From Acetobacterium sp. KB-1 (GTDB lineage: Bacteria; Bacillota; Clostridia; Eubacteriales; Eubacteriaceae): a stretch of 64,000 nucleotides of DNA. The translations under genes were made by a program, and so were the position numbers. A model generated the notes under the pieces. It saw only the letters and a program-made list of their open reading frames with translations. It did no database searches and had not been told where the DNA came from. The DNA is taken from the NCBI RefSeq assembly GCF_003260995.1, contig NZ_CP030040.1:1843620-1907619 (forward strand), written 5' to 3'. Shown here in pieces: positions 1 to 64,000 of this stretch; the first letter of the stretch is position 1; the number at the start of each line of letters is the position of its first letter.

Positions 1-43
1 TTTTATTATAGCATACTCTCTTTAATGAAACTTTATATAATTT

Positions 44-76
44 AAAAGGAACTGTATTTTTTATACAGTTCCTTTT
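44..76 (-). terminator. Hairpin terminator after the DUF5317 gene
   Basis: Two 12-base arms (45-56 and 64-75) form a perfect stem around a short A/T loop, with T-rich sequence on both sides. It lies just past the stop of the leftward DUF5317 gene and could work in both directions. Confidence 0.6.
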
Positions 77-96
77 GTTTTATTTATGATCATCGC

Positions 97-1794
97 TTAT
101 TTTTTCTTTCGCCAGAAGGCCACATCTTTGCCGTCAAGCTTTAGTTCAACCAGTTCATAGCCCGCTCGTTTTCGTTCATCGACGGTTTGCTGAAAATCTT
201 TTCGTTCATCATCATCCATGTCGGCCAGCATTTTTTCCTTGTCTTCATCGGTGCTTTCATAGACCCGTCCGACCACCGGCTCGGTAACTTCTTCAATCTC
301 CTTCAAGGGAATACCGACCTCATCTCTGGGTGTTCCGTTGATCAATATTTCGGCTTCCTTGCTGGTTTCTTTCATCAGTTGTTTGCGTCGTGCGACTTTT
401 CGTTTTTCATCTTCCAGATTCAGTCGCTGCCAGACGTTTAGCATTTCATCTTCAGAAAATTCCAGATCTTCCTCGTCTTTTCCTCTTACGCCACTATCAT
501 AGGTACTGTTTTCACTGCGCAAAACAAAGGGTTGGTCAAGATCGGTCAGTTTAAAACTCTCAACAATTCTCAAGTCCGATTCCGGTACCGGATGCGGTTC
601 ACCATCGGGATCACTCAGCGATTTTGCTACCTTATTGAGCTCAATTTCGCGCATTTGCAGAATCAGTCGTTCTTTTTCAACGGCCAGTTTTTCTTCGTAA
701 TATTTTTTTGTGAAGAATCCCGCATCATCACTATTAAGAATTTCTTCCATATCAGCGGCTTCAAGTTCTTTATCACCCTTGACATAGGTTCCAACTTCCT
801 GGATATTGCTGATAATCTTGGTGCTGCCGTCATCCACCGGTTCCATAACCCGGGTTTCCTGGACATCACTATTACTGATAACAATTTCTTCGGTTTCGGT
901 TCCAATTCCTGAATCCACCCCATCCAAATCGGCTGGAATCAGTCTGGTTTGCTCATCGCCGTTTATTTCTGCCGTTTGGCCGGAATTAAAACCTTCTGTT
1001 GGTATAACCGTGGTGGCATGTTCATCCCGATCCCCACGAATACCGCCGGTTGCGGCCATATCCCGGTAGTAATAATCGTCCTCATCTTGCACATCTTCCG
1101 GTTCATCATAACCTTCCTGAAAATGGTCTTGAGTGGATACCCGATCGATTCCGTTGTCTTCGTCATCGCCAAAAATGCCCTCATCTTCACCATGATCATT
1201 TCGTTCATCGTGCATGATTGAGGCTTTTTTGTTCATCACATACTGAATAAATCCAATTAATCCGATGACCGTTACAATTGTACCAACCGTAATTCCGGCT
1301 ACTGAGCCATAAAGACTCATCACCAGTGGCACATAGGGTATTGGAAAAGGCAGGTTGATACCCAAAAACCATAACAGGGTATTGGGCTGAATCAATGAGT
1401 ATATGGGACTCAGTCCCTGGGTGATCTGTTCCCCAAAAGCAGCCGGTAGAATATCAATAACGCCTTGCGAAACAGGCATGTGTCCGCCATTAATAAAAAT
1501 CACCACAAAATTGGCGGTAATCCCCACTGCCATTAAAATTACCCAGAAGTCATCCAGATTAAATACCAGCATAACCAGGATTAGAATATAACTGGCAAAA
1601 TTGACAATCTCAAGATAGGGTTCAACCAGTGCGATACCTCCGGTGTAGATGTAAAGATGCAAGGCAATTTGCAACACCAACCCTAAAATTCCAACTGGCA
1701 ACAAGGAAATTTTTCTGACTTTGAAACCATGGAGGCTTCCCCGTCGAATTTTTCCAATTAAAAAACCTAACATAATCGCAATTAGTATTAACAT
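97..1794 (-). CDS. DUF5317 membrane protein with a long acidic C-terminal extension
   Basis: 565 residues. About the first 190 residues hold several hydrophobic segments and the motif NGGHMPVS, which fits the DUF5317 family of small integral membrane proteins of unknown function. From about residue 195 the protein changes character: roughly 370 hydrophilic residues rich in Asp and Glu, probably cytoplasmic, with a charged helical stretch near 360-400. DUF5317 proteins are usually only the membrane part, so the tail is the unusual feature. The gene stands alone, leftward, after the hpf terminator. The Shine-Dalgarno site is weak. Family assignment rests on the membrane part; the role is unknown. 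Confidence 0.7.
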   Translation of the reverse strand: MLILIAIMLGFLIGKIRRGSLHGFKVRKISLLPVGILGLVLQIALHLYIYTGGIALVEPYLEIVNFASYILILVMLVFNLDDFWVILMAVGITANFVVIFINGGHMPVSQGVIDILPAAFGEQITQGLSPIYSLIQPNTLLWFLGINLPFPIPYVPLVMSLYGSVAGITVGTIVTVIGLIGFIQYVMNKKASIMHDERNDHGEDEGIFGDDEDNGIDRVSTQDHFQEGYDEPEDVQDEDDYYYRDMAATGGIRGDRDEHATTVIPTEGFNSGQTAEINGDEQTRLIPADLDGVDSGIGTETEEIVISNSDVQETRVMEPVDDGSTKIISNIQEVGTYVKGDKELEAADMEEILNSDDAGFFTKKYYEEKLAVEKERLILQMREIELNKVAKSLSDPDGEPHPVPESDLRIVESFKLTDLDQPFVLRSENSTYDSGVRGKDEEDLEFSEDEMLNVWQRLNLEDEKRKVARRKQLMKETSKEAEILINGTPRDEVGIPLKEIEEVTEPVVGRVYESTDEDKEKMLADMDDDERKDFQQTVDERKRAGYELVELKLDGKDVAFWRKKK

Positions 1795-1971
1795 ATTAGT
1801 TTTAACCCCACTATTTATTTATAATCATTTCTTAGGTATTCTTATCTATATAAATGCTTAGATAATAATGCATATAGATCTATTTTAAAACAAAAGAAAA
1901 GTTCTGTCAAAACTTTATGCCTAAATAATGTATAAATTTGAAAATAAATTGAATTTATAAAATAACATCAT

Positions 1972-2006
1972 CAAAAACACCCCTTAAAACAATTTTTCAA
2001 GGGGTG
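1972..2006 (-). terminator. Terminator of hpf
   Basis: An 8-bp stem CACCCCTT/AAGGGGTG, followed on the minus strand by five T residues, lies just after the hpf stop codon. Confidence 0.8.
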
Positions 2007-2040
2007 CTTATCACTATTTTCTCTTTTTCTTAAGTAATTT

Positions 2041-2574
2041 TTAGAAAGTTGGCTCGATCAAACCATAATTCCCATCTTTTCTCATATAGACAACATTGAC
2101 ATCATCGGTATCGCCATTAAGGAATACAAAGAAATCATGTCCCAGTAACTCCATCTGCAAGGTCGCTTCATCGACATTCATCGGTTTAACAGCAAATTTT
2201 TTGGTGCGGACAACTTTGGGTTGAAACACACCTTCGTCATCATTGTCCTCGATTCCTTCCAGATTAAATTTAGCGGTTTCATCCTGGTTCCGTTTTTGCA
2301 ACTTTGTTTTATGTTTTCTGAGTTGACCCTCAAGTTTACTAACAACATCTTCAATGGATGTCACCATATCCTCAGATCTTTCTTCAGCTCTTAAAATTGT
2401 TTTTCCCACCGGAATGGTTACTTCCAGCATCTGGTAGTTCTTTTCTTTGCTGAATGTAGCATACACTTCTGTTTCCTGACCAAAGTAGCGATCAAATTTC
2501 CCCAGCTTCTTTTTTAATGTTTCTTTTAAACCTTCTGATACATGCATATTTTTCCCGTAAATTGTGAATCTCAT
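2041..2574 (-). CDS. hpf: Ribosome hibernation promoting factor, long form
   Basis: 177 residues. HPF/RaiA proteins bind the 30S subunit in stationary phase; the long form also dimerises 70S ribosomes into inactive 100S particles through its C-terminal domain. The N-terminal ~95 residues match the S30AE domain (start MRFTIYGKNMHVSEGL), then a charged linker, then a C-terminal domain from about residue 120 ending GNYGLIEPTF. The frame is open 18 bases further upstream, but those codons are the Shine-Dalgarno site GAAAGGAG (2583-2590), so the ATG at 2574 is chosen. It has its own promoter and lies directly downstream of a raiA-type RNA. Confidence 0.95.
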   Translation of the reverse strand: MRFTIYGKNMHVSEGLKETLKKKLGKFDRYFGQETEVYATFSKEKNYQMLEVTIPVGKTILRAEERSEDMVTSIEDVVSKLEGQLRKHKTKLQKRNQDETAKFNLEGIEDNDDEGVFQPKVVRTKKFAVKPMNVDEATLQMELLGHDFFVFLNGDTDDVNVVYMRKDGNYGLIEPTF

Positions 2575-2646
2575 AACGACAACTCCTTTCAAAAGGTCAA
2601 CCTTACTCGTTTACACTTAATATAAAGTGTTTTTAAGTATATTTCT

Positions 2647-2676
2647 ATTATACCCAATCGAATCCCCTTTAGTCAA
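2647..2676 (-). promoter_or_regulatory. Probable sigma-A promoter of hpf
   Basis: On the minus strand, -35 TTGACT (2671-2676) and -10 TATAAT (2647-2652) are 18 bases apart. They sit between the upstream RNA and hpf. Confidence 0.65.
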
Positions 2677-2725
2677 AATCATTTGTGTCAATTTCTTGTC
2701 ACAAAATATCATCTAAACAGAATGT

Positions 2726-2936
2726 AAAAAGGCTGTCTCAGTTGACCTGGTTTTTCCCCCCACACTCGCCAGCTGGAAGTTTAGCTCAGTGTTCGCATCA
2801 CAACTCCTTCTCTCGGTCTACCCGGCTGGACTTACTTCTAAGACGCACTATGATCAACAACTCTCTATTGAGTTATCTTACGTGGATCGCTTGGCCTGCA
2901 TCTGGCATCGACTTTCAACCACAAACCTGAGACAAC
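2726..2936 (-). ncRNA. raiA RNA: raiA-type structured RNA upstream of hpf
   Basis: About 211 nt, with no plausible coding frame. The ends pair in a 10-bp closing stem (2927-2936 with 2732-2741, one G-U pair), followed on the minus strand by TTTTT. Inside are further hairpins, for example AACTC/GAGTT, and CCAGC pairing with GCUGG. A consensus promoter starts a few bases before the closing stem. The raiA motif is a known conserved RNA of Firmicutes and Actinobacteria, found upstream of raiA/hpf genes; place, size and architecture all fit. I could not run a covariance search, so 6S RNA or another ncRNA remains possible, but no long 6S-like rod is seen. Confidence 0.75.
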
Positions 2937-2940
2937 GTCT

Positions 2941-2970
2941 ATTATAAGATTGCGTTCCCAAAAATGTCAA
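2941..2970 (-). promoter_or_regulatory. Consensus sigma-A promoter of the raiA-type RNA
   Basis: -35 TTGACA (2965-2970) and -10 TATAAT (2941-2946) both match consensus exactly, 18 bases apart on the minus strand. Such a promoter suggests an abundant transcript. Confidence 0.85.
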
Positions 2971-3046
2971 GCGAAATTCGATACCATCGATATCAAGTGA
3001 ATTTCGTCACCTTCTGCTGCAAGACTATTCCATTCATTACCTTTTA

Positions 3047-3055
3047 TGTTATAAT
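3047..3055 (+). promoter_or_regulatory. Extended -10 promoter of cls
   Basis: TGTTATAAT is a perfect extended -10 element. No good -35 is seen. It precedes the cls start by about 28 bases. Confidence 0.5.
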
Positions 3056-3082
3056 AGATGAAATAAACTTTCGGAGGTTTTT

Positions 3083-4546
3083 ATGTTTTTGGGTATTGCC
3101 GCAATCTTAGCAACAATTATTTTTATCATCAATATAACGCTGACATTCACTATTATTTTTTTGGAACGAAAAAACCCTCAAAGCACTTATGCCTGGTTAT
3201 TATTTCTATGGATGGTACCCATTTGGGGCTTTTTATTTTATATTCTCTTCTCGCAGAACTTAACCAAACGTAAAATTTTTAAGTATAACACCCCTGAGAA
3301 TATTCAGTACCATCATTTGTTAAGACTGCAGCAACGGTCACTTTCCCGGATTATTGCGATCGATCCCGATAGTCCCATTGAAAAATACCGTCATTCCATT
3401 GAATTTCATTTAAATGTCAGTGAATCTATTTACACCAGTAATAACACGGTGGAAATTTTTACCGATGGAAATCAGAAATTTGATGCTCTTTTTCATGCCA
3501 TGGAAGCCGCACAATCATCGATTCATCTGGAATATTATATTATTAAAAACGATACCCTGAGCGCTAAATTATTTGATATTCTGACGAGAAAAGCGCTTGA
3601 AGGCGTCGAAGTCCGGCTGCTTTTTGATGCCATGGGCGGTCGTTATTTACCCCGCACGGTGCTTGATGGCTTTGAGGCCGCCGGGGGGAAAATCGGTATT
3701 TTTTTTCCATCCCGCTTTAAGATGCTAAATCTCCGGGTTAACTATCGCAACCACCGCAAAATTGTGATCATCGACGGTGTCACCGGCTTTGTCGGTGGGT
3801 TTAACATCGGCAACGAATATCTGGGCCTGGAGAAAAAAATGGGCTATTGGCGGGATACTCATTTGAAGCTTGTCGGTTCAGCCGCCTACGAGCTGCAGCA
3901 TCGCTTTCTGCTCGATTGGCGCGCCAGTTCCAGTGAAGAGTTCCTCGCTGATGATCAAAAACTTAACCAATATTTCCCCACCATCCCCCAAAAATCCGGA
4001 GGTGGCATCCAAATTGTTTCGAGTGGTCCGGATAACCTCAACCAGCAAATCAAACAGGGATTCCTACGGATGATTAATAACGCTGAGGATTATATTCTGA
4101 TTCAATCGCCCTATTTTGTACCGGATGAAAGTATTCTGGAGGCTTTAAAAATTGCCTTGTTGTCCGGTATTGATGTCCGGATTATGATACCTAATAAGCC
4201 GGATCATATTTTTATTTACTGGGTCACCCTGGCCTATGTCGGCGAACTGATTGAATATGGGGCCAAGATTTTTATTTATGAAAATGGCTTTCTTCACGCC
4301 AAAACCATTGTGGTCGATGATGCGCTCTGTTCAGTGGGCTCCTGTAACTTTGATATCCGCAGCTTTCGGCTTAATTTTGAAACCAACGCCTTTATTTATG
4401 ACCGTAAGGTTGCGATAAAACTTAAAAATATCTTTGTTGAAGATATTAAAAAATGCACCTATTATAACAAAGAACTCTACCGGAACCGCAGCCGACGAGT
4501 CAAGGTTAAAGAATCGATTTCGCGACTGTTTTCGCCTTTACTGTAG
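3083..4546 (+). CDS. cls: Cardiolipin synthase (phospholipase D family)
   Basis: 487 residues, normal for bacterial Cls. The enzyme condenses two phosphatidylglycerol molecules to cardiolipin and glycerol at the membrane. Two N-terminal membrane helices (about 5-25 and 35-60) are followed by two phospholipase D modules, each with an HxK(x4)D motif: HRKIVIIDG in the first half and HAKTIVVDD near the C-terminus. Both catalytic histidines are present. Shine-Dalgarno CGGAGG lies just before the ATG. The gene is a single transcription unit with its own promoter and terminator. Confidence 0.95.
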   Translation: MFLGIAAILATIIFIINITLTFTIIFLERKNPQSTYAWLLFLWMVPIWGFLFYILFSQNLTKRKIFKYNTPENIQYHHLLRLQQRSLSRIIAIDPDSPIEKYRHSIEFHLNVSESIYTSNNTVEIFTDGNQKFDALFHAMEAAQSSIHLEYYIIKNDTLSAKLFDILTRKALEGVEVRLLFDAMGGRYLPRTVLDGFEAAGGKIGIFFPSRFKMLNLRVNYRNHRKIVIIDGVTGFVGGFNIGNEYLGLEKKMGYWRDTHLKLVGSAAYELQHRFLLDWRASSSEEFLADDQKLNQYFPTIPQKSGGGIQIVSSGPDNLNQQIKQGFLRMINNAEDYILIQSPYFVPDESILEALKIALLSGIDVRIMIPNKPDHIFIYWVTLAYVGELIEYGAKIFIYENGFLHAKTIVVDDALCSVGSCNFDIRSFRLNFETNAFIYDRKVAIKLKNIFVEDIKKCTYYNKELYRNRSRRVKVKESISRLFSPLL

Positions 4547-4577
4547 AGTCAACTACTATTTTCCGTTTTTCATCCCA

Positions 4578-4608
4578 CCAGCCGTTTTTTAAAACAGCTG
4601 GTTTTTTT
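4578..4608 (+). terminator. Terminator of cls
   Basis: Stem CCAGC/GCTGG with an A/T loop, followed by eight T residues. Confidence 0.8.
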
Positions 4609-4620
4609 TGCCAAAAACGA

Positions 4621-4652
4621 TTGACAAAAATATACTATGCATTGTATAGTAT
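4621..4652 (+). promoter_or_regulatory. Promoter with overlapping palindromic operator, PadR operon
   Basis: -35 TTGACA (4621-4626) and -10 TATAGT (4645-4650). Between and over the -10 lies an inverted repeat with half-sites ATACTAT and ATAGTAT (4632-4652). The position would let a bound repressor block RNA polymerase, as expected for PadR autoregulation. Confidence 0.65.
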
Positions 4653-4673
4653 TATGTGAAAGGGGGTATCTAC

Positions 4674-5006
4674 TTGGATATTCAATTAAAACGGGGGTTA
4701 CTGGAAATTTGTGTACTGACGGTACTCAATCGGGGCGATTCTTATGGCTATCAAATCATCAAAGATGTGAATCCCTATATCGAAATCTCCGAATCCACCC
4801 TTTATCCCATCCTGAAACGACTTGAAACAAACCAGTGCCTGCTGGTTCACGCTGTTGAACATAATGGCCGACTTCGAAAATACTACAAAATAACCGCAAC
4901 CGGTCGTCATCGAATTATTGAATTTATTGACAACTGGAAAGAGGTCATGAGTGTATATAATTTTATTAATGAAGAAATGAGGAACCATAGCGATGAACAA
5001 ATCTGA
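4674..5006 (+). CDS. PadR-family transcriptional regulator
   Basis: 110 residues. The sequence from MDIQLKRGLLEICVL through YGYQIIKDV and STLYPILKRLE is typical of the PadR winged-helix domain; a short C-terminal helix for dimerisation follows. The frame is open from a GTG at 4656, but AAAGGGGG (4658-4665) is the ribosome site, so the TTG at 4674 is the better start and gives the canonical family N-terminus. It overlaps the DUF1700 gene by 14 bases. PadR / DUF1700 / DUF4097 is a recurrent Firmicute trio, in which PadR probably represses the unit; the inducer is unknown. Confidence 0.9.
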   Translation: MDIQLKRGLLEICVLTVLNRGDSYGYQIIKDVNPYIEISESTLYPILKRLETNQCLLVHAVEHNGRLRKYYKITATGRHRIIEFIDNWKEVMSVYNFINEEMRNHSDEQI

Positions 5007-5583
5007 ATTTTTATTAAGTTTGACCGATAAGCTTGACCCATTACCCCAACATGAGATCGAAAAAACCCGGGGTTTTTATGCCGAAATGATTGATGACCGG
5101 ATTGAAGATGGCATGAGTGAAACGGAGGCCGTCGCCGCCATTGGTGATATTGATACCATTATCCAGGATACTCTGCTGGAACAACCCTTACCGGCTCTGA
5201 TGAAGGCCAAGATCCAGCCAAAATCCAGCTTAAAGATTTGGGAAATTGTCCTGATTGTCCTGGGCTTCCCGGTTTGGTTTCCCTTGCTGGCTGCTTTCTT
5301 TGTTGTCATTCTTTCTGTTTATCTCTCGGTTTGGGCGGTTATTATATCCCTTTATGCAACAGTTGCTGCCTTTGTGCTCGGTGGCCTGGCCGGGATTTTT
5401 AGCATCTTTTTTGCCCCGTCTTTTGTTTATGGACTGTTTGTCCTTGGTTTATCCCTTGCCTGCCTGGGCATCGGCGTTCTATCCTTTTTCGGTGTCACAA
5501 AACTATCCCACTGGTTGATCTTGCTTACCCGAAAATTTCTACGCTTTGTTAAATCATTATTTATTAAAAAGGAGGTCCTGTAA
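4993..5583 (+). CDS. DUF1700 (HAAS-domain) membrane protein
   Basis: 196 residues. The N-terminal ~75 residues form the helical HAAS-type domain (YAEMIDDRIEDGMSE, AVAAIGD), followed by four or so hydrophobic segments between about residues 80 and 185. This is the usual DUF1700 plan. It is translationally coupled to the padR gene upstream (14-base overlap), and its stop codon directly abuts the next ATG. Members are thought to sense or relay envelope state together with DUF4097 proteins; the function is not established. Confidence 0.85.
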   Translation: MNKSEFLLSLTDKLDPLPQHEIEKTRGFYAEMIDDRIEDGMSETEAVAAIGDIDTIIQDTLLEQPLPALMKAKIQPKSSLKIWEIVLIVLGFPVWFPLLAAFFVVILSVYLSVWAVIISLYATVAAFVLGGLAGIFSIFFAPSFVYGLFVLGLSLACLGIGVLSFFGVTKLSHWLILLTRKFLRFVKSLFIKKEVL

Positions 5584-6540
5584 ATGGAACCAATCAAAAA
5601 AATAATCATGCTGACTGCCGGTGGTTTAATTATCCTCGGATTTATTATTGCCATGGCCGCTTTTGCCCTGGGCGGATTTAACTGGAGGACCTTAAACGCC
5701 AGTCTTCCAGACGAGAAAAAAAGCTACACCTATGATCTGGCCGGTGTTTCAAATCTAAGTCTTAGTGAATTGGACACTGACGTAAAGATTGTGGGAATCG
5801 ATGGCGATCAGATAAAAATTGAATGCTATGAGAACGAAAAGGATTCCTATACCATAAAGCTGTTGGAAAACGGTAATCTGAGCATCGATCGTTCCCTGTT
5901 TAAACATTGGTACGAACAGATCGGTTTTTTAAATTTCAACCTGCAAAATAAAAAAAGAGAGCTGACCGTGGCCATTCCCAAAAAGTTCAGCGGTGAACTT
6001 GAAGTTTCCACCGTCAGTGGCAATCTGATCGTGTCCGACCTTGATCATTTAAAGGATGTTAATACCAGCACTTCTGCCGGACAGATCGATCTGAAAAACC
6101 TTAGTATCGCCCAACAACTTGCAGCTTCCACCATCAGTGGTAATCTTGATCTCAGTCAGGTCAGTGCCGGCGGCAACCTGGAACTGGGAACCGCCAGCGG
6201 AACGATCCAGGTAAGTCAGGGAAAAACGGACGGATCTCTGTCTGCTTCCTCCCTAAGTGGTGCCATGAAATTTGACGAAACCACCATTGCCGGACCGACC
6301 ACCATTGAAAACAGTAGTGGCAATATCCAGTTTAATAAGCTATCCGGTCATGATTTTTACTTCTCCAACTTAAGCGGCAATATTCGCGGCAGTCTTCTTG
6401 GCGATCCTGCCACCTATACCATCACCGCCGACAGCCTCAGCGGCAAGCAGAATCTCCCCAACTTTGGAAACGGGAAAAATAGTCTGGAGGTCTCAACCGC
6501 CAGCGGCAATATAGATATTGAGTTCCTGCCAGTTAATTAA
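5584..6540 (+). CDS. DUF4097 beta-repeat envelope protein
   Basis: 318 residues. One N-terminal membrane anchor (about 8-30) is followed by an extracellular part. From about residue 130 it is built of repeating short beta units with the core S-x-S-G-N/T (VSGNL, ISGNL, ASGTI, LSGAM, SSGNI, LSGNI, ASGNI), typical of the DUF4097 right-handed beta fold. Shine-Dalgarno AGGAGGT lies inside the end of the preceding gene. As third member of the PadR operon it is probably an envelope-associated component; no catalytic motif is seen. Confidence 0.85.
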   Translation: MEPIKKIIMLTAGGLIILGFIIAMAAFALGGFNWRTLNASLPDEKKSYTYDLAGVSNLSLSELDTDVKIVGIDGDQIKIECYENEKDSYTIKLLENGNLSIDRSLFKHWYEQIGFLNFNLQNKKRELTVAIPKKFSGELEVSTVSGNLIVSDLDHLKDVNTSTSAGQIDLKNLSIAQQLAASTISGNLDLSQVSAGGNLELGTASGTIQVSQGKTDGSLSASSLSGAMKFDETTIAGPTTIENSSGNIQFNKLSGHDFYFSNLSGNIRGSLLGDPATYTITADSLSGKQNLPNFGNGKNSLEVSTASGNIDIEFLPVN

Positions 6541-6566
6541 ACTATTTCCATTTCGCAACCACAAGT

Positions 6567-6604
6567 GACCCGGGCAAAGAAATTATTTTGCCCGGGTCTT
6601 TTTT
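6567..6604 (+). terminator. Terminator of the PadR operon
   Basis: GC-rich stem GACCCGGGCAAA/TTTGCCCGGGTC, followed by TTTTTT on the plus strand. Confidence 0.9.
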
Positions 6605-6633
6605 ACCTTTTTGTCGTTTTGCCGGGTGCACCC

Positions 6634-6674
6634 TAAAAAAGACGACCCGAGTTCCGAAGAACCCGAATCGTCTT
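6634..6674 (-). terminator. Terminator of the hyd unit
   Basis: On the minus strand, GACGATTCGGGTTC pairs with GAACTCGGGTCGTC around a short loop, followed by TTTTTT. It lies 190 bases past hydG. The 6675-6863 stretch before it holds an open but startless frame (see findings). Confidence 0.85.
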
Positions 6675-6863
6675 TATGCTCTGTTTCTCAACCATCCTGC
6701 TCAATCATTTAAGTCGAATTCATCAAGTTGATCGTGACCGCTTTTTTTGACAATGTGACTGATTTCTTCTTGGGTCAATGACCGGCACAAAATATCGACC
6801 TCGCGGTTTATTAAGCTCTTTAAGAAAAAAGAGTTTTCGGAGCTTTCACAGGCACCGCCAATA

Positions 6864-8282
6864 CTAGAATCTGAAATCCCGTTTGCCGGAGCTCAGCTCA
6901 GTTAGATGATCCGTTGCAATGCCACGGACCTTGTCACTGGGAATCGAAGCCAGTTCCCGGGCAATGGTTTTTTCACCATTATATTTGGTCGCCGGGGCGG
7001 CATAGTCTTCTAAATATTCTTTGAGGGTTATAATCGCGTTAGGCTGACAGCAATTGGCAATCTGACCGGATTTAACCAGTTGCATAAAGCGGTCGCCGGT
7101 GCGGCCTTCCCGATAACAGGCGGTGCAGAAGCTGGGAATATGTCCCATTTCTAACAGCCAGTTGACAATATCATCGAGTTTTCTGGTATCATTAAGCTCA
7201 AATTGGGCTGAGTTTTGATCTTCCGGTTCCGGCGTATCGTAACCGCCGACACTGGTGCTGGAACCACCGCTGATCTGCGAAATCCCCAGCTTTAACACCC
7301 GTTCCCGGGAAGCCTGGGACTCCCTAGTCGAAATGATCATACCAGTGTAGGGGACGGCAATGCGCAGCACCGTAACAATTTTTTCAAAGATGTCATCGGA
7401 AATCGCATTGGAAAAATCATCAGTGTCAATATCATCCGCCGGGCAGATCCGGGGGACCGAGATGGTGTGGGGACCAACCCCCATCGCGGCTTCTAAATGC
7501 TCGGCATGCATAAGCATTCCGACAAAATCATAGCGGTATTTATTCAGACCAAAAAGGACCCCAATCCCGACATCATCAATGCCGCCTTCCATGGCACGAT
7601 CCATCGCTTCTGTGTGCCAGGCGTAATCACTCTTGGGGCCGGTGGGATGGAGCATTTCATAATTCTCCTTATGATAGGTTTCCTGGAACAAAATATAAGT
7701 TCCGATTCCAGCTTCCTTCAACTGGCGGTAGTCCTCCACCGTGGTCGCCGCAATGTTTACATTAACCCGGCGGATGTCGCCATTTTTATGTTTGATGCTG
7801 TAAATCGTCTTGATGCTTTCTAAAATGTATTCCAGGGGATTATTCTTTGGATCTTCACCAGCTTCCAGTGCCAGCCGTTTATGACCCATATCCTGAAGAG
7901 CAATGACCTCTTTGGCAATTTCTTCCTGGGTCAATTTCTTGCGGCTGATGTTTTTATTTTTAAAATGATAAGGACAGTAGACACAGCCATTGACACAATA
8001 GTTCGAGAGGTAAAGCGGGGCAAACATAACAATACGATTACCATAAAACTTTTTTTTGATATCCATCGCCAATTTTACCAAACGATCATTTTGTTCTTTT
8101 AGCTCGCAGGCCAGTAAAACTGCCGCCTCGCGATGGTTGAGTCCCTGATAAGTCCCTGCACGCTCAATGATTTCATTGAGCAGGGCGACATTTGTTTTGT
8201 TTTCTTCTGCATAGGCCAGCGTTTCTAAAATCTCCTGGTCATCAATAAATTCAACCGCTTTTTTCGACATGACATTATACAT
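6864..8282 (-). CDS. hydG: [FeFe]-hydrogenase maturase HydG
   Basis: 472 residues. HydG is a radical SAM tyrosine lyase that makes the CO and CN ligands of the H-cluster from tyrosine. The radical SAM cluster motif CVNGCVYC (CX3CX2C) lies near residue 95. The C-terminal auxiliary-cluster cysteines typical of HydG are present (CTAC ... NCC), which separates it from ThiH, and the protein ends RDFRF as HydG proteins do. Shine-Dalgarno TAGGAG fits the ATG at 8282. It is the last gene of TM1266-like / hydE / hydG; hydF and the hydrogenase genes are not in the window. Confidence 0.95.
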   Translation of the reverse strand: MYNVMSKKAVEFIDDQEILETLAYAEENKTNVALLNEIIERAGTYQGLNHREAAVLLACELKEQNDRLVKLAMDIKKKFYGNRIVMFAPLYLSNYCVNGCVYCPYHFKNKNISRKKLTQEEIAKEVIALQDMGHKRLALEAGEDPKNNPLEYILESIKTIYSIKHKNGDIRRVNVNIAATTVEDYRQLKEAGIGTYILFQETYHKENYEMLHPTGPKSDYAWHTEAMDRAMEGGIDDVGIGVLFGLNKYRYDFVGMLMHAEHLEAAMGVGPHTISVPRICPADDIDTDDFSNAISDDIFEKIVTVLRIAVPYTGMIISTRESQASRERVLKLGISQISGGSSTSVGGYDTPEPEDQNSAQFELNDTRKLDDIVNWLLEMGHIPSFCTACYREGRTGDRFMQLVKSGQIANCCQPNAIITLKEYLEDYAAPATKYNGEKTIARELASIPSDKVRGIATDHLTELSSGKRDFRF

Positions 8283-8331
8283 TGTTACGCTCCTAAAGTT
8301 TTATTTTTTTAATTCATTTATTCGACTGCAT

Positions 8332-9381
8332 TTAATCTTTTGGATAATCGCCCCGGTGGGTTAAAATTTCGTAGCCAATTCCTTTCATCCGGTTACTTAA
8401 ACAGACCCGGCATTCGGCGGCCTCATCCCCCGTGCAGATTTTATTATCATACAGGCTGTAATCCTTTCGGACTGACACGGGAGACAGGTTGGGCATGACC
8501 ACATTGGCCCCAGCCAGAATGCCCGCTTCCCGACCATTGGGATCAATCGTTCCCAGTGCGGTCGTGGCTGGAATCAGCGCTTTAGGCAGCATCAGCCGCA
8601 GGATTGAGATAAGCAATAAGGTTTCTTCCAGCGTACCGGCTTTAGCGTCCTTATACGGGGTGTGCTGATGGGGAATAAACGGTCCGATCCCAATCATCTG
8701 GGGATTTAATTCTTTTGTGAAAAGTAGATCCGCAACCAGATTTTCAACCGTCTGATGGGGCGATCCCACCATAAAGCCCGTGCCTACCTGAAAGCCGATT
8801 TCTTTGAGATGGGTAAGACATTCTTTTCTGTTTTCCAGCCGCAGTTCCCGGGGATGAAGCTTTCTATAGTGCTCCGCACTAGCCGTCTCGTGCCGCAGTA
8901 AATAACGGTTGGCTCCGGCGGTAAAGAATGCTTCATAAACAGCTCGCGGCCGCTCACCGAGTGACAGGGTAATGGCACAATCGTCGTAGTCACTTCTGAT
9001 TTTACCAATCAGTTTAATCATCATTTCATCGGAAAAATCCGGATCTTCCCCACCCTGTAGTACAAAGGTACGAAAGCCTAAGTCATATCCGATTGCACAG
9101 CAGTCAAGAATTTCCTGTTCGCTTAACCGATACCGATGAGCCTGTTCGTTACCGCAACGGATGCCGCAGTAGTAGCAATCATTTTTGCAATAATTACTGA
9201 ATTCAATCAGCCCCCGGACATAGACCCCATTGCCAAAGATTTCTCCGGCCACTCTTTTGGCCCGGTTTGAAAGATCCGCTCGTAACTCGGGGGTGTTATT
9301 TTCAAGCAGCCATTTAAACTCATCTTTTTCTAAAAACTGCTCTTTTTCCAGTTTAGCCGGTAATTTATTCATGATTTTCAT
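8332..9381 (-). CDS. hydE: [FeFe]-hydrogenase maturase HydE
   Basis: 349 residues. HydE is a radical SAM enzyme that acts on the iron-cysteine-CO-CN synthon during assembly of the H-cluster dithiolate bridge. The N-terminal motif CKNDCYYC (CX3CX2C) binds the SAM cluster. The C-terminus keeps the optional second-cluster cysteines CX7CX2C (CTGDEAAECRVC). The frame is open to a GTG at 9393, but AAAGGGTG before the ATG at 9381 makes that the likelier start. It overlaps the preceding regulator gene by 17 bases, so translation is probably coupled. Wood-Ljungdahl acetogens depend on such hydrogenases. Confidence 0.95.
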   Translation of the reverse strand: MKIMNKLPAKLEKEQFLEKDEFKWLLENNTPELRADLSNRAKRVAGEIFGNGVYVRGLIEFSNYCKNDCYYCGIRCGNEQAHRYRLSEQEILDCCAIGYDLGFRTFVLQGGEDPDFSDEMMIKLIGKIRSDYDDCAITLSLGERPRAVYEAFFTAGANRYLLRHETASAEHYRKLHPRELRLENRKECLTHLKEIGFQVGTGFMVGSPHQTVENLVADLLFTKELNPQMIGIGPFIPHQHTPYKDAKAGTLEETLLLISILRLMLPKALIPATTALGTIDPNGREAGILAGANVVMPNLSPVSVRKDYSLYDNKICTGDEAAECRVCLSNRMKGIGYEILTHRGDYPKD

Positions 9382-9643
9382 TAGCTTTTTCACCCTTTGG
9401 CAATTTTGAATAAACGGTTTTAATGCTCACCCCCTCAATCATACCCAGCTTCCCGGACAGGGAACTGATGATATTCGTCGGTGCATCAACAACCACGCTG
9501 ATCACCGAAATGCCGCGCTGTTGATAAGGAATTCCCATTCGTCCGACAATATGCTCACGATAATCGTGAAGCACCTGATTGAGCTTTTCCACTGCTTCTT
9601 TTTTTTCAACTACAATTGCAATCAGTCCGATTCTTTTTTCCAT
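9365..9643 (-). CDS. TM1266-type putative iron-only hydrogenase system regulator
   Basis: 92 residues, beginning MEKRIGLIAIVVEK, with an ACT/ferredoxin-like fold pattern (GRMGIPY, ISVISVVVDAP, LGMIEGVSIKTVYSK). It matches the small TM1266 family found next to hydE/hydF/hydG and annotated as a putative iron-only hydrogenase regulator; a regulatory role is not proven. Shine-Dalgarno GAAGGAG supports the ATG at 9643 rather than the GTG at 9658. First gene of the hyd unit. No clear promoter is seen upstream, where the repeat region begins. Confidence 0.85.
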   Translation of the reverse strand: MEKRIGLIAIVVEKKEAVEKLNQVLHDYREHIVGRMGIPYQQRGISVISVVVDAPTNIISSLSGKLGMIEGVSIKTVYSKLPKGEKANENHE

Positions 9644-9720
9644 CTTAAACTCCTTCACTCACCTTCTTTTTAACCAGCTACCCTTAAACTACCAAAAAAT
9701 CACCTCAATTTCGCTCCCTC

Positions 9721-9779
9721 TTCGGTCGCGGGCAGTCGCCAACTGCAAGCGAGCTTGCGATTGGCTCGTTGCCTTAACG
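9721..9779 (+). repeat. Long direct repeat, left copy (59 bp)
   Basis: Identical to 9875-9933. It contains an inverted repeat: GCCAA pairs with TTGGC and, inside it, GCAAG with CTTGC, so each copy can fold into a two-step hairpin like a REP element. Confidence 0.9.
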
Positions 9780-9880
9780 AAACCTCAATTCCGCTTTGCT
9801 TCATTTCGGTAACGAAACCTCAATTCCGCTTTGCTTCATTTCGGTAACGAAACCTCAATTCCGCTTTGCTTCATTTCGGT
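9776..9880 (+). repeat. Three perfect tandem copies of a 35-bp unit
   Basis: Copies at 9776-9810, 9811-9845 and 9846-9880 are identical. A degenerate fourth copy (CCTCAATTTCGCTCCCTC) lies just left. The array is framed by the two 59-bp direct repeats. Confidence 0.95.
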
Positions 9881-9933
9881 CGCGGGCAGTCGCCAACTGC
9901 AAGCGAGCTTGCGATTGGCTCGTTGCCTTAACG
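9875..9933 (+). repeat. Long direct repeat, right copy (59 bp)
   Basis: Identical to 9721-9779, with the same internal hairpin. Together with the tandem array it fills most of an intergenic region without convincing genes (9660-10327). Confidence 0.9.
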
Positions 9934-10249
9934 CGAAAATCCCTGTACCGGGATGGCACAGGGAAAAATACGCAAATAACCAAACCATTTAGAAAAAATG
10001 ATATGGATGAATGACACATGATTCTCTCGCCTTTCCATTAGGGACGAACCCGGATGGCATCAGTACGATAGCTTTGTTTTTATTAATGCTTGTCAATGCT
10101 TGTCCAGTTTGCTGTCAGAATCTGAGGATTCGTCATCTTTTAGCTCACTGTTGTTGAAAAGGATATCATATAATTCAACATGCTTCAATAATTATCAGAG
10201 GGAAATTCTTGTCTTTTTTCCGGCTCCGATACAGTCTTACCCAAAAATT

Positions 10250-10320
10250 AAGGACCACACGCGATGTGATCAGAGTTTTCGGTGTATCTCCGAAACCCAG
10301 ATCACATCGGTATGATCCTT
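10250..10320. repeat. Large inverted repeat after the serine operon
   Basis: A 71-bp near-perfect palindrome: AAGGA/TCCTT ends, CGATGTGATC/GATCACATCG arms and an inner TTTCGG/CCGAAA pair. T-rich tails lie on both sides, so it may be a bidirectional terminator for the leftward serC-serA-DUF1015 operon. Its size also suits a small mobile repeat. The 300 bases between it and the 59-bp repeats hold nothing I can identify. Confidence 0.7.
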
Positions 10321-10327
10321 TTTATTA

Positions 10328-11569
10328 TTACAGATTATGAATGAACAATCCGCTTCTTAATTTTGGTTCAAACCAGGTAGATTTTGGCGGCATCACCATA
10401 TCTGCGTCAGCAATGTTCATCAGCTCTTCGATGGCGGTCGGGTACATCGAAAAAGCGAGTACCATATCTTCACTAACACGGCGTTCCAGTTCGTTTAAAC
10501 CCCGGATGCCACCGACAAAGTCGATTCGTTTATCGGTACGAATATCCCCGATTCCCAAAATTGGTATCAGGATATTGTTTTGCAGAATCGCCACATCCAG
10601 TGAATTAACCGGATCGGCGGGATCGTAAACCCCTTCTTTGACGGTTAGCAGATACCATTTTTTATCCACAAATAAACCAAAGCTGCCTTTTTGAGGCGGT
10701 GTTACCGGTTCGGCATCCTTAGGCGTTACATCAAATTTTTCCGACAGTACGTTTAAAAACTCCTCAACGCTGAGTCCGTTGAGATCCTTAACCACGCGAT
10801 TGTAATCCATGATATAGAGCTGCTCATCGGGAAATAATACCGACAGGAAATAGTTAAACTCCTCTTCGCCGGTATACTCCGGATTTGCTTCCCGGCGCAT
10901 CAGACCAACCTTAACCGCCGACGCCGAGCGGTGGTGTCCATCAGCGATATAGAGACTGTCAACATGACCGAATTTTTCAATTAAACCATTAATCACGGCC
11001 TCGTCGTCAACAATCCAGGCCCGATGGGTAATCCCATCTTCTGCAACAAAATCATAAACCGGTTCATTCGCTTTCCGCCAGCTGTCTACCATCTCATTGA
11101 TGGCGTCCTGGGCCCGGTAGGTCAGAAAAATTGGCCCGGTATTGGCATTACAGGCATCAACATGCTTAATCCGATCTTCTTCTTTATCAGCCCGGGTCAG
11201 CTCATGTTTTTTAATCGTGTTATCAAGATACTCATCAATCGCCGTACAAACAACCAACCCGACCTGGCTTCGCCCGTCCATGATCAGTTCGTAAATATAT
11301 AAGCAGTCTTTGGTATCCTGGGTTAGGGCATTCCGATGAAACAGTTTTTCCAGATTTTTTCTGGCGGTTTCATAAACAAAAGGATCATTGATTTTAATTC
11401 TTTCGTCTAAGGTCGTTTCCGGCCGGTCAACCCGTAAAAAAGAATCCAGTTTCCCCCGGGCAGCTATTGCCGCTTCTTCCCGGTTATAGACATCATAGGG
11501 CAGGGCAGCCACATCCTGAGCTTTTTCAGGAAAGGGGCGAACCGCTTTAAAGGGTTTTATTGTTGCCAT
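10328..11569 (-). CDS. DUF1015 family protein of the serine operon
   Basis: 413 residues, the normal length for DUF1015. Recognised by the N-terminal start MATIKPFKAVRPFPEKAQDV, the DVYNREEA region and the central YIADGHHRSASA motif with two adjacent histidines, which looks like an active or metal site. Biochemical function is unknown. In Clostridia the gene commonly follows serC and serA, as here, suggesting a link to serine or phosphoserine metabolism. A hairpin (11592-11627) lies between it and serA and may lower its expression. Shine-Dalgarno TAGGAG. Confidence 0.85.
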   Translation of the reverse strand: MATIKPFKAVRPFPEKAQDVAALPYDVYNREEAAIAARGKLDSFLRVDRPETTLDERIKINDPFVYETARKNLEKLFHRNALTQDTKDCLYIYELIMDGRSQVGLVVCTAIDEYLDNTIKKHELTRADKEEDRIKHVDACNANTGPIFLTYRAQDAINEMVDSWRKANEPVYDFVAEDGITHRAWIVDDEAVINGLIEKFGHVDSLYIADGHHRSASAVKVGLMRREANPEYTGEEEFNYFLSVLFPDEQLYIMDYNRVVKDLNGLSVEEFLNVLSEKFDVTPKDAEPVTPPQKGSFGLFVDKKWYLLTVKEGVYDPADPVNSLDVAILQNNILIPILGIGDIRTDKRIDFVGGIRGLNELERRVSEDMVLAFSMYPTAIEELMNIADADMVMPPKSTWFEPKLRSGLFIHNL

Positions 11570-11591
11570 TTTTTTCTCCTATTTTTAAATA

Positions 11592-11627
11592 AAGAAGTGG
11601 CTTCTGCTAAACGAAGACCACTTCTTT
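11592..11627 (-). terminator. Intercistronic hairpin between serA and the DUF1015 gene
   Basis: Nine-bp stem AAGAAGTGG/CCACTTCTT followed by A/T-rich sequence on the minus strand. The T run is interrupted, so it may attenuate transcription or stabilise the serCA mRNA rather than stop transcription fully. Confidence 0.55.
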
Positions 11628-11631
11628 TTTT

Positions 11632-12801
11632 TTATTTTAGAATCCGTACTCGGGTAACGCCTTCAATCGCTTTTAAAGCGGTCTTCACGTCCTCACCAAC
11701 ATTGCTGTCAACATCAATCATGGTATATGCCCATGAACCTCTGTGTTTGTTGGTCATAACTGAAATATTAATGTCATAATCCGCAAGCACCTTGGTAATC
11801 TGGCCCAACATATTTTTTACGTTGGCATGGTTCACAGTCAATCGATTTACTGCTTCACATACACCCATATTACAATCCGGATAGTTGACAGAATTGATGA
11901 TATTGCCGTTTTCCAGATACTCTTTTAACGAATAAATTGCCATTTCCGCACAGTTTTCTTCACTTTCCGGAGTTGATGCACCTAAGTGCGGAATGTTGAT
12001 AACATTTTTCATTTTCAACAAGCGTTCATTGGGGAAGTCCGTCACATAGGTTTCAATGGTACCATCTTCAATGGCATTTTCCAGAGCATCGTAATTAACC
12101 AGTCCACCCCGGGCAAAGTTTAGTAATCGCAGTCCTTTTTTGGTCTCTTTTAACAAGTCGGCATTAACATAATCTTTTGTTTCATCCATAAAAGGAATAT
12201 GAAGTGAAATGTAATCACAATTTTTAAAGATTTCTTCTTTGCTGACAGCACGTCTGACTTTTCGACTTAATCCCCAGGCATTATCAATCGAAATAAAGGG
12301 GTCAAAGCCGTAAACCTTCATCCCGAAATCAATCGCCATATTGGCAACCAGCACTCCAATGGCACCTAAACCGATCACACCCATTTTTTTGCCATATAGT
12401 TCTGGACCGCCAAAAGCACCCTTGCCTTTTTCAACCAGAGCGGGGACTTCCTCGCCCTTATCCGTCAAAGTGCCTGACCATGCTATCCCATCAACGACCT
12501 TACGTGAAGCGATCAGCATCCCGGCAATCACCAATTCTTTTACCGCATTGGCATTGGCACCAGGTGAGTTACAAACCACGATGCCCTGTTCTGAACACTT
12601 ATCGAGAGGAATGTTATTAACTCCGGCTCCAGCCCGGCCCACAAACTTTACTGACTCCGGGATATCCATGTCATGCATTTTATAGCTTCGCAGTAAAACC
12701 GCATCCGGATTCTCCGGCTGATCTAAAACTGTATAATTCTCACTTAATAATTTTAGCCCTTTTTTAGAAATATTATTCAGTGTCTGTACTTTATAATTCA
12801 C
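11632..12801 (-). CDS. serA: D-3-phosphoglycerate dehydrogenase
   Basis: 389 residues. Oxidises 3-phosphoglycerate to 3-phosphohydroxypyruvate with NAD, the first step of serine synthesis. The Rossmann motif GLGAIG, the catalytic Arg region NFARGGLVN and the catalytic His in NIPHLGAST are present. A short C-terminal ACT domain (from about residue 320) may bind serine as feedback inhibitor. The frame is open to 12849, which would overlap serC, but AAAGGA before the GTG at 12801 marks the likely start, NYKVQTLNN being the family N-terminus. Middle gene of the operon. Confidence 0.93.
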   Translation of the reverse strand: MNYKVQTLNNISKKGLKLLSENYTVLDQPENPDAVLLRSYKMHDMDIPESVKFVGRAGAGVNNIPLDKCSEQGIVVCNSPGANANAVKELVIAGMLIASRKVVDGIAWSGTLTDKGEEVPALVEKGKGAFGGPELYGKKMGVIGLGAIGVLVANMAIDFGMKVYGFDPFISIDNAWGLSRKVRRAVSKEEIFKNCDYISLHIPFMDETKDYVNADLLKETKKGLRLLNFARGGLVNYDALENAIEDGTIETYVTDFPNERLLKMKNVINIPHLGASTPESEENCAEMAIYSLKEYLENGNIINSVNYPDCNMGVCEAVNRLTVNHANVKNMLGQITKVLADYDINISVMTNKHRGSWAYTMIDVDSNVGEDVKTALKAIEGVTRVRILK

Positions 12802-12829
12802 AATCAAATTTCCTTTCTTAGCAAAACGC

Positions 12830-13918
12830 CTAGGCGTTTTCTTTTTCAAACTTCTGCATGAAATCTATCAGGGTATCAATCCCCGCCATTGGCATGGCAT
12901 TGTAAATGCTTGCTCGCATCCCGCCAACACTACGATGACCCTTCAGGTTTTCCATTCCGGCTTTCTTGCTTTCTTTAACAAACAGGGCATCTAACTCGTC
13001 AGAACCGGTAATAAAAGGCACATTCATTAGTGAACGGTCTTCAGCCACAACAGTCCCTTTATAAAGCTTGCTGTTATCAATAAAATCGTAAAGCTTTTGA
13101 GCTTTTTCTTTATTCGCGGCTTCCATGCCAGCAACACCACCGTTTGCTTTTACCCATTCATAAACAAGTTTGCAAATATAAATGCTGTAGCATGGTGGAG
13201 TATTGTAACAAGAATCATTGTCAACATGGGTCTTATAATCGAGCATTGTGGGCGTAAAATCTTTGGCATGACCCAATAAGTCATTGCGGATAATCACCGC
13301 TGTGACACCAGCCGGTCCCATGTTCTTCTGAGCACCAGCATAAATTAAGCCAAATTTTTTAACGTCATAAACTTCAGATAAGATATTTGAAGACATATCT
13401 GCTACTAAAGGTACATTTCCCGTATCAGGAATATTTTCTGGTTTAAATCGCGTTCCGTAAATGGTGTTATTCGCGCAAATATGGAAGAAATCAGCATCCG
13501 GTGTAAAATCCTTGGGATCCACCTTAGGGATGTAGGAAAAGGTTTTATCCTGGGATGATGCAATAACCTTTGCTTCTCCATAACGGGCTGATTCTTGACA
13601 AGCCTTTTTTGCCCAACTGCCAGTCAGCATAAAGTCGGCTTTATTGGTTTTTGAAAACAGATTGAGTGGGATCATGGCGAACTGAGTTGATGCGCCACCT
13701 TGTAAAAACAGAATCTCATAATTGTCAGGTACATTCATCAGTTCTCGATAAAGACTTTTTGCGGCTTGAAGAATATCATCAAAATAAGATGATCGATGAC
13801 TCATCTCCATCACGGACATACCGGCATCTCCATAGGATACCATTTCAGACCCAGCTTTTTCCAGGACTTCGAGTGGTAAACAAGATGGTCCAGCTGAAAA
13901 ATTATAAACTCTTTTCAC
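12830..13918 (-). CDS. serC: Phosphoserine aminotransferase
   Basis: 362 residues. A PLP enzyme converting phosphohydroxypyruvate and glutamate to O-phosphoserine, second step of serine synthesis (also used in pyridoxal phosphate synthesis in some bacteria). N-terminal YNFSAGPSCLP and the Schiff-base lysine in YAGAQKNMGPAG are diagnostic. The start is a GTG at 13918 behind a strong AAGGAGG. First gene of serC-serA-DUF1015. No serB is seen in the window. Confidence 0.95.
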   Translation of the reverse strand: MKRVYNFSAGPSCLPLEVLEKAGSEMVSYGDAGMSVMEMSHRSSYFDDILQAAKSLYRELMNVPDNYEILFLQGGASTQFAMIPLNLFSKTNKADFMLTGSWAKKACQESARYGEAKVIASSQDKTFSYIPKVDPKDFTPDADFFHICANNTIYGTRFKPENIPDTGNVPLVADMSSNILSEVYDVKKFGLIYAGAQKNMGPAGVTAVIIRNDLLGHAKDFTPTMLDYKTHVDNDSCYNTPPCYSIYICKLVYEWVKANGGVAGMEAANKEKAQKLYDFIDNSKLYKGTVVAEDRSLMNVPFITGSDELDALFVKESKKAGMENLKGHRSVGGMRASIYNAMPMAGIDTLIDFMQKFEKENA

Positions 13919-13985
13919 GTTTAATTTCCTCCTTAAATAGTGTTTTGGTGTGAATTGTAATTCTCTGAAAAAATTACTTCTTGCT

Positions 13986-14014
13986 ATTATATGTTAAATT
14001 ATTGTCAAATGCAA
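13986..14014 (-). promoter_or_regulatory. Promoter of the serC operon
   Basis: -35 TTGCAT (14009-14014) and -10 TATAAT (13986-13991) at 17-base spacing on the minus strand, leaving a leader of about 60 bases. No T-box or riboswitch motif was recognised in the leader. Confidence 0.65.
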
Positions 14015-14060
14015 GATTTTGTATTAATTTTTATGTTAATTTTCTTATTTACTCAGATTT

Positions 14061-15275
14061 TTATTCAATTGTTACTGTTGTTCTTGCTGGTGTGATGGAT
14101 TTGACCAAAGCCTGCGATAAATTGGTCTGAATTGGCAATTCATATTCTCCCGGGGCTAAATTCGTACAATCCACAAAGGCTTCAATCTGCGCTGTATTTA
14201 AACTGTTTAGGACACTACTGGCACCCTCTAATTTTACGATAACCCGGGAATCCTTAATTTTTGACATCACCTGACCAGCGGCGAGATTTTTTGCACTTAC
14301 CTTATCAAGGGTAAAACTCTTTTCCACCGGGCTTTCAATGGCAACGGTCACCTTAACTTTTCCACTATCATCGAGGAAATAGAATCCCGTCGGGGCAGTA
14401 AGACTAATATCTTTGGTAAATGTTTTTGATTGTCCCGACACGTTAATGGGATCGATGGCAATCGTCTCAATGGTATTTAGCAGGTCCTCTTTGGCTCCGA
14501 TTATGACCTTTGAAGGTTCAACCATAATCTCTGTGACAATGGTCCCATTGGCCGGTTCTCCGACGGTGGAAGGCGTCATTCCTACGGACTTTGTTTTTCC
14601 TAAAAAAATCTCAGTTGGAACAACATTTGGCAATATTTCCAGATCATTAATCGGACTCCCGTCCACATCATAAGCCGTAACATCCAGGTACCTTGTCGTA
14701 TCGGTTGCCAGTCCGTTAACATTGGCGGTTGCAGTTATTTTATCAATTCGCGTAATCGACGCTTCCGGACCTTCCACTTCCACTTTTTCCTGTGATTTAG
14801 CCGAGATCACCGACAGATCATTGGCTGGTATTCCTTCCAACACAATCCCCACATCCACGGCTTCCTTTATGATATTATCCACTTCAATCGAAAGAGTCGT
14901 CGGGTTCATGCTACTGATAATCACCGAATTGGCCAGGCCTTTCACCTCAACATCCAGATCATAGATCCCTTTTTCGTCAATATCACTGAGATCTACTTCA
15001 GCGGTAATTTCTTTCATAATAATATTTCTTAAATTCCGGTCCGTTCCCTTTACCTGCAAATTGAGATAATAATTTTTATTATCGACCAGCACCAAATTTT
15101 TTTCTGCGAGGGATTCCACATTGGTTAAGGTTATCGGGATACTGTTATAATCCTGGGTGATCAGCATATCAGCATTACCATTGACCATAAACCAAAGGGT
15201 GATGGCAATGCCCACTGCTGCAATCAGCCGAAATAATCGTTCATGCAAGGCTATCTTCTTTTTATTTGCTGCCAT
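14061..15275 (-). CDS. cdaR: YbbR-domain protein, CdaA regulator
   Basis: 404 residues. One N-terminal membrane helix (about 10-32, LFRLIAAVGIAITLWFMV) followed by repeated YbbR beta domains on the outer face (about four between 50 and 404). CdaR proteins bind and modulate the membrane diadenylate cyclase CdaA. The ATG at 15275 is chosen because GGGGGAG lies directly before it; the open frame upstream lies inside cdaA. Overlap with cdaA is 14 bases, so the two are translationally coupled. glmM, often the third gene of this unit, is not downstream. Confidence 0.9.
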   Translation of the reverse strand: MAANKKKIALHERLFRLIAAVGIAITLWFMVNGNADMLITQDYNSIPITLTNVESLAEKNLVLVDNKNYYLNLQVKGTDRNLRNIIMKEITAEVDLSDIDEKGIYDLDVEVKGLANSVIISSMNPTTLSIEVDNIIKEAVDVGIVLEGIPANDLSVISAKSQEKVEVEGPEASITRIDKITATANVNGLATDTTRYLDVTAYDVDGSPINDLEILPNVVPTEIFLGKTKSVGMTPSTVGEPANGTIVTEIMVEPSKVIIGAKEDLLNTIETIAIDPINVSGQSKTFTKDISLTAPTGFYFLDDSGKVKVTVAIESPVEKSFTLDKVSAKNLAAGQVMSKIKDSRVIVKLEGASSVLNSLNTAQIEAFVDCTNLAPGEYELPIQTNLSQALVKSITPARTTVTIE

Positions 15276-16110
15276 CGATTCTCCCCCAGAGCTTATGAAT
15301 CCACCCGCTGTCTGTGTTGCCGTCCTCATTGATGATATAGTTTTCCAGAATAATTTGCTTGAGCACCTCGATGATCACATCCTGAAACAAGGTGCCCTTT
15401 GATGCATAAGAAATTTGACCCGTTTCTTCGGAGACAATAATGACCAGCGCGTCAGATTTTTCTGTCATTCCCAAACCAGCCCGGTGCCGAGTTCCAAATT
15501 CACTGCCCAAATCGCGATTGTCCGAAAGCGGCAGCAAACACCCTGCCGCCCGGATCTGCCGGGACCATAGTTTAATAATCACTGCGCCGTCATGAAGAGG
15601 ACGGTTCGGCGTAAAAATATTCTCCAGTAGTTCACTGCTGATATCCGAATCCAGCTCGGTTCCGGTTTTAACGATATTATTAAGCCCGGTATCTTTTTCC
15701 AGAACAATCAGTGCACCAGTCTGCTCGCACGCCAGTTTGTCCACCGCTTTAATGATTTTTTCGACGTCTTCTTCGAGAAAGTCCATCGATGGTTTCTTCA
15801 TCATCTCTTTAAAAATACGATTATTTCCCAGTTGTTCCAAGGCTGAGCGAAACTCCGGCTGAAATACCACCACAATGAAAATAAACGCCCAGGTAAAGGC
15901 GCTGGTAATAATTAAATTAAGGGTGGTGAAACCCAGCCATTCACTGACAGGCGACAAAAAAAGCAACACAATCAAGCCTTTAAAAACCTGTTCGGCCTGG
16001 GTTCCCCGTATCCACATTAATAACTTATAGACAATAAAAGAAATAATGACAACCTCGATGATACTGGCTCCCGTTATTCTTGATTGTAAATATAATAAAA
16101 ACTCTTCCAT
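15262..16110 (-). CDS. cdaA: Membrane diadenylate cyclase
   Basis: 282 residues. Makes cyclic di-AMP from two ATP; the messenger controls potassium and osmolyte transport. Three N-terminal membrane helices (to about residue 90) precede the DAC domain, which shows both signature motifs: DGAVII and GTRHRAG. The frame is open to 16128, but the first six codons are the ribosome site (GAGGGA), so the ATG at 16110 (MEEFLLYL) is the start. Operon with cdaR. Confidence 0.93.
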   Translation of the reverse strand: MEEFLLYLQSRITGASIIEVVIISFIVYKLLMWIRGTQAEQVFKGLIVLLFLSPVSEWLGFTTLNLIITSAFTWAFIFIVVVFQPEFRSALEQLGNNRIFKEMMKKPSMDFLEEDVEKIIKAVDKLACEQTGALIVLEKDTGLNNIVKTGTELDSDISSELLENIFTPNRPLHDGAVIIKLWSRQIRAAGCLLPLSDNRDLGSEFGTRHRAGLGMTEKSDALVIIVSEETGQISYASKGTLFQDVIIEVLKQIILENYIINEDGNTDSGWIHKLWGRIDGSK

Positions 16111-16305
16111 TTTAATTCCCTCATTCATTCGTTACTATTAATTATACACTACCTAAGCCATTTCGTGAAACGGAAATTGAAATTTTTCATATTTTTACAG
16201 TCCCCATTAAGAATTTTTTTAAGGGAGACTTGTGAAATTCATGCTAAAATTGGCTTTAATTAAAACTCTTCCCAATCTTTTATAAAGAAAAAGGAGCTCT
16301 TTTAC

Positions 16306-16737
16306 ATGAAAAATCATCTGTTTTATTTACTCCCCAAAAGCGAAACTGTTTTTTTAACCAATACCGATTCATTCAACCAGGCCTACAATATGTTTGTGAT
16401 TACAAATTATACGGCCCTGCCAGTGATTAACAAAAAAGGACAATACGTGGGAACCATCTGTGAAGGTGACCTGCTACGGGTTTTATCCCTGAGTCTGACC
16501 CACCCGGAAATCAATTTAGATGCTTTTGAAATCAAAGACATTGACTTCAAAATAAATCTGGAAGTGGCCAGGGTTAATGAAAGTTACGAACATCTGGTAG
16601 AACTGGCTGTGAAGCAGAACTTTATTCCCCTCGTTGATGATCAGGGAATTTTTATCGGTATTCTTAGACGCCAGGAACTGATCAAAGAACTGATCAATTT
16701 TTTATCTGATAAGGTCGCTGAACAAGACGTCGGTTAA
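16306..16737 (+). CDS. Stand-alone CBS-domain-pair protein
   Basis: 143 residues with two CBS motifs (ALPVINKKGQYVGTICEGDLL at about 40-62 and IPLVDDQGIFIGILRRQEL at about 110-130) and no other domain. CBS pairs bind adenosine nucleotides, in some cases c-di-AMP. The gene is divergent from cdaA, so a link to c-di-AMP signalling is an attractive but unproven inference. Shine-Dalgarno AAGGAG, eight bases before the ATG. Confidence 0.85.
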   Translation: MKNHLFYLLPKSETVFLTNTDSFNQAYNMFVITNYTALPVINKKGQYVGTICEGDLLRVLSLSLTHPEINLDAFEIKDIDFKINLEVARVNESYEHLVELAVKQNFIPLVDDQGIFIGILRRQELIKELINFLSDKVAEQDVG

Positions 16738-16759
16738 TTTCCTCTAATGACAACGATTA

Positions 16760-16847
16760 AAGCCAATTGATTCGTCCAACGCTGCCATTGCCAGAACTGT
16801 TTTTTCTGTTTTGCAATGAAAGAATCGGATGTATCAATTGGCTTTTT
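16760..16847 (+). terminator. Putative terminator after the CBS gene
   Basis: AAGCCAATTGAT (16760-16771) pairs perfectly with ATCAATTGGCTT (16833-16844), followed by TTTTT. The loop is long (61 bases) and partly structured. Confidence 0.5.
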
Positions 16848-16854
16848 GTCGTCT

Positions 16855-19275
16855 TCACTGTTTATGTTGTTGTCTTAATCGTTTTAAAATCACCCCTCCA
16901 CTGCGGGGACAGGGAATGGCCCCGGCTTTTAATAACGCTTCATATCGACCAATCAACCGGTCTGGTGGCAAATTGCTAAACGCTTGCTTCAAACCGTCCT
17001 CAAGTAAAAAGCCAGCCAAACTCAGATAGACGTCGACATCTGTTTCGGAAACTGCCTCCAGTGCAGGAATAATGCGTTGCAAAAGAGCCAGATCGATGAC
17101 CTCTAATTCGCTATACAAACCTTCAACTCCGCTGTTGATGCCAAAAGCCAGGATTTCATTTTTCCCCCGATACCCCATTGGGCACTCATGTTTTATGAGT
17201 AGCTGTTGTACCTCATTGAGCAAGACCATGAGACGCTCCAGAATTTCCGGCAAGCCCTTAGCCTGACTATGGATTTTAAAGACACTGTTCTCCCAGTCAC
17301 TGTCACCGGTAGGACTGCCATAATCGGCAAAAACGCCAATTTCAACCACCGGCATCCGAATCACATTGCCGCTATCAATCACTCGGGAATGGACCGGAAA
17401 ACTGTCGGGACCCTCATTGATGGTTGCAACAATATAAAGGTTATCCGGAAAGCTTAAGTTACCGTATTCGCGAAAAGCTGTAATATCTGCGCCAAAATCT
17501 TCGCGTTTCAAAAAAGGCTCCTTGCTGCCATTAATTCCTTCTAACAAAAGTCGCAGATAATCGGCAGCCGGAGACTGGTCCATTTCATCGAGCATGAAGA
17601 AATGGGGTTTATCCGGATATTCTTTGGCTGCTTTTAAGATCAGCATGATGGGTCCGGGGATAAAGTGCCCACGACTGTCCAGATGTCCCAGTAGTGGAGT
17701 ATGATCCTCCCAATTTTTTCCCACCAGCAGCCGTTTAAATCGACCGTTTTCCTGGTTCGCACCAATTGCCTCAGCAAAGAGCCGGGGAAAACTGGTTTTG
17801 CCGCTGCCTACCTGGCCTTTTATGATCACAAATGGTTTTGATTTTATCGACAGATAATAGGTCTTAATTAATTCCGCCGGATAATAATAGCCTTTGTCAC
17901 CCATTTTTACCTGAACCAACTGAAGATAGGGGGGAAGGTAGTCGTTCTTTGCCGGATAGCGGGTAAATGATTTGCTCTCCGCCGCTTTCGTTTCTGCTTT
18001 GAATTGAATGTCATCCACATCAGCAGACGACAGGTTTGTTTCAGATTCTGCCATCACGACCTCACGTAAAGTACTGATCGCTGCATGCTTCGGCTGTGCC
18101 GGGGCTTCCGAGCCGCTTTCCGCCTGATTTTTGTTTTCCACACCGGGACGCTCTTCACCGATGCTTTCAAACAAAACGGTCTCTGCCGGTACCGGTTGCG
18201 ATCCTTGCGGTGGCGGCGTCTGTTCCTCAAGTACAACTTCGGGCTTTTGCTTTATTTCTGCTATCATTTCATTTTCGACCTTGGCGTCCTGTCCTTTTAT
18301 AATTTCTTCGCTTGGCTCATCACTGACTGCTGTTTCATCAGCCGTCTGACCCTTCGTCAAACATAACTTATACATTTTTCTAAACGCTTCAAATTCAGCG
18401 ATCAGCACCTCATCTTCTGGCATCTCTGTTTCGGTATATTCGCGATAGCAGACGATCCCCGACACCAGGCTGGCATTCGCCAGCAAAACATCTTTATGAT
18501 TGGTTCGATAGTGTTCTGTCACAAGGTTTTTTCGGTACGCAGCGGCTTTTTCCGCCAGACTGCGGACCCCCATCCCTTCTTCACCATAGACGATGGCCAG
18601 ATAAAGCTTACGGCTGTCCATGGCCAGAAGATAAGCCAGATAGAGGTCGCTATCATCTAGAGCCTGTTTATCGCGTACTTTAACCCAGGGGATCTCGGCC
18701 CATTGGGTGTCTCCGGCAAAGCCCCGTACCTGATAGTGTCCGGATCGGATGGTTTTTAAGTTTTCAATCACTTTGGGAATCTCTTCGGTGATCGTCTCTT
18801 TAAAAGAAAAACGAAAGTCTCTGGGATAATAGTTGGGATAACCGGTAATCCACTTTAACAACAGCTCCTGGAGTCCGGCCGTTGGCGGAGTAGCGATTAT
18901 CGGCATGTCACTTATTTTTTCATCACTATTTTCTTCATCGGCCATTATTAAGCGCAGATGAAAAACTTCGTTGGCTTTTATTATTTCCAGCTTTGGCGTT
19001 TTGGACGCATCCGGATCACCCTGAAACCACGATTCAAAATCAGGAAAGGCTTCACCCAGTTTGCGTATCAGCACCTTGCTCCATTTAAGTTTGGTATCGC
19101 CTTCGGTTTCCAGATAAGAAGGATATTCGCGATTCTGATAAATAATTGCCAGTCGTTCTCCGGGATTCCCAAAAAAGCTGATCCGTTCTTTTGGAATAGT
19201 CATCTCGGTATTAACAAAGTCCGATAATTCTGTTGTTTTGATCATTCGATCCGATCCTAATAATTCCCAGCTCAT
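16855..19275 (-). CDS. McrB-like AAA+ ATPase with MrcB_N-type domain
   Basis: 806 residues. About 1-110 is unassigned. About 130-300 resembles the MrcB_N/DUF3578 domain (GFAGDTQWAEIPWVKV, then LYLAYLLAMDSRKLYLAI). About 310-440 is a Pro/Glu-rich linker. About 450-760 is an AAA+ domain of the McrB/dynein-like class with Walker A GQVGSGKTS (487-495), Walker B FFMLDEMDQ (559-567) and a sensor-like IVATINEG (615-622). In Type IV restriction, McrB proteins translocate DNA for the nuclease McrC, but no mcrC or other nuclease is nearby. The partner is a YjbQ-fold protein just upstream. A second possible start is Met11 behind AGGA. The function is open; defence is one possibility. Confidence 0.7.
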   Translation of the reverse strand: MSWELLGSDRMIKTTELSDFVNTEMTIPKERISFFGNPGERLAIIYQNREYPSYLETEGDTKLKWSKVLIRKLGEAFPDFESWFQGDPDASKTPKLEIIKANEVFHLRLIMADEENSDEKISDMPIIATPPTAGLQELLLKWITGYPNYYPRDFRFSFKETITEEIPKVIENLKTIRSGHYQVRGFAGDTQWAEIPWVKVRDKQALDDSDLYLAYLLAMDSRKLYLAIVYGEEGMGVRSLAEKAAAYRKNLVTEHYRTNHKDVLLANASLVSGIVCYREYTETEMPEDEVLIAEFEAFRKMYKLCLTKGQTADETAVSDEPSEEIIKGQDAKVENEMIAEIKQKPEVVLEEQTPPPQGSQPVPAETVLFESIGEERPGVENKNQAESGSEAPAQPKHAAISTLREVVMAESETNLSSADVDDIQFKAETKAAESKSFTRYPAKNDYLPPYLQLVQVKMGDKGYYYPAELIKTYYLSIKSKPFVIIKGQVGSGKTSFPRLFAEAIGANQENGRFKRLLVGKNWEDHTPLLGHLDSRGHFIPGPIMLILKAAKEYPDKPHFFMLDEMDQSPAADYLRLLLEGINGSKEPFLKREDFGADITAFREYGNLSFPDNLYIVATINEGPDSFPVHSRVIDSGNVIRMPVVEIGVFADYGSPTGDSDWENSVFKIHSQAKGLPEILERLMVLLNEVQQLLIKHECPMGYRGKNEILAFGINSGVEGLYSELEVIDLALLQRIIPALEAVSETDVDVYLSLAGFLLEDGLKQAFSNLPPDRLIGRYEALLKAGAIPCPRSGGVILKRLRQQHKQ

Positions 19276-19321
19276 TGCTACTGCCTTTCTCTTCTTCGCT
19301 CATTCTTATGCCTTTATTTTT

Positions 19322-19915
19322 CTATTCATCCTGCTTGAGATGATTGTTTTCTGCTGTTTTTTCGTTGTTTTCTGCTTCCAGCTTTAGTCGATTTTCTTCC
19401 CGTAGACGCCATTCGTTACGCATTTCTTCCTTGATCTGTTCCTGTTCTGCTTCATGGGCTTTACGTTTTTCAAAAATCAATGCCAGTTCTTCGGGCATCG
19501 TTGCTTCCTCATTTTCAGCCAGCGTTGTCCCGGAACTACTGATAAAATACTGGCGCTCGCCCGGACCTTGAAATTCGACAAAATAAATACTCTGGTTTTT
19601 ATCCAAGATCAAGGTTCCATCATGGACCATCACCTGGAGGGATGGCCCAAAAATCGTCGCTTTAACACAGGCGGTTGTCCAACCGGTAAACTTCATGCCG
19701 TCATACTTGGGCATCAGATGGTTTAGTTTATCAAAAAACTCCCGCTGCAGCCGCCAGTCATCGTTGATTGAAATAATCACCGAAGCGGTTCTTTCAGGAA
19801 TTTGAATGTGTACAAAGCCATTTTTTAAACGGGACCCATTGACATACGCCCGCACACTTGCGGTAATATCAATCAGTTGCTCGCTGCTTGTTATTTCAAT
19901 CTTGTTCGCTTTCAT
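19322..19915 (-). CDS. Degenerate YjbQ/UPF0047-fold protein with coiled-coil tail
   Basis: 197 residues. Residues 1-130 follow the YjbQ (UPF0047) pattern: ITASVRAYVNGSRLKNGFV, TASVIISIN, KATIFGPSLQV, VHDGTLIL, YFVEFQGPGERQYF. The histidines normal in that family are absent: the usual HTTA is replaced by ERTAS, and the usual AHIKA by ACVKA. Residues about 145-197 are highly charged and probably coiled coil. YjbQ enzymes have a weak thiamine phosphate synthase activity; this protein is probably not active that way. It lies 46 bases upstream of the McrB-like gene, in the same direction, and probably acts with it. Confidence 0.6.
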   Translation of the reverse strand: MKANKIEITSSEQLIDITASVRAYVNGSRLKNGFVHIQIPERTASVIISINDDWRLQREFFDKLNHLMPKYDGMKFTGWTTACVKATIFGPSLQVMVHDGTLILDKNQSIYFVEFQGPGERQYFISSSGTTLAENEEATMPEELALIFEKRKAHEAEQEQIKEEMRNEWRLREENRLKLEAENNEKTAENNHLKQDE

Positions 19916-20120
19916 TTATGCTCCCTATTTTAGTATTCATTAAAGTGTTGTTATTTGGGCTGTCTCCATTATAAACCATCCGATTTGAAAAAACAAAAAC
20001 ATATCCATCGATGATGGATAAAAATTTGCAATATAAATCATTTTATTAGCGATTTATCTATGAGACCGTAAACCGATATGTTAAAATGATCCAAAGTTGT
20101 TAATTTGAAAGGAATCATTT

Positions 20121-20960
20121 ATGTATTATAACTTAAGCTTACTTTTTGTTTATTTTTTTATTTATGCCATCATCGGTTGGATGTGCGAAGTGGTGTACTG
20201 CTCCATCCCGGCAAAAAAATTTATTAACCGCGGCTTTTTAAACGGCCCCTATTGTCCCATTTATGGAGTCGGTGCAGTCATCATTATTATGTTCTTAATG
20301 CCCTATATCAGTAATCCAATTTTAGTGTTTTTCATCGGCATTATACTCACCAGCTCACTGGAGTATATCACCAGTTGGGGGATGGAAAAACTCTTTCATG
20401 CTAAATGGTGGGACTACTCCGACCATAAGTTTAATATCAACGGCCGGGTCTGTTTGTTAAATTCATTTCTTTTTGGTCTCTTATGTGTCATGCTGATGTA
20501 TGTGGTTCATCCCATCGCCTCAGATCTGGTTAACAGCTTTTCGACTTTCTGGATCCAGATTATTGCAACGGTGGCGGCAATCTTCTTTCTTAGTGATCTG
20601 GTGGAATCCACTCGTGAAACGGTTTCCTTTAACAAAAAACTTAACAGTGTTTATGAAGCAACCACCGAGCTTAAAGATAATTTAAAAGAAAAAGGCATTA
20701 CCACTGCCCACGAAGTCACTGCCAGGGTCCGCGAGCTCAAGGATGATAAACTTACCGATGCCATGGATTCAGCTCAACATCTGATTGTTTCGCTAACCAA
20801 TCGGATTAACGAAACGAAGTTTATCAACCGCTACTCACATCAACGCATTATGAATGCCTTTCCTAAAATGGCGCACACCTATCATCAGAACTCACTCGAG
20901 CTTTATAAAGCGTATCTGGAAAAAAGCAAACGGCATAAAGCGAAACGACACTCAAAATAG
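20121..20960 (+). CDS. CmpB-type putative ABC-transporter type IV membrane protein
   Basis: 279 residues. Starts with a hydrophobic helix containing the family motif IYAIIGWMCEVVYCSI, then RGFLNGPYCPIYGVGA and ITSWGMEKLFHAKWWDYSD, all typical of the PF06541 (CmpB, formerly DUF1113) family. About five membrane segments to residue 160, then a charged helical cytoplasmic tail. The family name implies transport, but no ATPase partner is present and the function is unknown. Shine-Dalgarno AAAGGA. It may be cotranscribed with the following lipase-like gene (63 bases apart). Confidence 0.8.
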   Translation: MYYNLSLLFVYFFIYAIIGWMCEVVYCSIPAKKFINRGFLNGPYCPIYGVGAVIIIMFLMPYISNPILVFFIGIILTSSLEYITSWGMEKLFHAKWWDYSDHKFNINGRVCLLNSFLFGLLCVMLMYVVHPIASDLVNSFSTFWIQIIATVAAIFFLSDLVESTRETVSFNKKLNSVYEATTELKDNLKEKGITTAHEVTARVRELKDDKLTDAMDSAQHLIVSLTNRINETKFINRYSHQRIMNAFPKMAHTYHQNSLELYKAYLEKSKRHKAKRHSK

Positions 20961-21023
20961 TTTTTCTTTAAAACCTATGTGTCGTTTGAATCACCCGAAT
21001 TTCTTACCAAGGAGGTAAGAACC

Positions 21024-21866
21024 ATGTTGTATCACAGTGAACTTAACCTCATCAGTCAGCTTGCCGCCCTGGATCTTCCGGTTTCTGTATCGCTACTACC
21101 AGCGTATACCGTAGGTGAAATGGTGACGGACTTGCTAAAAAATGTCAACGATCTTCAGGGCGATTGTGCCATGTCCGCGATAGAGTGGGACAAGTCACTG
21201 CGCCTGATCCTGGCTAATCACAACCTCACCTCGCTAAAGATTCTGGCCTACACAAACCAGCCTGACAATGGCCTGGTGGCCTATTGTTTTTCCGACCATA
21301 CCCCGGACGCCGGAATTATCGCTTTTCGAGGTACCACCGGCATCGGCTGGATCGATAATATCAAAGGGGGGTTCTTAACCGATACACCCCAGCAATTAAA
21401 AGCCCTGGCGTTTTTTCATGCGGTTGATGCAACGCTTCGTTTTAAGCACTATACCTTAACCGGACATTCCAAGGGCGGCAATAATAGTCAGTACATTACC
21501 ATTGTTGATGGTGTAAAAATTCGTTACTGTGTCACCTTTAACAGCCAGGGATTTTCGGCCGAATTTATCAGGAAATATGCCAAAGAAATCGCAACCCATC
21601 AGAAAAAAATAATTGCCTACGAATCGGCATGGGACGTGGTTAACATCCTTTTAAACAGCATTGCCGGAAAACGGATAGTGGTCGGTGGTGAATCCAAACT
21701 GCCACACAACAATCATCCGCCCAACCGCTTACTAAACCAAAATGGCGAGATCCGAAAACCGGATATGCGCCATCCCTTTTATTCCGGCTTTCAGAATTTT
21801 ACAGTTAGTTTAACGCTAATGGCGTCCAAAGCTAAACAGCAGCTTAAAAAAAACAAACACAAATAA
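21024..21866 (+). CDS. DUF2974/Mbeg1-like alpha/beta hydrolase
   Basis: 280 residues. Resembles the Mbeg1/DUF2974 lipase-like family: IIAFRGTTGIGWIDNIKGG and the nucleophile elbow LTGHSKGGNN with Ser in G-x-S-x-G. A later Asp (YESAWDVVN) and a His-rich segment (NNHPPN) could complete a triad. No signal peptide is seen, so it is probably cytoplasmic. The substrate is unknown. The frame is open to 20979, but AAGGAGG at 21009-21015 sets the ATG at 21024. Confidence 0.8.
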   Translation: MLYHSELNLISQLAALDLPVSVSLLPAYTVGEMVTDLLKNVNDLQGDCAMSAIEWDKSLRLILANHNLTSLKILAYTNQPDNGLVAYCFSDHTPDAGIIAFRGTTGIGWIDNIKGGFLTDTPQQLKALAFFHAVDATLRFKHYTLTGHSKGGNNSQYITIVDGVKIRYCVTFNSQGFSAEFIRKYAKEIATHQKKIIAYESAWDVVNILLNSIAGKRIVVGGESKLPHNNHPPNRLLNQNGEIRKPDMRHPFYSGFQNFTVSLTLMASKAKQQLKKNKHK

Positions 21867-21869
21867 ACT

Positions 21870-21925
21870 AAAAGCGCCCTTTAACGATTAAACCAATTGG
21901 TCAATCCGCTAAAGGGCGCTTTTTT
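21870..21925. terminator. Bidirectional terminator between convergent genes
   Basis: AAAGCGCCCTTTA pairs with TAAAGGGCGCTTT, followed by T residues on the plus strand and A/T sequence on the other. It serves the hydrolase gene and probably the convergent transporter gene. Confidence 0.85.
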
Positions 21926-21941
21926 AGATCGCGATAGATGT

Positions 21942-23147
21942 TCAGGCCGGTTCTTCCTGCCTTGCTTTCATTTTATCAATCCGTTCATTGGTTACTTTTC
22001 TAAACACCGCATAAAATACGGCAAAGGATGGAATTCCCAAAATAATCCCCAGAAAACCAAACAGACTACCGCCAATCAGCATCCCGACCAACACCCATAA
22101 CCCCGATAAACCGATCGACCCACCGACTACACGCGGATAAATGACATTGCTTTCAACCTGCTGCAGGACAATAATATAAACCACAAAAATCAGGCAGTAA
22201 ATCGGGTTCACCACCAATAAGATAAAGCCACTGGGTACGGCCCCCAAAAAGGCCCCAAAGACTGGAATTACGCTAGTCATGCCAACCATAACCCCAATCA
22301 GTAAGGCATAGGGAATCTGCAGTATTGCTAAACCAACGGTACACAGGGTCCCCAGAATAAAGGCTTCCGTAATCTGTCCGGCAATAAAGCCGTGAAAGAC
22401 TTGATTGGCCGTGGTGCTGACATCTGAAATAAAATCGGCCTGATCTTTTTTGACATAAGCATAGATCAACTTATCTTTAAGGGCCAGTAAATTCTCTTTA
22501 TCAGCCAACAGATAAATAGAAATAACAACCCCCATAATGGCATTAAAGAAACCCACGGTAATGCTTTTGGTCGCATTAAATATTTCCGGAACAGAACTCA
22601 GTAAAAGACTGCCAAACTGTTCCAGTAACGCATCCCATTCAGTCGTAATGTCGTTCCATAATGTTTCGGGCAAATTTAAGAACGCCAGAATATCATCCAT
22701 CAGAGCATTAAAAGAGGTAATATAATCCGGTAATTTAACAATCAGTGTGTCGACACTTTCGCTGACCTGGGGAATTACAAAGGTAATCAGTCCGGCCAGA
22801 ATACCAATCACAAAAATGAATGTCAGGGTAATTGCAATCACCCGTTTGCCCTTATTTAGATCCCGGTTTTTTTTAAGTTTAAACCGTCTTTCTTTTTTGG
22901 GGGTCTGCTTCATAAAGCCTAAAAGATGTGTCTCAATAAATGACATTGGAATATTTAAGATAAAGGCAATGCCCAGACCGATTAGCACCGGGGTAATAAT
23001 ATTCACAAACAGGCCAAAATAGCCCAGCAGGTATTTTATATTCAGAAGGGCTACCAGTAAACAGATTCCAAAGGTAATCAGAAAAAAATAATTCCTGAAG
23101 GTTTTGTCGCTCATTTCCTTGCTTTTCCAATTATTATTGTTTTCCAT
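21942..23147 (-). CDS. AI-2E family transporter (first copy)
   Basis: 401 residues with about seven to eight membrane segments and the family pattern near the C-terminus (YPRVVGGSIGLSGLWV, GGSLFGFLGIILGIPSFAV). Members export small solutes; some are sodium/proton antiporters and the original member was linked to AI-2 export. The substrate cannot be told from sequence. ATG at 23147 is preferred (GGCGGTG before it, MENNNNWK). A second family member is at 54787-56001, with similar length and C-terminus. Confidence 0.88.
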   Translation of the reverse strand: MENNNNWKSKEMSDKTFRNYFFLITFGICLLVALLNIKYLLGYFGLFVNIITPVLIGLGIAFILNIPMSFIETHLLGFMKQTPKKERRFKLKKNRDLNKGKRVIAITLTFIFVIGILAGLITFVIPQVSESVDTLIVKLPDYITSFNALMDDILAFLNLPETLWNDITTEWDALLEQFGSLLLSSVPEIFNATKSITVGFFNAIMGVVISIYLLADKENLLALKDKLIYAYVKKDQADFISDVSTTANQVFHGFIAGQITEAFILGTLCTVGLAILQIPYALLIGVMVGMTSVIPVFGAFLGAVPSGFILLVVNPIYCLIFVVYIIVLQQVESNVIYPRVVGGSIGLSGLWVLVGMLIGGSLFGFLGIILGIPSFAVFYAVFRKVTNERIDKMKARQEEPA

Positions 23148-23221
23148 AGATTCACCGCCTTTTTTTATTGATAATGATAACATGCCGGACCATTAGCCCG
23201 CTTAATTTTTATGTTCCCAAG

Positions 23222-23256
23222 TAAAAAGCATCGCCTGGTTAAGCAATGCTTTTTAT
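23222..23256. terminator. Terminator between the DUF4870-like gene and the AI-2E gene
   Basis: Stem AAAAAGCAT/ATGCTTTTT with a 13-base loop, T-rich on the minus strand after the DUF4870-like stop. Confidence 0.65.
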
Positions 23257-23284
23257 CTATCTATGATAATGTATGAAGAACGAC

Positions 23285-23626
23285 CTAATAGGACTTAATC
23301 AGGGTAATCCCACCGATAAGCGGAAGCGGCTTGGCTTCAAGCTGCACCACATTGAGAATCCCGTAAATAGCCAAACCCACAAACGCCAACGGTGCCGCAC
23401 TAAAAAGAATGGTGGACAGAATCCAGCCGATAATCGGTACCAGTCCAATAATACCGCCAACAAAAGTCAAAATTAACCAGGCCAGAAATAGTACCAGACC
23501 CTGATTGGTATGATATCGGGCAAATTGGTTGTCACCTGCCGCCAATAACGGAATCAGAAAAATAATATAAGCAAAGACTGCCATGATTTTGCCTTCTTCG
23601 GCTTCCTGCTTGTCAATATCAATCAT
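23285..23626 (-). CDS. Small membrane protein, DUF4870/Tic20-like
   Basis: 113 residues. A short acidic N-terminus is followed by three or four membrane helices (AVFAYIIFLIPLLA, LVLFLAWLILTFVGGIIGLV, GWILSTILFSAAPLAFVGLA). The ARYHTNQGLVLF motif between helices is typical of DUF4870-type proteins. Function unknown. Shine-Dalgarno GGAGG. Single gene with its own terminator. Confidence 0.7.
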   Translation of the reverse strand: MIDIDKQEAEEGKIMAVFAYIIFLIPLLAAGDNQFARYHTNQGLVLFLAWLILTFVGGIIGLVPIIGWILSTILFSAAPLAFVGLAIYGILNVVQLEAKPLPLIGGITLIKSY

Positions 23627-23791
23627 TTCGTTTAACCTCCGTTTTAAAATCAGACCGATATTTGAAAAACCGCTGTCTCTGTTGACATCAGTTTAACTAA
23701 TATTTGTACTGATTACATGATATCACACTAAAAGTTTAGCGGTCAATTGTTATTTTAAGCGCCAGTCCTCTATCTCATTCTTTTGTGTAAC

Positions 23792-23819
23792 AAAAAAAGG
23801 AACGCGATTAAAGCGTTCC
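23792..23819 (-). terminator. Terminator of typA
   Basis: Stem GGAACGC/GCGTTCC followed by seven T residues on the minus strand, directly after the typA stop. Confidence 0.9.
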
Positions 23820-23827
23820 AGAATTTT

Positions 23828-25642
23828 TTAGCGGGCGCTGCGTTTTCGTTCCAGTTCGCCCAGTACTTTCTTGCGAATCCGAATATCAGTGGGCGTCAGC
23901 TCCACCAATTCATCATCATTGATAAATTCCAATGCTTGCTCCAAAGTCATTAGTCTTGGCTCAACCAGTTTCAGGGCCTCATCGGTTCCCGAAGACCGGA
24001 CATTAGTCATTTTTTTATTTTTAGTTGGATTGACGGTCATATCATCGCTACGGTTATTAATCCCGATGATCATCCCTTCGTAAACCTTGGTTCCCGCACC
24101 AACTAACATTTCACCCCGGTCACTCAAGTTAAAGAGCGAGTAAGCCATGGTTTCGCCGCTGAACTGAGAAATAAGCACGCCGTTTTGTCGTTGTGGAATT
24201 TCGCCTTTATGGGCTTCAAACTGCGCAAAACGACGCACCATGGTGCCCTCACCATGGGTGTCATTGATAAACTCACTCTGATATCCCAGCAAACCACGGG
24301 TCGGCACAAAGAATTCCATTCTCGTCCAGGATTCTTCATTATACATGCTTTCCATCCGACCTTTTCGAATATTGAGCTTAGAAATTACCGCACCCGAGTA
24401 TTTTTCCGGTACCGATATGATTACCAGTTCCACCGGCTCTACTAGTTTGTCATTTTCGTCCCGGTGCATGATGACTTCGGGCTTAGAAACAGCCACTTCA
24501 TAACCTTCCCGGCGCATGTTTTCAAGTAAAATTGATAAATGAAGTTCACCCCGTCCGGAAACCTTGAAGCCATCGGTGGTATCTTCGAGTTCTTCCACTA
24601 ATAGCCCAACATTAACTTCCAGTTCCTTTTCCAACCGCGCCCGAATGTGCCGGGTGGTCACAAATTTTCCAGAGTCTCCAGCAAAAGGAGACTTGTTAAC
24701 CAGAAAGTTCATCGACAAGGTGGGCTGTTCAATCTCAATCAGCTCCATTGGTTGAACCTGATTGATTTCACCAATGGTTTCCCCGATTGATATCTCCGGG
24801 ATTCCTGAGATCACAACAATATCCCCGGCCTTGGCTTCTTTGACTTCAACTCGAGCTAAACCACGGTAGACAAAAACCTGATTGATTTTTTCCTTTTTGA
24901 AGCTTCCGTCGGTTTTACATACTTCGATCTGTTCGCCAGCGTGAATGGTTCCAGAATAGATCTTACCAATCCCCAGACGGCCAATGTAATCGTCATAAGC
25001 CAATGAGGAAACCTGCATCTGCAATGGTTCAAGGCTCAGATCATCCTGAAGACCGACATGTTCGACAATGGTTTCAAAGAGTGGTGCCAGATTAACCCCT
25101 TCATCATCCATATCACGAATGGCAATGCCATCTTTGGCAATCCCGTAAAGAACCGGGAAATCCAACTGTTTGTCATTGGCTTTGAGTTCTACAAATAAGT
25201 CAAATACCATATCAACCACTTCTTCAGCACGTTGATCTTTTTTATCAATTTTATTAATGAAAAGGATCGGGTTTAGCCCTTTTTCAAGCGACTTATTCAG
25301 GACAAAACGGGTTTGTGGCATCGGTCCCTCACTGGAGTCAACCAGTAGCACCACCGTGTCAACCGTTCTTAAGATTCGTTCAACCTCTGAAGAAAAATCG
25401 GCATGGCCGGGGGTATCGACAATATTGATTTTAATGTCCTTGTACATAATGGAACAATTTTTTGAATAAATCGTAATTCCGCGTTCACGTTCAAGGTCAT
25501 TGCTGTCCATTACGCAGTCCACGACCTCCTGATTCTCTCTAAAAACATTGCTTTGTCCTAAAAGGGCGTCTACCAGGGTAGATTTTCCGGCATCGACATG
25601 GGCGATGACTGCAATGTTAATAATGGGTTGTTTGTTATTCAT
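23828..25642 (-). CDS. typA: Ribosome-associated GTPase TypA/BipA
   Basis: 604 residues, normal for TypA. A translational GTPase of the EF-G/LepA class that aids 50S assembly and growth in cold or stress. G motifs [17 protein letters not shown] and NKID are intact; the C-terminal TypA-specific domain ends with arginine/lysine-rich sequence. The frame is open to 25696, but the extra part runs through the rpsI terminator; GCAGGA before the ATG at 25642 (MNNKQPIIN) fixes the start. Confidence 0.95.
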
Positions 25643-25680
25643 AAATTCCTGCTTTCTTAATCTATTATGGCGTAACACTG

Positions 25681-25712
25681 AAAAGTCCTGCAACATTGAA
25701 TGTCGCAGGACC
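25681..25712 (-). terminator. Terminator of rplM-rpsI
   Basis: Stem GTCCTGC/GCAGGAC, followed by TTTT on the minus strand, just past rpsI. Confidence 0.7.
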
Positions 25713-25729
25713 TTGTAAAAAGTCTGATA

Positions 25730-26122
25730 TTAACGTTTTGAAAACTGCGGTGCACGACGGGCTTTTTTGAGACCGTATTTTTTTCTTTCAACCATTCGCG
25801 AATCTCGCGTTAAGTATCCGGCACGTTTGAGTGCTGGTCTTAAGTTGATGTCAGCCTCGAGCAGGGCACGGGAAATCCCATGTCGGATCGCTCCAGCTTG
25901 CCCGGTGAAACCACCACCATGGACATTGACAATCACGTCAAAGGTGCCCAGCGTGTCCGTTAATGTTAACGGTTGTCTTGCGATAACCTTTAAGGTTTCC
26001 ATTCCGAAAAATTCATCAATATCACGTCCGTTAATTGTGAATTTTCCACTCCCTGGTAATAATCGAACTCGGGCAACCGAGGTTTTTCTTCTTCCAGTTC
26101 CTAAATATTGTACTTTAGCCAT
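25730..26122 (-). CDS. rpsI: 30S ribosomal protein S9
   Basis: 130 residues, full length. The N-terminus [18 protein letters not shown] and the C-terminal tail [12 protein letters not shown], which reaches the P-site tRNA, are diagnostic for S9. Second gene of the rplM-rpsI pair, 24 bases after rplM. Confidence 0.97.
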
Positions 26123-26146
26123 TCTCTTATTTCCTCCTTCTCAGCA

Positions 26147-26584
26147 TTAAAATTCGTAAACTTCAGGCAGTTGGGCAGCATGTGGATGTTCGGTGCCAGC
26201 ATAAACTTTAAGTTTAGTCGCAACTTTATCCCCTAACTTGTTATGTGGGATCATACCCTTTACTGCTTTGAAAACCAGAAGTTCTGGTTTTTCAGCTAAG
26301 AATTTTCGGTAAGTCATTTCTTTTAACCCGCCGCAATATCCAGAATATGTTTTGTATAATTTCTGATCCAATTTGTTTCCGGTTAACACAACCTTATCGG
26401 CATTAATGATAATAACAAAATCTCCGCAATCCATATGGGGTGAAAAGATAGGTTTGTTTTTTCCTCGTAAAATATTTGCAACTTCTGTCGCCAGTCGTCC
26501 TAATACCTTACCTTCCGCATCAATCACATACCATTTACGGTCTATTTCATGAGATTTGGCCATTTTTGTGGCATTCGCATTCAT
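26147..26584 (-). CDS. rplM: 50S ribosomal protein L13
   Basis: 145 residues, full length; an early-assembly 50S protein. Family motifs [26 protein letters not shown] and the MIPHNKLGD segment are present. The strong GAGGAGG site supports the start. Own promoter 120 bases upstream and a leader with a hairpin, as in other Firmicutes where this pair is regulated separately from the alpha operon. Confidence 0.97.
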
Positions 26585-26700
26585 CTCAAAAGTCCTCCTC
26601 AGTTAATAATTTCTTTTTTTTATCTATTGGCTCTCTGATAAGTGGGAGTTATCAGAAATCGTTTTTTTATCGTATCGGGGCTAGTGATACATTAACGTCC
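26585..26700 (-). promoter_or_regulatory. rplM leader, possible L13 leader element
   Basis: A ~115-nt untranslated leader with the hairpin CTGATAA/TTATCAG followed by an A-rich run. Firmicute rplM leaders often carry an autoregulatory L13 element; position and layout fit, but the fold was not computed. Confidence 0.4.
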
Positions 26701-26707
26701 ATTGTTA

Positions 26708-26736
26708 ATTTTATAGCATCTTCCCGGGTGTGTCAA
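26708..26736 (-). promoter_or_regulatory. Promoter of rplM-rpsI
   Basis: -35 TTGACA (26731-26736) and -10 TAAAAT (26708-26713), 17 bases apart on the minus strand, between truA and rplM. Confidence 0.75.
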
Positions 26737-26777
26737 GTTATTTATGCATGTGTTTTGTATTTATTCCTAATAATCAT

Positions 26778-27512
26778 TTAATAATAAACTTCCTTTAAGT
26801 AAAGACCATGAGCCGGTGCTGTCACACCAGCCTTATTGCGATCCTTACCCGCGATGATCGCTTTAATATCCTGTGGTTTTAAGCGGCCATAACCCACTTC
26901 ATAGAGGGTGCCCATCATAATCCTTACCATATTATACAAAAATCCGTTTCCAGTAAAGGTTATTTCCGATAACTCGCCACGCTTTATAAATGATATGTCA
27001 GTAATGGTACGAACGGTGCTTTTGATGGCGCTGCCACTGGCCATAAAGGCACTGAAGTCATGCTCGCCTAAAAAACCGGCGGCCGCTTCTTCTATGGCCC
27101 CCCAATCCAGCGTTCGGGTGATATGAAATGCCAAATCCGCCAAGAAAGGACTGGCCACCGGGCTTTCTAAAATTTTATAAAGATAACTTTTACCGATGGT
27201 ATTGTAGCGGCTATGAAAGTCCGGGGGGCACTCCCGGCTACGAATCACCCGAATGTCTACTGGAAGTCGGGTGTTCAGGGCCCGATACCATACCTCCGGC
27301 GGGATGGTCGAAGCGGTAAAAAAATTAGCACTCTGGCCCAAGGCATGCACTCCCGCATCAGTCCGGCCAGATCCGGTCAGATTGACAGTTTCGCCGGTGA
27401 GTTCTTTGATGGCTCTGATGATGACTTCTTGAATGGTAACACCATTGGGCTGAACCTGCCACCCACAATAACTGGTGCCCCGATAACTAATAATAATCTG
27501 AATATTTCTCAT
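26778..27512 (-). CDS. truA: tRNA pseudouridine(38-40) synthase
   Basis: 244 residues. Converts uridines 38-40 of the tRNA anticodon arm to pseudouridine. The catalytic Asp lies in GRTDAGVHALGQ; the N-terminus ISYRGTSYCGWQVQPN is typical. Last gene of the long ribosomal operon, 14 bases after ecfT, the usual Firmicute position. Confidence 0.96.
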   Translation of the reverse strand: MRNIQIIISYRGTSYCGWQVQPNGVTIQEVIIRAIKELTGETVNLTGSGRTDAGVHALGQSANFFTASTIPPEVWYRALNTRLPVDIRVIRSRECPPDFHSRYNTIGKSYLYKILESPVASPFLADLAFHITRTLDWGAIEEAAAGFLGEHDFSAFMASGSAIKSTVRTITDISFIKRGELSEITFTGNGFLYNMVRIMMGTLYEVGYGRLKPQDIKAIIAGKDRNKAGVTAPAHGLYLKEVYY

Positions 27513-27526
27513 TATCTTCTTGCCCC

Positions 27527-28348
27527 TTAAACCGGGAACACAAGAGGAATTTGAATCAAGGTAGTCAGGTAAAGACCCACAATCATTGTAACCATCAGTG
27601 CCAAACTGACGCTATCCCGGAATTCAAAGGCTAATTGTTTCATCCGGGTTCGGTTCTCACCGCCTCGGTAGCAGCGGGCTTCCATGGCGGTGGCCAATTC
27701 GTCAGCCCTGCGAAAAGCGGAAATAAACAGTGGAATCAAAATCGGGATCAGATTTTTAGCCCGGGAAATAATGCTGCCGGTTTCAAAATTTGCCCCCCGG
27801 GCTTTTTGAGCCTTCATGATTCGCTCGGTTTCTTCCATCAAGGTCGGAATAAAGCGCAGCGCAATCGACATCATCATTGCCAGTTCATGGGCATATCGCC
27901 TGACAAACGGAATGAAACGCATGCACCACTCCATTCCATCAGTTAAATCAATCGGCGAGGTGGTTAAGGTCATAATACTGGTACCGATCACCAGAAAGAT
28001 CAGCCGCAGTGCCATATAGGTTGCCACTTTCAAACCTTCCAGGGTCACCGTCAGCGATCCCAGCGTAACCACTGGTGTTCCAGGCGTCATAAAGAGGTTT
28101 AATACCACTGTGAGCATAATAATCAGCACTAAACCCTTAATCCCTCGAATAATATACCCCACCGGGATTTTAGAAAGCAGGGTAATGGTTGTCAGGATCA
28201 AAAATGTGGCGAGATAACCCCATAGATTATTCAAAAAAAACAACATCACAACAAAAGCTGTGGTAAACAGTATCTTCGTTCGCGGGTCCAGTTTGTGTAT
28301 TACTGACCCGGTCGGATAATACTGACCAATCGTAACATCTTTTAACAT
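27527..28348 (-). CDS. ecfT: Energy-coupling factor transporter transmembrane protein EcfT
   Basis: 273 residues with about five to six membrane helices. The shared T-component of group II ECF transporters; it couples ATP hydrolysis by EcfA1/A2 to vitamin- or metal-specific S-components encoded elsewhere. The two cytoplasmic coupling motifs are visible: KAQKARGANFE (about 185) and MEARCYRGGENR (about 225). Four bases after ecfA2, so a tight operon. Confidence 0.94.
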   Translation of the reverse strand: MLKDVTIGQYYPTGSVIHKLDPRTKILFTTAFVVMLFFLNNLWGYLATFLILTTITLLSKIPVGYIIRGIKGLVLIIMLTVVLNLFMTPGTPVVTLGSLTVTLEGLKVATYMALRLIFLVIGTSIMTLTTSPIDLTDGMEWCMRFIPFVRRYAHELAMMMSIALRFIPTLMEETERIMKAQKARGANFETGSIISRAKNLIPILIPLFISAFRRADELATAMEARCYRGGENRTRMKQLAFEFRDSVSLALMVTMIVGLYLTTLIQIPLVFPV

Positions 28349-28352
28349 TTAA

Positions 28353-29207
28353 TTATCCTCTTATGACTTTGAGAATTTCTTTTTTGGCAGCTTCCACCGT
28401 AAAGATGTCTTCTCTGATTTCCGGATACTTTTCTTTCAGCCGCCGCATCAGATAGGTTACCTCCGGTACCGCCAATCCAATGCTTTCCAGGGTTGAGATT
28501 TGTGTAAACACGTGACTCGGCGTATCGAAAAAGACCACTTCACCTTCATTGATGACGAGAATCTTATCGACCATTTTTCCGATATCTTCCATACTGTGGG
28601 ACACCAGAATAACTGTTATTTGCTTCTGAGTATGCAATAATTTGATCTGCGCCAGTATTTCTTCGCGGCCCTGGGGATCAAGGCCCGCGGTCGGTTCATC
28701 GAGGATCAGCACCGCCGGCTCCATCGCCAGAACACCGGCAATCGCCACCCGCCGCATCTGTCCGCCCGACAATTCAAAGGGGGATTTATCCTTAATGGTT
28801 TCAAAATCAAGACCAACCATTTTAATTGATTGTCTGACCCGCGTATCTATTTCTTCCTGACTGAGTCCCTGATTTTTGGGTCCAAAGGCCACATCTTTTT
28901 GGACGGTTTCTTCAAACAGCTGATGTTCCGGGTATTGAAAAACTAGGCCAATACGATGCCTAAGCTCGATCAATTCGGATTTTTTTGTGTCAAAGATATC
29001 TTTCCCATCGACCAGAACCGTGCCGGAGGTGGGGGTTAATAATCCATTCAGATGCTGAATCAGGGTTGATTTACCCGAACCGGTATGGCCGATGATGCCA
29101 ATAAAACTACCGTCTTCAATGGTGATATTTATCTCTTTGAGCGCTTTGAATTCAAACGGCGAACCTTCTGAATAGGTATGCGAAAGATTTTTTATTTCTA
29201 CTGACAT
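28353..29207 (-). CDS. ecfA2: ECF transporter ATPase EcfA2
   Basis: 284 residues. ABC ATPase with Walker [11 protein letters not shown]-loop [12 protein letters not shown], signature [10 protein letters not shown] and Walker [13 protein letters not shown]. Pairs with EcfA1 under EcfT. It overlaps ecfA1 by 10 bases. The second of the two ATPases is by convention EcfA2 (cbiO2); both keep complete catalytic motifs. Confidence 0.94.
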
Positions 29208-30049
29208 AGGGCGTTCACCATTTCCTCAATACTTAACACATCATCGGTGATTTCTAGTCCTTCACGCCGCAGCTCATAAGCCAACTCCGTCATTTGAGGC
29301 ACATCCAGACCAATCTCCTTGAGCCGTTTGACCTGTCTGAAAATTGTTCGGGGTTCACCTTCCATCACAACCTGACCTTTATCCAGAACGATAATGCGAT
29401 CTGCAGCCACGATTTCTTCCATAAAATGGGTGATGTGAATCACGGTCATGTCTTTATCACGGTTAAGCCGTTTGATGGTTTCCATCACTTCCCGTCGTCC
29501 CGATGGATCGAGCATCGCGGTCGGTTCATCGAAAATGATACACTCCGGTTCCATTGCCAGAATCCCGGCAATGGCAATCCGCTGTTTTTGTCCCCCGGAT
29601 AATTGATGGGGTTTTTGATGTGCATAAGCTTGCATTTCAACCGTCGCCAGGGCCCGATCGACCCGCTCTCTGATTTCTTGGGGCGGAACGCCGAGATTTT
29701 CAGGGCCGAAGGCCACGTCTTCTTCCACGATGGTGGCGACTAACTGATTATCCGGGTTTTGGAAAACCATGCCTGCGGTTTGACGAATTGTCCACAGATG
29801 TGTTTGATCCCTGGTGTTAAGACCACTGACAATCACATCCCCCTGGGTAGGAAAAATGATCGCATTTAGCAGCTTGGAAAGAGTAGATTTTCCCGAACCA
29901 TTGTGTCCAATAATTCCGACAAATTCACCTTTTTCAATGTGTAGACTGACACCATTCAAAGCAAGGACTGCCTCATTTTCATCGTGATGAGGATATGTGA
30001 AGTGGACATCACGCACTTCAATCATTTTATTTTTACTTTGCATTGTCAC
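29198..30049 (-). CDS. ecfA1: ECF transporter ATPase EcfA1
   Basis: 283 residues. Walker [11 protein letters not shown]-loop [11 protein letters not shown], signature [10 protein letters not shown], Walker [16 protein letters not shown]. The start is uncertain: a GTG at 30049 sits at good distance from AAGG, while an ATG two codons later or Met9 (MIEVRDVHF) would also give a complete protein. Follows rplQ after a hairpin, then overlaps ecfA2. Confidence 0.92.
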
Positions 30050-30097
30050 TTATTTTTACCTTCTTTGGTGTTAAATCATAAGATTTGCAATATAAGA

Positions 30098-30136
30098 AAG
30101 GGATTAAGCGTAAACAACATCTTAATCCCCTTTTTG
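30098..30136. terminator. Hairpin between rplQ and ecfA1
   Basis: Nine-bp stem GGGATTAAG/CTTAATCCC with T-rich flanks. It probably lowers read-through from the ribosomal genes into the ECF genes. Confidence 0.65.
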
Positions 30137-30145
30137 CATCTTAAA

Positions 30146-30487
30146 TTATACTAATTCAATTATAGCCATTTCTGCGCCGTCGCCACGTCGTGGTCCCACC
30201 CGATAAATTCGTGTGTAGCCACCGTTACGTTCAGTATATTTAGGTGCAATTTCGTCAAACAATTGTTTAACCACTGCTTCTTGAGTGATATAAGAAATTG
30301 CCTGTCTTCTGGCATGTAAGTCGCCTCTTTTACCTAAAGTGACCATTTTATCTGCAATTCTTTTAACTTCCTTCGCTCTGGTTACGGTTGTTTCAATTTT
30401 ACCGTGTTCTAAAAGGGCAGTCGTAAGATTCCGCAATAATGCTCTTCTTTGATCAGAGGGACGGCCTAGTTTTCGATATCCCGCCAT
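30146..30487 (-). CDS. rplQ: 50S ribosomal protein L17
   Basis: 113 residues, the short bacterial form. [27 protein letters not shown] is the family core (quoted in part by position, residues 8-35), and the C-terminus [10 protein letters not shown] is typical. Last ribosomal gene of the alpha operon, four bases after rpoA. Confidence 0.97.
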
Positions 30488-30491
30488 AGTG

Positions 30492-31451
30492 TTACTCCTT
30501 TGCCTTTTCTTCTTCTTGACTCAAGGACAAACCAATCTCTGCCAGCTTGTGCTTGATTTCATTAAGAGATTTGCGACCGAGGTTACGAACTTTAATCATG
30601 TCCTCTTCGCTTCGTTGTGTTAATTTTTCAACTGTATCGATGTTCGCCCGTCGTAAGCAGTTACTGGATCTTACTGAAAGTTCCAGTTCTTCAATCGACA
30701 TTTCGCGAATGCGTTCTTTTTCACTTTCCTCTTTTTCTACCATAATTTCTACAGTAGTCGCATGCTCAGTTAAATTAATGAACAAGTTTAAATGTTCACT
30801 TAAAACCTTAGCTGCCAAAGAGAGTGCTTCTTCTGGGGTTGTCGTTCCATCTGTCCAAATATCAATCGTTAATTTATCAAAATCGGTAATTTGACCGACT
30901 CGGGTATTTTCAACTAGAAAATTTACTTTAATAATTGGCGAAAAGATTGAATCCATTGGAATGGTTCCAATCGGCATGCCCGGATACTTATTTTTATCTG
31001 CCGCCACATAACCGCGACCCTTTTCGATGCGCATTTCCATATTTAAGGTTGAACCCTTAGATAAGGTCGCAATGTGCATTTCCGGATTCAGGATGTCGAC
31101 ATCAGAGTCGGCGATGATATCACCAGCAGTGATTTCACCTTCCTCTGAAGCTTCAATGTAAATAACCTTTGGCTCATCGGTATATATTTCTGCGGCCAGA
31201 CCTTTCAGGTTTAGAAGAATTTCAATAACATCTTCTTTTACCCCGGGAATGGTTGAGAATTCATGCAATACGCCTTCAATTTTTACCGATGTGACTGCCA
31301 CGCCCGGCAAAGAAGACAGCATTATCCGTCTCAGACTGTTACCAAGGGTGGTTCCATATCCCCGTTCTAAAGGTTCAATGACAAACCGCCCGTAGGTATC
31401 GTCGTCTTTTTTATCAACAATTTCGATGACTGGTTTCTCGAATTCGATCAT
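30492..31451 (-). CDS. rpoA: DNA-directed RNA polymerase subunit alpha
   Basis: 319 residues, normal length. The N-terminal domain (to about 230) dimerises and nucleates core assembly ([30 protein letters not shown]). The C-terminal domain (about 245-319) contacts UP elements and activators ([30 protein letters not shown]). In the alpha operon between rpsD and rplQ. Confidence 0.98.
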
Positions 31452-31522
31452 TTATCAGACCCTCCTACTTATTTATAATCCATACATTAACATGAGGGTT
31501 AATTGGTTCCCGAACATGTAGC

Positions 31523-32152
31523 CTATTTAGAATACAATTCAACAATAAGATGTTCAGCAATTTCGACATCTAAGTCTTCTACTGCCGGTCTGCCAATGAC
31601 TTTTCCTGATAGTGTTTCAACATCTTTAGATAACCAAGCTGCTACAGTTCTATTTTCTGTCACTTCTAAAATGTCTTTAAACTTCTGAGATTTCTTACTT
31701 TTAGGCCGAACTTCAATCACATCGCCATCTTTCATGATATAAGAAGGAATGTTTAGTTTCTTGCCGTTAATCAGGAAATGTTCATGATCGACCAGTTGGC
31801 GGGCTTCTTTACGGGAAGTTGCCAGACCCAATCGATAAACAACATTATCCAAACGTGATTCTAAATGAATCAGCAGGTTATGACCGGTAATCCCTTTTTG
31901 CTTTTCAGCAATTTCGAAGTATCCCCGGAATTGTTTTTCAAGCACACCATAAATACGTTTTGCTTTTTGCTTTTCACGTAATTGCAGGCCGTATTCCGAT
32001 ACTTTTGTTCGTCTTTTTCCGTGTTGGCCTGGTGGTGTTGGACGTCGTTCGAACGCACATTTATTTGTTGAATAACAACGTTCACCTTTTAAGTACAATT
32101 TTGCACCTTCACGTCGACATTGTCGGCATGATGCTTCTATATTTCTTGACAT
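31523..32152 (-). CDS. rpsD: 30S ribosomal protein S4 (zinc-type)
   Basis: 209 residues. Primary 16S-binding assembly protein. The N-terminus [15 protein letters not shown] ... [15 protein letters not shown] carries four cysteines, so this is the zinc-binding (C+) form; the S4 RNA-binding domain ([14 protein letters not shown]) follows. The frame is open to 32224, but AGGAGGG before the ATG at 32152 gives the correct N-terminus. Confidence 0.97.
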
Positions 32153-32168
32153 AATTTTCGCCCTCCTG

Positions 32169-32561
32169 TTATACTCGTCGTCGCTTAGGTGGTCGACAAC
32201 CGTTATGTGGAATAGGCGTAACATCGCGGATCAGGGTAATTTCCAATCCAGCCGCCTGTAAGGCTCGAATTGCTGCCTCACGTCCGGAACCAGGGCCTTT
32301 GACTAAAACTTCTACGCTTTTAAGTCCATGCTCCATGGCTGCTTTTGCCGCTTCTTCTGCTGCCATTTGAGAAGCAAAAGGGGTGCTTTTTCGTGACCCT
32401 TTAAAGCCTAGTCCACCAGAACTTGCCCATGAAAGGGCATTTCCTGACATATCTGTAATGGTAACAATGGTATTATTGAAAGAAGATTGAATATGGGCCT
32501 GGCCACGTTCGATATTCTTTTTGACTTTTCTTACTTTTCTTCGTGCTTTTTTAACTGCCAT
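32169..32561 (-). CDS. rpsK: 30S ribosomal protein S11
   Basis: 130 residues, full length. Core motifs [30 protein letters not shown] and the C-terminal [11 protein letters not shown] are diagnostic. Part of the platform of the 30S subunit near the mRNA exit. Between rpsM and rpsD. Confidence 0.98.
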
Positions 32562-32574
32562 TCTTTAGCCCTCC

Positions 32575-32937
32575 TTATTTCTTCTTACTGACGAGACGTT
32601 TAGGACCTTTTCGAGTTCTAGCATTCGTTTTAGTCTTTTGCCCGCGCACAGGAAGTCCGCGACGATGACGTAGTCCTCTATAAGATCCAATTTCTATTAG
32701 TCGTTTAATGTTTAAGTTGACTTCTCGACGAAGGTCACCTTCAACAGTGTATTTATCAATTGTAATTCTTAGATCATTCACTTCTGTTTCAGTCAGATCT
32801 TTCACTCTGGTATCAGGATTGATATTTAAAGCTTTTAAGATCTCTAAGGCTGTTGAATGTCCAATACCATAAATGTAAGTTAATCCAATTTCGACCCGCT
32901 TATCTCGGGGCAAATCGACTCCGGCAATTCTTGCCAT
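32575..32937 (-). CDS. rpsM: 30S ribosomal protein S13
   Basis: 120 residues. [24 protein letters not shown] and the basic tail [14 protein letters not shown] identify S13, which contacts 50S and P-site tRNA. The frame is open to 32982, but TAGGAGG sets the ATG at 32937. Follows rpmJ. Confidence 0.98.
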
Positions 32938-33084
32938 AGGGTGTGTACCTCCTAAATTGTTTTCTAAATGCTGGTGAATCAATTAAGTTAGTGACGTAAC
33001 GAAATTAAAACCCAGGGTGTTTTTATATCATGAACATGACTAAAATTGCCGCGGTCATGTTCTATTTTTCTGGACTCGACGGTT

Positions 33085-33198
33085 TTAACCTTGTTTCTGC
33101 TTGTGTTTTGGATTCTCGCAAATAACCATAACACGACCATTTCTCTTAATAATTTTGCATTTTTCACAAATCGGTTTTACTGATGGTCTAACTTTCAT
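33085..33198 (-). CDS. rpmJ: 50S ribosomal protein L36 (zinc-type)
   Basis: 37 residues, found by reading the gap between infA and rpsM. Sequence begins [15 protein letters not shown] and ends [10 protein letters not shown]. The Cys-Cys-Cys-His zinc ligands are all present (CEKC, later C and H), so it is the zinc form. GGAGG precedes the ATG. Small but certain. Confidence 0.98.
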
Positions 33199-33211
33199 TT
33201 GTATGCCTCCT

Positions 33212-33439
33212 TTATGATTTCCCTTTCCCACGCCATACGATACGCCCGCGGGTCAAATCATATGGGGATAATTCAACAACTACCTTATCTCCCGGTAAAA
33301 TTCTTATGTAATTCATGCGAAGTTTTCCCGAAATATGTGCAGTTATCTGATGTCCATTTTCCAATTCAACTAAGAAAATAGTGTTTGGTAATGACTCAAT
33401 AACTGAGCCTTCTACCTCGATAACATCTTTTTTGGCCAT
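33212..33439 (-). CDS. infA: Translation initiation factor IF-1
   Basis: 75 residues, a few longer than usual at the C-terminus. [19 protein letters not shown] and the OB-fold segment [23 protein letters not shown] (by position about 39-61) are family-typical. IF-1 binds the 30S A site and assists IF-2 and IF-3. Three bases after the KOW gene. Confidence 0.97.
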
Positions 33440-33442
33440 TGA

Positions 33443-33745
33443 TCAAACCTCCTCACGATTCTCATCCCCAATACCATCAGGCATGTGATAGGACTCGAGT
33501 ATTTTTCTTAACTCAGCGTTAGTTATCATTTTTCCATTTAATATTTTATCACGAATATCTGTGGCTATGTGATTCGTCTTCGCCAAGTGTTTGACCTTTT
33601 TTTTCTTTGGATTACTCACTTTACGAAGCGCTCCATTCGATACAGTGGTGAAATGGTCGTTCACCACTTCAATAACCACCATAAACTGACCCTTATCACG
33701 GCCAGCTATAGAACGAACCACTTGTCCAACTTTAAATTCATTCAT
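33443..33745 (-). CDS. KOW-domain RNA-binding protein (L14e-like)
   Basis: 100 residues. N-terminal KOW motif VGQVVRSIAGRDKGQFMVV, followed by a basic segment NPKKKKVKHL. Similar short KOW proteins, annotated as ribosomal L14e/L6e/L27e-like, sit between map and infA in many Clostridia. Probably binds ribosomal RNA; a precise role is not known. Confidence 0.85.
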   Translation of the reverse strand: MNEFKVGQVVRSIAGRDKGQFMVVIEVVNDHFTTVSNGALRKVSNPKKKKVKHLAKTNHIATDIRDKILNGKMITNAELRKILESYHMPDGIGDENREEV

Positions 33746-33756
33746 CCAGCCACCAA

Positions 33757-34506
33757 CTAAATGACTGTCAGCAGTTCTGGATCGCCGGTTCCGGTAATGA
33801 GAATGGTGTGCTCGTAATGTGACGAGAGCTTACCATCTGTGGTTACCACCGTCCATCCGTCTTTTAATGTAACAACGTCATAGGTACCGACATTGACCAT
33901 TGGTTCAATGGCCAGGGTCATCCCTTGCCGCAGCCGGGGACCGTGTCCTTTTGGGCCATAATTGGGAATCGGTGGATCCTCATGCATTTGCTTTCCCACA
34001 CCATGACCGACATAGTCCCGGACAACAGAAAATCCATTGTCTTCGACGTAAGTCTGAACGGCATTTGAGATGTCTGACAATCGGAAACCATCCCTGGCAT
34101 ATGCAATGCCGCGATAGAATGACTCCCGGGTGACTGCAATCAATCGTGCTGCTTCATCGGAAATGTTGCCAACTCCGTGAGTAACGGCAGCATCACCAAC
34201 GTAACCCTTGTATGTCGCGCCAATATCAATACTGATAATGTCGCCTTCCTGCAATCGCCGCTTCTCAGGAATCCCATGCACTACCACTTCATTAATTGAA
34301 GCACAGATAGAGTTTGGGAATCCGCCATAGCCTTTAAATGTAGGAATTGCATCCGCAGCGCGAATGTACTGTTCAACTGCATGATCCAGTTCTTGTGTTG
34401 TTACCCCAGGTTTGATCATACTTCCAACTAAGGCATGGGCGCCTGCCACAATCTTTCCGGCATGACGCATCAGATCAATTTCCTTTCGGGATTTTATGGT
34501 TATCAT
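33757..34506 (-). CDS. map: Methionine aminopeptidase, type I
   Basis: 249 residues. Removes initiator methionine from new proteins. The five metal ligands are present: Asp in SIDIGATYKGYVGDAA (two), His in GHGVGKQMHE, Glu in LAIEPMVN and the last Glu in SSHYEHTI. It overlaps adk by four bases (ATGA), so translation is coupled. Confidence 0.97.
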   Translation of the reverse strand: MITIKSRKEIDLMRHAGKIVAGAHALVGSMIKPGVTTQELDHAVEQYIRAADAIPTFKGYGGFPNSICASINEVVVHGIPEKRRLQEGDIISIDIGATYKGYVGDAAVTHGVGNISDEAARLIAVTRESFYRGIAYARDGFRLSDISNAVQTYVEDNGFSVVRDYVGHGVGKQMHEDPPIPNYGPKGHGPRLRQGMTLAIEPMVNVGTYDVVTLKDGWTVVTTDGKLSSHYEHTILITGTGDPELLTVI

Positions 34507-35168
34507 CTTTTCTTAACTCCACTTAGGATTTCTTCGATGTTTTCAAAAACATCGTCCATATGTTGCAATCCATTAATATTGATGATCTTTTGTTTGTCTT
34601 GATAGAATTCAATTAATGGTTCGGTCTGATCCTGATAAACTTGAATTCGCTTTTTTACGGTCTCAACTTTATCGTCATCCCGCTGATAGAGTGGTGTGCC
34701 ATCTAAATCACAGACACCCTCAACCTTTGGCTTGCTGTACTTGATATGATAGGTTGCATGACAGGTCGGACAGATTCGTCGCCCTGAAACACGTTCAATC
34801 AAAATGTCAAATGGTACCTCAAGATTGATAGCAAAATCCAACTCACAATCACGCTTGGCATTGATTCGGCATAAAGCCTGAGCTTGATCAACCGTCCGGG
34901 GAAATCCGTCCAGTAAATAGCCATAACCAGCAGCCAGTACATCATCATGGGTCAAACGGTCTTCAACCATATCAATGACTAAATCATCGGGCACCAATAG
35001 GCCTTGAGCCATATACTCTTTTGCCTTTTGACCAAGCGGTGTATCTTTACTCATGTTTTCTCGAAAGAGATCACCTGTTGAAATATGTGGGATTTTATAG
35101 GTTTCGCAAATCCGCTTCGCCTGTGTCCCTTTGCCGGCTCCCGGAGGTCCTAATAATACAATTCTCAT
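34503..35168 (-). CDS. adk: Adenylate kinase (zinc LID type)
   Basis: 221 residues. Interconverts ATP + AMP and two ADP. P-loop GPPGAGKGTQ, the AMP-binding DGFPRTVDQA, and a long LID with the zinc ligands CPTC ... CDLD (three Cys, one Asp), typical of Gram-positive enzymes. Between secY and map as usual in Firmicutes. Confidence 0.97.
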   Translation of the reverse strand: MRIVLLGPPGAGKGTQAKRICETYKIPHISTGDLFRENMSKDTPLGQKAKEYMAQGLLVPDDLVIDMVEDRLTHDDVLAAGYGYLLDGFPRTVDQAQALCRINAKRDCELDFAINLEVPFDILIERVSGRRICPTCHATYHIKYSKPKVEGVCDLDGTPLYQRDDDKVETVKKRIQVYQDQTEPLIEFYQDKQKIININGLQHMDDVFENIEEILSGVKKR

Positions 35169-35191
35169 TTTTCACTTAACTCCAGTTCATT

Positions 35192-36451
35192 TTAAGATTT
35201 TAAAAATCCCTGATGGTGTCTCATCATCATTTCTGCTTCAATCTGTTTAACCGTTTCAAGGGCTACCCCAACGACAATCAGCAAACTTGTTCCGCCGAAT
35301 TGAAGATTGACACCCATAAAATTACCTACAAAAATAGGAATAACAGCAATGATCGCTAAAAAGACGCCACCAAATAATGTTAATCGGTTCATAATTCTCG
35401 ACAAGTACTCTACAGTTGGTTTCCCCGGTCTGATCCCGGGAATATAACCGCCTTGTTTTTTGATATTTTCTGCGATATCAAACGGATTAAATGTTACAGC
35501 TGTATAGAAATAGGTAAACGCAATAATTAATGTGATATAAATAATATTAGTAAGCCAGGATCCCCAAGCTAAATAAGTTGAAATAAAATTTGCAAAGGCC
35601 GATGTTGGGAAAAAGCTGGCAATTGTTGCCGGAAATAAGGTTAACGAACTGGCAAAGATGACCGGAATAACGCCTGCCATATTCACGCGCATGGGAATGT
35701 GAGTAGTTTGTCCACCATACATTTTTCTGCCAACAACCCGTTTTGCATACTGAACCGGGATTTTTCGTTGTCCTTCCTGAACAGCCACCACACCAAAGAC
35801 AACCACCACAATAAAGACAAGAAACACGATCAAAGTGATCGGATTTAACGTGCCAATTGTAACATATTGATACATTTGGCCAATCGCAGATGGGATTCGG
35901 GAAACAATACTGATGAAAATAATCAAAGAAATACCGTTACCGATACCACTTTCAGTAATTTGTTCACCCAGATACATCAAAAACGCTGTCCCTGCAGTAA
36001 TACATAAAACAACCGTAAATACGGTAAATGGCGTTCTATCAATTAACAAATCGCCGAAGGATAAGCTCATGCCCAAAGCCTGGATCAGTGCCAGCACAAT
36101 GGTCAGGTAACGGGTGTACTGAGCTAGCTTCTTGCGTCCTTCTTCCCCTTCTTTTTGTAGCGCTTCCAAAGCTGGAATTGCAAATGCCAAAAGGTTCATG
36201 ATAATTGATGCATTAATATACGGGGTGATACTCATGGCAAAAATAGTGAAATTACCAAAGTTACCACCGGATATAATATCAAACAGACCAAAAATCCCAC
36301 TATCATTGACGAGTTGACTTAACTGCGCGGTATCAATGAATGGAACCGGTATGAAGGATCCCAAACGATATACAAACAGCAGTAATAAGGTAATGATTAT
36401 CTTTCGTCGTAGATCTGGAATTTTCCAAGCATCCTTCAAGGTAGAGACCAT
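35192..36451 (-). CDS. secY: Protein translocase subunit SecY
   Basis: 419 residues, ten membrane helices expected. Forms the protein-conducting channel with SecE and SecG. Family motifs: GSFIPVP near residue 30, INASIIMNLLAFAIPALE, and the C-terminal GTSLLIVVGVALETVKQIEAEMM. It lies between rplO and adk; the ATG follows rplO by one base. Confidence 0.97.
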   Translation of the reverse strand: MVSTLKDAWKIPDLRRKIIITLLLLFVYRLGSFIPVPFIDTAQLSQLVNDSGIFGLFDIISGGNFGNFTIFAMSITPYINASIIMNLLAFAIPALEALQKEGEEGRKKLAQYTRYLTIVLALIQALGMSLSFGDLLIDRTPFTVFTVVLCITAGTAFLMYLGEQITESGIGNGISLIIFISIVSRIPSAIGQMYQYVTIGTLNPITLIVFLVFIVVVVFGVVAVQEGQRKIPVQYAKRVVGRKMYGGQTTHIPMRVNMAGVIPVIFASSLTLFPATIASFFPTSAFANFISTYLAWGSWLTNIIYITLIIAFTYFYTAVTFNPFDIAENIKKQGGYIPGIRPGKPTVEYLSRIMNRLTLFGGVFLAIIAVIPIFVGNFMGVNLQFGGTSLLIVVGVALETVKQIEAEMMMRHHQGFLKS

Positions 36452-36452
36452 A

Positions 36453-36896
36453 TTAGATCACCTCTACCTTTCCTCCTCCAGCGAGAATTTTCTCCTCAGC
36501 TGATTTGCTGATTTTGTGCGCTTTAATGGTGAATGCCTTCTCAACTTCTCCGTTTCCAAGGATTTTCAACCCATCATTTAATTTTCGGACGAATCCGTAT
36601 TCAAGCAATAGTTCTGGGGTAATCACTGTATTGGCATCAAATGCATTCAGCTCTCCCACATTGACAATTGCATAGGTTTTTTTGAATCGAGCGTTTGAGA
36701 AACCACGTTTAGGTAAACGACGTGCCAATGGCATTTGTCCACCTTCAAAACCTGGTCGAACACCACCACCGGAACGTGATTTTTGTCCATCCTGTCCACG
36801 ACCAGCAGTTTTTCCAAGACCAGAACCAGTACCGCGTCCTTTTCTCTTGGGTGCCTTTTTTGAACCTGGGGCTGGACTTAAAGTATGTAACTTCAT
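36453..36896 (-). CDS. rplO: 50S ribosomal protein L15
   Basis: 147 residues, full length. N-terminal [20 protein letters not shown] and the Gly/Arg-rich [14 protein letters not shown] region that threads into 23S rRNA are diagnostic. In the spc operon between rpmD and secY. Confidence 0.98.
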
Positions 36897-36907
36897 CTTG
36901 ACACCTC

Positions 36908-37090
36908 CTATACTTCTTTTACTTCGAGCATGAAGTCTGTTATATGAATCATGCCACGAATCTGAGGGGTATCATTATGCTTTACGGTCTGGCCAATTTT
37001 TTTTAGGCCTAAAGCTTCTATGGTTGCCCGTTGTTTGGGGTTACGACCAATCAAACTTTTCTTTAGTGTAATTTCTAATTGCTTAGCCAT
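36908..37090 (-). CDS. rpmD: 50S ribosomal protein L30
   Basis: 60 residues, full length. [27 protein letters not shown] (by position 5-31) is the family core; ends LEVKEV. Between rpsE and rplO. Confidence 0.97.
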
Positions 37091-37101
37091 AATGATTCCT
37101 C

Positions 37102-37608
37102 CTAATCTAAAATTTCTTCAGGTTTTTTACCACGTTTAGCTGCTACTTCTTCAACTGTAGTCAGTTCTGCAAGGCCTGCCATTGTAGCATTAACCATGTT
37201 ACGGGCATTGTTTGATCCTAAAGATTTAGTACGAATATCTCTGATACCAGCAAGTTCCAAAACCGCACGGACAGGTCCGCCAGCAATAACACCAGTACCT
37301 TTTCCGGCAGGTTTTAATAATACATGGCCTGCACCAGCTTCACCATTGACTAAATGAGGAATAGTTGTTCCAACCATTGGTACTTTAATCAGTGATTTTT
37401 TTGCCGAGTCGATACCCTTACGAATCGCATCTGGAATTTCCATTGCTTTTCCTTTACCGACGCCAACATGACCGTTTTCGTCTCCAACAATCACAAGACA
37501 GCTGAATCTGAAGTTACGACCACCTTTAACAACCTTAGTTACGCGGTTGATGGCAACGACTTTTTCCTTCAAATCTAATGTACTTGGATCGATTTTTTTG
37601 TTTTGCAT
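37102..37608 (-). CDS. rpsE: 30S ribosomal protein S5
   Basis: 168 residues. Decoding-accuracy protein near the mRNA entry site. [18 protein letters not shown] and [17 protein letters not shown] are typical. The ATG at 37608 is chosen over a TTG one codon upstream because of spacing to AAAGGAGG. Follows rplR. Confidence 0.97.
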
Positions 37609-37625
37609 CAAATGACCTCCTTTAC

Positions 37626-37994
37626 TTAGAATTTCAGGCCGGCTTCACGAGCGCCGTCAGCCAATTCTTTTACTCTACCATGATATACATAACCACCTCG
37701 ATCAAATACAACTGCTTCGATGCCTTTTTCAAGAGCACGTTTAGCAATCGCCTGACCTACGGCTTTAGCTGCTGCTTTATCTCCACCTTTTGACAATTGA
37801 CCTTTAAGATCAGAGTCATTGGAAGAAGCAGAAACCAATGTGATACCTTTAGTATCATCTATAATTTGAGCATAAATATTTTTATTACTTCTAAAAACGT
37901 TTAAGCGTGGTCTCATTTCAGTTCCGGAAACTTTGTTTCGGACCCGATAGTGACGTGCGATACGAATTTTATTTTTAATGGGTTTCTTAATCAT
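37626..37994 (-). CDS. rplR: 50S ribosomal protein L18
   Basis: 122 residues. 5S rRNA-binding protein: [20 protein letters not shown] and [20 protein letters not shown] are the family core. Between rplF and rpsE. Confidence 0.98.
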
Positions 37995-38034
37995 CGAGTT
38001 TTACTCCCTTCATCATCTTTGACGGGCTAGCAGG

Positions 38035-38571
38035 TTATTTACCTGTTTTACCTTCTTTACGTCTTATTACTTCGTCAGAATATCGTACGCCATGACCTTT
38101 GTAAGGCTCTGGTGGGCGTTTCGCTCGAATATTGGCTGCATGCGCACCCACTGCTTCTTTACTAATGCCTTTAATGACGACTTTCGTATTGGTTTCTGGA
38201 ACCGCTTCAACACCTTTTGGATCTTCCATCTCAACCGGATGTGAATACCCTAGATTCATGACTAATTTGGTTCCTTTTTTTTCTGCTCTATATCCTACTC
38301 CACTGATTTCCAGGGTTCTTGTAAAGCCAGTGCTGACACCAGTAACCATGTTTTGAATTAAAGCCCGGGTTAAACCATGAAGCGATTTATGCAGCTTACT
38401 TTCAGATGGTCGGGTCACAACGACTTCGCTCTCTTGAACATCGATGATGACATCAGGATGAAAAGTTCTAACGAGTTGTCCTAATGGACCTTTGACAGTC
38501 AACGTCTGACCGTCTTTTTTTATGTCGACTCCTGGGAGGATTGCAACGGGTGCTTTTCCTACTCTTGACAT
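38035..38571 (-). CDS. rplF: 50S ribosomal protein L6
   Basis: 178 residues, two L6 folds. [17 protein letters not shown] and the C-terminal [16 protein letters not shown] are diagnostic; contacts the sarcin-ricin region. In the spc operon. Confidence 0.98.
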
Positions 38572-38595
38572 CTTTTTACCTCCTGTCTTAATTTG

Positions 38596-38994
38596 TTACC
38601 AAACGTAACATATCACTTCGCCGCCAACGCCGGCTTTTCTTGCTTTTTTATCTGTCATTACGCCTTTTGATGTAGAAACGATGGCAATGCCAAGGCCGTT
38701 TAGTACCTTTGGCACATCGTCTTTACCGGCATATACTCGTAAACCTGGTTTGGAGATTCTTTTAATGCCTGCAACGACACGACTTTTGTTTTCTCCGTAT
38801 TTAAGTGCAATTTTTATGACACCTTGCTTTTCATCGGCAATGTAATCAACTTTATTAATGTAACCTTCTTCTAAAAGAATTTGAGCAATTGCTTTCTTTT
38901 CTTTTGAAGCAGGCATCTCAACTGTTTTATGACCTGCATCATTTGCATTTCTGATGCGTGTTAACATATCCGCAATAGGATCAGTCATAACCAT
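38596..38994 (-). CDS. rpsH: 30S ribosomal protein S8
   Basis: 132 residues. [15 protein letters not shown] and the C-terminal [20 protein letters not shown] are diagnostic. Primary 16S-binding protein, and in some bacteria the spc operon repressor. Follows rpsN. Confidence 0.98.
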
Positions 38995-39027
38995 ACTCGG
39001 TACCTCCTTTTCTTTGCCAGTTTGTTT

Positions 39028-39213
39028 TTACCAGCTTGCTTTTCTTACGCCAGGGATTTCGCCTTTATATGCTAATTCTCTGAAACATATACGACAAATA
39101 CCAAATTTCTGTAACACAGAATGTGGTCGTCCACAAATTCGGCAACGTGTATATGCCTGAGTTGAATGTTTTGCTTTGCGTTGTTGTTTTTCTTTCATCG
39201 CTTTTTTTGCCAC
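39028..39213 (-). CDS. rpsN: 30S ribosomal protein S14, type Z (zinc)
   Basis: 61 residues, the exact length of the type Z form, with two CxxC pairs (CRIC ... CRIC) for zinc. The frame is open to 39252, but the GTG at 39213 behind AGGAGGA gives the canonical start ([14 protein letters not shown]). Between rplE and rpsH. Confidence 0.96.
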
Positions 39214-39226
39214 TGTACTGTCCTCC

Positions 39227-39769
39227 TTATGCTCTACTGAATGGAATGCCAAGCAGTCTCAACAGTTCGTGAGCTTCTTCATCTGTATTTGCCGTTGTGA
39301 CAAACATGATATCCATGCCTCGAACTTGTTCAACCTTGTCATAATCAATTTCAGGGAAAATGAGTTGTTCTTTGATACCAAAAGCATAATTACCACGTCC
39401 GTCAAATGATTTGTTGGACAAACCTCTGAAGTCACGTACTCGAGGAAGGGCAACGTTGAATAACTTGTCAGTAAATTCGTACATACGATCACTTCGTAGA
39501 GTTACTTTCGCTCCAATGTTCATGCCTTCTCGGACTTTAAAGTTGGCTACTGACTTTTTCGCCTTTGTAATTACTGGTCGTTGACCGGCAATTATTCCAA
39601 GGTCAATTACTGCGGCTTCTAAAGCTTTAGAGTTGTCTTTGCAATCTCCTAAACCCATGTTGAGTACAACTTTTTCTAGTTTAGGAACTTCCATGATGTT
39701 TTTATATTGAAATTTTTCCATCATTGCTGGAATTACTTCAGTAAGATATTTATCTTTTAATCTGGGCAT
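39227..39769 (-). CDS. rplE: 50S ribosomal protein L5
   Basis: 180 residues, normal. 5S rRNA-binding protein; [13 protein letters not shown] and [21 protein letters not shown] (by position about 130-150) are typical. In the spc operon. Confidence 0.98.
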
Positions 39770-39789
39770 ATTGGTCCTCCTTCCCGAAA

Positions 39790-40104
39790 TTAATTACTAA
39801 ATGTTTCATTACATTTTTTACAAAATCTGACTTTTTTTCCGTCATTTAAAACTTTTTGTCCGGTTCTGACACCTTTATCACATTTTTCACAATAAAGTAA
39901 CACATTAGAAGCCTCAAGTGCACCTTCTTGACGGATTATTCCGCCTTGCTGTACTTGTTGAGTCGGTTTCTGGTGCTTCGTTACCATGTTTACATTTTCC
40001 ACAAGGACTTTTCCATCTTTAGGATAAGACTGAATCACTTTTCCCTTTTTTCCTTTGTCCTTACCGGAAATTACCATTACGATATCATCTTTTTTAATAT
40101 GCAT
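39790..40104 (-). CDS. rplX: 50S ribosomal protein L24
   Basis: 104 residues. N-terminal KOW motif [18 protein letters not shown]. The C-terminus has two CxxC pairs (CEKC, CKKC), possible zinc ligands. Early 50S assembly initiator. Follows rplN. Confidence 0.97.
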
Positions 40105-40118
40105 CTTTCATTTCCTCC

Positions 40119-40487
40119 TTAAAGTACTTCAGGAGCCAAAGATACGATTTTCATGTATTTCTTGTCCCTTAACTCTCTTGCGACAGGTCCAAAAATACGG
40201 GTACCTTTTGGGTTTTTATCATCTTTTATAAGAACCGCTGCATTCTGATCAAATTTGATGTAACTGCCATCATCTCTTCTAATTCCGCTTTTTGTTCTAA
40301 CGACAACCGCTTTTACAACGTCGCCCTTTTTAACATCGCCACCGGGTGCAGCACTTTTAACAGCACACACGATGATGTCTCCGATATTTGCATATCGTCG
40401 ACCGGAACCCCCGAGAACTCGGATGCACAGTAATTCCTTTGCACCGGTATTATCTGCTACTTTCAGTCTCGTTTCTTGTTGAATCAT
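40119..40487 (-). CDS. rplN: 50S ribosomal protein L14
   Basis: 122 residues, the exact family length. [20 protein letters not shown] is the conserved start; the ATG at 40487 behind GAAGGAGG is used instead of the open frame to 40508. First gene of the spc-type part. Confidence 0.98.
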
Positions 40488-40514
40488 CCGAAATACCTCC
40501 TTCCGCACATTGAC

Positions 40515-40772
40515 TTATAGTGCTTTTTCTACGATTTCTACTAATCTCCAGCGTTTGTCTTTGCTGAGTGGTCTTGTTTCCATTATTTTAACGGTATCAC
40601 CGATATTACATTCGTTTTGTTCGTCATGGGCTTTGAACTTTACAGTGTGTTTCACTCGTTTTGAGTAAAGCGGATGTTTTACAAAACTTTCCACAGCAAC
40701 AACAACGGTTTTATCCATTTTATCACTGGTTACTTTACCGATTCGAGTTTTTCTGTAACCTCTTTCTTCCAT
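40515..40772 (-). CDS. rpsQ: 30S ribosomal protein S17
   Basis: 85 residues. [20 protein letters not shown] and [20 protein letters not shown] are diagnostic. Shine-Dalgarno AAGGAGG. Between rpmC and rplN. Confidence 0.98.
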
Positions 40773-40800
40773 AAGCTAAACCTCCTTATCTATTGGTTTA

Positions 40801-41004
40801 TTATGCTTCATCCGACTTCATGGCACGTTCCTGGATAATTGTCTTAATCCGTGCATAAGTCTTCTTAACTTCTTTGATCCGCATTGGGTTTTCCAACTGG
40901 CCTGTCGCATGTTGAAATCGAAGGTTGAATAATTCTTCTTTCAGATCACCCAATTTTGCTTCAAGCTCTAGCGTTGTTAATTCTCTTAATTCACTTGGTT
41001 TCAT
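40801..41004 (-). CDS. rpmC: 50S ribosomal protein L29
   Basis: 67 residues. [20 protein letters not shown] and [20 protein letters not shown] are typical. Sits at the polypeptide exit and contacts trigger factor and SRP. Overlaps rplP by four bases (ATGA). Confidence 0.98.
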
Positions 41005-41441
41005 GCTTCATCACCCACTTCTTGTGCTTCCTGATCTTTACGAGTGATAAACTTCGTTTTGATTGGCAATTTATGTTGAGCAAGACGCATGGCTTCCCGA
41101 GCTACTTCCTCAGAAATTCCAGCGATCTCAAACATGACTCTGCCTGGTTTTACCACTGCAACCCAATACTCTGGAGACCCTTTACCGGAACCCATTCGAG
41201 TTTCTGCTGGTTTTTGCGTGACCGGTTTATCAGGGAATATTTTAATCCAAACCTGGCCACCTCTTTTAATATATCTGGTCATCGCAACACGGGCAGCTTC
41301 GATCTGATTAGCAGTAATCCATGCTGGCTCCAATGCTTGAATAGCGAAATCTCCGTAGGTAATCTTATTACCACGAAGGGCTTTTCCTTTCATACGACCT
41401 CTATGTTGTTTTCTACGTTTTACACGTTTAGGCATTAACAT
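41001..41441 (-). CDS. rplP: 50S ribosomal protein L16
   Basis: 146 residues. [19 protein letters not shown] and the [20 protein letters not shown] region (near the peptidyl transferase A site) are diagnostic. Between rpsC and rpmC. Confidence 0.98.
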
Positions 41442-41459
41442 ATGCGTTGGCCTCCTCTC

Positions 41460-42185
41460 TTAGTTTTCTGTCCTGTTAGTAGGAGCTTTTCGGCGCGGTG
41501 CACTTTTTTTCGCTTTAGCGTCATCTTCAGCGGTTACCGCTAAAATATCTTCGCGTCCAGTTAAAATTTCGCCCTTATTAACCCAAACCTTGACACCGAG
41601 TTTACCATAGGTGGTATCCGCTTCGGCAAAGCCATAGCTAATATCAGCTCGGAGGGTTTGAAGGGGAACTTGACCTTGGGCGTAATGTTCGTTTCGTGCC
41701 ATTTCAGCTCCGTTTAAACGGCCTGCAACAGCAGTTTTAATTCCCTTGGCGCCTGCTCTCATGGTTCGCTGCATGGTTTGTTTCATTGCTCGTCGGAAGG
41801 AAATTCGTCGTTCCAGCTGAGCGGCAATGTTTTCAGCCACTAATTGAGCATCCATATCGACGTTCTTAACTTCAACAATGTTGATAAAAACGGTTTTCTT
41901 GGTCATTTTTTCAAGTTCAAGACGTAACGCATCGATACCTGCACCGCCACGACCAATAATCATCCCTGGTTTTGCTGTATAGATATGAATCTTTACCTTG
42001 TTACCAAAACGTTCGATGACAATTTTAGAAATGCCCGCCTGGTATTGGTTTACTTTTATATATTTACGAATATCGTAATCTTCTATTAAACAATCAGCAA
42101 AATCCTTGTTGTTAGCAAACCATTTTGCATTCCAGTCCTTAATAACGCCAACTCTTAATCCGTGAGGATTGACTTTTTGACCCAT
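41460..42185 (-). CDS. rpsC: 30S ribosomal protein S3
   Basis: 241 residues, about 20 longer than the Bacillus protein because of a basic C-terminal tail ([17 protein letters not shown]). [18 protein letters not shown] and the KH-domain [12 protein letters not shown] are present. Forms the mRNA entry channel with S4 and S5. Confidence 0.98.
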
Positions 42186-42196
42186 CTATGCCCTCC

Positions 42197-42532
42197 TTAC
42201 TCTTTTTCTTTTAATACGGCTGTAATATGAGACGATCGTTTTCTGATAATTGTTGCTCGTCCCTGTGCACCCGCTCTGAATCGTTTTAATGTCGGACCCT
42301 GATTGGCATAAATCTGATCGATATATAAGTTCTCAGGGTTCATGTTGAAATTATTTTCAGCATTTGCTAAAGCAGATTTTACAACTTTGTCAATTATTTT
42401 AGCTGCTTTATTTGGTGTTAATGCTAGAATACTTAATGCTTCTCCAAGACTTTTGCCTCGAATTAAATCAGCCACTAATTTAGCCTTTCTGGATGAAACA
42501 CGTACATATTTAGCTGTCGCTCTTGCTTCCAT
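42197..42532 (-). CDS. rplV: 50S ribosomal protein L22
   Basis: 111 residues. VRVSSRKAKLVADLIRGK and the beta-hairpin segment RFRAGAQGRATIIRKRSSH (exit tunnel) are typical. Between rpsS and rpsC. Confidence 0.98.
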   Translation of the reverse strand: MEARATAKYVRVSSRKAKLVADLIRGKSLGEALSILALTPNKAAKIIDKVVKSALANAENNFNMNPENLYIDQIYANQGPTLKRFRAGAQGRATIIRKRSSHITAVLKEKE

Positions 42533-42550
42533 TCGTATACCTCCTTCTGG

Positions 42551-42829
42551 CTATCTTAATTTAGATTTCTTTTCCCCAGCATGACCTCTAAAGGTTCTGG
42601 TTGGCGCAAACTCTCCAAGTTTGTGTCCGACCATATCTTCAGTAACATAAACTGGAACATGTTTTCTGCCATCATGAACGGCGATGGTGTGTCCTACCAT
42701 TTGTGGGAAAAGTGTCGAGCTTCTCGACCAGGTCTTTAGCACATTCTTTTCACCTTTATCATTCATTGCTTCAATGCGTTTAAGTAACTTTTCGTCACAA
42801 AAAGGTCCTTTTTTTAATGATCTACCCAT
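42551..42829 (-). CDS. rpsS: 30S ribosomal protein S19
   Basis: 92 residues. [39 protein letters not shown] and [15 protein letters not shown] are diagnostic. Binds S13 in the 30S head. Follows rplB. Confidence 0.98.
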
Positions 42830-42870
42830 TATTCAACCTCCTCTCGGTTCGTTATCTTATGGTTTTTAGC

Positions 42871-43704
42871 TTATTTTTTATTTCGTGATCTTACGATATA
42901 TTTATCGGAAGGTTTGTTTTTCTTACGTGTCTTGTAACCAAGGGTTGGTTTACCCCAAGGCGTAACTGGGCCAGAACGTCCAATTGGAGCACGTCCTTCA
43001 CCACCACCGTGTGGATGGTCACATGGATTCATTACTGAACCACGAACCGTTGGGCGGATGCCCATATGACGTTTACGACCAGCTTTACCAATACGGACAT
43101 GCTGATGATCCAAATTTCCAACCTGACCAATGGTTGCTCGACATTCAATTCTCACGAGTCTCATTTCACCGGAAGGCAATCGCAGTGTTGCGTAATTTCC
43201 TTCTTTAGCCATCAGCTGAGCGCTGGCGCCGGCGGAACGAACCATTTGAGCACCTTTACCATTTTTTAGTTCGACACAGTGAACCGTTGTACCAACAGGA
43301 ATGTTTTGAAGTGGCAAACAGTTACCAATGGTAATATCTGATTCTGGTCCAGAGAAAATAACATCGCCGACCTTTAACTTAAGTGGTGCAATAATATAAC
43401 GTTTTTCACCATCTGCATAGTGAACCAGTGCTATATTTGAACTTCGGTTTGGATCATATTCAATTCCGGCAATTTTTCCCGGAATGTTATCTTTATTTCT
43501 TTTGAAGTCAATAATTCTGTATTTTCTTTTTGCTCCACCACCATGATGTCTAACGGTAATACGGCCATATGCGTTACGACCGGCATGTTTTTTAAGGGGC
43601 TTTAATAAAGCCTTTTCGGGTTCATGCTTGGTGATTTCCTCGAATGTATTGACGCTCATATTTCGACGTCCCGGGGACGTTGGTTTATACTTTCTAATAC
43701 CCAT
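42871..43704 (-). CDS. rplB: 50S ribosomal protein L2
   Basis: 277 residues. [18 protein letters not shown] and the conserved C-terminal [18 protein letters not shown] with the key histidine of the peptidyl transferase neighbourhood. Full length, between rplW and rpsS. Confidence 0.98.
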
Positions 43705-43759
43705 TAATCGCTACCTCCTTTTTTTGTATGCTTCTCGGGTTGTAGTCTCGTTTGTTCGC

Positions 43760-44050
43760 TTATACGCCTTCGAAGAATTGGATACCCTTACTTCCAGGTG
43801 TTAATTTCACGATTGCTTTTTTCCAATCTGATCGTCGACCAACGAAACGTCCGGTTCTTTTGAGTTTGCCTTTCATATTCATAGTGCTCACTTTTTCAAC
43901 TTCAACACCAAATATGACTTCAACGGCATTTTTAATTTCAATTTTATTCGCTCTTTTATCCACTTTAAAGGTGAATTTTTTTTCTTCGGCATCGGCCATA
44001 CTACGTTCGGTAATAACTGGCTTGATAATAATATCGCGAGGATTTTTCAT
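43760..44050 (-). CDS. rplW: 50S ribosomal protein L23
   Basis: 96 residues. [20 protein letters not shown] is the family start; [20 protein letters not shown] follows. Docking site for SRP and trigger factor at the tunnel exit. It shares one base with rplD. Confidence 0.98.
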
Positions 44051-44670
44051 TATGCGTATACCTCCTCAATTTTTTGTAATGCTTCCTGAGTCATGATCAA
44101 CACGTCATATTTCAACATATCATATACGTTTAATTCACTGACCGTCGTTGTTGCAACCTTTGGAATATTGTTTGCGGAACGGATAATTGCTTCGTTGTTT
44201 TCCGGAAGTACAATCAAGGCTTTTTGAGCATTGATATTGTTCAGCACAGCAATCATTTCTTTGGTTTTTGGAGCATCCATCACCAATTGATTTAAGACCC
44301 GCAGTTCATTTTCCTGAGCCTTTGCTGAAAATACCGACTTCATCGCTAAAGCTTTAACTTTTTTGTTAACCTTTTTGCTATAGTCTCTTGATTTTGGTGC
44401 AAAGATCACACCGCCGCCCTTCCACAATGGAGATCGGATGGTACCGGCACGAGCCCGGCCTGTTCCTTTTTGTCTCCAGGGTTTACGACCACCGCCACGG
44501 ACTTCGGATCGAGTCAAGGCGGAACGTGTTCCCTGTCGTCTATTTGCAAGCAGTGCAACCACTACTTCATGTACTACGTGTTCGTTGGGTTCGATTCCGA
44601 AGATTCCTTCGCTTAATTCGACATCACCAACAACATTTCCTTTTACATCTAAAACGTCAATTTTAGGCAT
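44050..44670 (-). CDS. rplD: 50S ribosomal protein L4
   Basis: 206 residues. [32 protein letters not shown] (by position about 44-75) is the tunnel-lining loop. L4 represses the S10 operon in enterobacteria; whether it acts on the structured leader here is unknown. Between rplC and rplW. Confidence 0.98.
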
Positions 44671-44699
44671 TTGATTTCCTCCTTTCAGGCTTGATTTTT

Positions 44700-45329
44700 T
44701 TATGCTTTAACGCTGCTTTTAATTGTAACAAGTGCTCCTCTAATGCCTGGTACCGCGCCCTTGATTAAGAGCACATTGTTTTCTGCATCGACTTTAACAA
44801 CTTCCAAATTAACCGCAGTTACATTTTTGTTTCCCATTTGGCCAGGAAGTTTCTTGCCTTTGAATACTCTTGAAGGCGAAGAAGATGCTCCCATGGAACC
44901 TGGTCGACGGTGATATTTGGAACCATGAGCCATTGGTCCTCGGGATTGGTTATGTCGTTTAATAACCCCCTGGAACCCCTTACCCTTTGATGTTCCCGAA
45001 ATGTCAACGCGATCACCAGCTTCAAACAGCTCAGCCTGAATTAATTGACCAGTTTCATAACTTGCATAATCATCAAGTTTGAATTCCCGGATTACTTTTT
45101 TATACTCGACACTATTTTTGTCATAGTGACCTTTTAGCGGTTTGGTCATGCGTCGTTCTTTAACTTCGCCAAATGCTAATTGGAGTGCTTCATACCCATC
45201 TGTTTCGATGGTTTTCTTTTGAAGCACAACGCAAGGTCCTGCTTCTACCACGGTAACTGGAATAACCGTTCCGTTGTCTGTGAAAATCTGGGTCATCCCA
45301 ATTTTTCGTCCGATAATTGCTTTTTTCAT
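44700..45329 (-). CDS. rplC: 50S ribosomal protein L3
   Basis: 209 residues. [20 protein letters not shown], the [20 protein letters not shown] loop and [20 protein letters not shown] are diagnostic. Early 50S assembly protein reaching the peptidyl transferase centre. Second gene of the S10 cluster. Confidence 0.98.
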
Positions 45330-45382
45330 TATTTCCTCCTAAATATCATTGGATTGCTGTGCAATCATAATACCAATGGGGT

Positions 45383-45691
45383 CTATAGTTTGATTTCTAT
45401 ATCAACGCCTGCTGGTAAGTTCAATCGCATTAATGCGTCTACGGTTTTTGGTGTTGGGTTTAAAATGTCAATTAACCGTTTGTGTGTGCGCATTTCAAAT
45501 TGCTCTCTGGAATCCTTATACTTGTGCACTGCTCGAAGAATCGTAATGATTTCTTTGTCTGTTGGCAGTGGCACTGGACCAGATACGCTCGCACCTGTTC
45601 TCTTTGCTGTTTCAACAATTCGTTCAGCGGATTGATCGAGTAACTTGTGATCAAACGCTTTTAATCTGATTCTAATCTTTTGTTTTGCCAT
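45383..45691 (-). CDS. rpsJ: 30S ribosomal protein S10
   Basis: 102 residues. [20 protein letters not shown] and the TEH-like loop region ([11 protein letters not shown]) are typical; S10 is also transcription antitermination factor NusE. First gene of the ~19-kb ribosomal operon, behind AAGGAGG and a long leader. Confidence 0.98.
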
Positions 45692-45920
45692 ACCTAAATT
45701 TTACCTCCTTATCAATTTTTACTCGTCATTTAGGTACTCCAACCACTCGTCAACCCATCCGGGTGTTTCATCATTATTTTTTTAGCAAAATGACGGATCA
45801 TTTTGCCGAAAATACTTGATTTTGAGTGGTTGTCGTCCGATTCAAAGATCGTGACATACTCCATGGGAAAAACCTGTCTAAGGCGACAGCAACCTCTCAC
45901 TTCATCGCAGAGTGTCAACC
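45692..45920 (-). promoter_or_regulatory. Structured 5' leader of the S10 operon
   Basis: About 228 untranslated bases. An outer stem CAACCACTC/GAGTGGTTG (45824-45832 with 45740-45748) encloses a perfect inner hairpin GCAAAATGA/TCATTTTGC (45798-45806 with 45785-45793), followed by an A-rich run. A 62-codon open frame here has no Shine-Dalgarno site and is not counted as a gene. The layout suggests post-transcriptional control by a ribosomal protein. Confidence 0.55.
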
Positions 45921-45926
45921 TTTCAC

Positions 45927-45955
45927 ATTATACAAGAAAAAAACGCCCTTGGCAA
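45927..45955 (-). promoter_or_regulatory. Promoter of the S10 ribosomal operon
   Basis: -35 TTGCCA (45950-45955) and -10 TATAAT (45927-45932) at 17-base spacing on the minus strand. The -35 lies inside the loop of the preceding degV terminator hairpin, so the two elements overlap. Confidence 0.75.
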
Positions 45956-45966
45956 GCGTTTTTTTT
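45934..45966 (-). terminator. Terminator of degV
   Basis: Stem AAACGC/GCGTTT with flanking A and T runs on the minus strand, directly after degV. Overlaps the S10 promoter. Confidence 0.7.
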
Positions 45967-45992
45967 AATTTAACAATGATTTTATTTTTTTC

Positions 45993-46859
45993 TTACTTCA
46001 ATATTTCGTCCGGCGGTGTGTCCAGAAAGTAAATCCCTGTTCCCTGAAGACCCAGATGGGCTGCCAGAACACATCCAATCGGAACAGGCTCGATATGCTT
46101 AACACCCATCAGGCGAAGTGCCGCTTCATAATCTTCGACCGGCTTCATCGACCCGGTATAGGCAATGCCAACGTTTTGATCCAGATATCCCACAATATTT
46201 TCTGCCGTCTTATCAATAATCGTCTTTTGGGCTTTTTTTGTTCCTCGAGACTTACCAATAATTTTTAGTTCGCCATCTTCCACCGATACGATCGGATGAA
46301 TTTTTAAGAAACCACCGACGACTGCTGTACCCTTGGATACCCGACCACCCATGTACAGCCAGTTGAGATCTTCAATACTAAAATAAAAATGAGCATGAGG
46401 AATGAACTTCACTGCTGCATCAGCCAGATAATTCAGATCTTTTTCCTGGTCAATCAGTTTTAGCAGTTCCACTGCGATCAAACCAATGCTGCCGCCGCTG
46501 TGGAGACTGTCAACGATTCGGCACTTGAAATCGGGGTATTTTTCCTTCACCTCTTTTAAAATCAGACCAGCCGTTTCATAGCTCCCTGATAGTTTTGAGG
46601 TAAACGCAAGATAGAGGCACTCGATATTGTTTTTGGCACAGTTTTCAAAGTATTCCATGAAGTCCCCCGGATTGACCTGAGACGTGGTCGGAACAATTCC
46701 TTGTTTCATAAACTTGTTCATGCCGTCCAGATCAATTTCCCGTTTATCCCGGTAGACCACCCCTTCAATAATAACATTCAGCGAAACCATATCCAGACTG
46801 GGATGATTCACAAAGTCTTTTGGTAGATCGCACATACTATCAACTAAGAGTCTAATCAT
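45993..46859 (-). CDS. DegV family fatty-acid-binding protein
   Basis: 288 residues, normal for DegV. The N-terminal VDSMCDLPKDF, the TSQVNPGDFMEYFE segment and the ADAAVKFIPHAHFYFSIEDL / YMGGRVSKGTAVVGGFLKI parts are family-typical. DegV/FakB proteins bind a fatty acid and, in FakAB systems, present it to the kinase FakA. No fakA is in the window. It stands between tuf and the S10 operon, with its own promoter and terminator. Confidence 0.92.
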   Translation of the reverse strand: MIRLLVDSMCDLPKDFVNHPSLDMVSLNVIIEGVVYRDKREIDLDGMNKFMKQGIVPTTSQVNPGDFMEYFENCAKNNIECLYLAFTSKLSGSYETAGLILKEVKEKYPDFKCRIVDSLHSGGSIGLIAVELLKLIDQEKDLNYLADAAVKFIPHAHFYFSIEDLNWLYMGGRVSKGTAVVGGFLKIHPIVSVEDGELKIIGKSRGTKKAQKTIIDKTAENIVGYLDQNVGIAYTGSMKPVEDYEAALRLMGVKHIEPVPIGCVLAAHLGLQGTGIYFLDTPPDEILK

Positions 46860-46934
46860 TTCTCACTTCTTTCTAAATTGCAGCCAGCAATTTTTTACTA
46901 ATCGATCTAAAATCAGCAATTTCTCTAAGTTACT

Positions 46935-46963
46935 ATTTTACCACTATCTTTAAACTTTAACAA
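46935..46963 (-). promoter_or_regulatory. Promoter of degV
   Basis: -35 TTGTTA (46958-46963) and -10 TAAAAT (46935-46940), 17 bases apart on the minus strand, just after the tuf terminator. Confidence 0.55.
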
Positions 46964-46972
46964 TACGCAAGT

Positions 46973-47000
46973 AAAAAAACCGCCCTCGCAAGGACGGTTT
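46973..47000 (-). terminator. Terminator of tuf
   Basis: Stem AAACCGTCC/GGGCGGTTT with one G-U pair, followed by a T run on the minus strand. Confidence 0.85.
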
Positions 47001-47024
47001 GACTTTTTAAAATCAGACTCAGCT

Positions 47025-48396
47025 TCAGTCCGCCAGCATTTTAGCTACAACACCAGAACCAACGGTACGACCGCCTTCACGAATCGCGAAACGTAAACCT
47101 TCTTCGATGGCGATTGGGGTAATCAGGGTGATTTCCATTTGCACGTTATCCCCTGGCATAACCATTTCAACACCTTCTGGTAATTTGATAACACCTGTTA
47201 CATCCGTTGTTCTAAAGTAGAACTGTGGTCGATAGCCGTCAAAGAATGGGGTATGACGTCCGCCTTCTTCTTTGGTTAAGACATATACTTCTGACATATA
47301 GTGGGTATGTGGTTTGATGGAACCGGGCTTAGCCAGTACCTGTCCACGTTCGATTTGAGTTCGGTCAACACCACGACTTCTGACATATAGTGGGTATGTG
47401 GTTTGATGGAACCGGGCTTAGCCAGTACCTGTCCACGTTCGATTTGAGTTCGGTCAACACCACGACTTCTGACATATAGTGGGTATGTGGTTTGATGGAA
47501 CCGGGCTTAGCCAGTACCTGTCCACGTTCGATTTGAGTTCGGTCAACACCACGCAGTAATGCCCCAACGTTATCCCCTGATCGTCCTTCGTCCAGTAATT
47601 TACGGAACATTTCGATTCCGGTTACGACTGTTTTGCGAACATCGTGAATACCGACAATTTCAACTTCTTCACCGACTTTAACAATCCCACGTTCGATCCG
47701 TCCAGTTGCGACGGTACCACGGCCGGTGATTGAGAAAACATCTTCGACTGGCATCAGGAATGGTTTTTCAGTATCACGAACAGGATCAGGAATCCATTCG
47801 TCAACAGCAGTCATCAGTTCAACAATCTTGTCTCCCCATGGGCCATCGGGATCTTCCAGACCTTTTAAAGCAGATCCGGCAATGATTGGTGTATCGTCGC
47901 CTGGGAATTCATATTCGTCAAGAAGTTCACGCACTTCCATTTCAACTAATTCCAGTAATTCTTCGTCATCGACCATATCGACTTTGTTTAAGAAAACAAC
48001 GATGTATGGTACGCCTACCTGACGGCTTAACAGGATATGTTCACGGGTCTGTGGCATTGGACCATCGGCAGCGCTAACAACCAGGATCGCGCCGTCCATT
48101 TGAGCAGCACCGGTAATCATGTTCTTAACATAATCGGCATGGCCCGGGCAGTCAACGTGAGCATAGTGACGTACTGCTGTTTCATATTCGACGTGAGCGG
48201 TTGAAATCGTGATCCCACGTTCTCTTTCTTCTGGGGCTTTATCGATGTTTTCAAATGCAACGGCTTCCCCTGTTCCAAAGCGCTTATTAAGTACCGATGT
48301 GATTGCCGCTGTTAATGTCGTTTTACCATGATCGACGTGACCAATTGTTCCAACATTTACATGGGGCTTATTTCTTTCAAATTTTGACTTTGCCAT
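47025..48396 (-). pseudogene. tuf: Elongation factor Tu, frame broken by an internal triplication
   Basis: EF-Tu carries aminoacyl-tRNA to the ribosome. The 5' part (47365-48396) reads normally from [19 protein letters not shown] through [16 protein letters not shown] and NKVD to HTHYMSEV, then shifts frame. The 3' part (47025-47297) carries the C-terminal 90 residues ([12 protein letters not shown] ... VVAKMLAD). Between them an 89-bp segment is present three times instead of once. Removing the two extra copies (178 bp) restores an intact 397-residue frame, the normal EF-Tu length. As written, the last beta domain is lost. Either an assembly error or a real lesion tolerated through a second tuf copy. 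It follows tRNA-Tyr and tRNA-Thr, as tufB does in other bacteria. Confidence 0.9.
47287..47553 (+). repeat. Three perfect 89-bp tandem copies inside tuf
   Basis: Copies 47287-47375, 47376-47464 and 47465-47553 are identical. One copy belongs to tuf; the other two add 178 bp and shift the frame by one. The junctions show no microhomology. Confidence 0.97.
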
Positions 48397-48465
48397 TGTA
48401 TTCTCCTTACAAATCTAAAAATTATCGTGTTACTACTATGTCAAATTTAATTTGTGATATAAAAA

Positions 48466-48541
48466 TGGAGCCCTCATCCGGATTTGAACCGGAGACCCCC
48501 ACCTTACCATGGTGGTGCTCTACCTACTGAGCTATGAGGGC
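48466..48541 (-). tRNA. tRNA-Thr (anticodon GGT)
   Basis: 76 bases including encoded CCA. Acceptor GCCCTCA/TGAGGGC, anticodon loop ATGGTAA, T-loop GGTTCAAATCC. Lies between tRNA-Tyr and tuf, in the same direction. Confidence 0.96.
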
Positions 48542-48552
48542 TTATAATAAAA

Positions 48553-48637
48553 TGGTGGGAGAAGATGGATTCGAACCATCGTAGACGTTGTCAACGGATT
48601 TACAGTCCGCCCCCTTTAGCCACTCGGGCATTCTCCC
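48553..48637 (-). tRNA. tRNA-Tyr (anticodon GTA), first copy
   Basis: 85 bases with CCA; acceptor GGGAGAA/TTCTCCC, anticodon loop CTGTAAA, long variable arm as in bacterial tRNA-Tyr. Identical to the gene at 63236-63320. Confidence 0.96.
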
Positions 48638-48662
48638 ACGTGCTTATTAATTCAGCTTCTCT

Positions 48663-48691
48663 ATGATAGTTTGTTTTTGCTTTTTTGTCAA
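48663..48691 (-). promoter_or_regulatory. Promoter of the tRNA-Tyr / tRNA-Thr / tuf unit
   Basis: -35 TTGACA (48686-48691) and -10 TATCAT (48663-48668), 17 bases apart on the minus strand, between sigH and tRNA-Tyr. Confidence 0.75.
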
Positions 48692-48698
48692 CCGTTTT

Positions 48699-49307
48699 TC
48701 ATATTTTTTTGCCTATTTTTTTTCGGATTCGCTGTAATGCATTGTCAACTGACTTATTGCTGCAGTCCAACATCCTGGATATTTCATAATAGGAGGCTCC
48801 CTGAATGAAATAGGCAAGCACTTTTTTTTCAAAAGCAGACAATTCGCGTTTAACATCAATTATTAATTGCTCCAGCTCTTCTGCTTTGATTAACTCTACC
48901 CCAGGCTCAACACTTTTTTTGGCGGCCAACCGGTCAAGAATACGATGTTGCGGCTCCTCTTCTGAAACTGCAGCATAGATGGACACCGAATTATTCAGTG
49001 GTAGATGCTTTTGTCGATTGGCTGAACTGATAGCGGTTTGGATTTGACGTTCAATACAGAGATTGGCAAAGGTCGAGAATTGAACTTCCCGGTCGGGGCG
49101 AAAATTCCAGATGGCTTTGAGTAACCCCATCATCCCCTCCTGGATCAGATCTTCATTATCTCCCCCCACCAGATAGTAGGATCGGGCCCGGATCAGTACG
49201 TTTTTGCGGTATTTTTCCAGCAAAAATTCTTCGGCAGCCTTGTCGCCTTGTTGGGCTGTCTTTACTATTTCTAATTCTGATCGTTTTTCATTTCCAGGCT
49301 CGCTCAT
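48699..49307 (-). CDS. sigH: RNA polymerase sigma factor SigH (sporulation type)
   Basis: 202 residues. Region 2 (LLEKYRKNVLIRARSYYL, NEDLIQEGMMGLLKAIWNF, FSTFANLCIERQIQTAI) and region 4 (LSAFEKKVLAYFIQGASYYEISRML) match SigH, the transition-state and early sporulation sigma factor. It follows yacP and rlmB as in Bacillus and Clostridium. Shine-Dalgarno GAGGA. Presence suggests a spore-forming lineage. Confidence 0.92.
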   Translation of the reverse strand: MSEPGNEKRSELEIVKTAQQGDKAAEEFLLEKYRKNVLIRARSYYLVGGDNEDLIQEGMMGLLKAIWNFRPDREVQFSTFANLCIERQIQTAISSANRQKHLPLNNSVSIYAAVSEEEPQHRILDRLAAKKSVEPGVELIKAEELEQLIIDVKRELSAFEKKVLAYFIQGASYYEISRMLDCSNKSVDNALQRIRKKIGKKI

Positions 49308-49319
49308 CTTATCCTCGCA

Positions 49320-49832
49320 TCATTCTTTAACGCGCATTTTATTAAATTGATCCAGGGTCTCCGCATCCATAAAGTCACTGAGCTTAAGCCCTTGTTTTTG
49401 GACACTTTTCTTCTTATCATCACGAAATTTTTTGACAACTGCTTCCATATCCTGGATCAGCTCCCGCACTGGAACCCGCTCGGCTCCGCTGGCCATCACC
49501 ATTTGCTGCAAGGTAAAATCCGATGTCACCACCCGGACACTGTAGGCTTTCGGCAGGCTGTAAACCAGTTTTTCAATGTACGTATCGGCAGTTTTATTCT
49601 TTTCGGTAAAAACCACCTTAATTTGCCCCACCAACTCTTCCCGTTTTTCCAGCGATTGTTGCAAATAGGCATCAAAAACAAGGATGGTTTCCCATCCTTT
49701 GAATCCGCTGTAGCCATTTAAATCACTAATCAACTTGACGCGTGCTTCTTCCAGTTCTATTTCTGAAAGGCGTTTTAAATCCTCTGAACCGTGGATGACA
49801 TTATAGCCATCCACAATTAATATAGTTTTCAT
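49320..49832 (-). CDS. yacP: NYN-domain ribonuclease, YacP/Rae1 type
   Basis: 170 residues. The NYN/PIN-like core starts ILIVDGYNVIHGSEDLK, with the acidic residues DAY and TSDFTLQ expected for the metal site. The Bacillus homologue Rae1 (YacP) is a ribosome-associated mRNA endonuclease. Overlaps rlmB by four bases and precedes sigH, the usual rlmB-yacP-sigH order. Confidence 0.9.
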   Translation of the reverse strand: MKTILIVDGYNVIHGSEDLKRLSEIELEEARVKLISDLNGYSGFKGWETILVFDAYLQQSLEKREELVGQIKVVFTEKNKTADTYIEKLVYSLPKAYSVRVVTSDFTLQQMVMASGAERVPVRELIQDMEAVVKKFRDDKKKSVQKQGLKLSDFMDAETLDQFNKMRVKE

Positions 49833-50815
49833 TGAAACCGTTGTTTGGCAGCCTCTGAAAAAATGATCGCTGCAGCTGCTGAAGCATTAAAGGATTCGAT
49901 TTCGCCATGAATTGGAATAGAAACCGAAAAATCGCATTGTTTCTTTACTTTTTCGCTGATTCCAACGCCTTCGTTACCGATAACAATGGCCAGAGACCCC
50001 TTATAATCTGCTTTATAATAAGGATTTCCCTTCATATCGGTAGACATGATCCAAAACCCTTTTTTCTTTAGCTCATCAATTGTCTGGCTGAGATTGGTCA
50101 CTTTAACTATCGGGGTGTGAGATACCGCCCCGGAGGAAGCCTTAACCGAAACGGCGGTCAAAGAAGCCGATCGACGGTTGGGAATGATCACCCCGTCAGC
50201 ACCGCAAACATTAGCACTCCGGATAATCGCCCCCAGATTGTGGGGATCAGTGAGATGATCCAAAATGACAATGAAGGGGTCACGCCCCTTGGCCTTGGCA
50301 TGACTTAGGATATCCTGAAGATCACTGTAGGGGAATGGTGCCATCAGTGCTACAATCCCCTGATGAACCTGACCATCGGCCAGATACTCCAGTTTCGCTT
50401 TTTCAACAGAATGGATAATAATGTTTTGCTTTTTGGCCATATCAGTAATTTTTTTAAGGACATGGTCGGTATTGTCTTTTAAGATCAGCAGCTTGTCAAT
50501 TTCCTGACCAGAACGCAGTGCTTCCATCACCGGGTTTTTCCCCACGATTACAAATGTTTCTTCGGTTACACCATCATCTTCACGATTAAATCGCTCCTGT
50601 TTGCGGGGCGGTTTACGCTCGTCAAAACGACGGGGTCCCCGTTCTTCTTTAGGACCACGCGCATCAAATTTGCGGGACTTTTTATCATCCCTGGCACCGC
50701 GTTCTTCAAACTTGCGGGGTTTTTTATCATCTTTTGGCGCGTTGTCACTTTTTCTGCCTCTGGGCTTATCACTGGTCTTAGTGCTGTTCGATCGACTATT
50801 TGATACTCGTTTCAT
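49829..50815 (-). CDS. rlmB: 23S rRNA (guanosine-2'-O)-methyltransferase RlmB-like
   Basis: 328 residues. From about residue 85 it is a normal SPOUT enzyme: substrate-binding domain, then LDHLTDPHNLGAIIRSA, VIIPNRRSASLTA, IVIGNEGVGIS and IPIHGEIESFNASAAAAI. It methylates G2251 or an equivalent site of 23S rRNA. The first ~80 residues are a low-complexity Arg/Lys/Asp/Glu extension with repeated KKxRKFxxRG units, probably disordered and RNA-binding. Coupled to yacP. Confidence 0.9.
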   Translation of the reverse strand: MKRVSNSRSNSTKTSDKPRGRKSDNAPKDDKKPRKFEERGARDDKKSRKFDARGPKEERGPRRFDERKPPRKQERFNREDDGVTEETFVIVGKNPVMEALRSGQEIDKLLILKDNTDHVLKKITDMAKKQNIIIHSVEKAKLEYLADGQVHQGIVALMAPFPYSDLQDILSHAKAKGRDPFIVILDHLTDPHNLGAIIRSANVCGADGVIIPNRRSASLTAVSVKASSGAVSHTPIVKVTNLSQTIDELKKKGFWIMSTDMKGNPYYKADYKGSLAIVIGNEGVGISEKVKKQCDFSVSIPIHGEIESFNASAAAAIIFSEAAKQRFQ

Positions 50816-50884
50816 CTTTTCACCTATTCTTTATTTTTTCTTGATTTATCTCTTGATAAATCGATTCCTGCATTATTTACGCTA

Positions 50885-52075
50885 TTATTCAGTTATTTCT
50901 GTATTGTTTAAGACCTCTGCTACGTCCTCTGGTTTTCGTTTCCGCGGTGGCAACGGGCCATAATATTGGTAATAATGGGTCTTAATGTCACCATTATAAA
51001 GTTTTCTGTTTTTGGTTGATGCTTCACCAAAGAATTTCTCAAACTTTTCATAACCGGTAATAATAAAATAGGACCAATCTTCCAGACTTCGAAAAACCTT
51101 ACCCATATCCCGATACAAACGCTGAATTTCTTTTTCTTCACCAATTCGCTCCCCATACGGCGGGTTGGTAATAATGACCCCGTATTTTTTCTTGGTGGAA
51201 ATGGATTGAACCGGCAGTTTCTGAAAAGCAACCAGATCCGCGACCCCGGCCAGCTCAGCATTGGTTCGGGCCTGTTTTAAGGCATCGGCATCACAGTCCG
51301 ATCCCAGTAACAAAAATTCTTTGTCGTTAATGGCATCGCGAGCTTCCTGTCTGGCCTGTTCCCACAGCTCCGCCGGAATGGCGTCCCAGGTTTCAGAAAT
51401 AAAATCCCGTTTCAGGCCCGGAGCTATGTTTTTACCAATTAACGCCGCTTCAATAACAATCGTTCCGGAACCGCACAGGGGGTCCAGAAAAACACGCTCC
51501 GGGCGCCACCTTGATAGATAAACCAGGGCTGCTGAAATGGTTTCTTTAAGCGGCGCCTCATTTCCATACTGACGGTACCCGCGCTTGTTAAGACCGGAGC
51601 CACTCGTATCAATGGACAGGGTCACCTCGTCCTTTAGAATTTGAATATGAATGGGATACTTGCCACCACTTTCTTCAAACCATTCGACATGATACTTCGA
51701 TTTTAACCGTTCCACCACCGCTTTTTTGACAATCCGCTGCCCGTCCGACTTACTAAACAAGGTCGATTTGACGCTGGTGATTTTAGCCGCCGGAAATTCT
51801 CCGTCAACAGGGATCCAGTTTTCCCAGGGCAGGGCCTTTGTTTTCTCAAACAATTCATCAAAGGTTTCGGCCTTAAATCGGCCAATCTCCAGTAGTACCC
51901 GGTCAGCACAGCGCAGCCACAGATTTGATCGGGGAATAGCGTCTAAAGGGCCAGCGTAACGAATTTTTCCATTCTCAACTTCCGTTACCTCATAGCCCAG
52001 TTTTTTTATTTCGTCCTTTACCACACTTTCGATTCCAAACGCAACCGTGGCAATTAAATTTACTATTTTCGACAT
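50885..52075 (-). CDS. THUMP-domain class I RNA methyltransferase (RlmL N-terminal-like)
   Basis: 396 residues. N-terminal ferredoxin-like and THUMP domains (to about 160) for RNA binding, then the SAM-dependent methyltransferase with DPLCGSGTIVIEAA (SAM loop) and ITNPPYGERIG (catalytic NPPY). This is the YpsC/RlmL-N type that makes m2G in 23S rRNA. Shine-Dalgarno AAAGGA. Confidence 0.9.
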   Translation of the reverse strand: MSKIVNLIATVAFGIESVVKDEIKKLGYEVTEVENGKIRYAGPLDAIPRSNLWLRCADRVLLEIGRFKAETFDELFEKTKALPWENWIPVDGEFPAAKITSVKSTLFSKSDGQRIVKKAVVERLKSKYHVEWFEESGGKYPIHIQILKDEVTLSIDTSGSGLNKRGYRQYGNEAPLKETISAALVYLSRWRPERVFLDPLCGSGTIVIEAALIGKNIAPGLKRDFISETWDAIPAELWEQARQEARDAINDKEFLLLGSDCDADALKQARTNAELAGVADLVAFQKLPVQSISTKKKYGVIITNPPYGERIGEEKEIQRLYRDMGKVFRSLEDWSYFIITGYEKFEKFFGEASTKNRKLYNGDIKTHYYQYYGPLPPRKRKPEDVAEVLNNTEITE

Positions 52076-52189
52076 TTATTTATCCTTTATCGTTATTTTT
52101 GATCCTACTTCTAACTATCAATATTACATTATAACATAAGATTTCACTTTATTCTTAAATAGTTTCGCATTACAATCAAAAAATGACAA

Positions 52190-52226
52190 CAAAACACCGG
52201 CATGACCGAGGCATACCGGTGTTTTA
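52190..52226 (-). terminator. Terminator of tyrS-hisS
   Basis: Stem AACACCGG/CCGGTGTT, then TTG on the minus strand, directly after hisS. Confidence 0.75.
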
Positions 52227-52245
52227 GGTAATAAAAACTAAATCT

Positions 52246-53481
52246 TTAAAATTTCTTGATTTCTTCATCCCGGCCAAATACCAGAAAGCCTTCATACTGG
52301 CCGTTATCCCAGGCTGCGATCTGCTTGCCAAATTTTTTCTTCATGGCTACCAGATTCACCCGATAACCTTCGTTCCGCCAACAGTCAGCTGCACCGATGA
52401 CAGCTCCCATGTTATTGATTTGTGCGTCGTAGAACAGAATAATAGCCGGGTCGATTTGTCGGGCATCTTGCTGTTCTTCCATGAGAATTGAAATAATTCG
52501 TTCGAAACCAATCGAAAAGCCAACTGCTGGCACCGAAACCTTGTTGTACTTCCCAATCATGTTATCATAACGACCGCCGCCGGCAATGGAATACCCATAG
52601 GGTCCGTAACTGACTTCAAAGATCAGACCGGTATAATAGCCCATGCCCCGGATCAATGAAAAGTCAAAAACAACATCAAATTGCTCTTTGGCCAGCGTTT
52701 TGACAGTACTTATCACCTGGGTCAGGTCCCCAATTGAAGCAGTATCTTCCACCCACTTTTCCAAATTATCGAGATTGATACCGGTAACACAGGCCATCAG
52801 CTGGTTCACTTTTTGCTGCTCGTGTCCCTTTTCCAACAATTCACCAGTTACCCCAGCGGCTCCGATCTTATCCATTTTATCCAGCGAAATACAGACCGAC
52901 CCAACCTGATCCGCTGCAAATCCGGCCTTTATAATGACCTCACTAAGTAGCTGGCGATGATTCACTTTAATGGTGAACCCCGAAAAACCGATCGCCAGCA
53001 GTGCTTTTGCGGTGGTATCGATCAACTCAATCTCGGCCGAAACGGTTGGATCGCCGATAATATCGATGTCGCATTGTTTAAATGCCCGGAATCGTCCTTT
53101 CTGGGGCCGTTCTGCCCGAAAGACGTTACCGATCTGAATGGCCTTAAACGGCGTTTCTAACACTTCCTGATTATTTGAATAAAAACGACTCAGGGGCAGG
53201 GTGAGATCAAAGCGCAGTCCCATATCGCAAAGATCTAAGACACTGGCATCGGGATTTAAGTTAAGCTTTTCACCGCGTTTTAAAACGGTAAAAAGCATTT
53301 TTAAGTTTTCGCCCCCGTCACTGCCCAAAAGCAATTCCAGATTTTCCATTACCGGGGTTTCAATCCGACTAAATCCATGCGCGCGATAGACTGCCAATAT
53401 CTGCTGTTCCAGGCGATCCCGGATTTTTGCTTCCTCGGGTAGAATATCCCTTGTACCTCTAACTGGTTTTGAACTAATCAT
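52246..53481 (-). CDS. hisS: Histidine--tRNA ligase
   Basis: 411 residues. Class II synthetase: PVRGTRDILPEEA at the N-terminus, motif 2 region FRAERPQKGRFRAFKQCDID, the histidine-A motif RGMGYYTGLIFEV and motif 3 near PAVGFSIGFERI, then a short anticodon-binding domain. HisZ, a regulatory paralogue, was considered, but the catalytic residues are kept. Starts 12 bases after tyrS. Confidence 0.9.
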   Translation of the reverse strand: MISSKPVRGTRDILPEEAKIRDRLEQQILAVYRAHGFSRIETPVMENLELLLGSDGGENLKMLFTVLKRGEKLNLNPDASVLDLCDMGLRFDLTLPLSRFYSNNQEVLETPFKAIQIGNVFRAERPQKGRFRAFKQCDIDIIGDPTVSAEIELIDTTAKALLAIGFSGFTIKVNHRQLLSEVIIKAGFAADQVGSVCISLDKMDKIGAAGVTGELLEKGHEQQKVNQLMACVTGINLDNLEKWVEDTASIGDLTQVISTVKTLAKEQFDVVFDFSLIRGMGYYTGLIFEVSYGPYGYSIAGGGRYDNMIGKYNKVSVPAVGFSIGFERIISILMEEQQDARQIDPAIILFYDAQINNMGAVIGAADCWRNEGYRVNLVAMKKKFGKQIAAWDNGQYEGFLVFGRDEEIKKF

Positions 53482-53492
53482 CTGGTCACCTT

Positions 53493-54719
53493 CTATACAA
53501 GATTAATTTGCTTGAATGCTTTTTTGCCCTTTTTCAGGACAATTCTTCCGTCTTTAAAAGCTGTCGGGGTTACCAACAGCTTAAAGTCTGTTACTTTTTC
53601 GCTATTTAGCAAAACTCCGCCCTGTTTAATTAAGCGCCGTCCCTCACTGCGGGTGGGAATCAGTTTGGCAACTTCTAACAAAGCAAGAATATCCATACCT
53701 GCTCCCAGTTCAGCCTTTGATAGTTCTACGCTTGGTATCTCGGCATCGCCCTGGTCACCGCCAAAAAGCTTCCGGGCCGCATTTTGAGCCTCCTGTGCGG
53801 CTTGCGAGCCGTGAATAATTTCAGTGACTGTGTAAGCCAGAATTTCCTTAGCCTGGTTGATTTCTGAGTCTTTAAGTGCTCCCAGCCGACGCACCTCGTC
53901 CATCGGAATAAAGGTCAGCAGGGCCAAACATTTTTCGACATCGGCATCGGCAATGTTTCGCCAGTATTGGTAAAATTCATAGGGCGATGTTTTTTCCGGA
54001 TCCAACCATAAGGCACCTTTAGCGGTTTTCCCCATTTTGATCCCTTCACTGGTCGTTAACAGGGAGAAGGTCATTCCGAAAACCTGTTTAGCATCTTTGC
54101 GCCGGACCAATTCAACTCCGGCAATGATGTTGGACCACTGATCATTTCCGCCGAACTGCATCTTACAGCCCTGTTCTTGATGTAAGACGTAAAAATCATA
54201 AGCCTGGAGCAACATATAATTGAATTCTAAAAAGGTCAGCCCTTTTTCCAGCCGCGATTTATAACAATCGGCAGTCAGCATCCGATTCACTGAAAAATGT
54301 GCCCCAATTTCCCGCAAAAATTCGATATAGTTTAGAGGCAGTAACCACTCGGCATTATTAAGCATCACAGCCTTATCATCTTCAAAGGTCAAAAACTTTT
54401 CAAACACACGCTTGAATTTTTCACCATTTTCTACAATCCGTTCTGCTGTCATCACCTGACGCATGTCGGTTCGGCCAGAAGGATCACCAATCATGGTGGT
54501 TCCGCCCCCGATTAGGGCAATCGGACGATGTCCATGCCGTTGCATGTGGGCCATTACCATAATCTGAATGAAATGTCCGATGTGAAGACTGTCCGCCGTC
54601 GGATCAAAACCAATATAAAATGAAACGGATTCCTCCGCCAATAGTTTTTTAATTTCCTCTTCGTGGGTACACTGTTCGATAAACCCCCGCTCCTGCAATA
54701 CGTCAAATACACTTTCCAT
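53493..54719 (-). CDS. tyrS: Tyrosine--tRNA ligase
   Basis: 408 residues. Class I synthetase: HIGH motif HIGHFIQIM, the tRNA/tyrosine-binding [14 protein letters not shown]-like [11 protein letters not shown], and a C-terminal S4 domain ([20 protein letters not shown]). The ATG at 54719 is used; a TTG one codon upstream is closer to the ribosome site. No T-box leader is seen in the 65 bases upstream. Operon with hisS. Confidence 0.95.
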
Positions 54720-54786
54720 CAATCTGTGTCCTTTCCTTTTTCAATGGGGTTTCCCCCAGCAATTATGCACATTTTTATTTAGCTGA

Positions 54787-56001
54787 TTATTCAAGCGGTT
54801 TCTCGAGCAGTTCTTTTTTTCGTTCCCAGCGTGTTAAGCCTTCTTCAAAAAAGACCTTAATTACGGCAAACATCGGGATCGCCACAAACATGCCCGGAAT
54901 GCCGAAGAGACTGCCTCCGACGATGACAGAGAACAACACCCAAAAGGGATTGAGTTCGACAATTTTCCCCAGCACATTGGGGGCTAAAACATTCCCGTCA
55001 AACTGTTGTACAACCAAAATCCAGATCCCGACCCAAAGCGCCTTAACCGGTTCATCAATTAAGGTAATGATAACGGCCGGAACTGCTCCGATAATGGGAC
55101 CGAAATAAGGAATCACATTGGTAATCGCCACAATAACGCCGAATAAGGGGGCATAATCGACACCGATCACCAACATTCCCAAATAGAAAAGAAATCCAAT
55201 TAACATCGAAGTAAGTATTTTCCCGGTAAAATATTTGTAAAAAATTTCATCGATGGTCAGGATCGCCCAGTGGGAACCGTTGTATAAGGTTTTATTCATC
55301 ACCGCTTTGGCAAAACGGTCCACCTGTTCACTAATTTTTTCTTTATCCAGCATCAGGTATAACCCCACAAAAAACACAATAAAGAAAGAAATAACAAACC
55401 CGATGGTTCCTTTTAAAAAGACGAAGGCAAAATTCCCAATATTTTTTATGGAATCCGGATTTGTTCCAAAATATGATGCAATCTGGTTTATTATATCCCT
55501 GGTCGTCATACTTTGAAGGCTGTCAATAGCAAACTTAAGCTCTGCTAAAATATCCTGGGCAGCACCGCCGTTGGCCAGGCTTTCACCCAGATAATTATCA
55601 ATGGTTATTAAATACTGCGGCGTTTGGGAAATCAGCCCCGTCAAACTTTCTACCACTGATGGAATGGTTGCATAAAAAAACAAGACAATCAGTACAATGG
55701 TGATCGCATAGACGATCAGGATCGAAATCAGTCGAATCGCTCCGGCTTTGTCCCGACTTTTAGGAATGGTCTTAAAAATAAACTTTTCAATTCCCCGCAT
55801 TGGTTTAAACAAAAAATACGCCAGCACTACGCCCACTAAAATAGGCCTCAATACTTCCAGCGTTCTGGTAATAAATCCGCCAACAGTTGCCGTCACCACG
55901 CCAAAATTATCCAATAGTTTGTAAATCAGAACCAGAATCAGAACACCAACCAAAAAGTAGCTATATTTTTTTACAAGTTCGAGATCAATTTTAAATTTCA
56001 A
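54787..56001 (-). CDS. AI-2E family transporter (second copy)
   Basis: 404 residues, multiple membrane helices, and the family C-terminus (NVLGKIVELNPFWVLFSVIV, GGSLFGIPGMFVAIPMFAV). A paralogue of the protein at 21942-23147. The start is a TTG at 56001 behind GGAGGGG, with no better ATG nearby. Substrate unknown. tyrS follows 67 bases later in the same direction. Confidence 0.87.
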   Translation of the reverse strand: MKFKIDLELVKKYSYFLVGVLILVLIYKLLDNFGVVTATVGGFITRTLEVLRPILVGVVLAYFLFKPMRGIEKFIFKTIPKSRDKAGAIRLISILIVYAITIVLIVLFFYATIPSVVESLTGLISQTPQYLITIDNYLGESLANGGAAQDILAELKFAIDSLQSMTTRDIINQIASYFGTNPDSIKNIGNFAFVFLKGTIGFVISFFIVFFVGLYLMLDKEKISEQVDRFAKAVMNKTLYNGSHWAILTIDEIFYKYFTGKILTSMLIGFLFYLGMLVIGVDYAPLFGVIVAITNVIPYFGPIIGAVPAVIITLIDEPVKALWVGIWILVVQQFDGNVLAPNVLGKIVELNPFWVLFSVIVGGSLFGIPGMFVAIPMFAVIKVFFEEGLTRWERKKELLEKPLE

Positions 56002-56194
56002 ATGCCCCTCCAGTACTGTTATCAGCTCGAACTATATCTTAACATTTTACCAGAATAATTTAAAGCAGTTTCAAACAGATTCTTAAATTATGATTAATCT
56101 AAAATAAAATCGCCGTGTATTAAAGTTTTCCTTGTCTTTTAGAGAAAACTATCATAATATTTTCATATACTTAATTATTTGTTTAGGAGCAACC

Positions 56195-56674
56195 ATGATT
56201 TATATCGCTATTATCCTTTTTGTTATTTTTCTGGACCAGTATACAAAATACCTGGTCATTGCACATATAAAACCCCTTGACACTCTACCGCTGATCCCAA
56301 ATGTTTTTCATTTAACCTATATCGAAAACACCGGTGCAGCATTTAGTCTGTTTACTAACATGCAGATATTTTTAATTATTATGACCCTGGTTTTTCTTGG
56401 TGTACTCATTTACTTCTTAATCAAAATACCCAACATCAAAGAAAATCGCGTCATTAATGGCTCGCTTGCCTTTATCATTGGTGGTGCTGCTGGTAATTTA
56501 CTGGACCGGCTACGCCTTGATTTTGTGGTAGATTTCCTTGATTTTCGAATGATTAAATTTGCCATTTTTAATTTCGCCGATGTTTTTGTGGTATGCGGCA
56601 GCATCATTCTTGTTCTGGCATTATTTAATAATAAAAATTTCTTAGAGAACAATGATTTCGGCACTCTAGAGTAA
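56195..56674 (+). CDS. lspA: Lipoprotein signal peptidase (signal peptidase II)
   Basis: 159 residues with four membrane helices. Cleaves signal peptides of diacylated prolipoproteins. The conserved DQYTKYLV, NTGAAFSL, GGAAGNLLDR and NFADVF motifs with both catalytic aspartates are present. The frame is open to 56132, but AGGAGC sets the ATG at 56195. Single gene with its own terminator. Confidence 0.95.
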   Translation: MIYIAIILFVIFLDQYTKYLVIAHIKPLDTLPLIPNVFHLTYIENTGAAFSLFTNMQIFLIIMTLVFLGVLIYFLIKIPNIKENRVINGSLAFIIGGAAGNLLDRLRLDFVVDFLDFRMIKFAIFNFADVFVVCGSIILVLALFNNKNFLENNDFGTLE

Positions 56675-56703
56675 AGTTTGCTTCCCGCTATCCACTTTAA
56701 TCA

Positions 56704-56752
56704 AAACGCTTCCCTAAAAATAACAAATCATTTTTTCAGGGAAGCGTTTTTT
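56704..56752. terminator. Terminator between lspA and the GntR gene
   Basis: AAAACGCTTCCCT pairs with AGGGAAGCGTTTT around an A/T-rich loop, T-rich tails on both strands; serves both convergent genes. Confidence 0.85.
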
Positions 56753-56760
56753 ATCTTTCG

Positions 56761-57444
56761 TTACTCTGTTTTTTTCAACAATCCAAGCATGCTATCGCCG
56801 GTGGTGAAAATATGGTCGCAGGCGGCAAGATTGGCTTTTTTACACGCACCCTTTTCAATTTGCCGGATAATTTCCATATGCTGATTCACCAGCGGCGTTT
56901 TATCTTCAATCCGATGCACATACTCGGCCCGAAACCGCTGCATCTGTTCCCGCAGGCTGTTAATCATCGTTTGCAATTTTACATTTTTCGATGCCCTATA
57001 AATGGTCTCATGAATATGCATATCGTGTTTGATGATCCCCTCTTCGTCATTATGCAAAGCGGACTCCCCAAATAACTCATTGGCTTCATAAAGCCGGCTA
57101 ATTTCGTCTTTTGTAGCATTCATGGCCGCCAACTCCGCCGCCAGACCTTCCAGCGCCCGGCGGATTTCCATCATTTCTTTGAGGTCATTAACCGACATTG
57201 GCGTCACATAAACGCCCTTTCGTGGCACCATTTTTACCAGTCCTTCCAGTTCAAGTTTTCTGATTGATTCTCTCACCGGTGTTCTGCTGACACCCATTTG
57301 CTCTGCCAGTTGAACCTCCATTAAGCGTTGTCCCGGCTGAAGTTCACCAGTAATAATGGCGCAACGAATGGTTTCAAAAACAATTTCTCGCAGCGGCTTG
57401 CAAGAACTTATATCGAGGCTTAAGCCTTTTTTTTCACTCCACAT
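56761..57444 (-). CDS. GntR-family regulator with FCD domain
   Basis: 227 residues. N-terminal winged helix (GELQPGQRLMEVQLAEQMGVSRTPVRESIRKLELEG, residues about 35-70) and an all-helical FCD ligand domain with metal-binding type residues (HDMHIHETIYRAS). FadR subfamily; ligand unknown. AGGAGG before the ATG at 57444. It overlaps ispE by 11 bases and is cotranscribed with it, which does not by itself show its targets. Confidence 0.9.
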   Translation of the reverse strand: MWSEKKGLSLDISSCKPLREIVFETIRCAIITGELQPGQRLMEVQLAEQMGVSRTPVRESIRKLELEGLVKMVPRKGVYVTPMSVNDLKEMMEIRRALEGLAAELAAMNATKDEISRLYEANELFGESALHNDEEGIIKHDMHIHETIYRASKNVKLQTMINSLREQMQRFRAEYVHRIEDKTPLVNQHMEIIRQIEKGACKKANLAACDHIFTTGDSMLGLLKKTE

Positions 57445-58312
57445 AATTTTCTCCTCCACTTTCCTCCGTTTTACTCAAAAAACACAGGGGGTATATTTCT
57501 TTAAATTGCTGCCACATTTTTACTGCTAATTCCCGGTCCGCGTAATATCCAATAACCGTGGAACCACTACCGGTCATGATCGACGCCAGTGCTCCCGTAG
57601 CCAGCATTTCTTTTTTGATCGCTGCTATTTCAGGATAATCTGCAAAGGCAACGGCTTCAAAAACGTTTCCGACGACCTCGTTAAGCTCATGATAAGCATC
57701 TTGTTTTAGCAATGCCATAAGCGCCGAGATATCCGGGTGTTTTTTTATGATTGAATTATCCAGTTTTTTAAAGGCCCAGGGGGTAGCGATATCAATATCC
57801 GGTTTCACGACCAGAATCGTCATCTTTCTTAAATCGCCAATGGGTGTAATCTTTTCTCCGATTCCTTCCACCAGAGCCGTACCACCAACCAAACAATAGG
57901 GAACATCTGCTCCAATGGTAACCGCAATTTTCAAAAGTTCCGACTGCGAGAGTCCCAGTTGCCATAAGGTATTTAGCCCTTTTAAAGCTGCGGCAGCATC
58001 GCTGCTACCACCCGCCAGACCTGCCTGAGCGGGAATTCTTTTTTCCAGATGAATCTTGGCGCCTCGTTTAATCGTGAATTGGTTTTGAAGTTTTAGGGCC
58101 ACTTTGATGACCAGATTTCTCTCATCCAGGGGAATGGTGTGCTCATTGGAAGTCAACACAATTCCTTGCTCCCGAGGGTAAAAGGTCAGTACATCAGCCA
58201 GTTCGATGGAATGATTAATCATCCTCATTTCATGATAGCCATCTTCCCTGATCCCGGTCACATCCAAGGATAGATTGACCTTTGCTCGAGCTTTTAAAAT
58301 AATCTTACTCAT
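57434..58312 (-). CDS. ispE: 4-diphosphocytidyl-2-C-methyl-D-erythritol kinase
   Basis: 292 residues. GHMP kinase of the MEP isoprenoid pathway. KARAKVNLSLDVTGIREDGYHE at the N-terminus and the ATP loop PAQAGLAGGSSDAAAAL are diagnostic. The open frame upstream to 58354 runs over the -10 region, so the ATG at 58312 behind GAGAGGG is the start. Followed by the GntR gene. Confidence 0.95.
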   Translation of the reverse strand: MSKIILKARAKVNLSLDVTGIREDGYHEMRMINHSIELADVLTFYPREQGIVLTSNEHTIPLDERNLVIKVALKLQNQFTIKRGAKIHLEKRIPAQAGLAGGSSDAAAALKGLNTLWQLGLSQSELLKIAVTIGADVPYCLVGGTALVEGIGEKITPIGDLRKMTILVVKPDIDIATPWAFKKLDNSIIKKHPDISALMALLKQDAYHELNEVVGNVFEAVAFADYPEIAAIKKEMLATGALASIMTGSGSTVIGYYADRELAVKMWQQFKEIYPLCFLSKTEESGGENYVE

Positions 58313-58393
58313 ACGCCCTCTCAATGCACTCATAATATTGTATACTTTATCCATTATAACATAATCCCTCTTTTATGGAAATAAAAATCCGGG

Positions 58394-58421
58394 TTGAAAA
58401 CCTGCTTTTATAGTGTATAAT
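58394..58421 (+). promoter_or_regulatory. Promoter of ung
   Basis: -35 TTGAAA (58394-58399) and -10 TATAAT (58416-58421), 16 bases apart, 46 bases before the ung start. Confidence 0.6.
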
Positions 58422-58466
58422 CAAGAGATCATACACGATAAAACCAATGCATAGGAGAACGCAACC

Positions 58467-59168
58467 ATGCCAATTCATTTTAATAACGATTGGGAAGAGC
58501 CCATTCAACAGGAAATCAAAACTGACTATTATCAAAACCTGCGACTTTTTTTAATTAAAGAATATCGAAGTCGGGTGGTCTATCCGCCGATGGATGAAAT
58601 TTTTAATGCCTTTCACTTAACGCCATTATCAAAAACCAAGGTTTGTATTATCGGCCAGGACCCCTATCATGGACCAGGCCAGGCTCATGGCCTGGCTTTT
58701 TCTGTCAAACCCGGGGTTTCGATCCCCCCTTCACTGCTTAACATCTACAAAGAACTGGAAGCCGATTTGGGCTGCCCGATTCCCAGCCATGGCTGTTTAA
58801 CTGCCTGGGCTGAGCAAGGGGTACTACTGCTCAATGCCGTTCTGACCGTCCGGGGCGGTGAAGCCGGTTCCCATCGCAATGCCGGTTGGGAGATTTTCAC
58901 CAGCCGGATCATTGAACGATTGAACACCCGGGCCGAACCGGTTATTTTTATTCTCTGGGGTCGCGATGCTCAAAACAAAAAAGCCCTGATTACCAACCCC
59001 CGACATCCGATTATCACCTCACCCCACCCTAGTCCATTGTCAGCCCACCGGGGATTTTTCGGCAGTCGACCTTTTTCCAAAGCAAACGACCTGCTGAAGG
59101 CCCAGGGAATTGAGCCCATTGACTGGGGTATTAAGGATCTTGATTTCCCTATCATCGAAAAAAAATAG
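58467..59168 (+). CDS. ung: Uracil-DNA glycosylase (family 1)
   Basis: 233 residues, normal. Removes uracil from DNA. The water-activating loop [18 protein letters not shown] and the DNA-intercalation loop [18 protein letters not shown] are intact. Shine-Dalgarno AGGAGA. Single gene, convergent with aroD. Confidence 0.97.
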
Positions 59169-59189
59169 CTCTGATATTTATATCAGAGC
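59168..59189. terminator. Hairpin between ung and aroD
   Basis: GCTCTGATA pairs perfectly with TATCAGAGC. T-rich runs follow on both strands. It overlaps the last codons of aroD. Confidence 0.75.
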
Positions 59190-59938
59190 CATTCTTTTTC
59201 GTAAGTCGATTATTTCTTCCAGACTGAGCTGACCAGGCGCTGTTTTCCCGGCTCCCGCCGCAAAGGTCAGGGAACCGCCGCACAAATCAGGTGCTATTCG
59301 GGTTATTGACCCCAATGATCCCATCGCAATGGCAATCATCGGCTTCTGGGATTTTTCGTTGTAAGTGAGGGTGGCCTGGATCAGGTGGCGGACGTCATCC
59401 ATTGACTGCGGCATCACTGCCAGTTTTAGGACATCGCCGCCGACCGCTTCCATGGCTTTAAAAACAGCGTTTATTTCCTCTGTAGTCGGGGTCTTTTCAA
59501 AGTTATGATGAGAAACCAGCCATTGGCTTTCACTTACTTTTAAAGCCCCTCTAATCCGCTCCAGAAAAGCCGGCTCGCTATTAAGTTCCACGTCCACATA
59601 GTCGACCCGGTTACTTTTTATCGCCGCAATGATTGCGGCTGTCCGGATTTCATCTGCGGTTTCACAAACGCCGCCCTCCAGATGACTGCGATAAGTATAA
59701 ATAAGTCCCTGATCGGGCATTCTTGTTTTTATTTCAACTAACAAATCCTGTTCTTCTTCCGCCGTGAGCAGTTCCCCCCCGCCATGAAATGATCGCGACG
59801 CCACTCCAGAAAATCACAACCATTTGCCACTCCCACTTCAACATCAGCTATTAATTCATCGCGATTGGCACTGATCAATGGAATACACGAGATAAAGGTG
59901 TTTTTTCTGATTAATTTAAATGCTTTTTTCGTCTTCAT
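59178..59938 (-). pseudogene. aroD: 3-dehydroquinate dehydratase, type I, frameshifted
   Basis: Third step of the shikimate pathway from DAHP, Schiff-base mechanism. The reading starts MKTKKAFKLIRKNTFISCIP (ATG at 59938, GGAAGGA upstream) and runs through FLEWRRDHF to AGG, then leaves frame at a run of seven G (minus strand, 59774-59780). The rest reads in the next frame (GELLTAEEEQDLL, YTYRSHLEGG, HHNFEKTP, the Schiff-base lysine in DVLKLAVMP) to 59178. One additional G would restore a complete ~253-residue enzyme with all catalytic residues. So: a sequencing error, a fresh mutation, or slippage at the G run. Confidence 0.88.
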
Positions 59939-60005
59939 AAAATTCTTCCTTCCACATTTATGATTCATCATTGCAAAAGTGCCCTCCGGTTAACGAAACG
60001 ACTAT

Positions 60006-61013
60006 TTATTTCTGGTTTAGTAGTCCAATATTCTTGATTTCCACGGAGATGGTACCATCCGGATTATTTTTAAACTCAATGATATCATTTCGCTTCAGCT
60101 GGTCCATCGGAATACTGATTTCAATGCCCGTATCGGTAATAAATTTTTGTTTGCCAAAGATCTTCTTTTCAATATTCGGGGTGACCGGGATCTTTTTTTC
60201 GTAGAGCCCTTTTTCTTCCAAGGACGACCTGAACCGCTCCTGAATGGTCGAATCCCCGTCAAAAACCGTTTTGGCCAGATTGTCCACGTCGATTTCGCTT
60301 TCGGTTTCATAATCATCAGCCAGCACTGTTTTAGCGGCATTGAGCTTTTGATAATCACCGCCATATTCTCTGACAATCACTTCTTTGACTGTTTTATCGA
60401 TAATGTCATAGGCCTCTTTTTCTGACATCGCCGGCTCACAGAAAACTAATTGAGTGGAAATATAATAATCTTTCTCATTATTGATTGGATATTTCTTTTC
60501 CTTGATCAGAACCTCATCACAAGCCAGATTAACGAGAATGAATTCATCCAGTTTCTGACTTTCTGTTGGCAGTACACAGGGTTGAACCAGAATATCATTG
60601 GTCAGACCTTTGTCAGTATTCACATAGTGAATATAACCCTGCTTATAATTAAACTTGAATATACCCAAATAAGTTTCATGCTCGACATTAAAATCCACAA
60701 AAACCAGATCGGCAGATGGTATTTCGATGTTTTCTTGCATATACTCAAAAAAAAGCTGGGATATTTCCGAACTAATCCGAACAAGCTCGTGAGGATTATT
60801 CTTGTAATCAATAATCCGGTCTTTAAAAGGACTGCCCGTCCGAAAGACAGTCCGTTTGATCTCCGGATCTTTTATTGATCTTTCCACATGCTTTTCCACA
60901 TATTCTTTCACTGTTACGGTCATGTTCAGGAGCATATCCGATAACACCGGGATGTTTGCGTTGGTGTCCAATACATGCAAGATTGCTTTGTTAATGCTGA
61001 TTTCTGATTTCAT
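60006..61013 (-). CDS. Nucleoid-associated protein, NdpA/YejK family
   Basis: 335 residues, the size of the 37-kDa nucleoid-associated family. N-terminal INKAILHVLDTNANIPVLSD, then IPSADLVFVDFNVEHETYLGIFKFNYKQGY (about 98-128) follow the family pattern. Binds the nucleoid in E. coli; the role in Firmicutes is unclear. The C-terminal half is acidic and ends in a short beta-rich domain. Shine-Dalgarno TAGGA. Monocistronic between aroD and a tRNA cluster. Confidence 0.75.
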   Translation of the reverse strand: MKSEISINKAILHVLDTNANIPVLSDMLLNMTVTVKEYVEKHVERSIKDPEIKRTVFRTGSPFKDRIIDYKNNPHELVRISSEISQLFFEYMQENIEIPSADLVFVDFNVEHETYLGIFKFNYKQGYIHYVNTDKGLTNDILVQPCVLPTESQKLDEFILVNLACDEVLIKEKKYPINNEKDYYISTQLVFCEPAMSEKEAYDIIDKTVKEVIVREYGGDYQKLNAAKTVLADDYETESEIDVDNLAKTVFDGDSTIQERFRSSLEEKGLYEKKIPVTPNIEKKIFGKQKFITDTGIEISIPMDQLKRNDIIEFKNNPDGTISVEIKNIGLLNQK

Positions 61014-61115
61014 TTTATTTTCCTATTCTGATTTTGTCTGATTTCTCTTAATCTCATTTACATCTTCTTTTGCGTAAATAAAAAACAGCCACGAATGACT
61101 GTTTAAGCACGTTTA

Positions 61116-61192
61116 TGGTACGCCCAGAGGGGCTCGAACCCCCAACCTACTGGTTCGAAGCCAGGCACTCTATCCAATTGAGCTATGGGCGC
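61116..61192 (-). tRNA. tRNA-Arg (anticodon TCG)
   Basis: 77 bases with CCA; acceptor GCGCCCA/TGGGCGT, anticodon loop CTTCGAA, T-loop GGTTCGAGCCC. Confidence 0.95.
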
Positions 61193-61256
61193 ACATAAGT
61201 AGATTAAAAAAGAATGATTGGGATAAATACCCAACCGATTCAGATTTATTAAATTT

Positions 61257-61331
61257 TGGAGCGGAAGACGAGATTTGAACTCGCGACCCTCGCCTTGGCA
61301 AGGCGATGCTCTACCACTGAGCCACTTCCGC
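61257..61331 (-). tRNA. tRNA-Gly (anticodon GCC)
   Basis: 75 bases with CCA; acceptor GCGGAAG/CTTCCGC, anticodon loop TTGCCAA. Confidence 0.95.
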
Positions 61332-61338
61332 TTATAAA

Positions 61339-61423
61339 TGGTGCGGATGAAGGGACTTGAACCCATACATCATTCGATACTAGATCCTAAGTCTAGCGCG
61401 TCTGCCAATTCCGCCACATCCGC
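61339..61423 (-). tRNA. tRNA-Leu (anticodon TAG)
   Basis: 85 bases with CCA; acceptor GCGGATG/CATCCGC, anticodon loop CTTAGGA, long variable arm typical of tRNA-Leu. Confidence 0.95.
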
Positions 61424-61457
61424 TAAAGCAATTGTTGTATCTGTAACGTGCCTGATT

Positions 61458-61486
61458 ATAATAACAAAATACGTAGGTTTTGTCAA
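61458..61486 (-). promoter_or_regulatory. Promoter of the tRNA Leu-Gly-Arg cluster
   Basis: -35 TTGACA (61481-61486) and -10 TATTAT (61458-61463), 17 bases apart on the minus strand, 35 bases before tRNA-Leu. Confidence 0.7.
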
Positions 61487-61631
61487 CCCGTTTCGGAACT
61501 TTTTTCGACTTTTTTATTTATTCAATGCGATTTTAAAAGATTCCCAATATTTCGCTTTAATCCGTTAAAAGAGCGTAAAATCGCTATTTGCAACTTTACA
61601 CTCCTGATTCAATGCCACTATTATCTTAATA

Positions 61632-61706
61632 TGGAGCGGAAGACGAGATTCGAACTCGCGACCCCCGGCTTGGGAAGCCAGTGCTCTACCACTGAGCCAC
61701 TTCCGC
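61632..61706 (-). tRNA. tRNA-Gly (anticodon CCC)
   Basis: 75 bases with CCA; nearly identical body to tRNA-Gly(GCC), but the anticodon loop is TTCCCAA. Confidence 0.94.
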
Positions 61707-61715
61707 AACGGTACT

Positions 61716-61744
61716 ATTATAACAATTAATTCATCATTCTGCAA
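61716..61744 (-). promoter_or_regulatory. Promoter of tRNA-Gly(CCC)
   Basis: -35 TTGCAG (61739-61744) and -10 TATAAT (61716-61721), 17 bases apart on the minus strand. Confidence 0.65.
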
Positions 61745-61807
61745 GCATTTTGTTCTTGCAATTCAATTTTCATTAGTGTTCCATCCTCCAGCTAAAAGGT
61801 TTTATTG

Positions 61808-62308
61808 CTACATCATTTTAGTTGATATGACATTTCTAGGTTTTTCAGCTTCTGATTTCTTATCCCAGGGCAAGATATCACCTTCATCTTTGAGATAATC
61901 AAGGATTTCCCAAATACCTTCACCAGTATAAGAGCTTACTCTAAAAATCGTATCACATCCAGCTAATTCCAGCCAACTCACTGCCTGTTCCACATCAGCG
62001 CCAGAGGCATCAATCTGAGTAACCACACCAATACAGGGTCGATTTGCAACGGGAGTAATACATGGCGGATAAAGCGAATAAGGCTCCGTTGCATTAATTA
62101 AAAGAGCTACCACATCCGCCTCATAAGAATACAAGGCTAATGCTCTAGCTAAACCTTTCGTTTCTGCATATTCCCCTGGGGTATCAATCACTACATCATA
62201 ATGATTGACATACTGGGTTTTTTCGTAACGAATCTCTTTTCCTTTTAAGGCTTGTCGTAATGTTGTTTTTCCACATTCACTTCGACCGACTAATATCATT
62301 TTTTTCAT
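61808..62308 (-). CDS. eutP: EutP/PduV-type microcompartment GTPase
   Basis: 166 residues. P-loop GRSECGKTT, switch II DTPGEYAETKG and a TQID motif in place of NKxD identify the EutP/PduV family. EutP has been reported to act as an acetate kinase in Salmonella; PduV associates with the outside of microcompartments. It follows eutS by 15 bases. No other eut or pdu gene is in the window. Confidence 0.9.
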   Translation of the reverse strand: MKKMILVGRSECGKTTLRQALKGKEIRYEKTQYVNHYDVVIDTPGEYAETKGLARALALYSYEADVVALLINATEPYSLYPPCITPVANRPCIGVVTQIDASGADVEQAVSWLELAGCDTIFRVSSYTGEGIWEILDYLKDEGDILPWDKKSEAEKPRNVISTKMM

Positions 62309-62323
62309 GTTATGCCTTCACTC

Positions 62324-62698
62324 TCAGGTTTTTGTAATCTCACAAATTGTAAATTTCAAGGTGTTTTGCAAATAAGTTAAAATCGTTGTGATCGCAGACT
62401 CCACCTCTGATATTCTCCCGGTAAACATCAGCGTACCACTGAATCGATCAATAAACCCCAAATCAATAACCGATGTTTTTATAGCTAAATCTCCAGCAAT
62501 CACCGATATTTCTGATGGTGTCATACTCAGTATCCCGATCGCTGCTTTCTGATAATCAACACTGGGATTCAAGCCCAGTTTTTTATAAACAATTTCATCT
62601 GGGCTGGCAATGATATGAGCTAATGTTACTTGCTTACCGGGAACTGTTTCTTGAATAATCCTTAGTTTTCCGTCATTCATATTTAAAATATTTTCCAT
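62324..62698 (-). CDS. eutS: Microcompartment shell protein EutS/PduU-like
   Basis: 124 residues, one circularly permuted BMC domain: RIIQETVPGKQVTLAHIIAS, YKKLGLNP, AIGILSMTPSE, DLGFIDRFSGTLMFTG and EVESAITTILTYL match EutS. Forms hexamers in the shell of ethanolamine-type compartments. The frame is open to 62734, but AAAGGAGG sets the ATG at 62698. Paired only with eutP here. Confidence 0.92.
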   Translation of the reverse strand: MENILNMNDGKLRIIQETVPGKQVTLAHIIASPDEIVYKKLGLNPSVDYQKAAIGILSMTPSEISVIAGDLAIKTSVIDLGFIDRFSGTLMFTGRISEVESAITTILTYLQNTLKFTICEITKT

Positions 62699-62862
62699 TA
62701 AAATGCCTCCTTTTCTTGATGTCTTTATATTCATTTAGTATTACCGAGTAATTATATCACTTTAAGAAGAAATTAAAATGGAATCGTCTAATTTTTAACT
62801 GTATTTTTTCTATAATATCATGGAATATTTCAGCCTTTTTATGCTTGCTAATTCAAAAAAGC

Positions 62863-62885
62863 AAAAAAACCGCATCATCTGCGGC
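62863..62885 (-). terminator. Terminator after tRNA-Lys
   Basis: Stem CCGCA/TGCGG followed by seven T residues on the minus strand. Confidence 0.75.
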
Positions 62886-62898
62886 TAAATTTAGAAAT

Positions 62899-62974
62899 TG
62901 GTGACCCATGGGCGACTTGAACGCCCGACACCCTGATTAAAAGTCAGATGCTCTACCAACTGAGCTAATGGGTC
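62899..62974 (-). tRNA. tRNA-Lys (anticodon TTT)
   Basis: 76 bases with CCA; acceptor GACCCAT/ATGGGTC, anticodon loop CTTTTAA. Confidence 0.95.
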
Positions 62975-63068
62975 ATGCTATAATTTACTTTTTGTCTGTC
63001 TCCAAACGATTATGAATACTCCCGTTTGCCTAACTAAGTGATTCACACCAAATCAAAGATTTGGGTTC

Positions 63069-63095
63069 TCTACTTGGCAACTGAGCTAATGGGTA
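63069..63095 (-). pseudogene. tRNA 5'-half fragment (Lys-like)
   Basis: On the minus strand, ACCCATTAGCTCAGTTG followed by GTAGAG repeats the acceptor and D-arm of the neighbouring tRNA-Lys. No anticodon or T arm follows, so it is a remnant. Confidence 0.6.
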
Positions 63096-63167
63096 TTTAG
63101 AGGAGCGTATTTTATTCGAAAACTCTTCTCATCCTAATTGGATGAGTTTTCAATTAAAATGCGTTAG

Positions 63168-63234
63168 CTTTATCACTGTTGTCTCGCTATGCTCGCCTGC
63201 CGACCAATTTCAGGTATGAAATTGGGATAAAGCG
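63168..63234. repeat. Nested inverted repeat in the tRNA cluster
   Basis: Terminal arms GCTTTATC/GATAAAGC enclose an inner hairpin CCAATTTC/GAAATTGG. No gene; it may be a small repeat element or RNA-processing structure. Confidence 0.5.
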
Positions 63235-63235
63235 T

Positions 63236-63320
63236 TGGTGGGAGAAGATGGATTCGAACCATCGTAGACGTTGTCAACGGATTTACAGTCCGCCCCCTTT
63301 AGCCACTCGGGCATTCTCCC
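63236..63320 (-). tRNA. tRNA-Tyr (anticodon GTA), second copy
   Basis: 85 bases with CCA, identical to the gene at 48553-48637. Confidence 0.96.
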
Positions 63321-63349
63321 AGATGTTTAAATAATTCTTGACATAAAAA

Positions 63350-63425
63350 TGGAGCTGATGAACGGACTCGAACCGTTAACCTGCTGATTACAAATCAGCT
63401 GCTCTGCCAATTGAGCCACATCAGC
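63350..63425 (-). tRNA. tRNA-Thr (anticodon TGT), copy 1
   Basis: 76 bases with CCA; acceptor GCTGATG/CATCAGC, anticodon loop TTTGTAA. First of three identical genes at 89-bp period. Confidence 0.95.
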
Positions 63426-63438
63426 TTAATCATAAAAA

Positions 63439-63514
63439 TGGAGCTGATGAACGGACTCGAACCGTTAACCTGCTGATTACAAATCAGCTGCTCTGCCAAT
63501 TGAGCCACATCAGC
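63439..63514 (-). tRNA. tRNA-Thr (anticodon TGT), copy 2
   Basis: Identical to copies 1 and 3, separated by an identical 13-base spacer. Confidence 0.93.
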
Positions 63515-63527
63515 TTAATCATAAAAA

Positions 63528-63603
63528 TGGAGCTGATGAACGGACTCGAACCGTTAACCTGCTGATTACAAATCAGCTGCTCTGCCAATTGAGCCACATC
63601 AGC
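63528..63603 (-). tRNA. tRNA-Thr (anticodon TGT), copy 3
   Basis: Identical to copies 1 and 2. Confidence 0.93.
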
Positions 63604-63723
63604 TTAATGATAAAATATTGACACATATAAATTACGTTGCTTTAAGTCACAGCCAATCAACTCAGCGATTCATTCAAAAATGTTCACTCACTACGTTCAT
63701 GCATTTTTGGTTCTCTGTTTAAA

Positions 63724-63800
63724 TGGCGACCTGGAAGAGACTCGAACTCTCGACCTCCAGCGTGACAGGCTGGCATTCTAACCAACTGAACTACCAGGCC
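63724..63800 (-). tRNA. tRNA-Asp (anticodon GTC), copy 1
   Basis: 77 bases with CCA; acceptor GGCCTGG/CCAGGTC, anticodon loop CTGTCAC. First of three identical genes at 89-bp period. Confidence 0.95.
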
Positions 63801-63812
63801 GCGTGAATATGA

Positions 63813-63889
63813 TGGCGACCTGGAAGAGACTCGAACTCTCGACCTCCAGCGTGACAGGCTGGCATTCTAACCAACTGAACTACCAGGCC
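63813..63889 (-). tRNA. tRNA-Asp (anticodon GTC), copy 2
   Basis: Identical to copies 1 and 3, with an identical 12-base spacer. Confidence 0.93.
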
Positions 63890-63901
63890 GCGTGAATATG
63901 A

Positions 63902-63978
63902 TGGCGACCTGGAAGAGACTCGAACTCTCGACCTCCAGCGTGACAGGCTGGCATTCTAACCAACTGAACTACCAGGCC
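63902..63978 (-). tRNA. tRNA-Asp (anticodon GTC), copy 3
   Basis: Identical to copies 1 and 2. Confidence 0.93.
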
Positions 63979-63993
63979 GCGTGAATATGAAAT

Positions 63994-64000
63994 TGGTGAC
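63994..64000 (-). tRNA. 3' end of a further tRNA, cut by the window edge
   Basis: The last bases (AATTGGTGAC) repeat the 3' end and flank of tRNA-Lys at 62896-62905, so another tRNA, perhaps Lys, continues beyond the edge. Confidence 0.4.

Follow-up and report, generated by a model that had tools for sequence, protein, structure and literature searches.

By sequence and tree comparison, an 806-residue AAA+ protein of Acetobacterium sp. KB-1 is a descendant of McrB, and its gene is held under purifying selection. The nuclease partner and catalytic parts have been lost, yet the gene is kept by most of the family Eubacteriaceae, and the protein has therefore probably been given a new role, perhaps as a DNA-bound scaffold. 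We consider it fairly probable that it is a co-opted, nuclease-less McrB serving as a DNA-reading scaffold, resembling PcdA of Staphylococcus aureus. Among the titles and abstract openings listed in our search of the open-access literature, none described this orphan McrB family. Throughout, the window is the whole 64,000-nucleotide stretch of DNA that was analysed.

Locus and domain architecture

Both open reading frames of a previously described gene pair were confirmed, with a YjbQ homologue 46 bases upstream of the AAA+ gene on the same strand (Table 1). No second copy of the 806-residue protein was found in a protein search of the KB-1 genome. The Acetobacterium locus adjoins cdaA- and ybbR-like genes, named by eye.

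Table 1. Features of the gene pair, in positions of the window
Feature	Position	Strand	Basis or remark
AAA+ gene	16855..19275	(-)	ORF, 806 aa; orphan McrB-derived; B3, MrcB_N, disordered linker, AAA+
B3-type domain, aa 2-116	18928..19272	(-)	Model pLDDT 85.6; Foldseek and VIA structure comparison; not in Pfam
MrcB_N / DUF3578 domain, aa 134-303	18367..18876	(-)	PF12102, E 1.6e-16 on aa 159-303
Pro/Glu-rich linker, aa 304-439	17959..18366	(-)	Predicted disordered
McrB-type AAA+ domain, aa 440-768	16972..17958	(-)	Foldseek, model DSSP; C-terminal helices where the lid would be
Walker A, GQVGSGKT	17794..17817	(-)	Intact
Walker B, FFMLDEMD	17578..17601	(-)	Intact
NxD signature remnant, N-E-G	17410..17418	(-)	Asn kept, Asp lost
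Arg-finger place	17371..17376	(-)	D-S replaces D-R
YjbQ (UPF0047) paralogue	19322..19915	(-)	ORF, 197 aa; leads the pair; lacks the invariant His and further conserved residues
Charged C-terminal tail of YjbQ paralogue, aa 145-197	19325..19483	(-)	Alignment of 18 members

The preliminary description had assigned an MrcB_N-like domain, a long Pro/Glu linker and a complete McrB-class AAA+ domain to the large protein. The first two hold: PF12102 matched, and residues 310-444 have a pLDDT below 50 in the model. Seven MrcB_N core residues (W192, P196, W197, Y215, D220, Y225 and L226) are invariant in a 25-row alignment of 21 orphans and four true McrB proteins. The AAA_5 profile, proposed as a check together with PF12102, reached only 14.8 bits, short of its 22-bit cut-off. 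Foldseek placed the modelled domain closest to the McrB chains 6hz4 and 6ut6 (E 9.6e-10), in agreement with profile and tree; by sequence McrB structures were matched weakly (E 0.031). The AAA+ domain has kept its whole fold, but its catalytic centre is incomplete, some of the hydrolysis residues having been lost.

To this architecture the model adds an N-terminal domain with a predicted B3 fold. Its best Foldseek match is 6c5d, the N-terminal domain of LlaJI.R1 (E 4.7e-5), with a VIA Z-score of 10.0 and an rmsd of 3.6 over 103 residues. The next 22 rows, which we take to be B3 domains, have Z 6.4-9.0, and row 24 drops to 3.5. Fold comparison alone detected the domain; searching PDB sequences with a profile of it gave no hit better than E 0.97. 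By profile, a B3-like stretch was picked up in four of the relatives outside the family (L115 at 30.9 bits, L146 at 29.7, and more weakly L159 and L138). The predicted folds suggest that the protein binds DNA. No Pfam match to an EVE domain was obtained at E up to 1.

Descent, selection and loss of the restriction machinery

The AAA+ gene was found in 35 of 40 Eubacteriaceae genomes and in none of 27 others of the order (E 1e-30); incomplete genomes, among them G015, G063 and G004, entered these counts without adjustment. The window and the 11 AAA-bearing Acetobacterium loci compared with it share one gene order. The suggestion of a housekeeping pair of acetogens is borne out in so far as the AAA+ gene is a resident of the family. 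A mobile origin of the present gene was rejected, as no phage or plasmid record had a place covering 80% of the query: two phage records matched in the AAA part only, 207 plasmid records matched below that coverage, and a pattern scan returned one viral contig with 29% identity over residues 453-745. In a tree of MrcB_N plus AAA, 29 orphans separate from 27 McrB proteins with support of 100/99.8, which favours a single origin of the orphans. We prefer this tree because a quick AAA-only tree, in which the orphans form two groups, has long branches.

Over five pairs, dN/dS was 0.016-0.17 for the AAA domain, 0.025-0.24 for the B3 domain and 0.21-0.92 for the linker. In both pairs measured against TypA the AAA domain gave the higher value (0.062 against 0.009; 0.110 against 0.027). 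That the gene is a functionless, decaying restriction relic is extremely improbable: residues have been lost in every sampled lineage, five of 40 genomes lack the gene, G007 keeping a relic of it, but the folded domains give dN/dS values far under 1 in the five pairs and 35 genomes retain it. The selection test thus rejects a pseudogene.

No McrC had been noticed nearby, and this was upheld. A McrC profile, seeded by the McrC of L070 and iterated within loci, gave no match among the window's 76 listed ORFs of at least 80 aa. McrC lay beside the AAA+ gene in none of 21 family loci, 18 of them with at least 2.5 kb downstream, and directly downstream in 48 of 55 other relatives. A search of the KB-1 genome for DUF2357, the domain of McrC, came back empty at E 0.001. 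Whole-genome search placed it above cut-off in two of 40 family genomes, one match being a separate, true McrBC that the Acetobacterium genome G008 additionally carries near NERD-domain proteins. The match in G016 is weak (27.3 bits, barely above cut-off, in a 1240-aa frame), and G006 and G030 gave weak matches below cut-off. Supply of McrC in trans was rejected on these searches.

Hydrolysis residues have decayed as well. All 53 other relatives retain the full set of seven and none of the 31 family orphans does, a comparison that leaves out four short fragments (L110, L159, L171 and L096) and identical AAA sequences, and whose set was in part selected for a Walker B-like stretch because the second pattern of the scan demands one. 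The two signature residues (NxxD/NxD) occur together in all 53 others and in one of 31 orphans, L093, which has lost Walker A and B. The signature Asp is absent from all 15 Acetobacterium sequences. At place 635, the single place scored for the Arg finger, Arg is found in 0/15 Acetobacterium, 7/31 orphans and 53/53 others. The P-loop is kept in some genera of the family, Acetobacterium among them, and lost in others. Since the Acetobacterium proteins keep both Walker motifs, hydrolysis may still be possible.

The YjbQ paralogue and a membrane-type protein

The assignment of the upstream neighbour to the YjbQ fold was correct, with matches to PF01894 (UPF0047; 1e-23), TIGR00149 (75 bits against a cut-off of 67.75) and 1xbf (1.5e-15). 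In YjbQ/UPF0047 proteins the invariant His residues and further conserved residues are catalytic. The His pair is present in 18 of 18 canonical YjbQ proteins (those of 20 stretches with a usable ORF) against 0/24 and 1/24, position by position, in the neighbour's group, which suggests that the paralogue is probably non-catalytic. In its tail E164, M165 and R166 are nearly invariant and E168 is invariant. Cmr2/Cas10b hits also map to this part of the protein, with the Pfam hit scoring under its cut-off; they were taken as composition and that identity was rejected.

Of 17 AAA-bearing Acetobacterium genomes, 16 have the two genes side by side on the same strand; in the 17th (G015) the locus is cut off by a contig end. 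Adjacency was seen in none of the 18 AAA-bearing genomes of other genera, where the paralogue lies on another contig, lies at least about 0.4 Mb away or was not found. It was not found in AAA-bearing G061, a single contig rated 100% complete, nor in G063. Conversely, G007 and G019 have the paralogue without the AAA+ gene, and in G007 an intact paralogue stands beside a 3' relic of it. Both genes occur in 32 of 40 family genomes and neither in three (Fisher p = 0.018, ignoring kinship). Their residual evolutionary rates correlate at 0.66, a weak signal from 13 taxa that tops 36 neighbour pairs of which others reach 0.63. A functional link is thus possible but not obligate. The idea of a distinct two-gene system, with the YjbQ-like gene always accompanying the AAA+ gene, fails on the preliminary description's own condition of homologues without the partner, because the genes are unlinked outside Acetobacterium and each is also found alone.

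Near the AAA+ gene, 15 of the 18 AAA-bearing genomes outside Acetobacterium encode a small, apparently two-TM membrane protein, with a pair of hydrophobic segments and a tail rich in acidic residues. In Acetobacterium this gene gave only weak matches, at other places, in 5 of 19 genomes; G024 and G031, which have no AAA+ gene, also matched weakly.

Proposed role and comparison with known systems

Comparison shows that the protein began, in an ancestral member of the Eubacteriaceae, as the NTPase that read DNA for a McrBC-type restriction system, and that loss of McrC and of hydrolysis residues left a resident, vertically inherited protein, now most likely with a non-cutting function. The B3 and DUF3578 domains may anchor it at particular, possibly modified, chromosomal sites. 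The AAA+ domain would bind nucleotide, in Acetobacterium, and form a slow or static ring or a switch, and the linker and AAA+ surface could recruit other proteins. The YjbQ-derived, probably non-catalytic protein is a candidate partner in Acetobacterium. In five other genera the nearby, apparently membrane-bound protein might loosely fit a DNA-membrane or DNA-divisome connector. Gene context indicates no single process. A fuller version, in which a disarmed restriction motor reads the sequence or methylation of its own genome through B3 and DUF3578 and, as a nucleotide-dependent non-cutting ring, organises the nucleoid or recruits the YjbQ paralogue or the membrane protein, is offered tentatively.

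PcdA-like positioning at division sites or the envelope, in which the decayed AAA+ domain docks on FtsZ, on a DivIVA-like protein or on a membrane partner while the half that binds DNA ties it to the nucleoid, seems unlikely. Its precedent is real: the accessible text on PcdA describes a McrC-less, motif-decayed McrB that acts as a cell-division positioning factor and binds FtsZ and DivIVA at division sites (PMC10602043). The small hydrophobic protein outside Acetobacterium and the cdaA- and ybbR-like neighbours within it would also fit. PcdA as described there, however, has two EVE domains and lacks a C-terminal helical bundle, whereas our protein has B3, MrcB_N and C-terminal helices, and the membrane-type gene is only weakly matched, and elsewhere, in Acetobacterium and turns up weakly in AAA-less genomes. 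A dedicated two-gene machine, an obligate AAA+/YjbQ-like complex, would account for the tight adjacency in Acetobacterium, the frequent co-presence and the top-ranked rate correlation; the unlinked and single occurrences set out above reject an obligate pair and make this improbable.

We rate a continuing antiviral function, whose effector would be the YjbQ paralogue or a nuclease encoded elsewhere, as similarly improbable. The reader domains are retained, a genus member (G008) has a true McrBC, and the PADLOC candidate-defence model PDC-M26A matches the protein (9.2e-14) and also two true McrB relatives (5e-50 and 3.4e-48). Against this, the gene is widespread and syntenic, unlike the G008 McrBC, and a defence-island reading was rejected on that ground; DUF2357 is nearly absent from the family; the conserved YjbQ residues are gone; and the signature Asp lost in all 15 Acetobacterium sequences is the one that contacts McrC according to section 7 of PMC11090510.

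The co-opted scaffold reading suggests that the conversion of defence motors into resident cell proteins has happened repeatedly, and the family-wide set lets catalytic decay be followed genus by genus. Non-cutting binding to chromosomal DNA that is methylated or site-specific would, if it occurs, make the protein an epigenetic reader in bacteria. The Eubacteriaceae include cultured acetogens, and a deletion test should be practical. Electrotransformation of A. wieringae is reported in PMC9930230, in the accessible part of which mcrB is mentioned solely within an E. coli genotype.

In line with the preliminary description, this orphan McrB-like protein without McrC matched no known restriction or defence system. 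The 48 McrC-linked McrBC relatives share its AAA+ type, and many also MrcB_N, but keep McrC and all seven residues checked, and the two of them that were tested fall under the PADLOC candidate PDC-M26; by letters alone, the relatives' N-M-D-E motif fits the NxD branch as laid out in the available text of PMC11090510. The CoCoNuT systems outlined there include NxD-type McrB GTPases, some with an inactive or missing McrC nuclease, but have long coiled coils and a McrC homologue or associated nuclease, whereas both the McrC profile and DUF2357 searches left the KB-1 locus without McrC. LlaJI.R1 of H. pylori shares a B3 fold at the N-terminus of a McrB-type restriction protein; LlaJI is a restriction system with site-specific DNA binding, as far as the available text of PMC7680126 describes it, and our protein has no nuclease. 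The 197-residue neighbour belongs to the YjbQ/UPF0047 fold family but differs in its lost residues and gained tail. A close likeness, judged from the published description, is to PcdA: a lineage-restricted, McrB-derived AAA+ protein without McrC, with decayed catalytic motifs, N-terminal reader folds and weak hydrolysis despite that decay (PMC10602043, available text). Our protein differs in carrying B3 and MrcB_N in place of tandem EVE domains, in its long linker and C-terminal helices, and in its bacterial family. If the reader-scaffold is true, it would be a further bacterial McrB turned to cell architecture or epigenetic regulation beside PcdA, probably independently.

Linkage of the two genes

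Two minus-strand ORFs separated by 46 bases were found in the window, as the preliminary description stated (Table). The first encodes a paralogue of YjbQ and the second an McrB-like AAA+ protein (the AAA gene), whose closest named relatives in the contig scan and the AAA-only tree are Acetobacterium proteins. The genome is a single contig of 3.99 Mb.

The AAA gene was found in 35 of the 40 Eubacteriaceae genomes examined, and in none of 27 genomes from other families of the order at E 1e-30. It was missing from G004, G007, G019, G024 and G031; a match in G019 was rejected, the protein being Lon. Both genes occurred in 32 of the 40 genomes, the AAA gene without the YjbQ paralogue in G015, G061 and G063, the YjbQ paralogue without the AAA gene in G007 and G019, and neither in the other three. 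Of the 17 Acetobacterium genomes that carry the AAA gene, 16 have the two side by side and one (G015) is cut by a contig end; in the 18 from other genera of the family they are never adjacent. A fixed two-gene system is thus refuted by the preliminary description's own test, homologues without the partner: the genes are not adjacent in those 18 genomes and each also occurs alone.

In 15 of these 18 genomes, spanning five genera, a small protein is encoded near the AAA gene on the same strand, within about 160 bases in ten and at about 1.1-2.2 kb in the five genomes of group g5. Its length is 129-186 aa across nine aligned members; two hydrophobic segments can be picked out by eye, the tail is acidic, and no Pfam model matched over cut-off in the three tested. 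Acetobacterium matches were weak, came from 5 of 19 genomes and lay elsewhere than the AAA locus; the AAA-less genomes G024 and G031 likewise gave weak matches.

The group to which the YjbQ neighbour belongs (24 members) was compared with 18 canonical paralogues. The two invariant His are present in 0 and 1 of the 24, and four further conserved residues (Asn, Trp, Asp, Arg) are also gone; we take these residues to be the active site of canonical YjbQ. Judged from sequence, the neighbour probably lacks YjbQ-type enzyme activity. Its dN/dS was 0.04-0.13 (four pairs). Members of the group end in a charged tail that includes an EEMR-E stretch. This tail is not seen in 24 genomes of the order from outside the family, where YjbQ matches stop by residue 142.

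Coordinates of the features (window, or locus of the contig scan)
Feature	Sequence	Position	Strand	Remark
YjbQ paralogue ORF	window	19322-19915	minus	197 aa, first of the two
AAA gene ORF	window	16855-19275	minus	806 aa
CBS-domain ORF	window	16306-16737
cdaA-like gene	window	15262-16128		named by eye
AAA gene relic (G007)	L090	8014-8342		58 aa
Small two-hydrophobic-stretch protein	L073	10107-10544
Small two-hydrophobic-stretch protein	L074	6052-6483
Small two-hydrophobic-stretch protein	L075	10355-10771
Small two-hydrophobic-stretch protein	L076	10838-11266
Small two-hydrophobic-stretch protein	L077	6354-6743
Small two-hydrophobic-stretch protein	L096	6643-7095
Small two-hydrophobic-stretch protein	L071	13129-13653
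Extended B3-bearing protein	L074	6598-10734
Extended B3-bearing protein	L076	6004-10710
AAA-only McrB ORF	L143	5977-7077		Chloroflexi MAG
AAA-only McrB ORF	L154	4055-5161		Chloroflexi MAG

Domain architecture and absence of McrC

Of the two Pfam domains expected in the 806-aa protein, MrcB_N was recovered (PF12102, 1.6e-16) whereas AAA_5 stayed below threshold. Foldseek (E 4.7e-5) and VIA (Z 10.0; 103 residues at rmsd 3.6) both matched the predicted structure of residues 1-125 (pLDDT 85.6) to the H. pylori LlaJI.R1 N-terminal domain. A further 22 VIA rows at Z 6.4-9.0 were plant B3 domains or BfiI/NgoAVII recognition domains, and the next row fell to Z 3.5. On these structural matches the modelled N-terminus has a B3 fold. 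The full-length model, whose top structural matches were McrB chains, places B3, MrcB_N, an unstructured linker (residues 310-444), the AAA+ domain and then helices. By profile, a B3-like stretch also lies within four other McrB-type relatives (L115, 30.9 bits; L146, 29.7; L159, 17.5; L138, 17.0). According to PMC7680126, the LlaJI B3 domain binds DNA site-specifically and E. coli McrB binds methylcytosine through its DUF3578 fold. L074 and L076 carry an N-terminal extension of 300-400 aa ahead of B3, with repeats of type TVLASGHTADEVSPRPGH; extensions of similar length occur in L152, L153 and L157.

The contig scan gave 76 loci from the best 80 of 225 confirmed relatives; its two patterns lie in MrcB_N and around Walker B, and the set is therefore biased to proteins bearing these stretches. 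Family loci whose protein has an N-terminal B3 domain were counted as orphans (n = 21, including L103, titled only Firmicutes), and L158, a true McrB encoded by an Acetobacterium genome, was placed with the 55 others. A profile built from McrC of L070 and iterated within the 76 loci found McrC in none of the 21 orphan loci (18 with at least 2.5 kb downstream); of the 55 others, 48 have it as the next gene downstream. The exceptions were AAA-only ORFs of 366-368 aa (L143, L154), contig ends (L159, L175), a broken locus (L171) and loci with McrC farther along (L174, L176). A whole-genome search of the window's genome gave no DUF2357 match, so the earlier remark that no McrC lies near the McrB-like gene holds. 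Of the 40 family genomes, two had DUF2357 above the cut-off: G008, through its true McrBC, and G016 (27.3 bits, just over it).

G008, an Acetobacterium wieringae MAG (L070/L158), encodes a true McrBC: McrB (749 aa), a DUF2357-PDDEXK_7 protein (812 aa) and a methyltransferase. NERD-domain proteins are encoded nearby, and this defence-type locus contrasts with the orphan found in the same genus. In L143 and L154, from MAGs titled Chloroflexi, the checked motifs are intact, and no McrC was seen in the 5.8 and 1.6 kb available downstream of them.

Catalytic decay and retention under selection

Seven hydrolysis residues were checked: Walker A Lys and Thr/Ser, Walker B Asp and Glu, signature Asn and Asp, and one Arg-finger place. 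All 53 others have the complete set of seven; none of the 31 orphans does. Acetobacterium orphans (n = 15) keep Walker A and B throughout and the signature Asn in 13, with the signature Asp and Arg-finger Arg in none. The g5 and g9 orphans (six sequences) retain the Arg and have lost the signature Asn and Asp; Walker A is broken in g3, g4, g6 and g7 (ten sequences). For T. gammatolerans McrB, PMC7680126 reports that mutating Asn or Asp harms GTPase, and that mutating either Arg of the pair harms both GTPase and hexamer formation. In a tree of MrcB_N plus AAA one branch parts 29 orphans from 27 McrB (support 100/99.8); in a quick AAA-only tree with distant outgroups the orphans fall into two groups.

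In the gene's neighbours and their order (typA-like, YjbQ paralogue, AAA, CBS, cdaA-, ybbR- and serC-like; housekeeping genes named by eye) the window is identical to the 11 AAA-bearing Acetobacterium loci compared. In G007 only a 3'-end relic remains (50% identity, E 7.6e-15), flanked by the CBS gene and a YjbQ paralogue that is intact. Across five orthologue pairs (NG86), dN/dS was 0.016-0.17 for AAA, 0.025-0.24 for B3, 0.027-0.24 for MrcB_N and 0.21-0.92 for the linker; the TypA control gave 0.009 and 0.027 (two of the five pairs). These ratios indicate that selection maintains the folded domains despite the lost hydrolysis residues, though under weaker constraint than TypA.

The CBS-domain ORF (CbpB model, 59.5 bits against a cut-off of 125) and the adjoining cdaA-like gene are divergent in the window, an arrangement shared by all 12 Acetobacterium loci compared. 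Its product is possibly a c-di-AMP sensor beside its cyclase.

Proposed role and comparison with PcdA

Comparison shows that the 806-aa protein descends from McrB, has lost McrC and hydrolysis residues, is retained under selection and bears two DNA-reading folds. We propose that it would bind the chromosome, perhaps where bases are modified, and that its AAA+ domain may serve as a nucleotide-dependent assembly platform, not a translocase. Among candidate roles, positioning in cell division or of the nucleoid deserves serious consideration.

The closest parallel is S. aureus PcdA, described in PMC10602043 as an McrB that lacks McrC, has decayed motifs and a weak NTPase, and acts together with FtsZ and DivIVA when cells divide. 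Both proteins share McrB origin, absence of McrC and decayed motifs. Their architecture and lineage differ and hence, judged by these two features, the proposed co-option of the orphan family looks like an event separate from that of PcdA.
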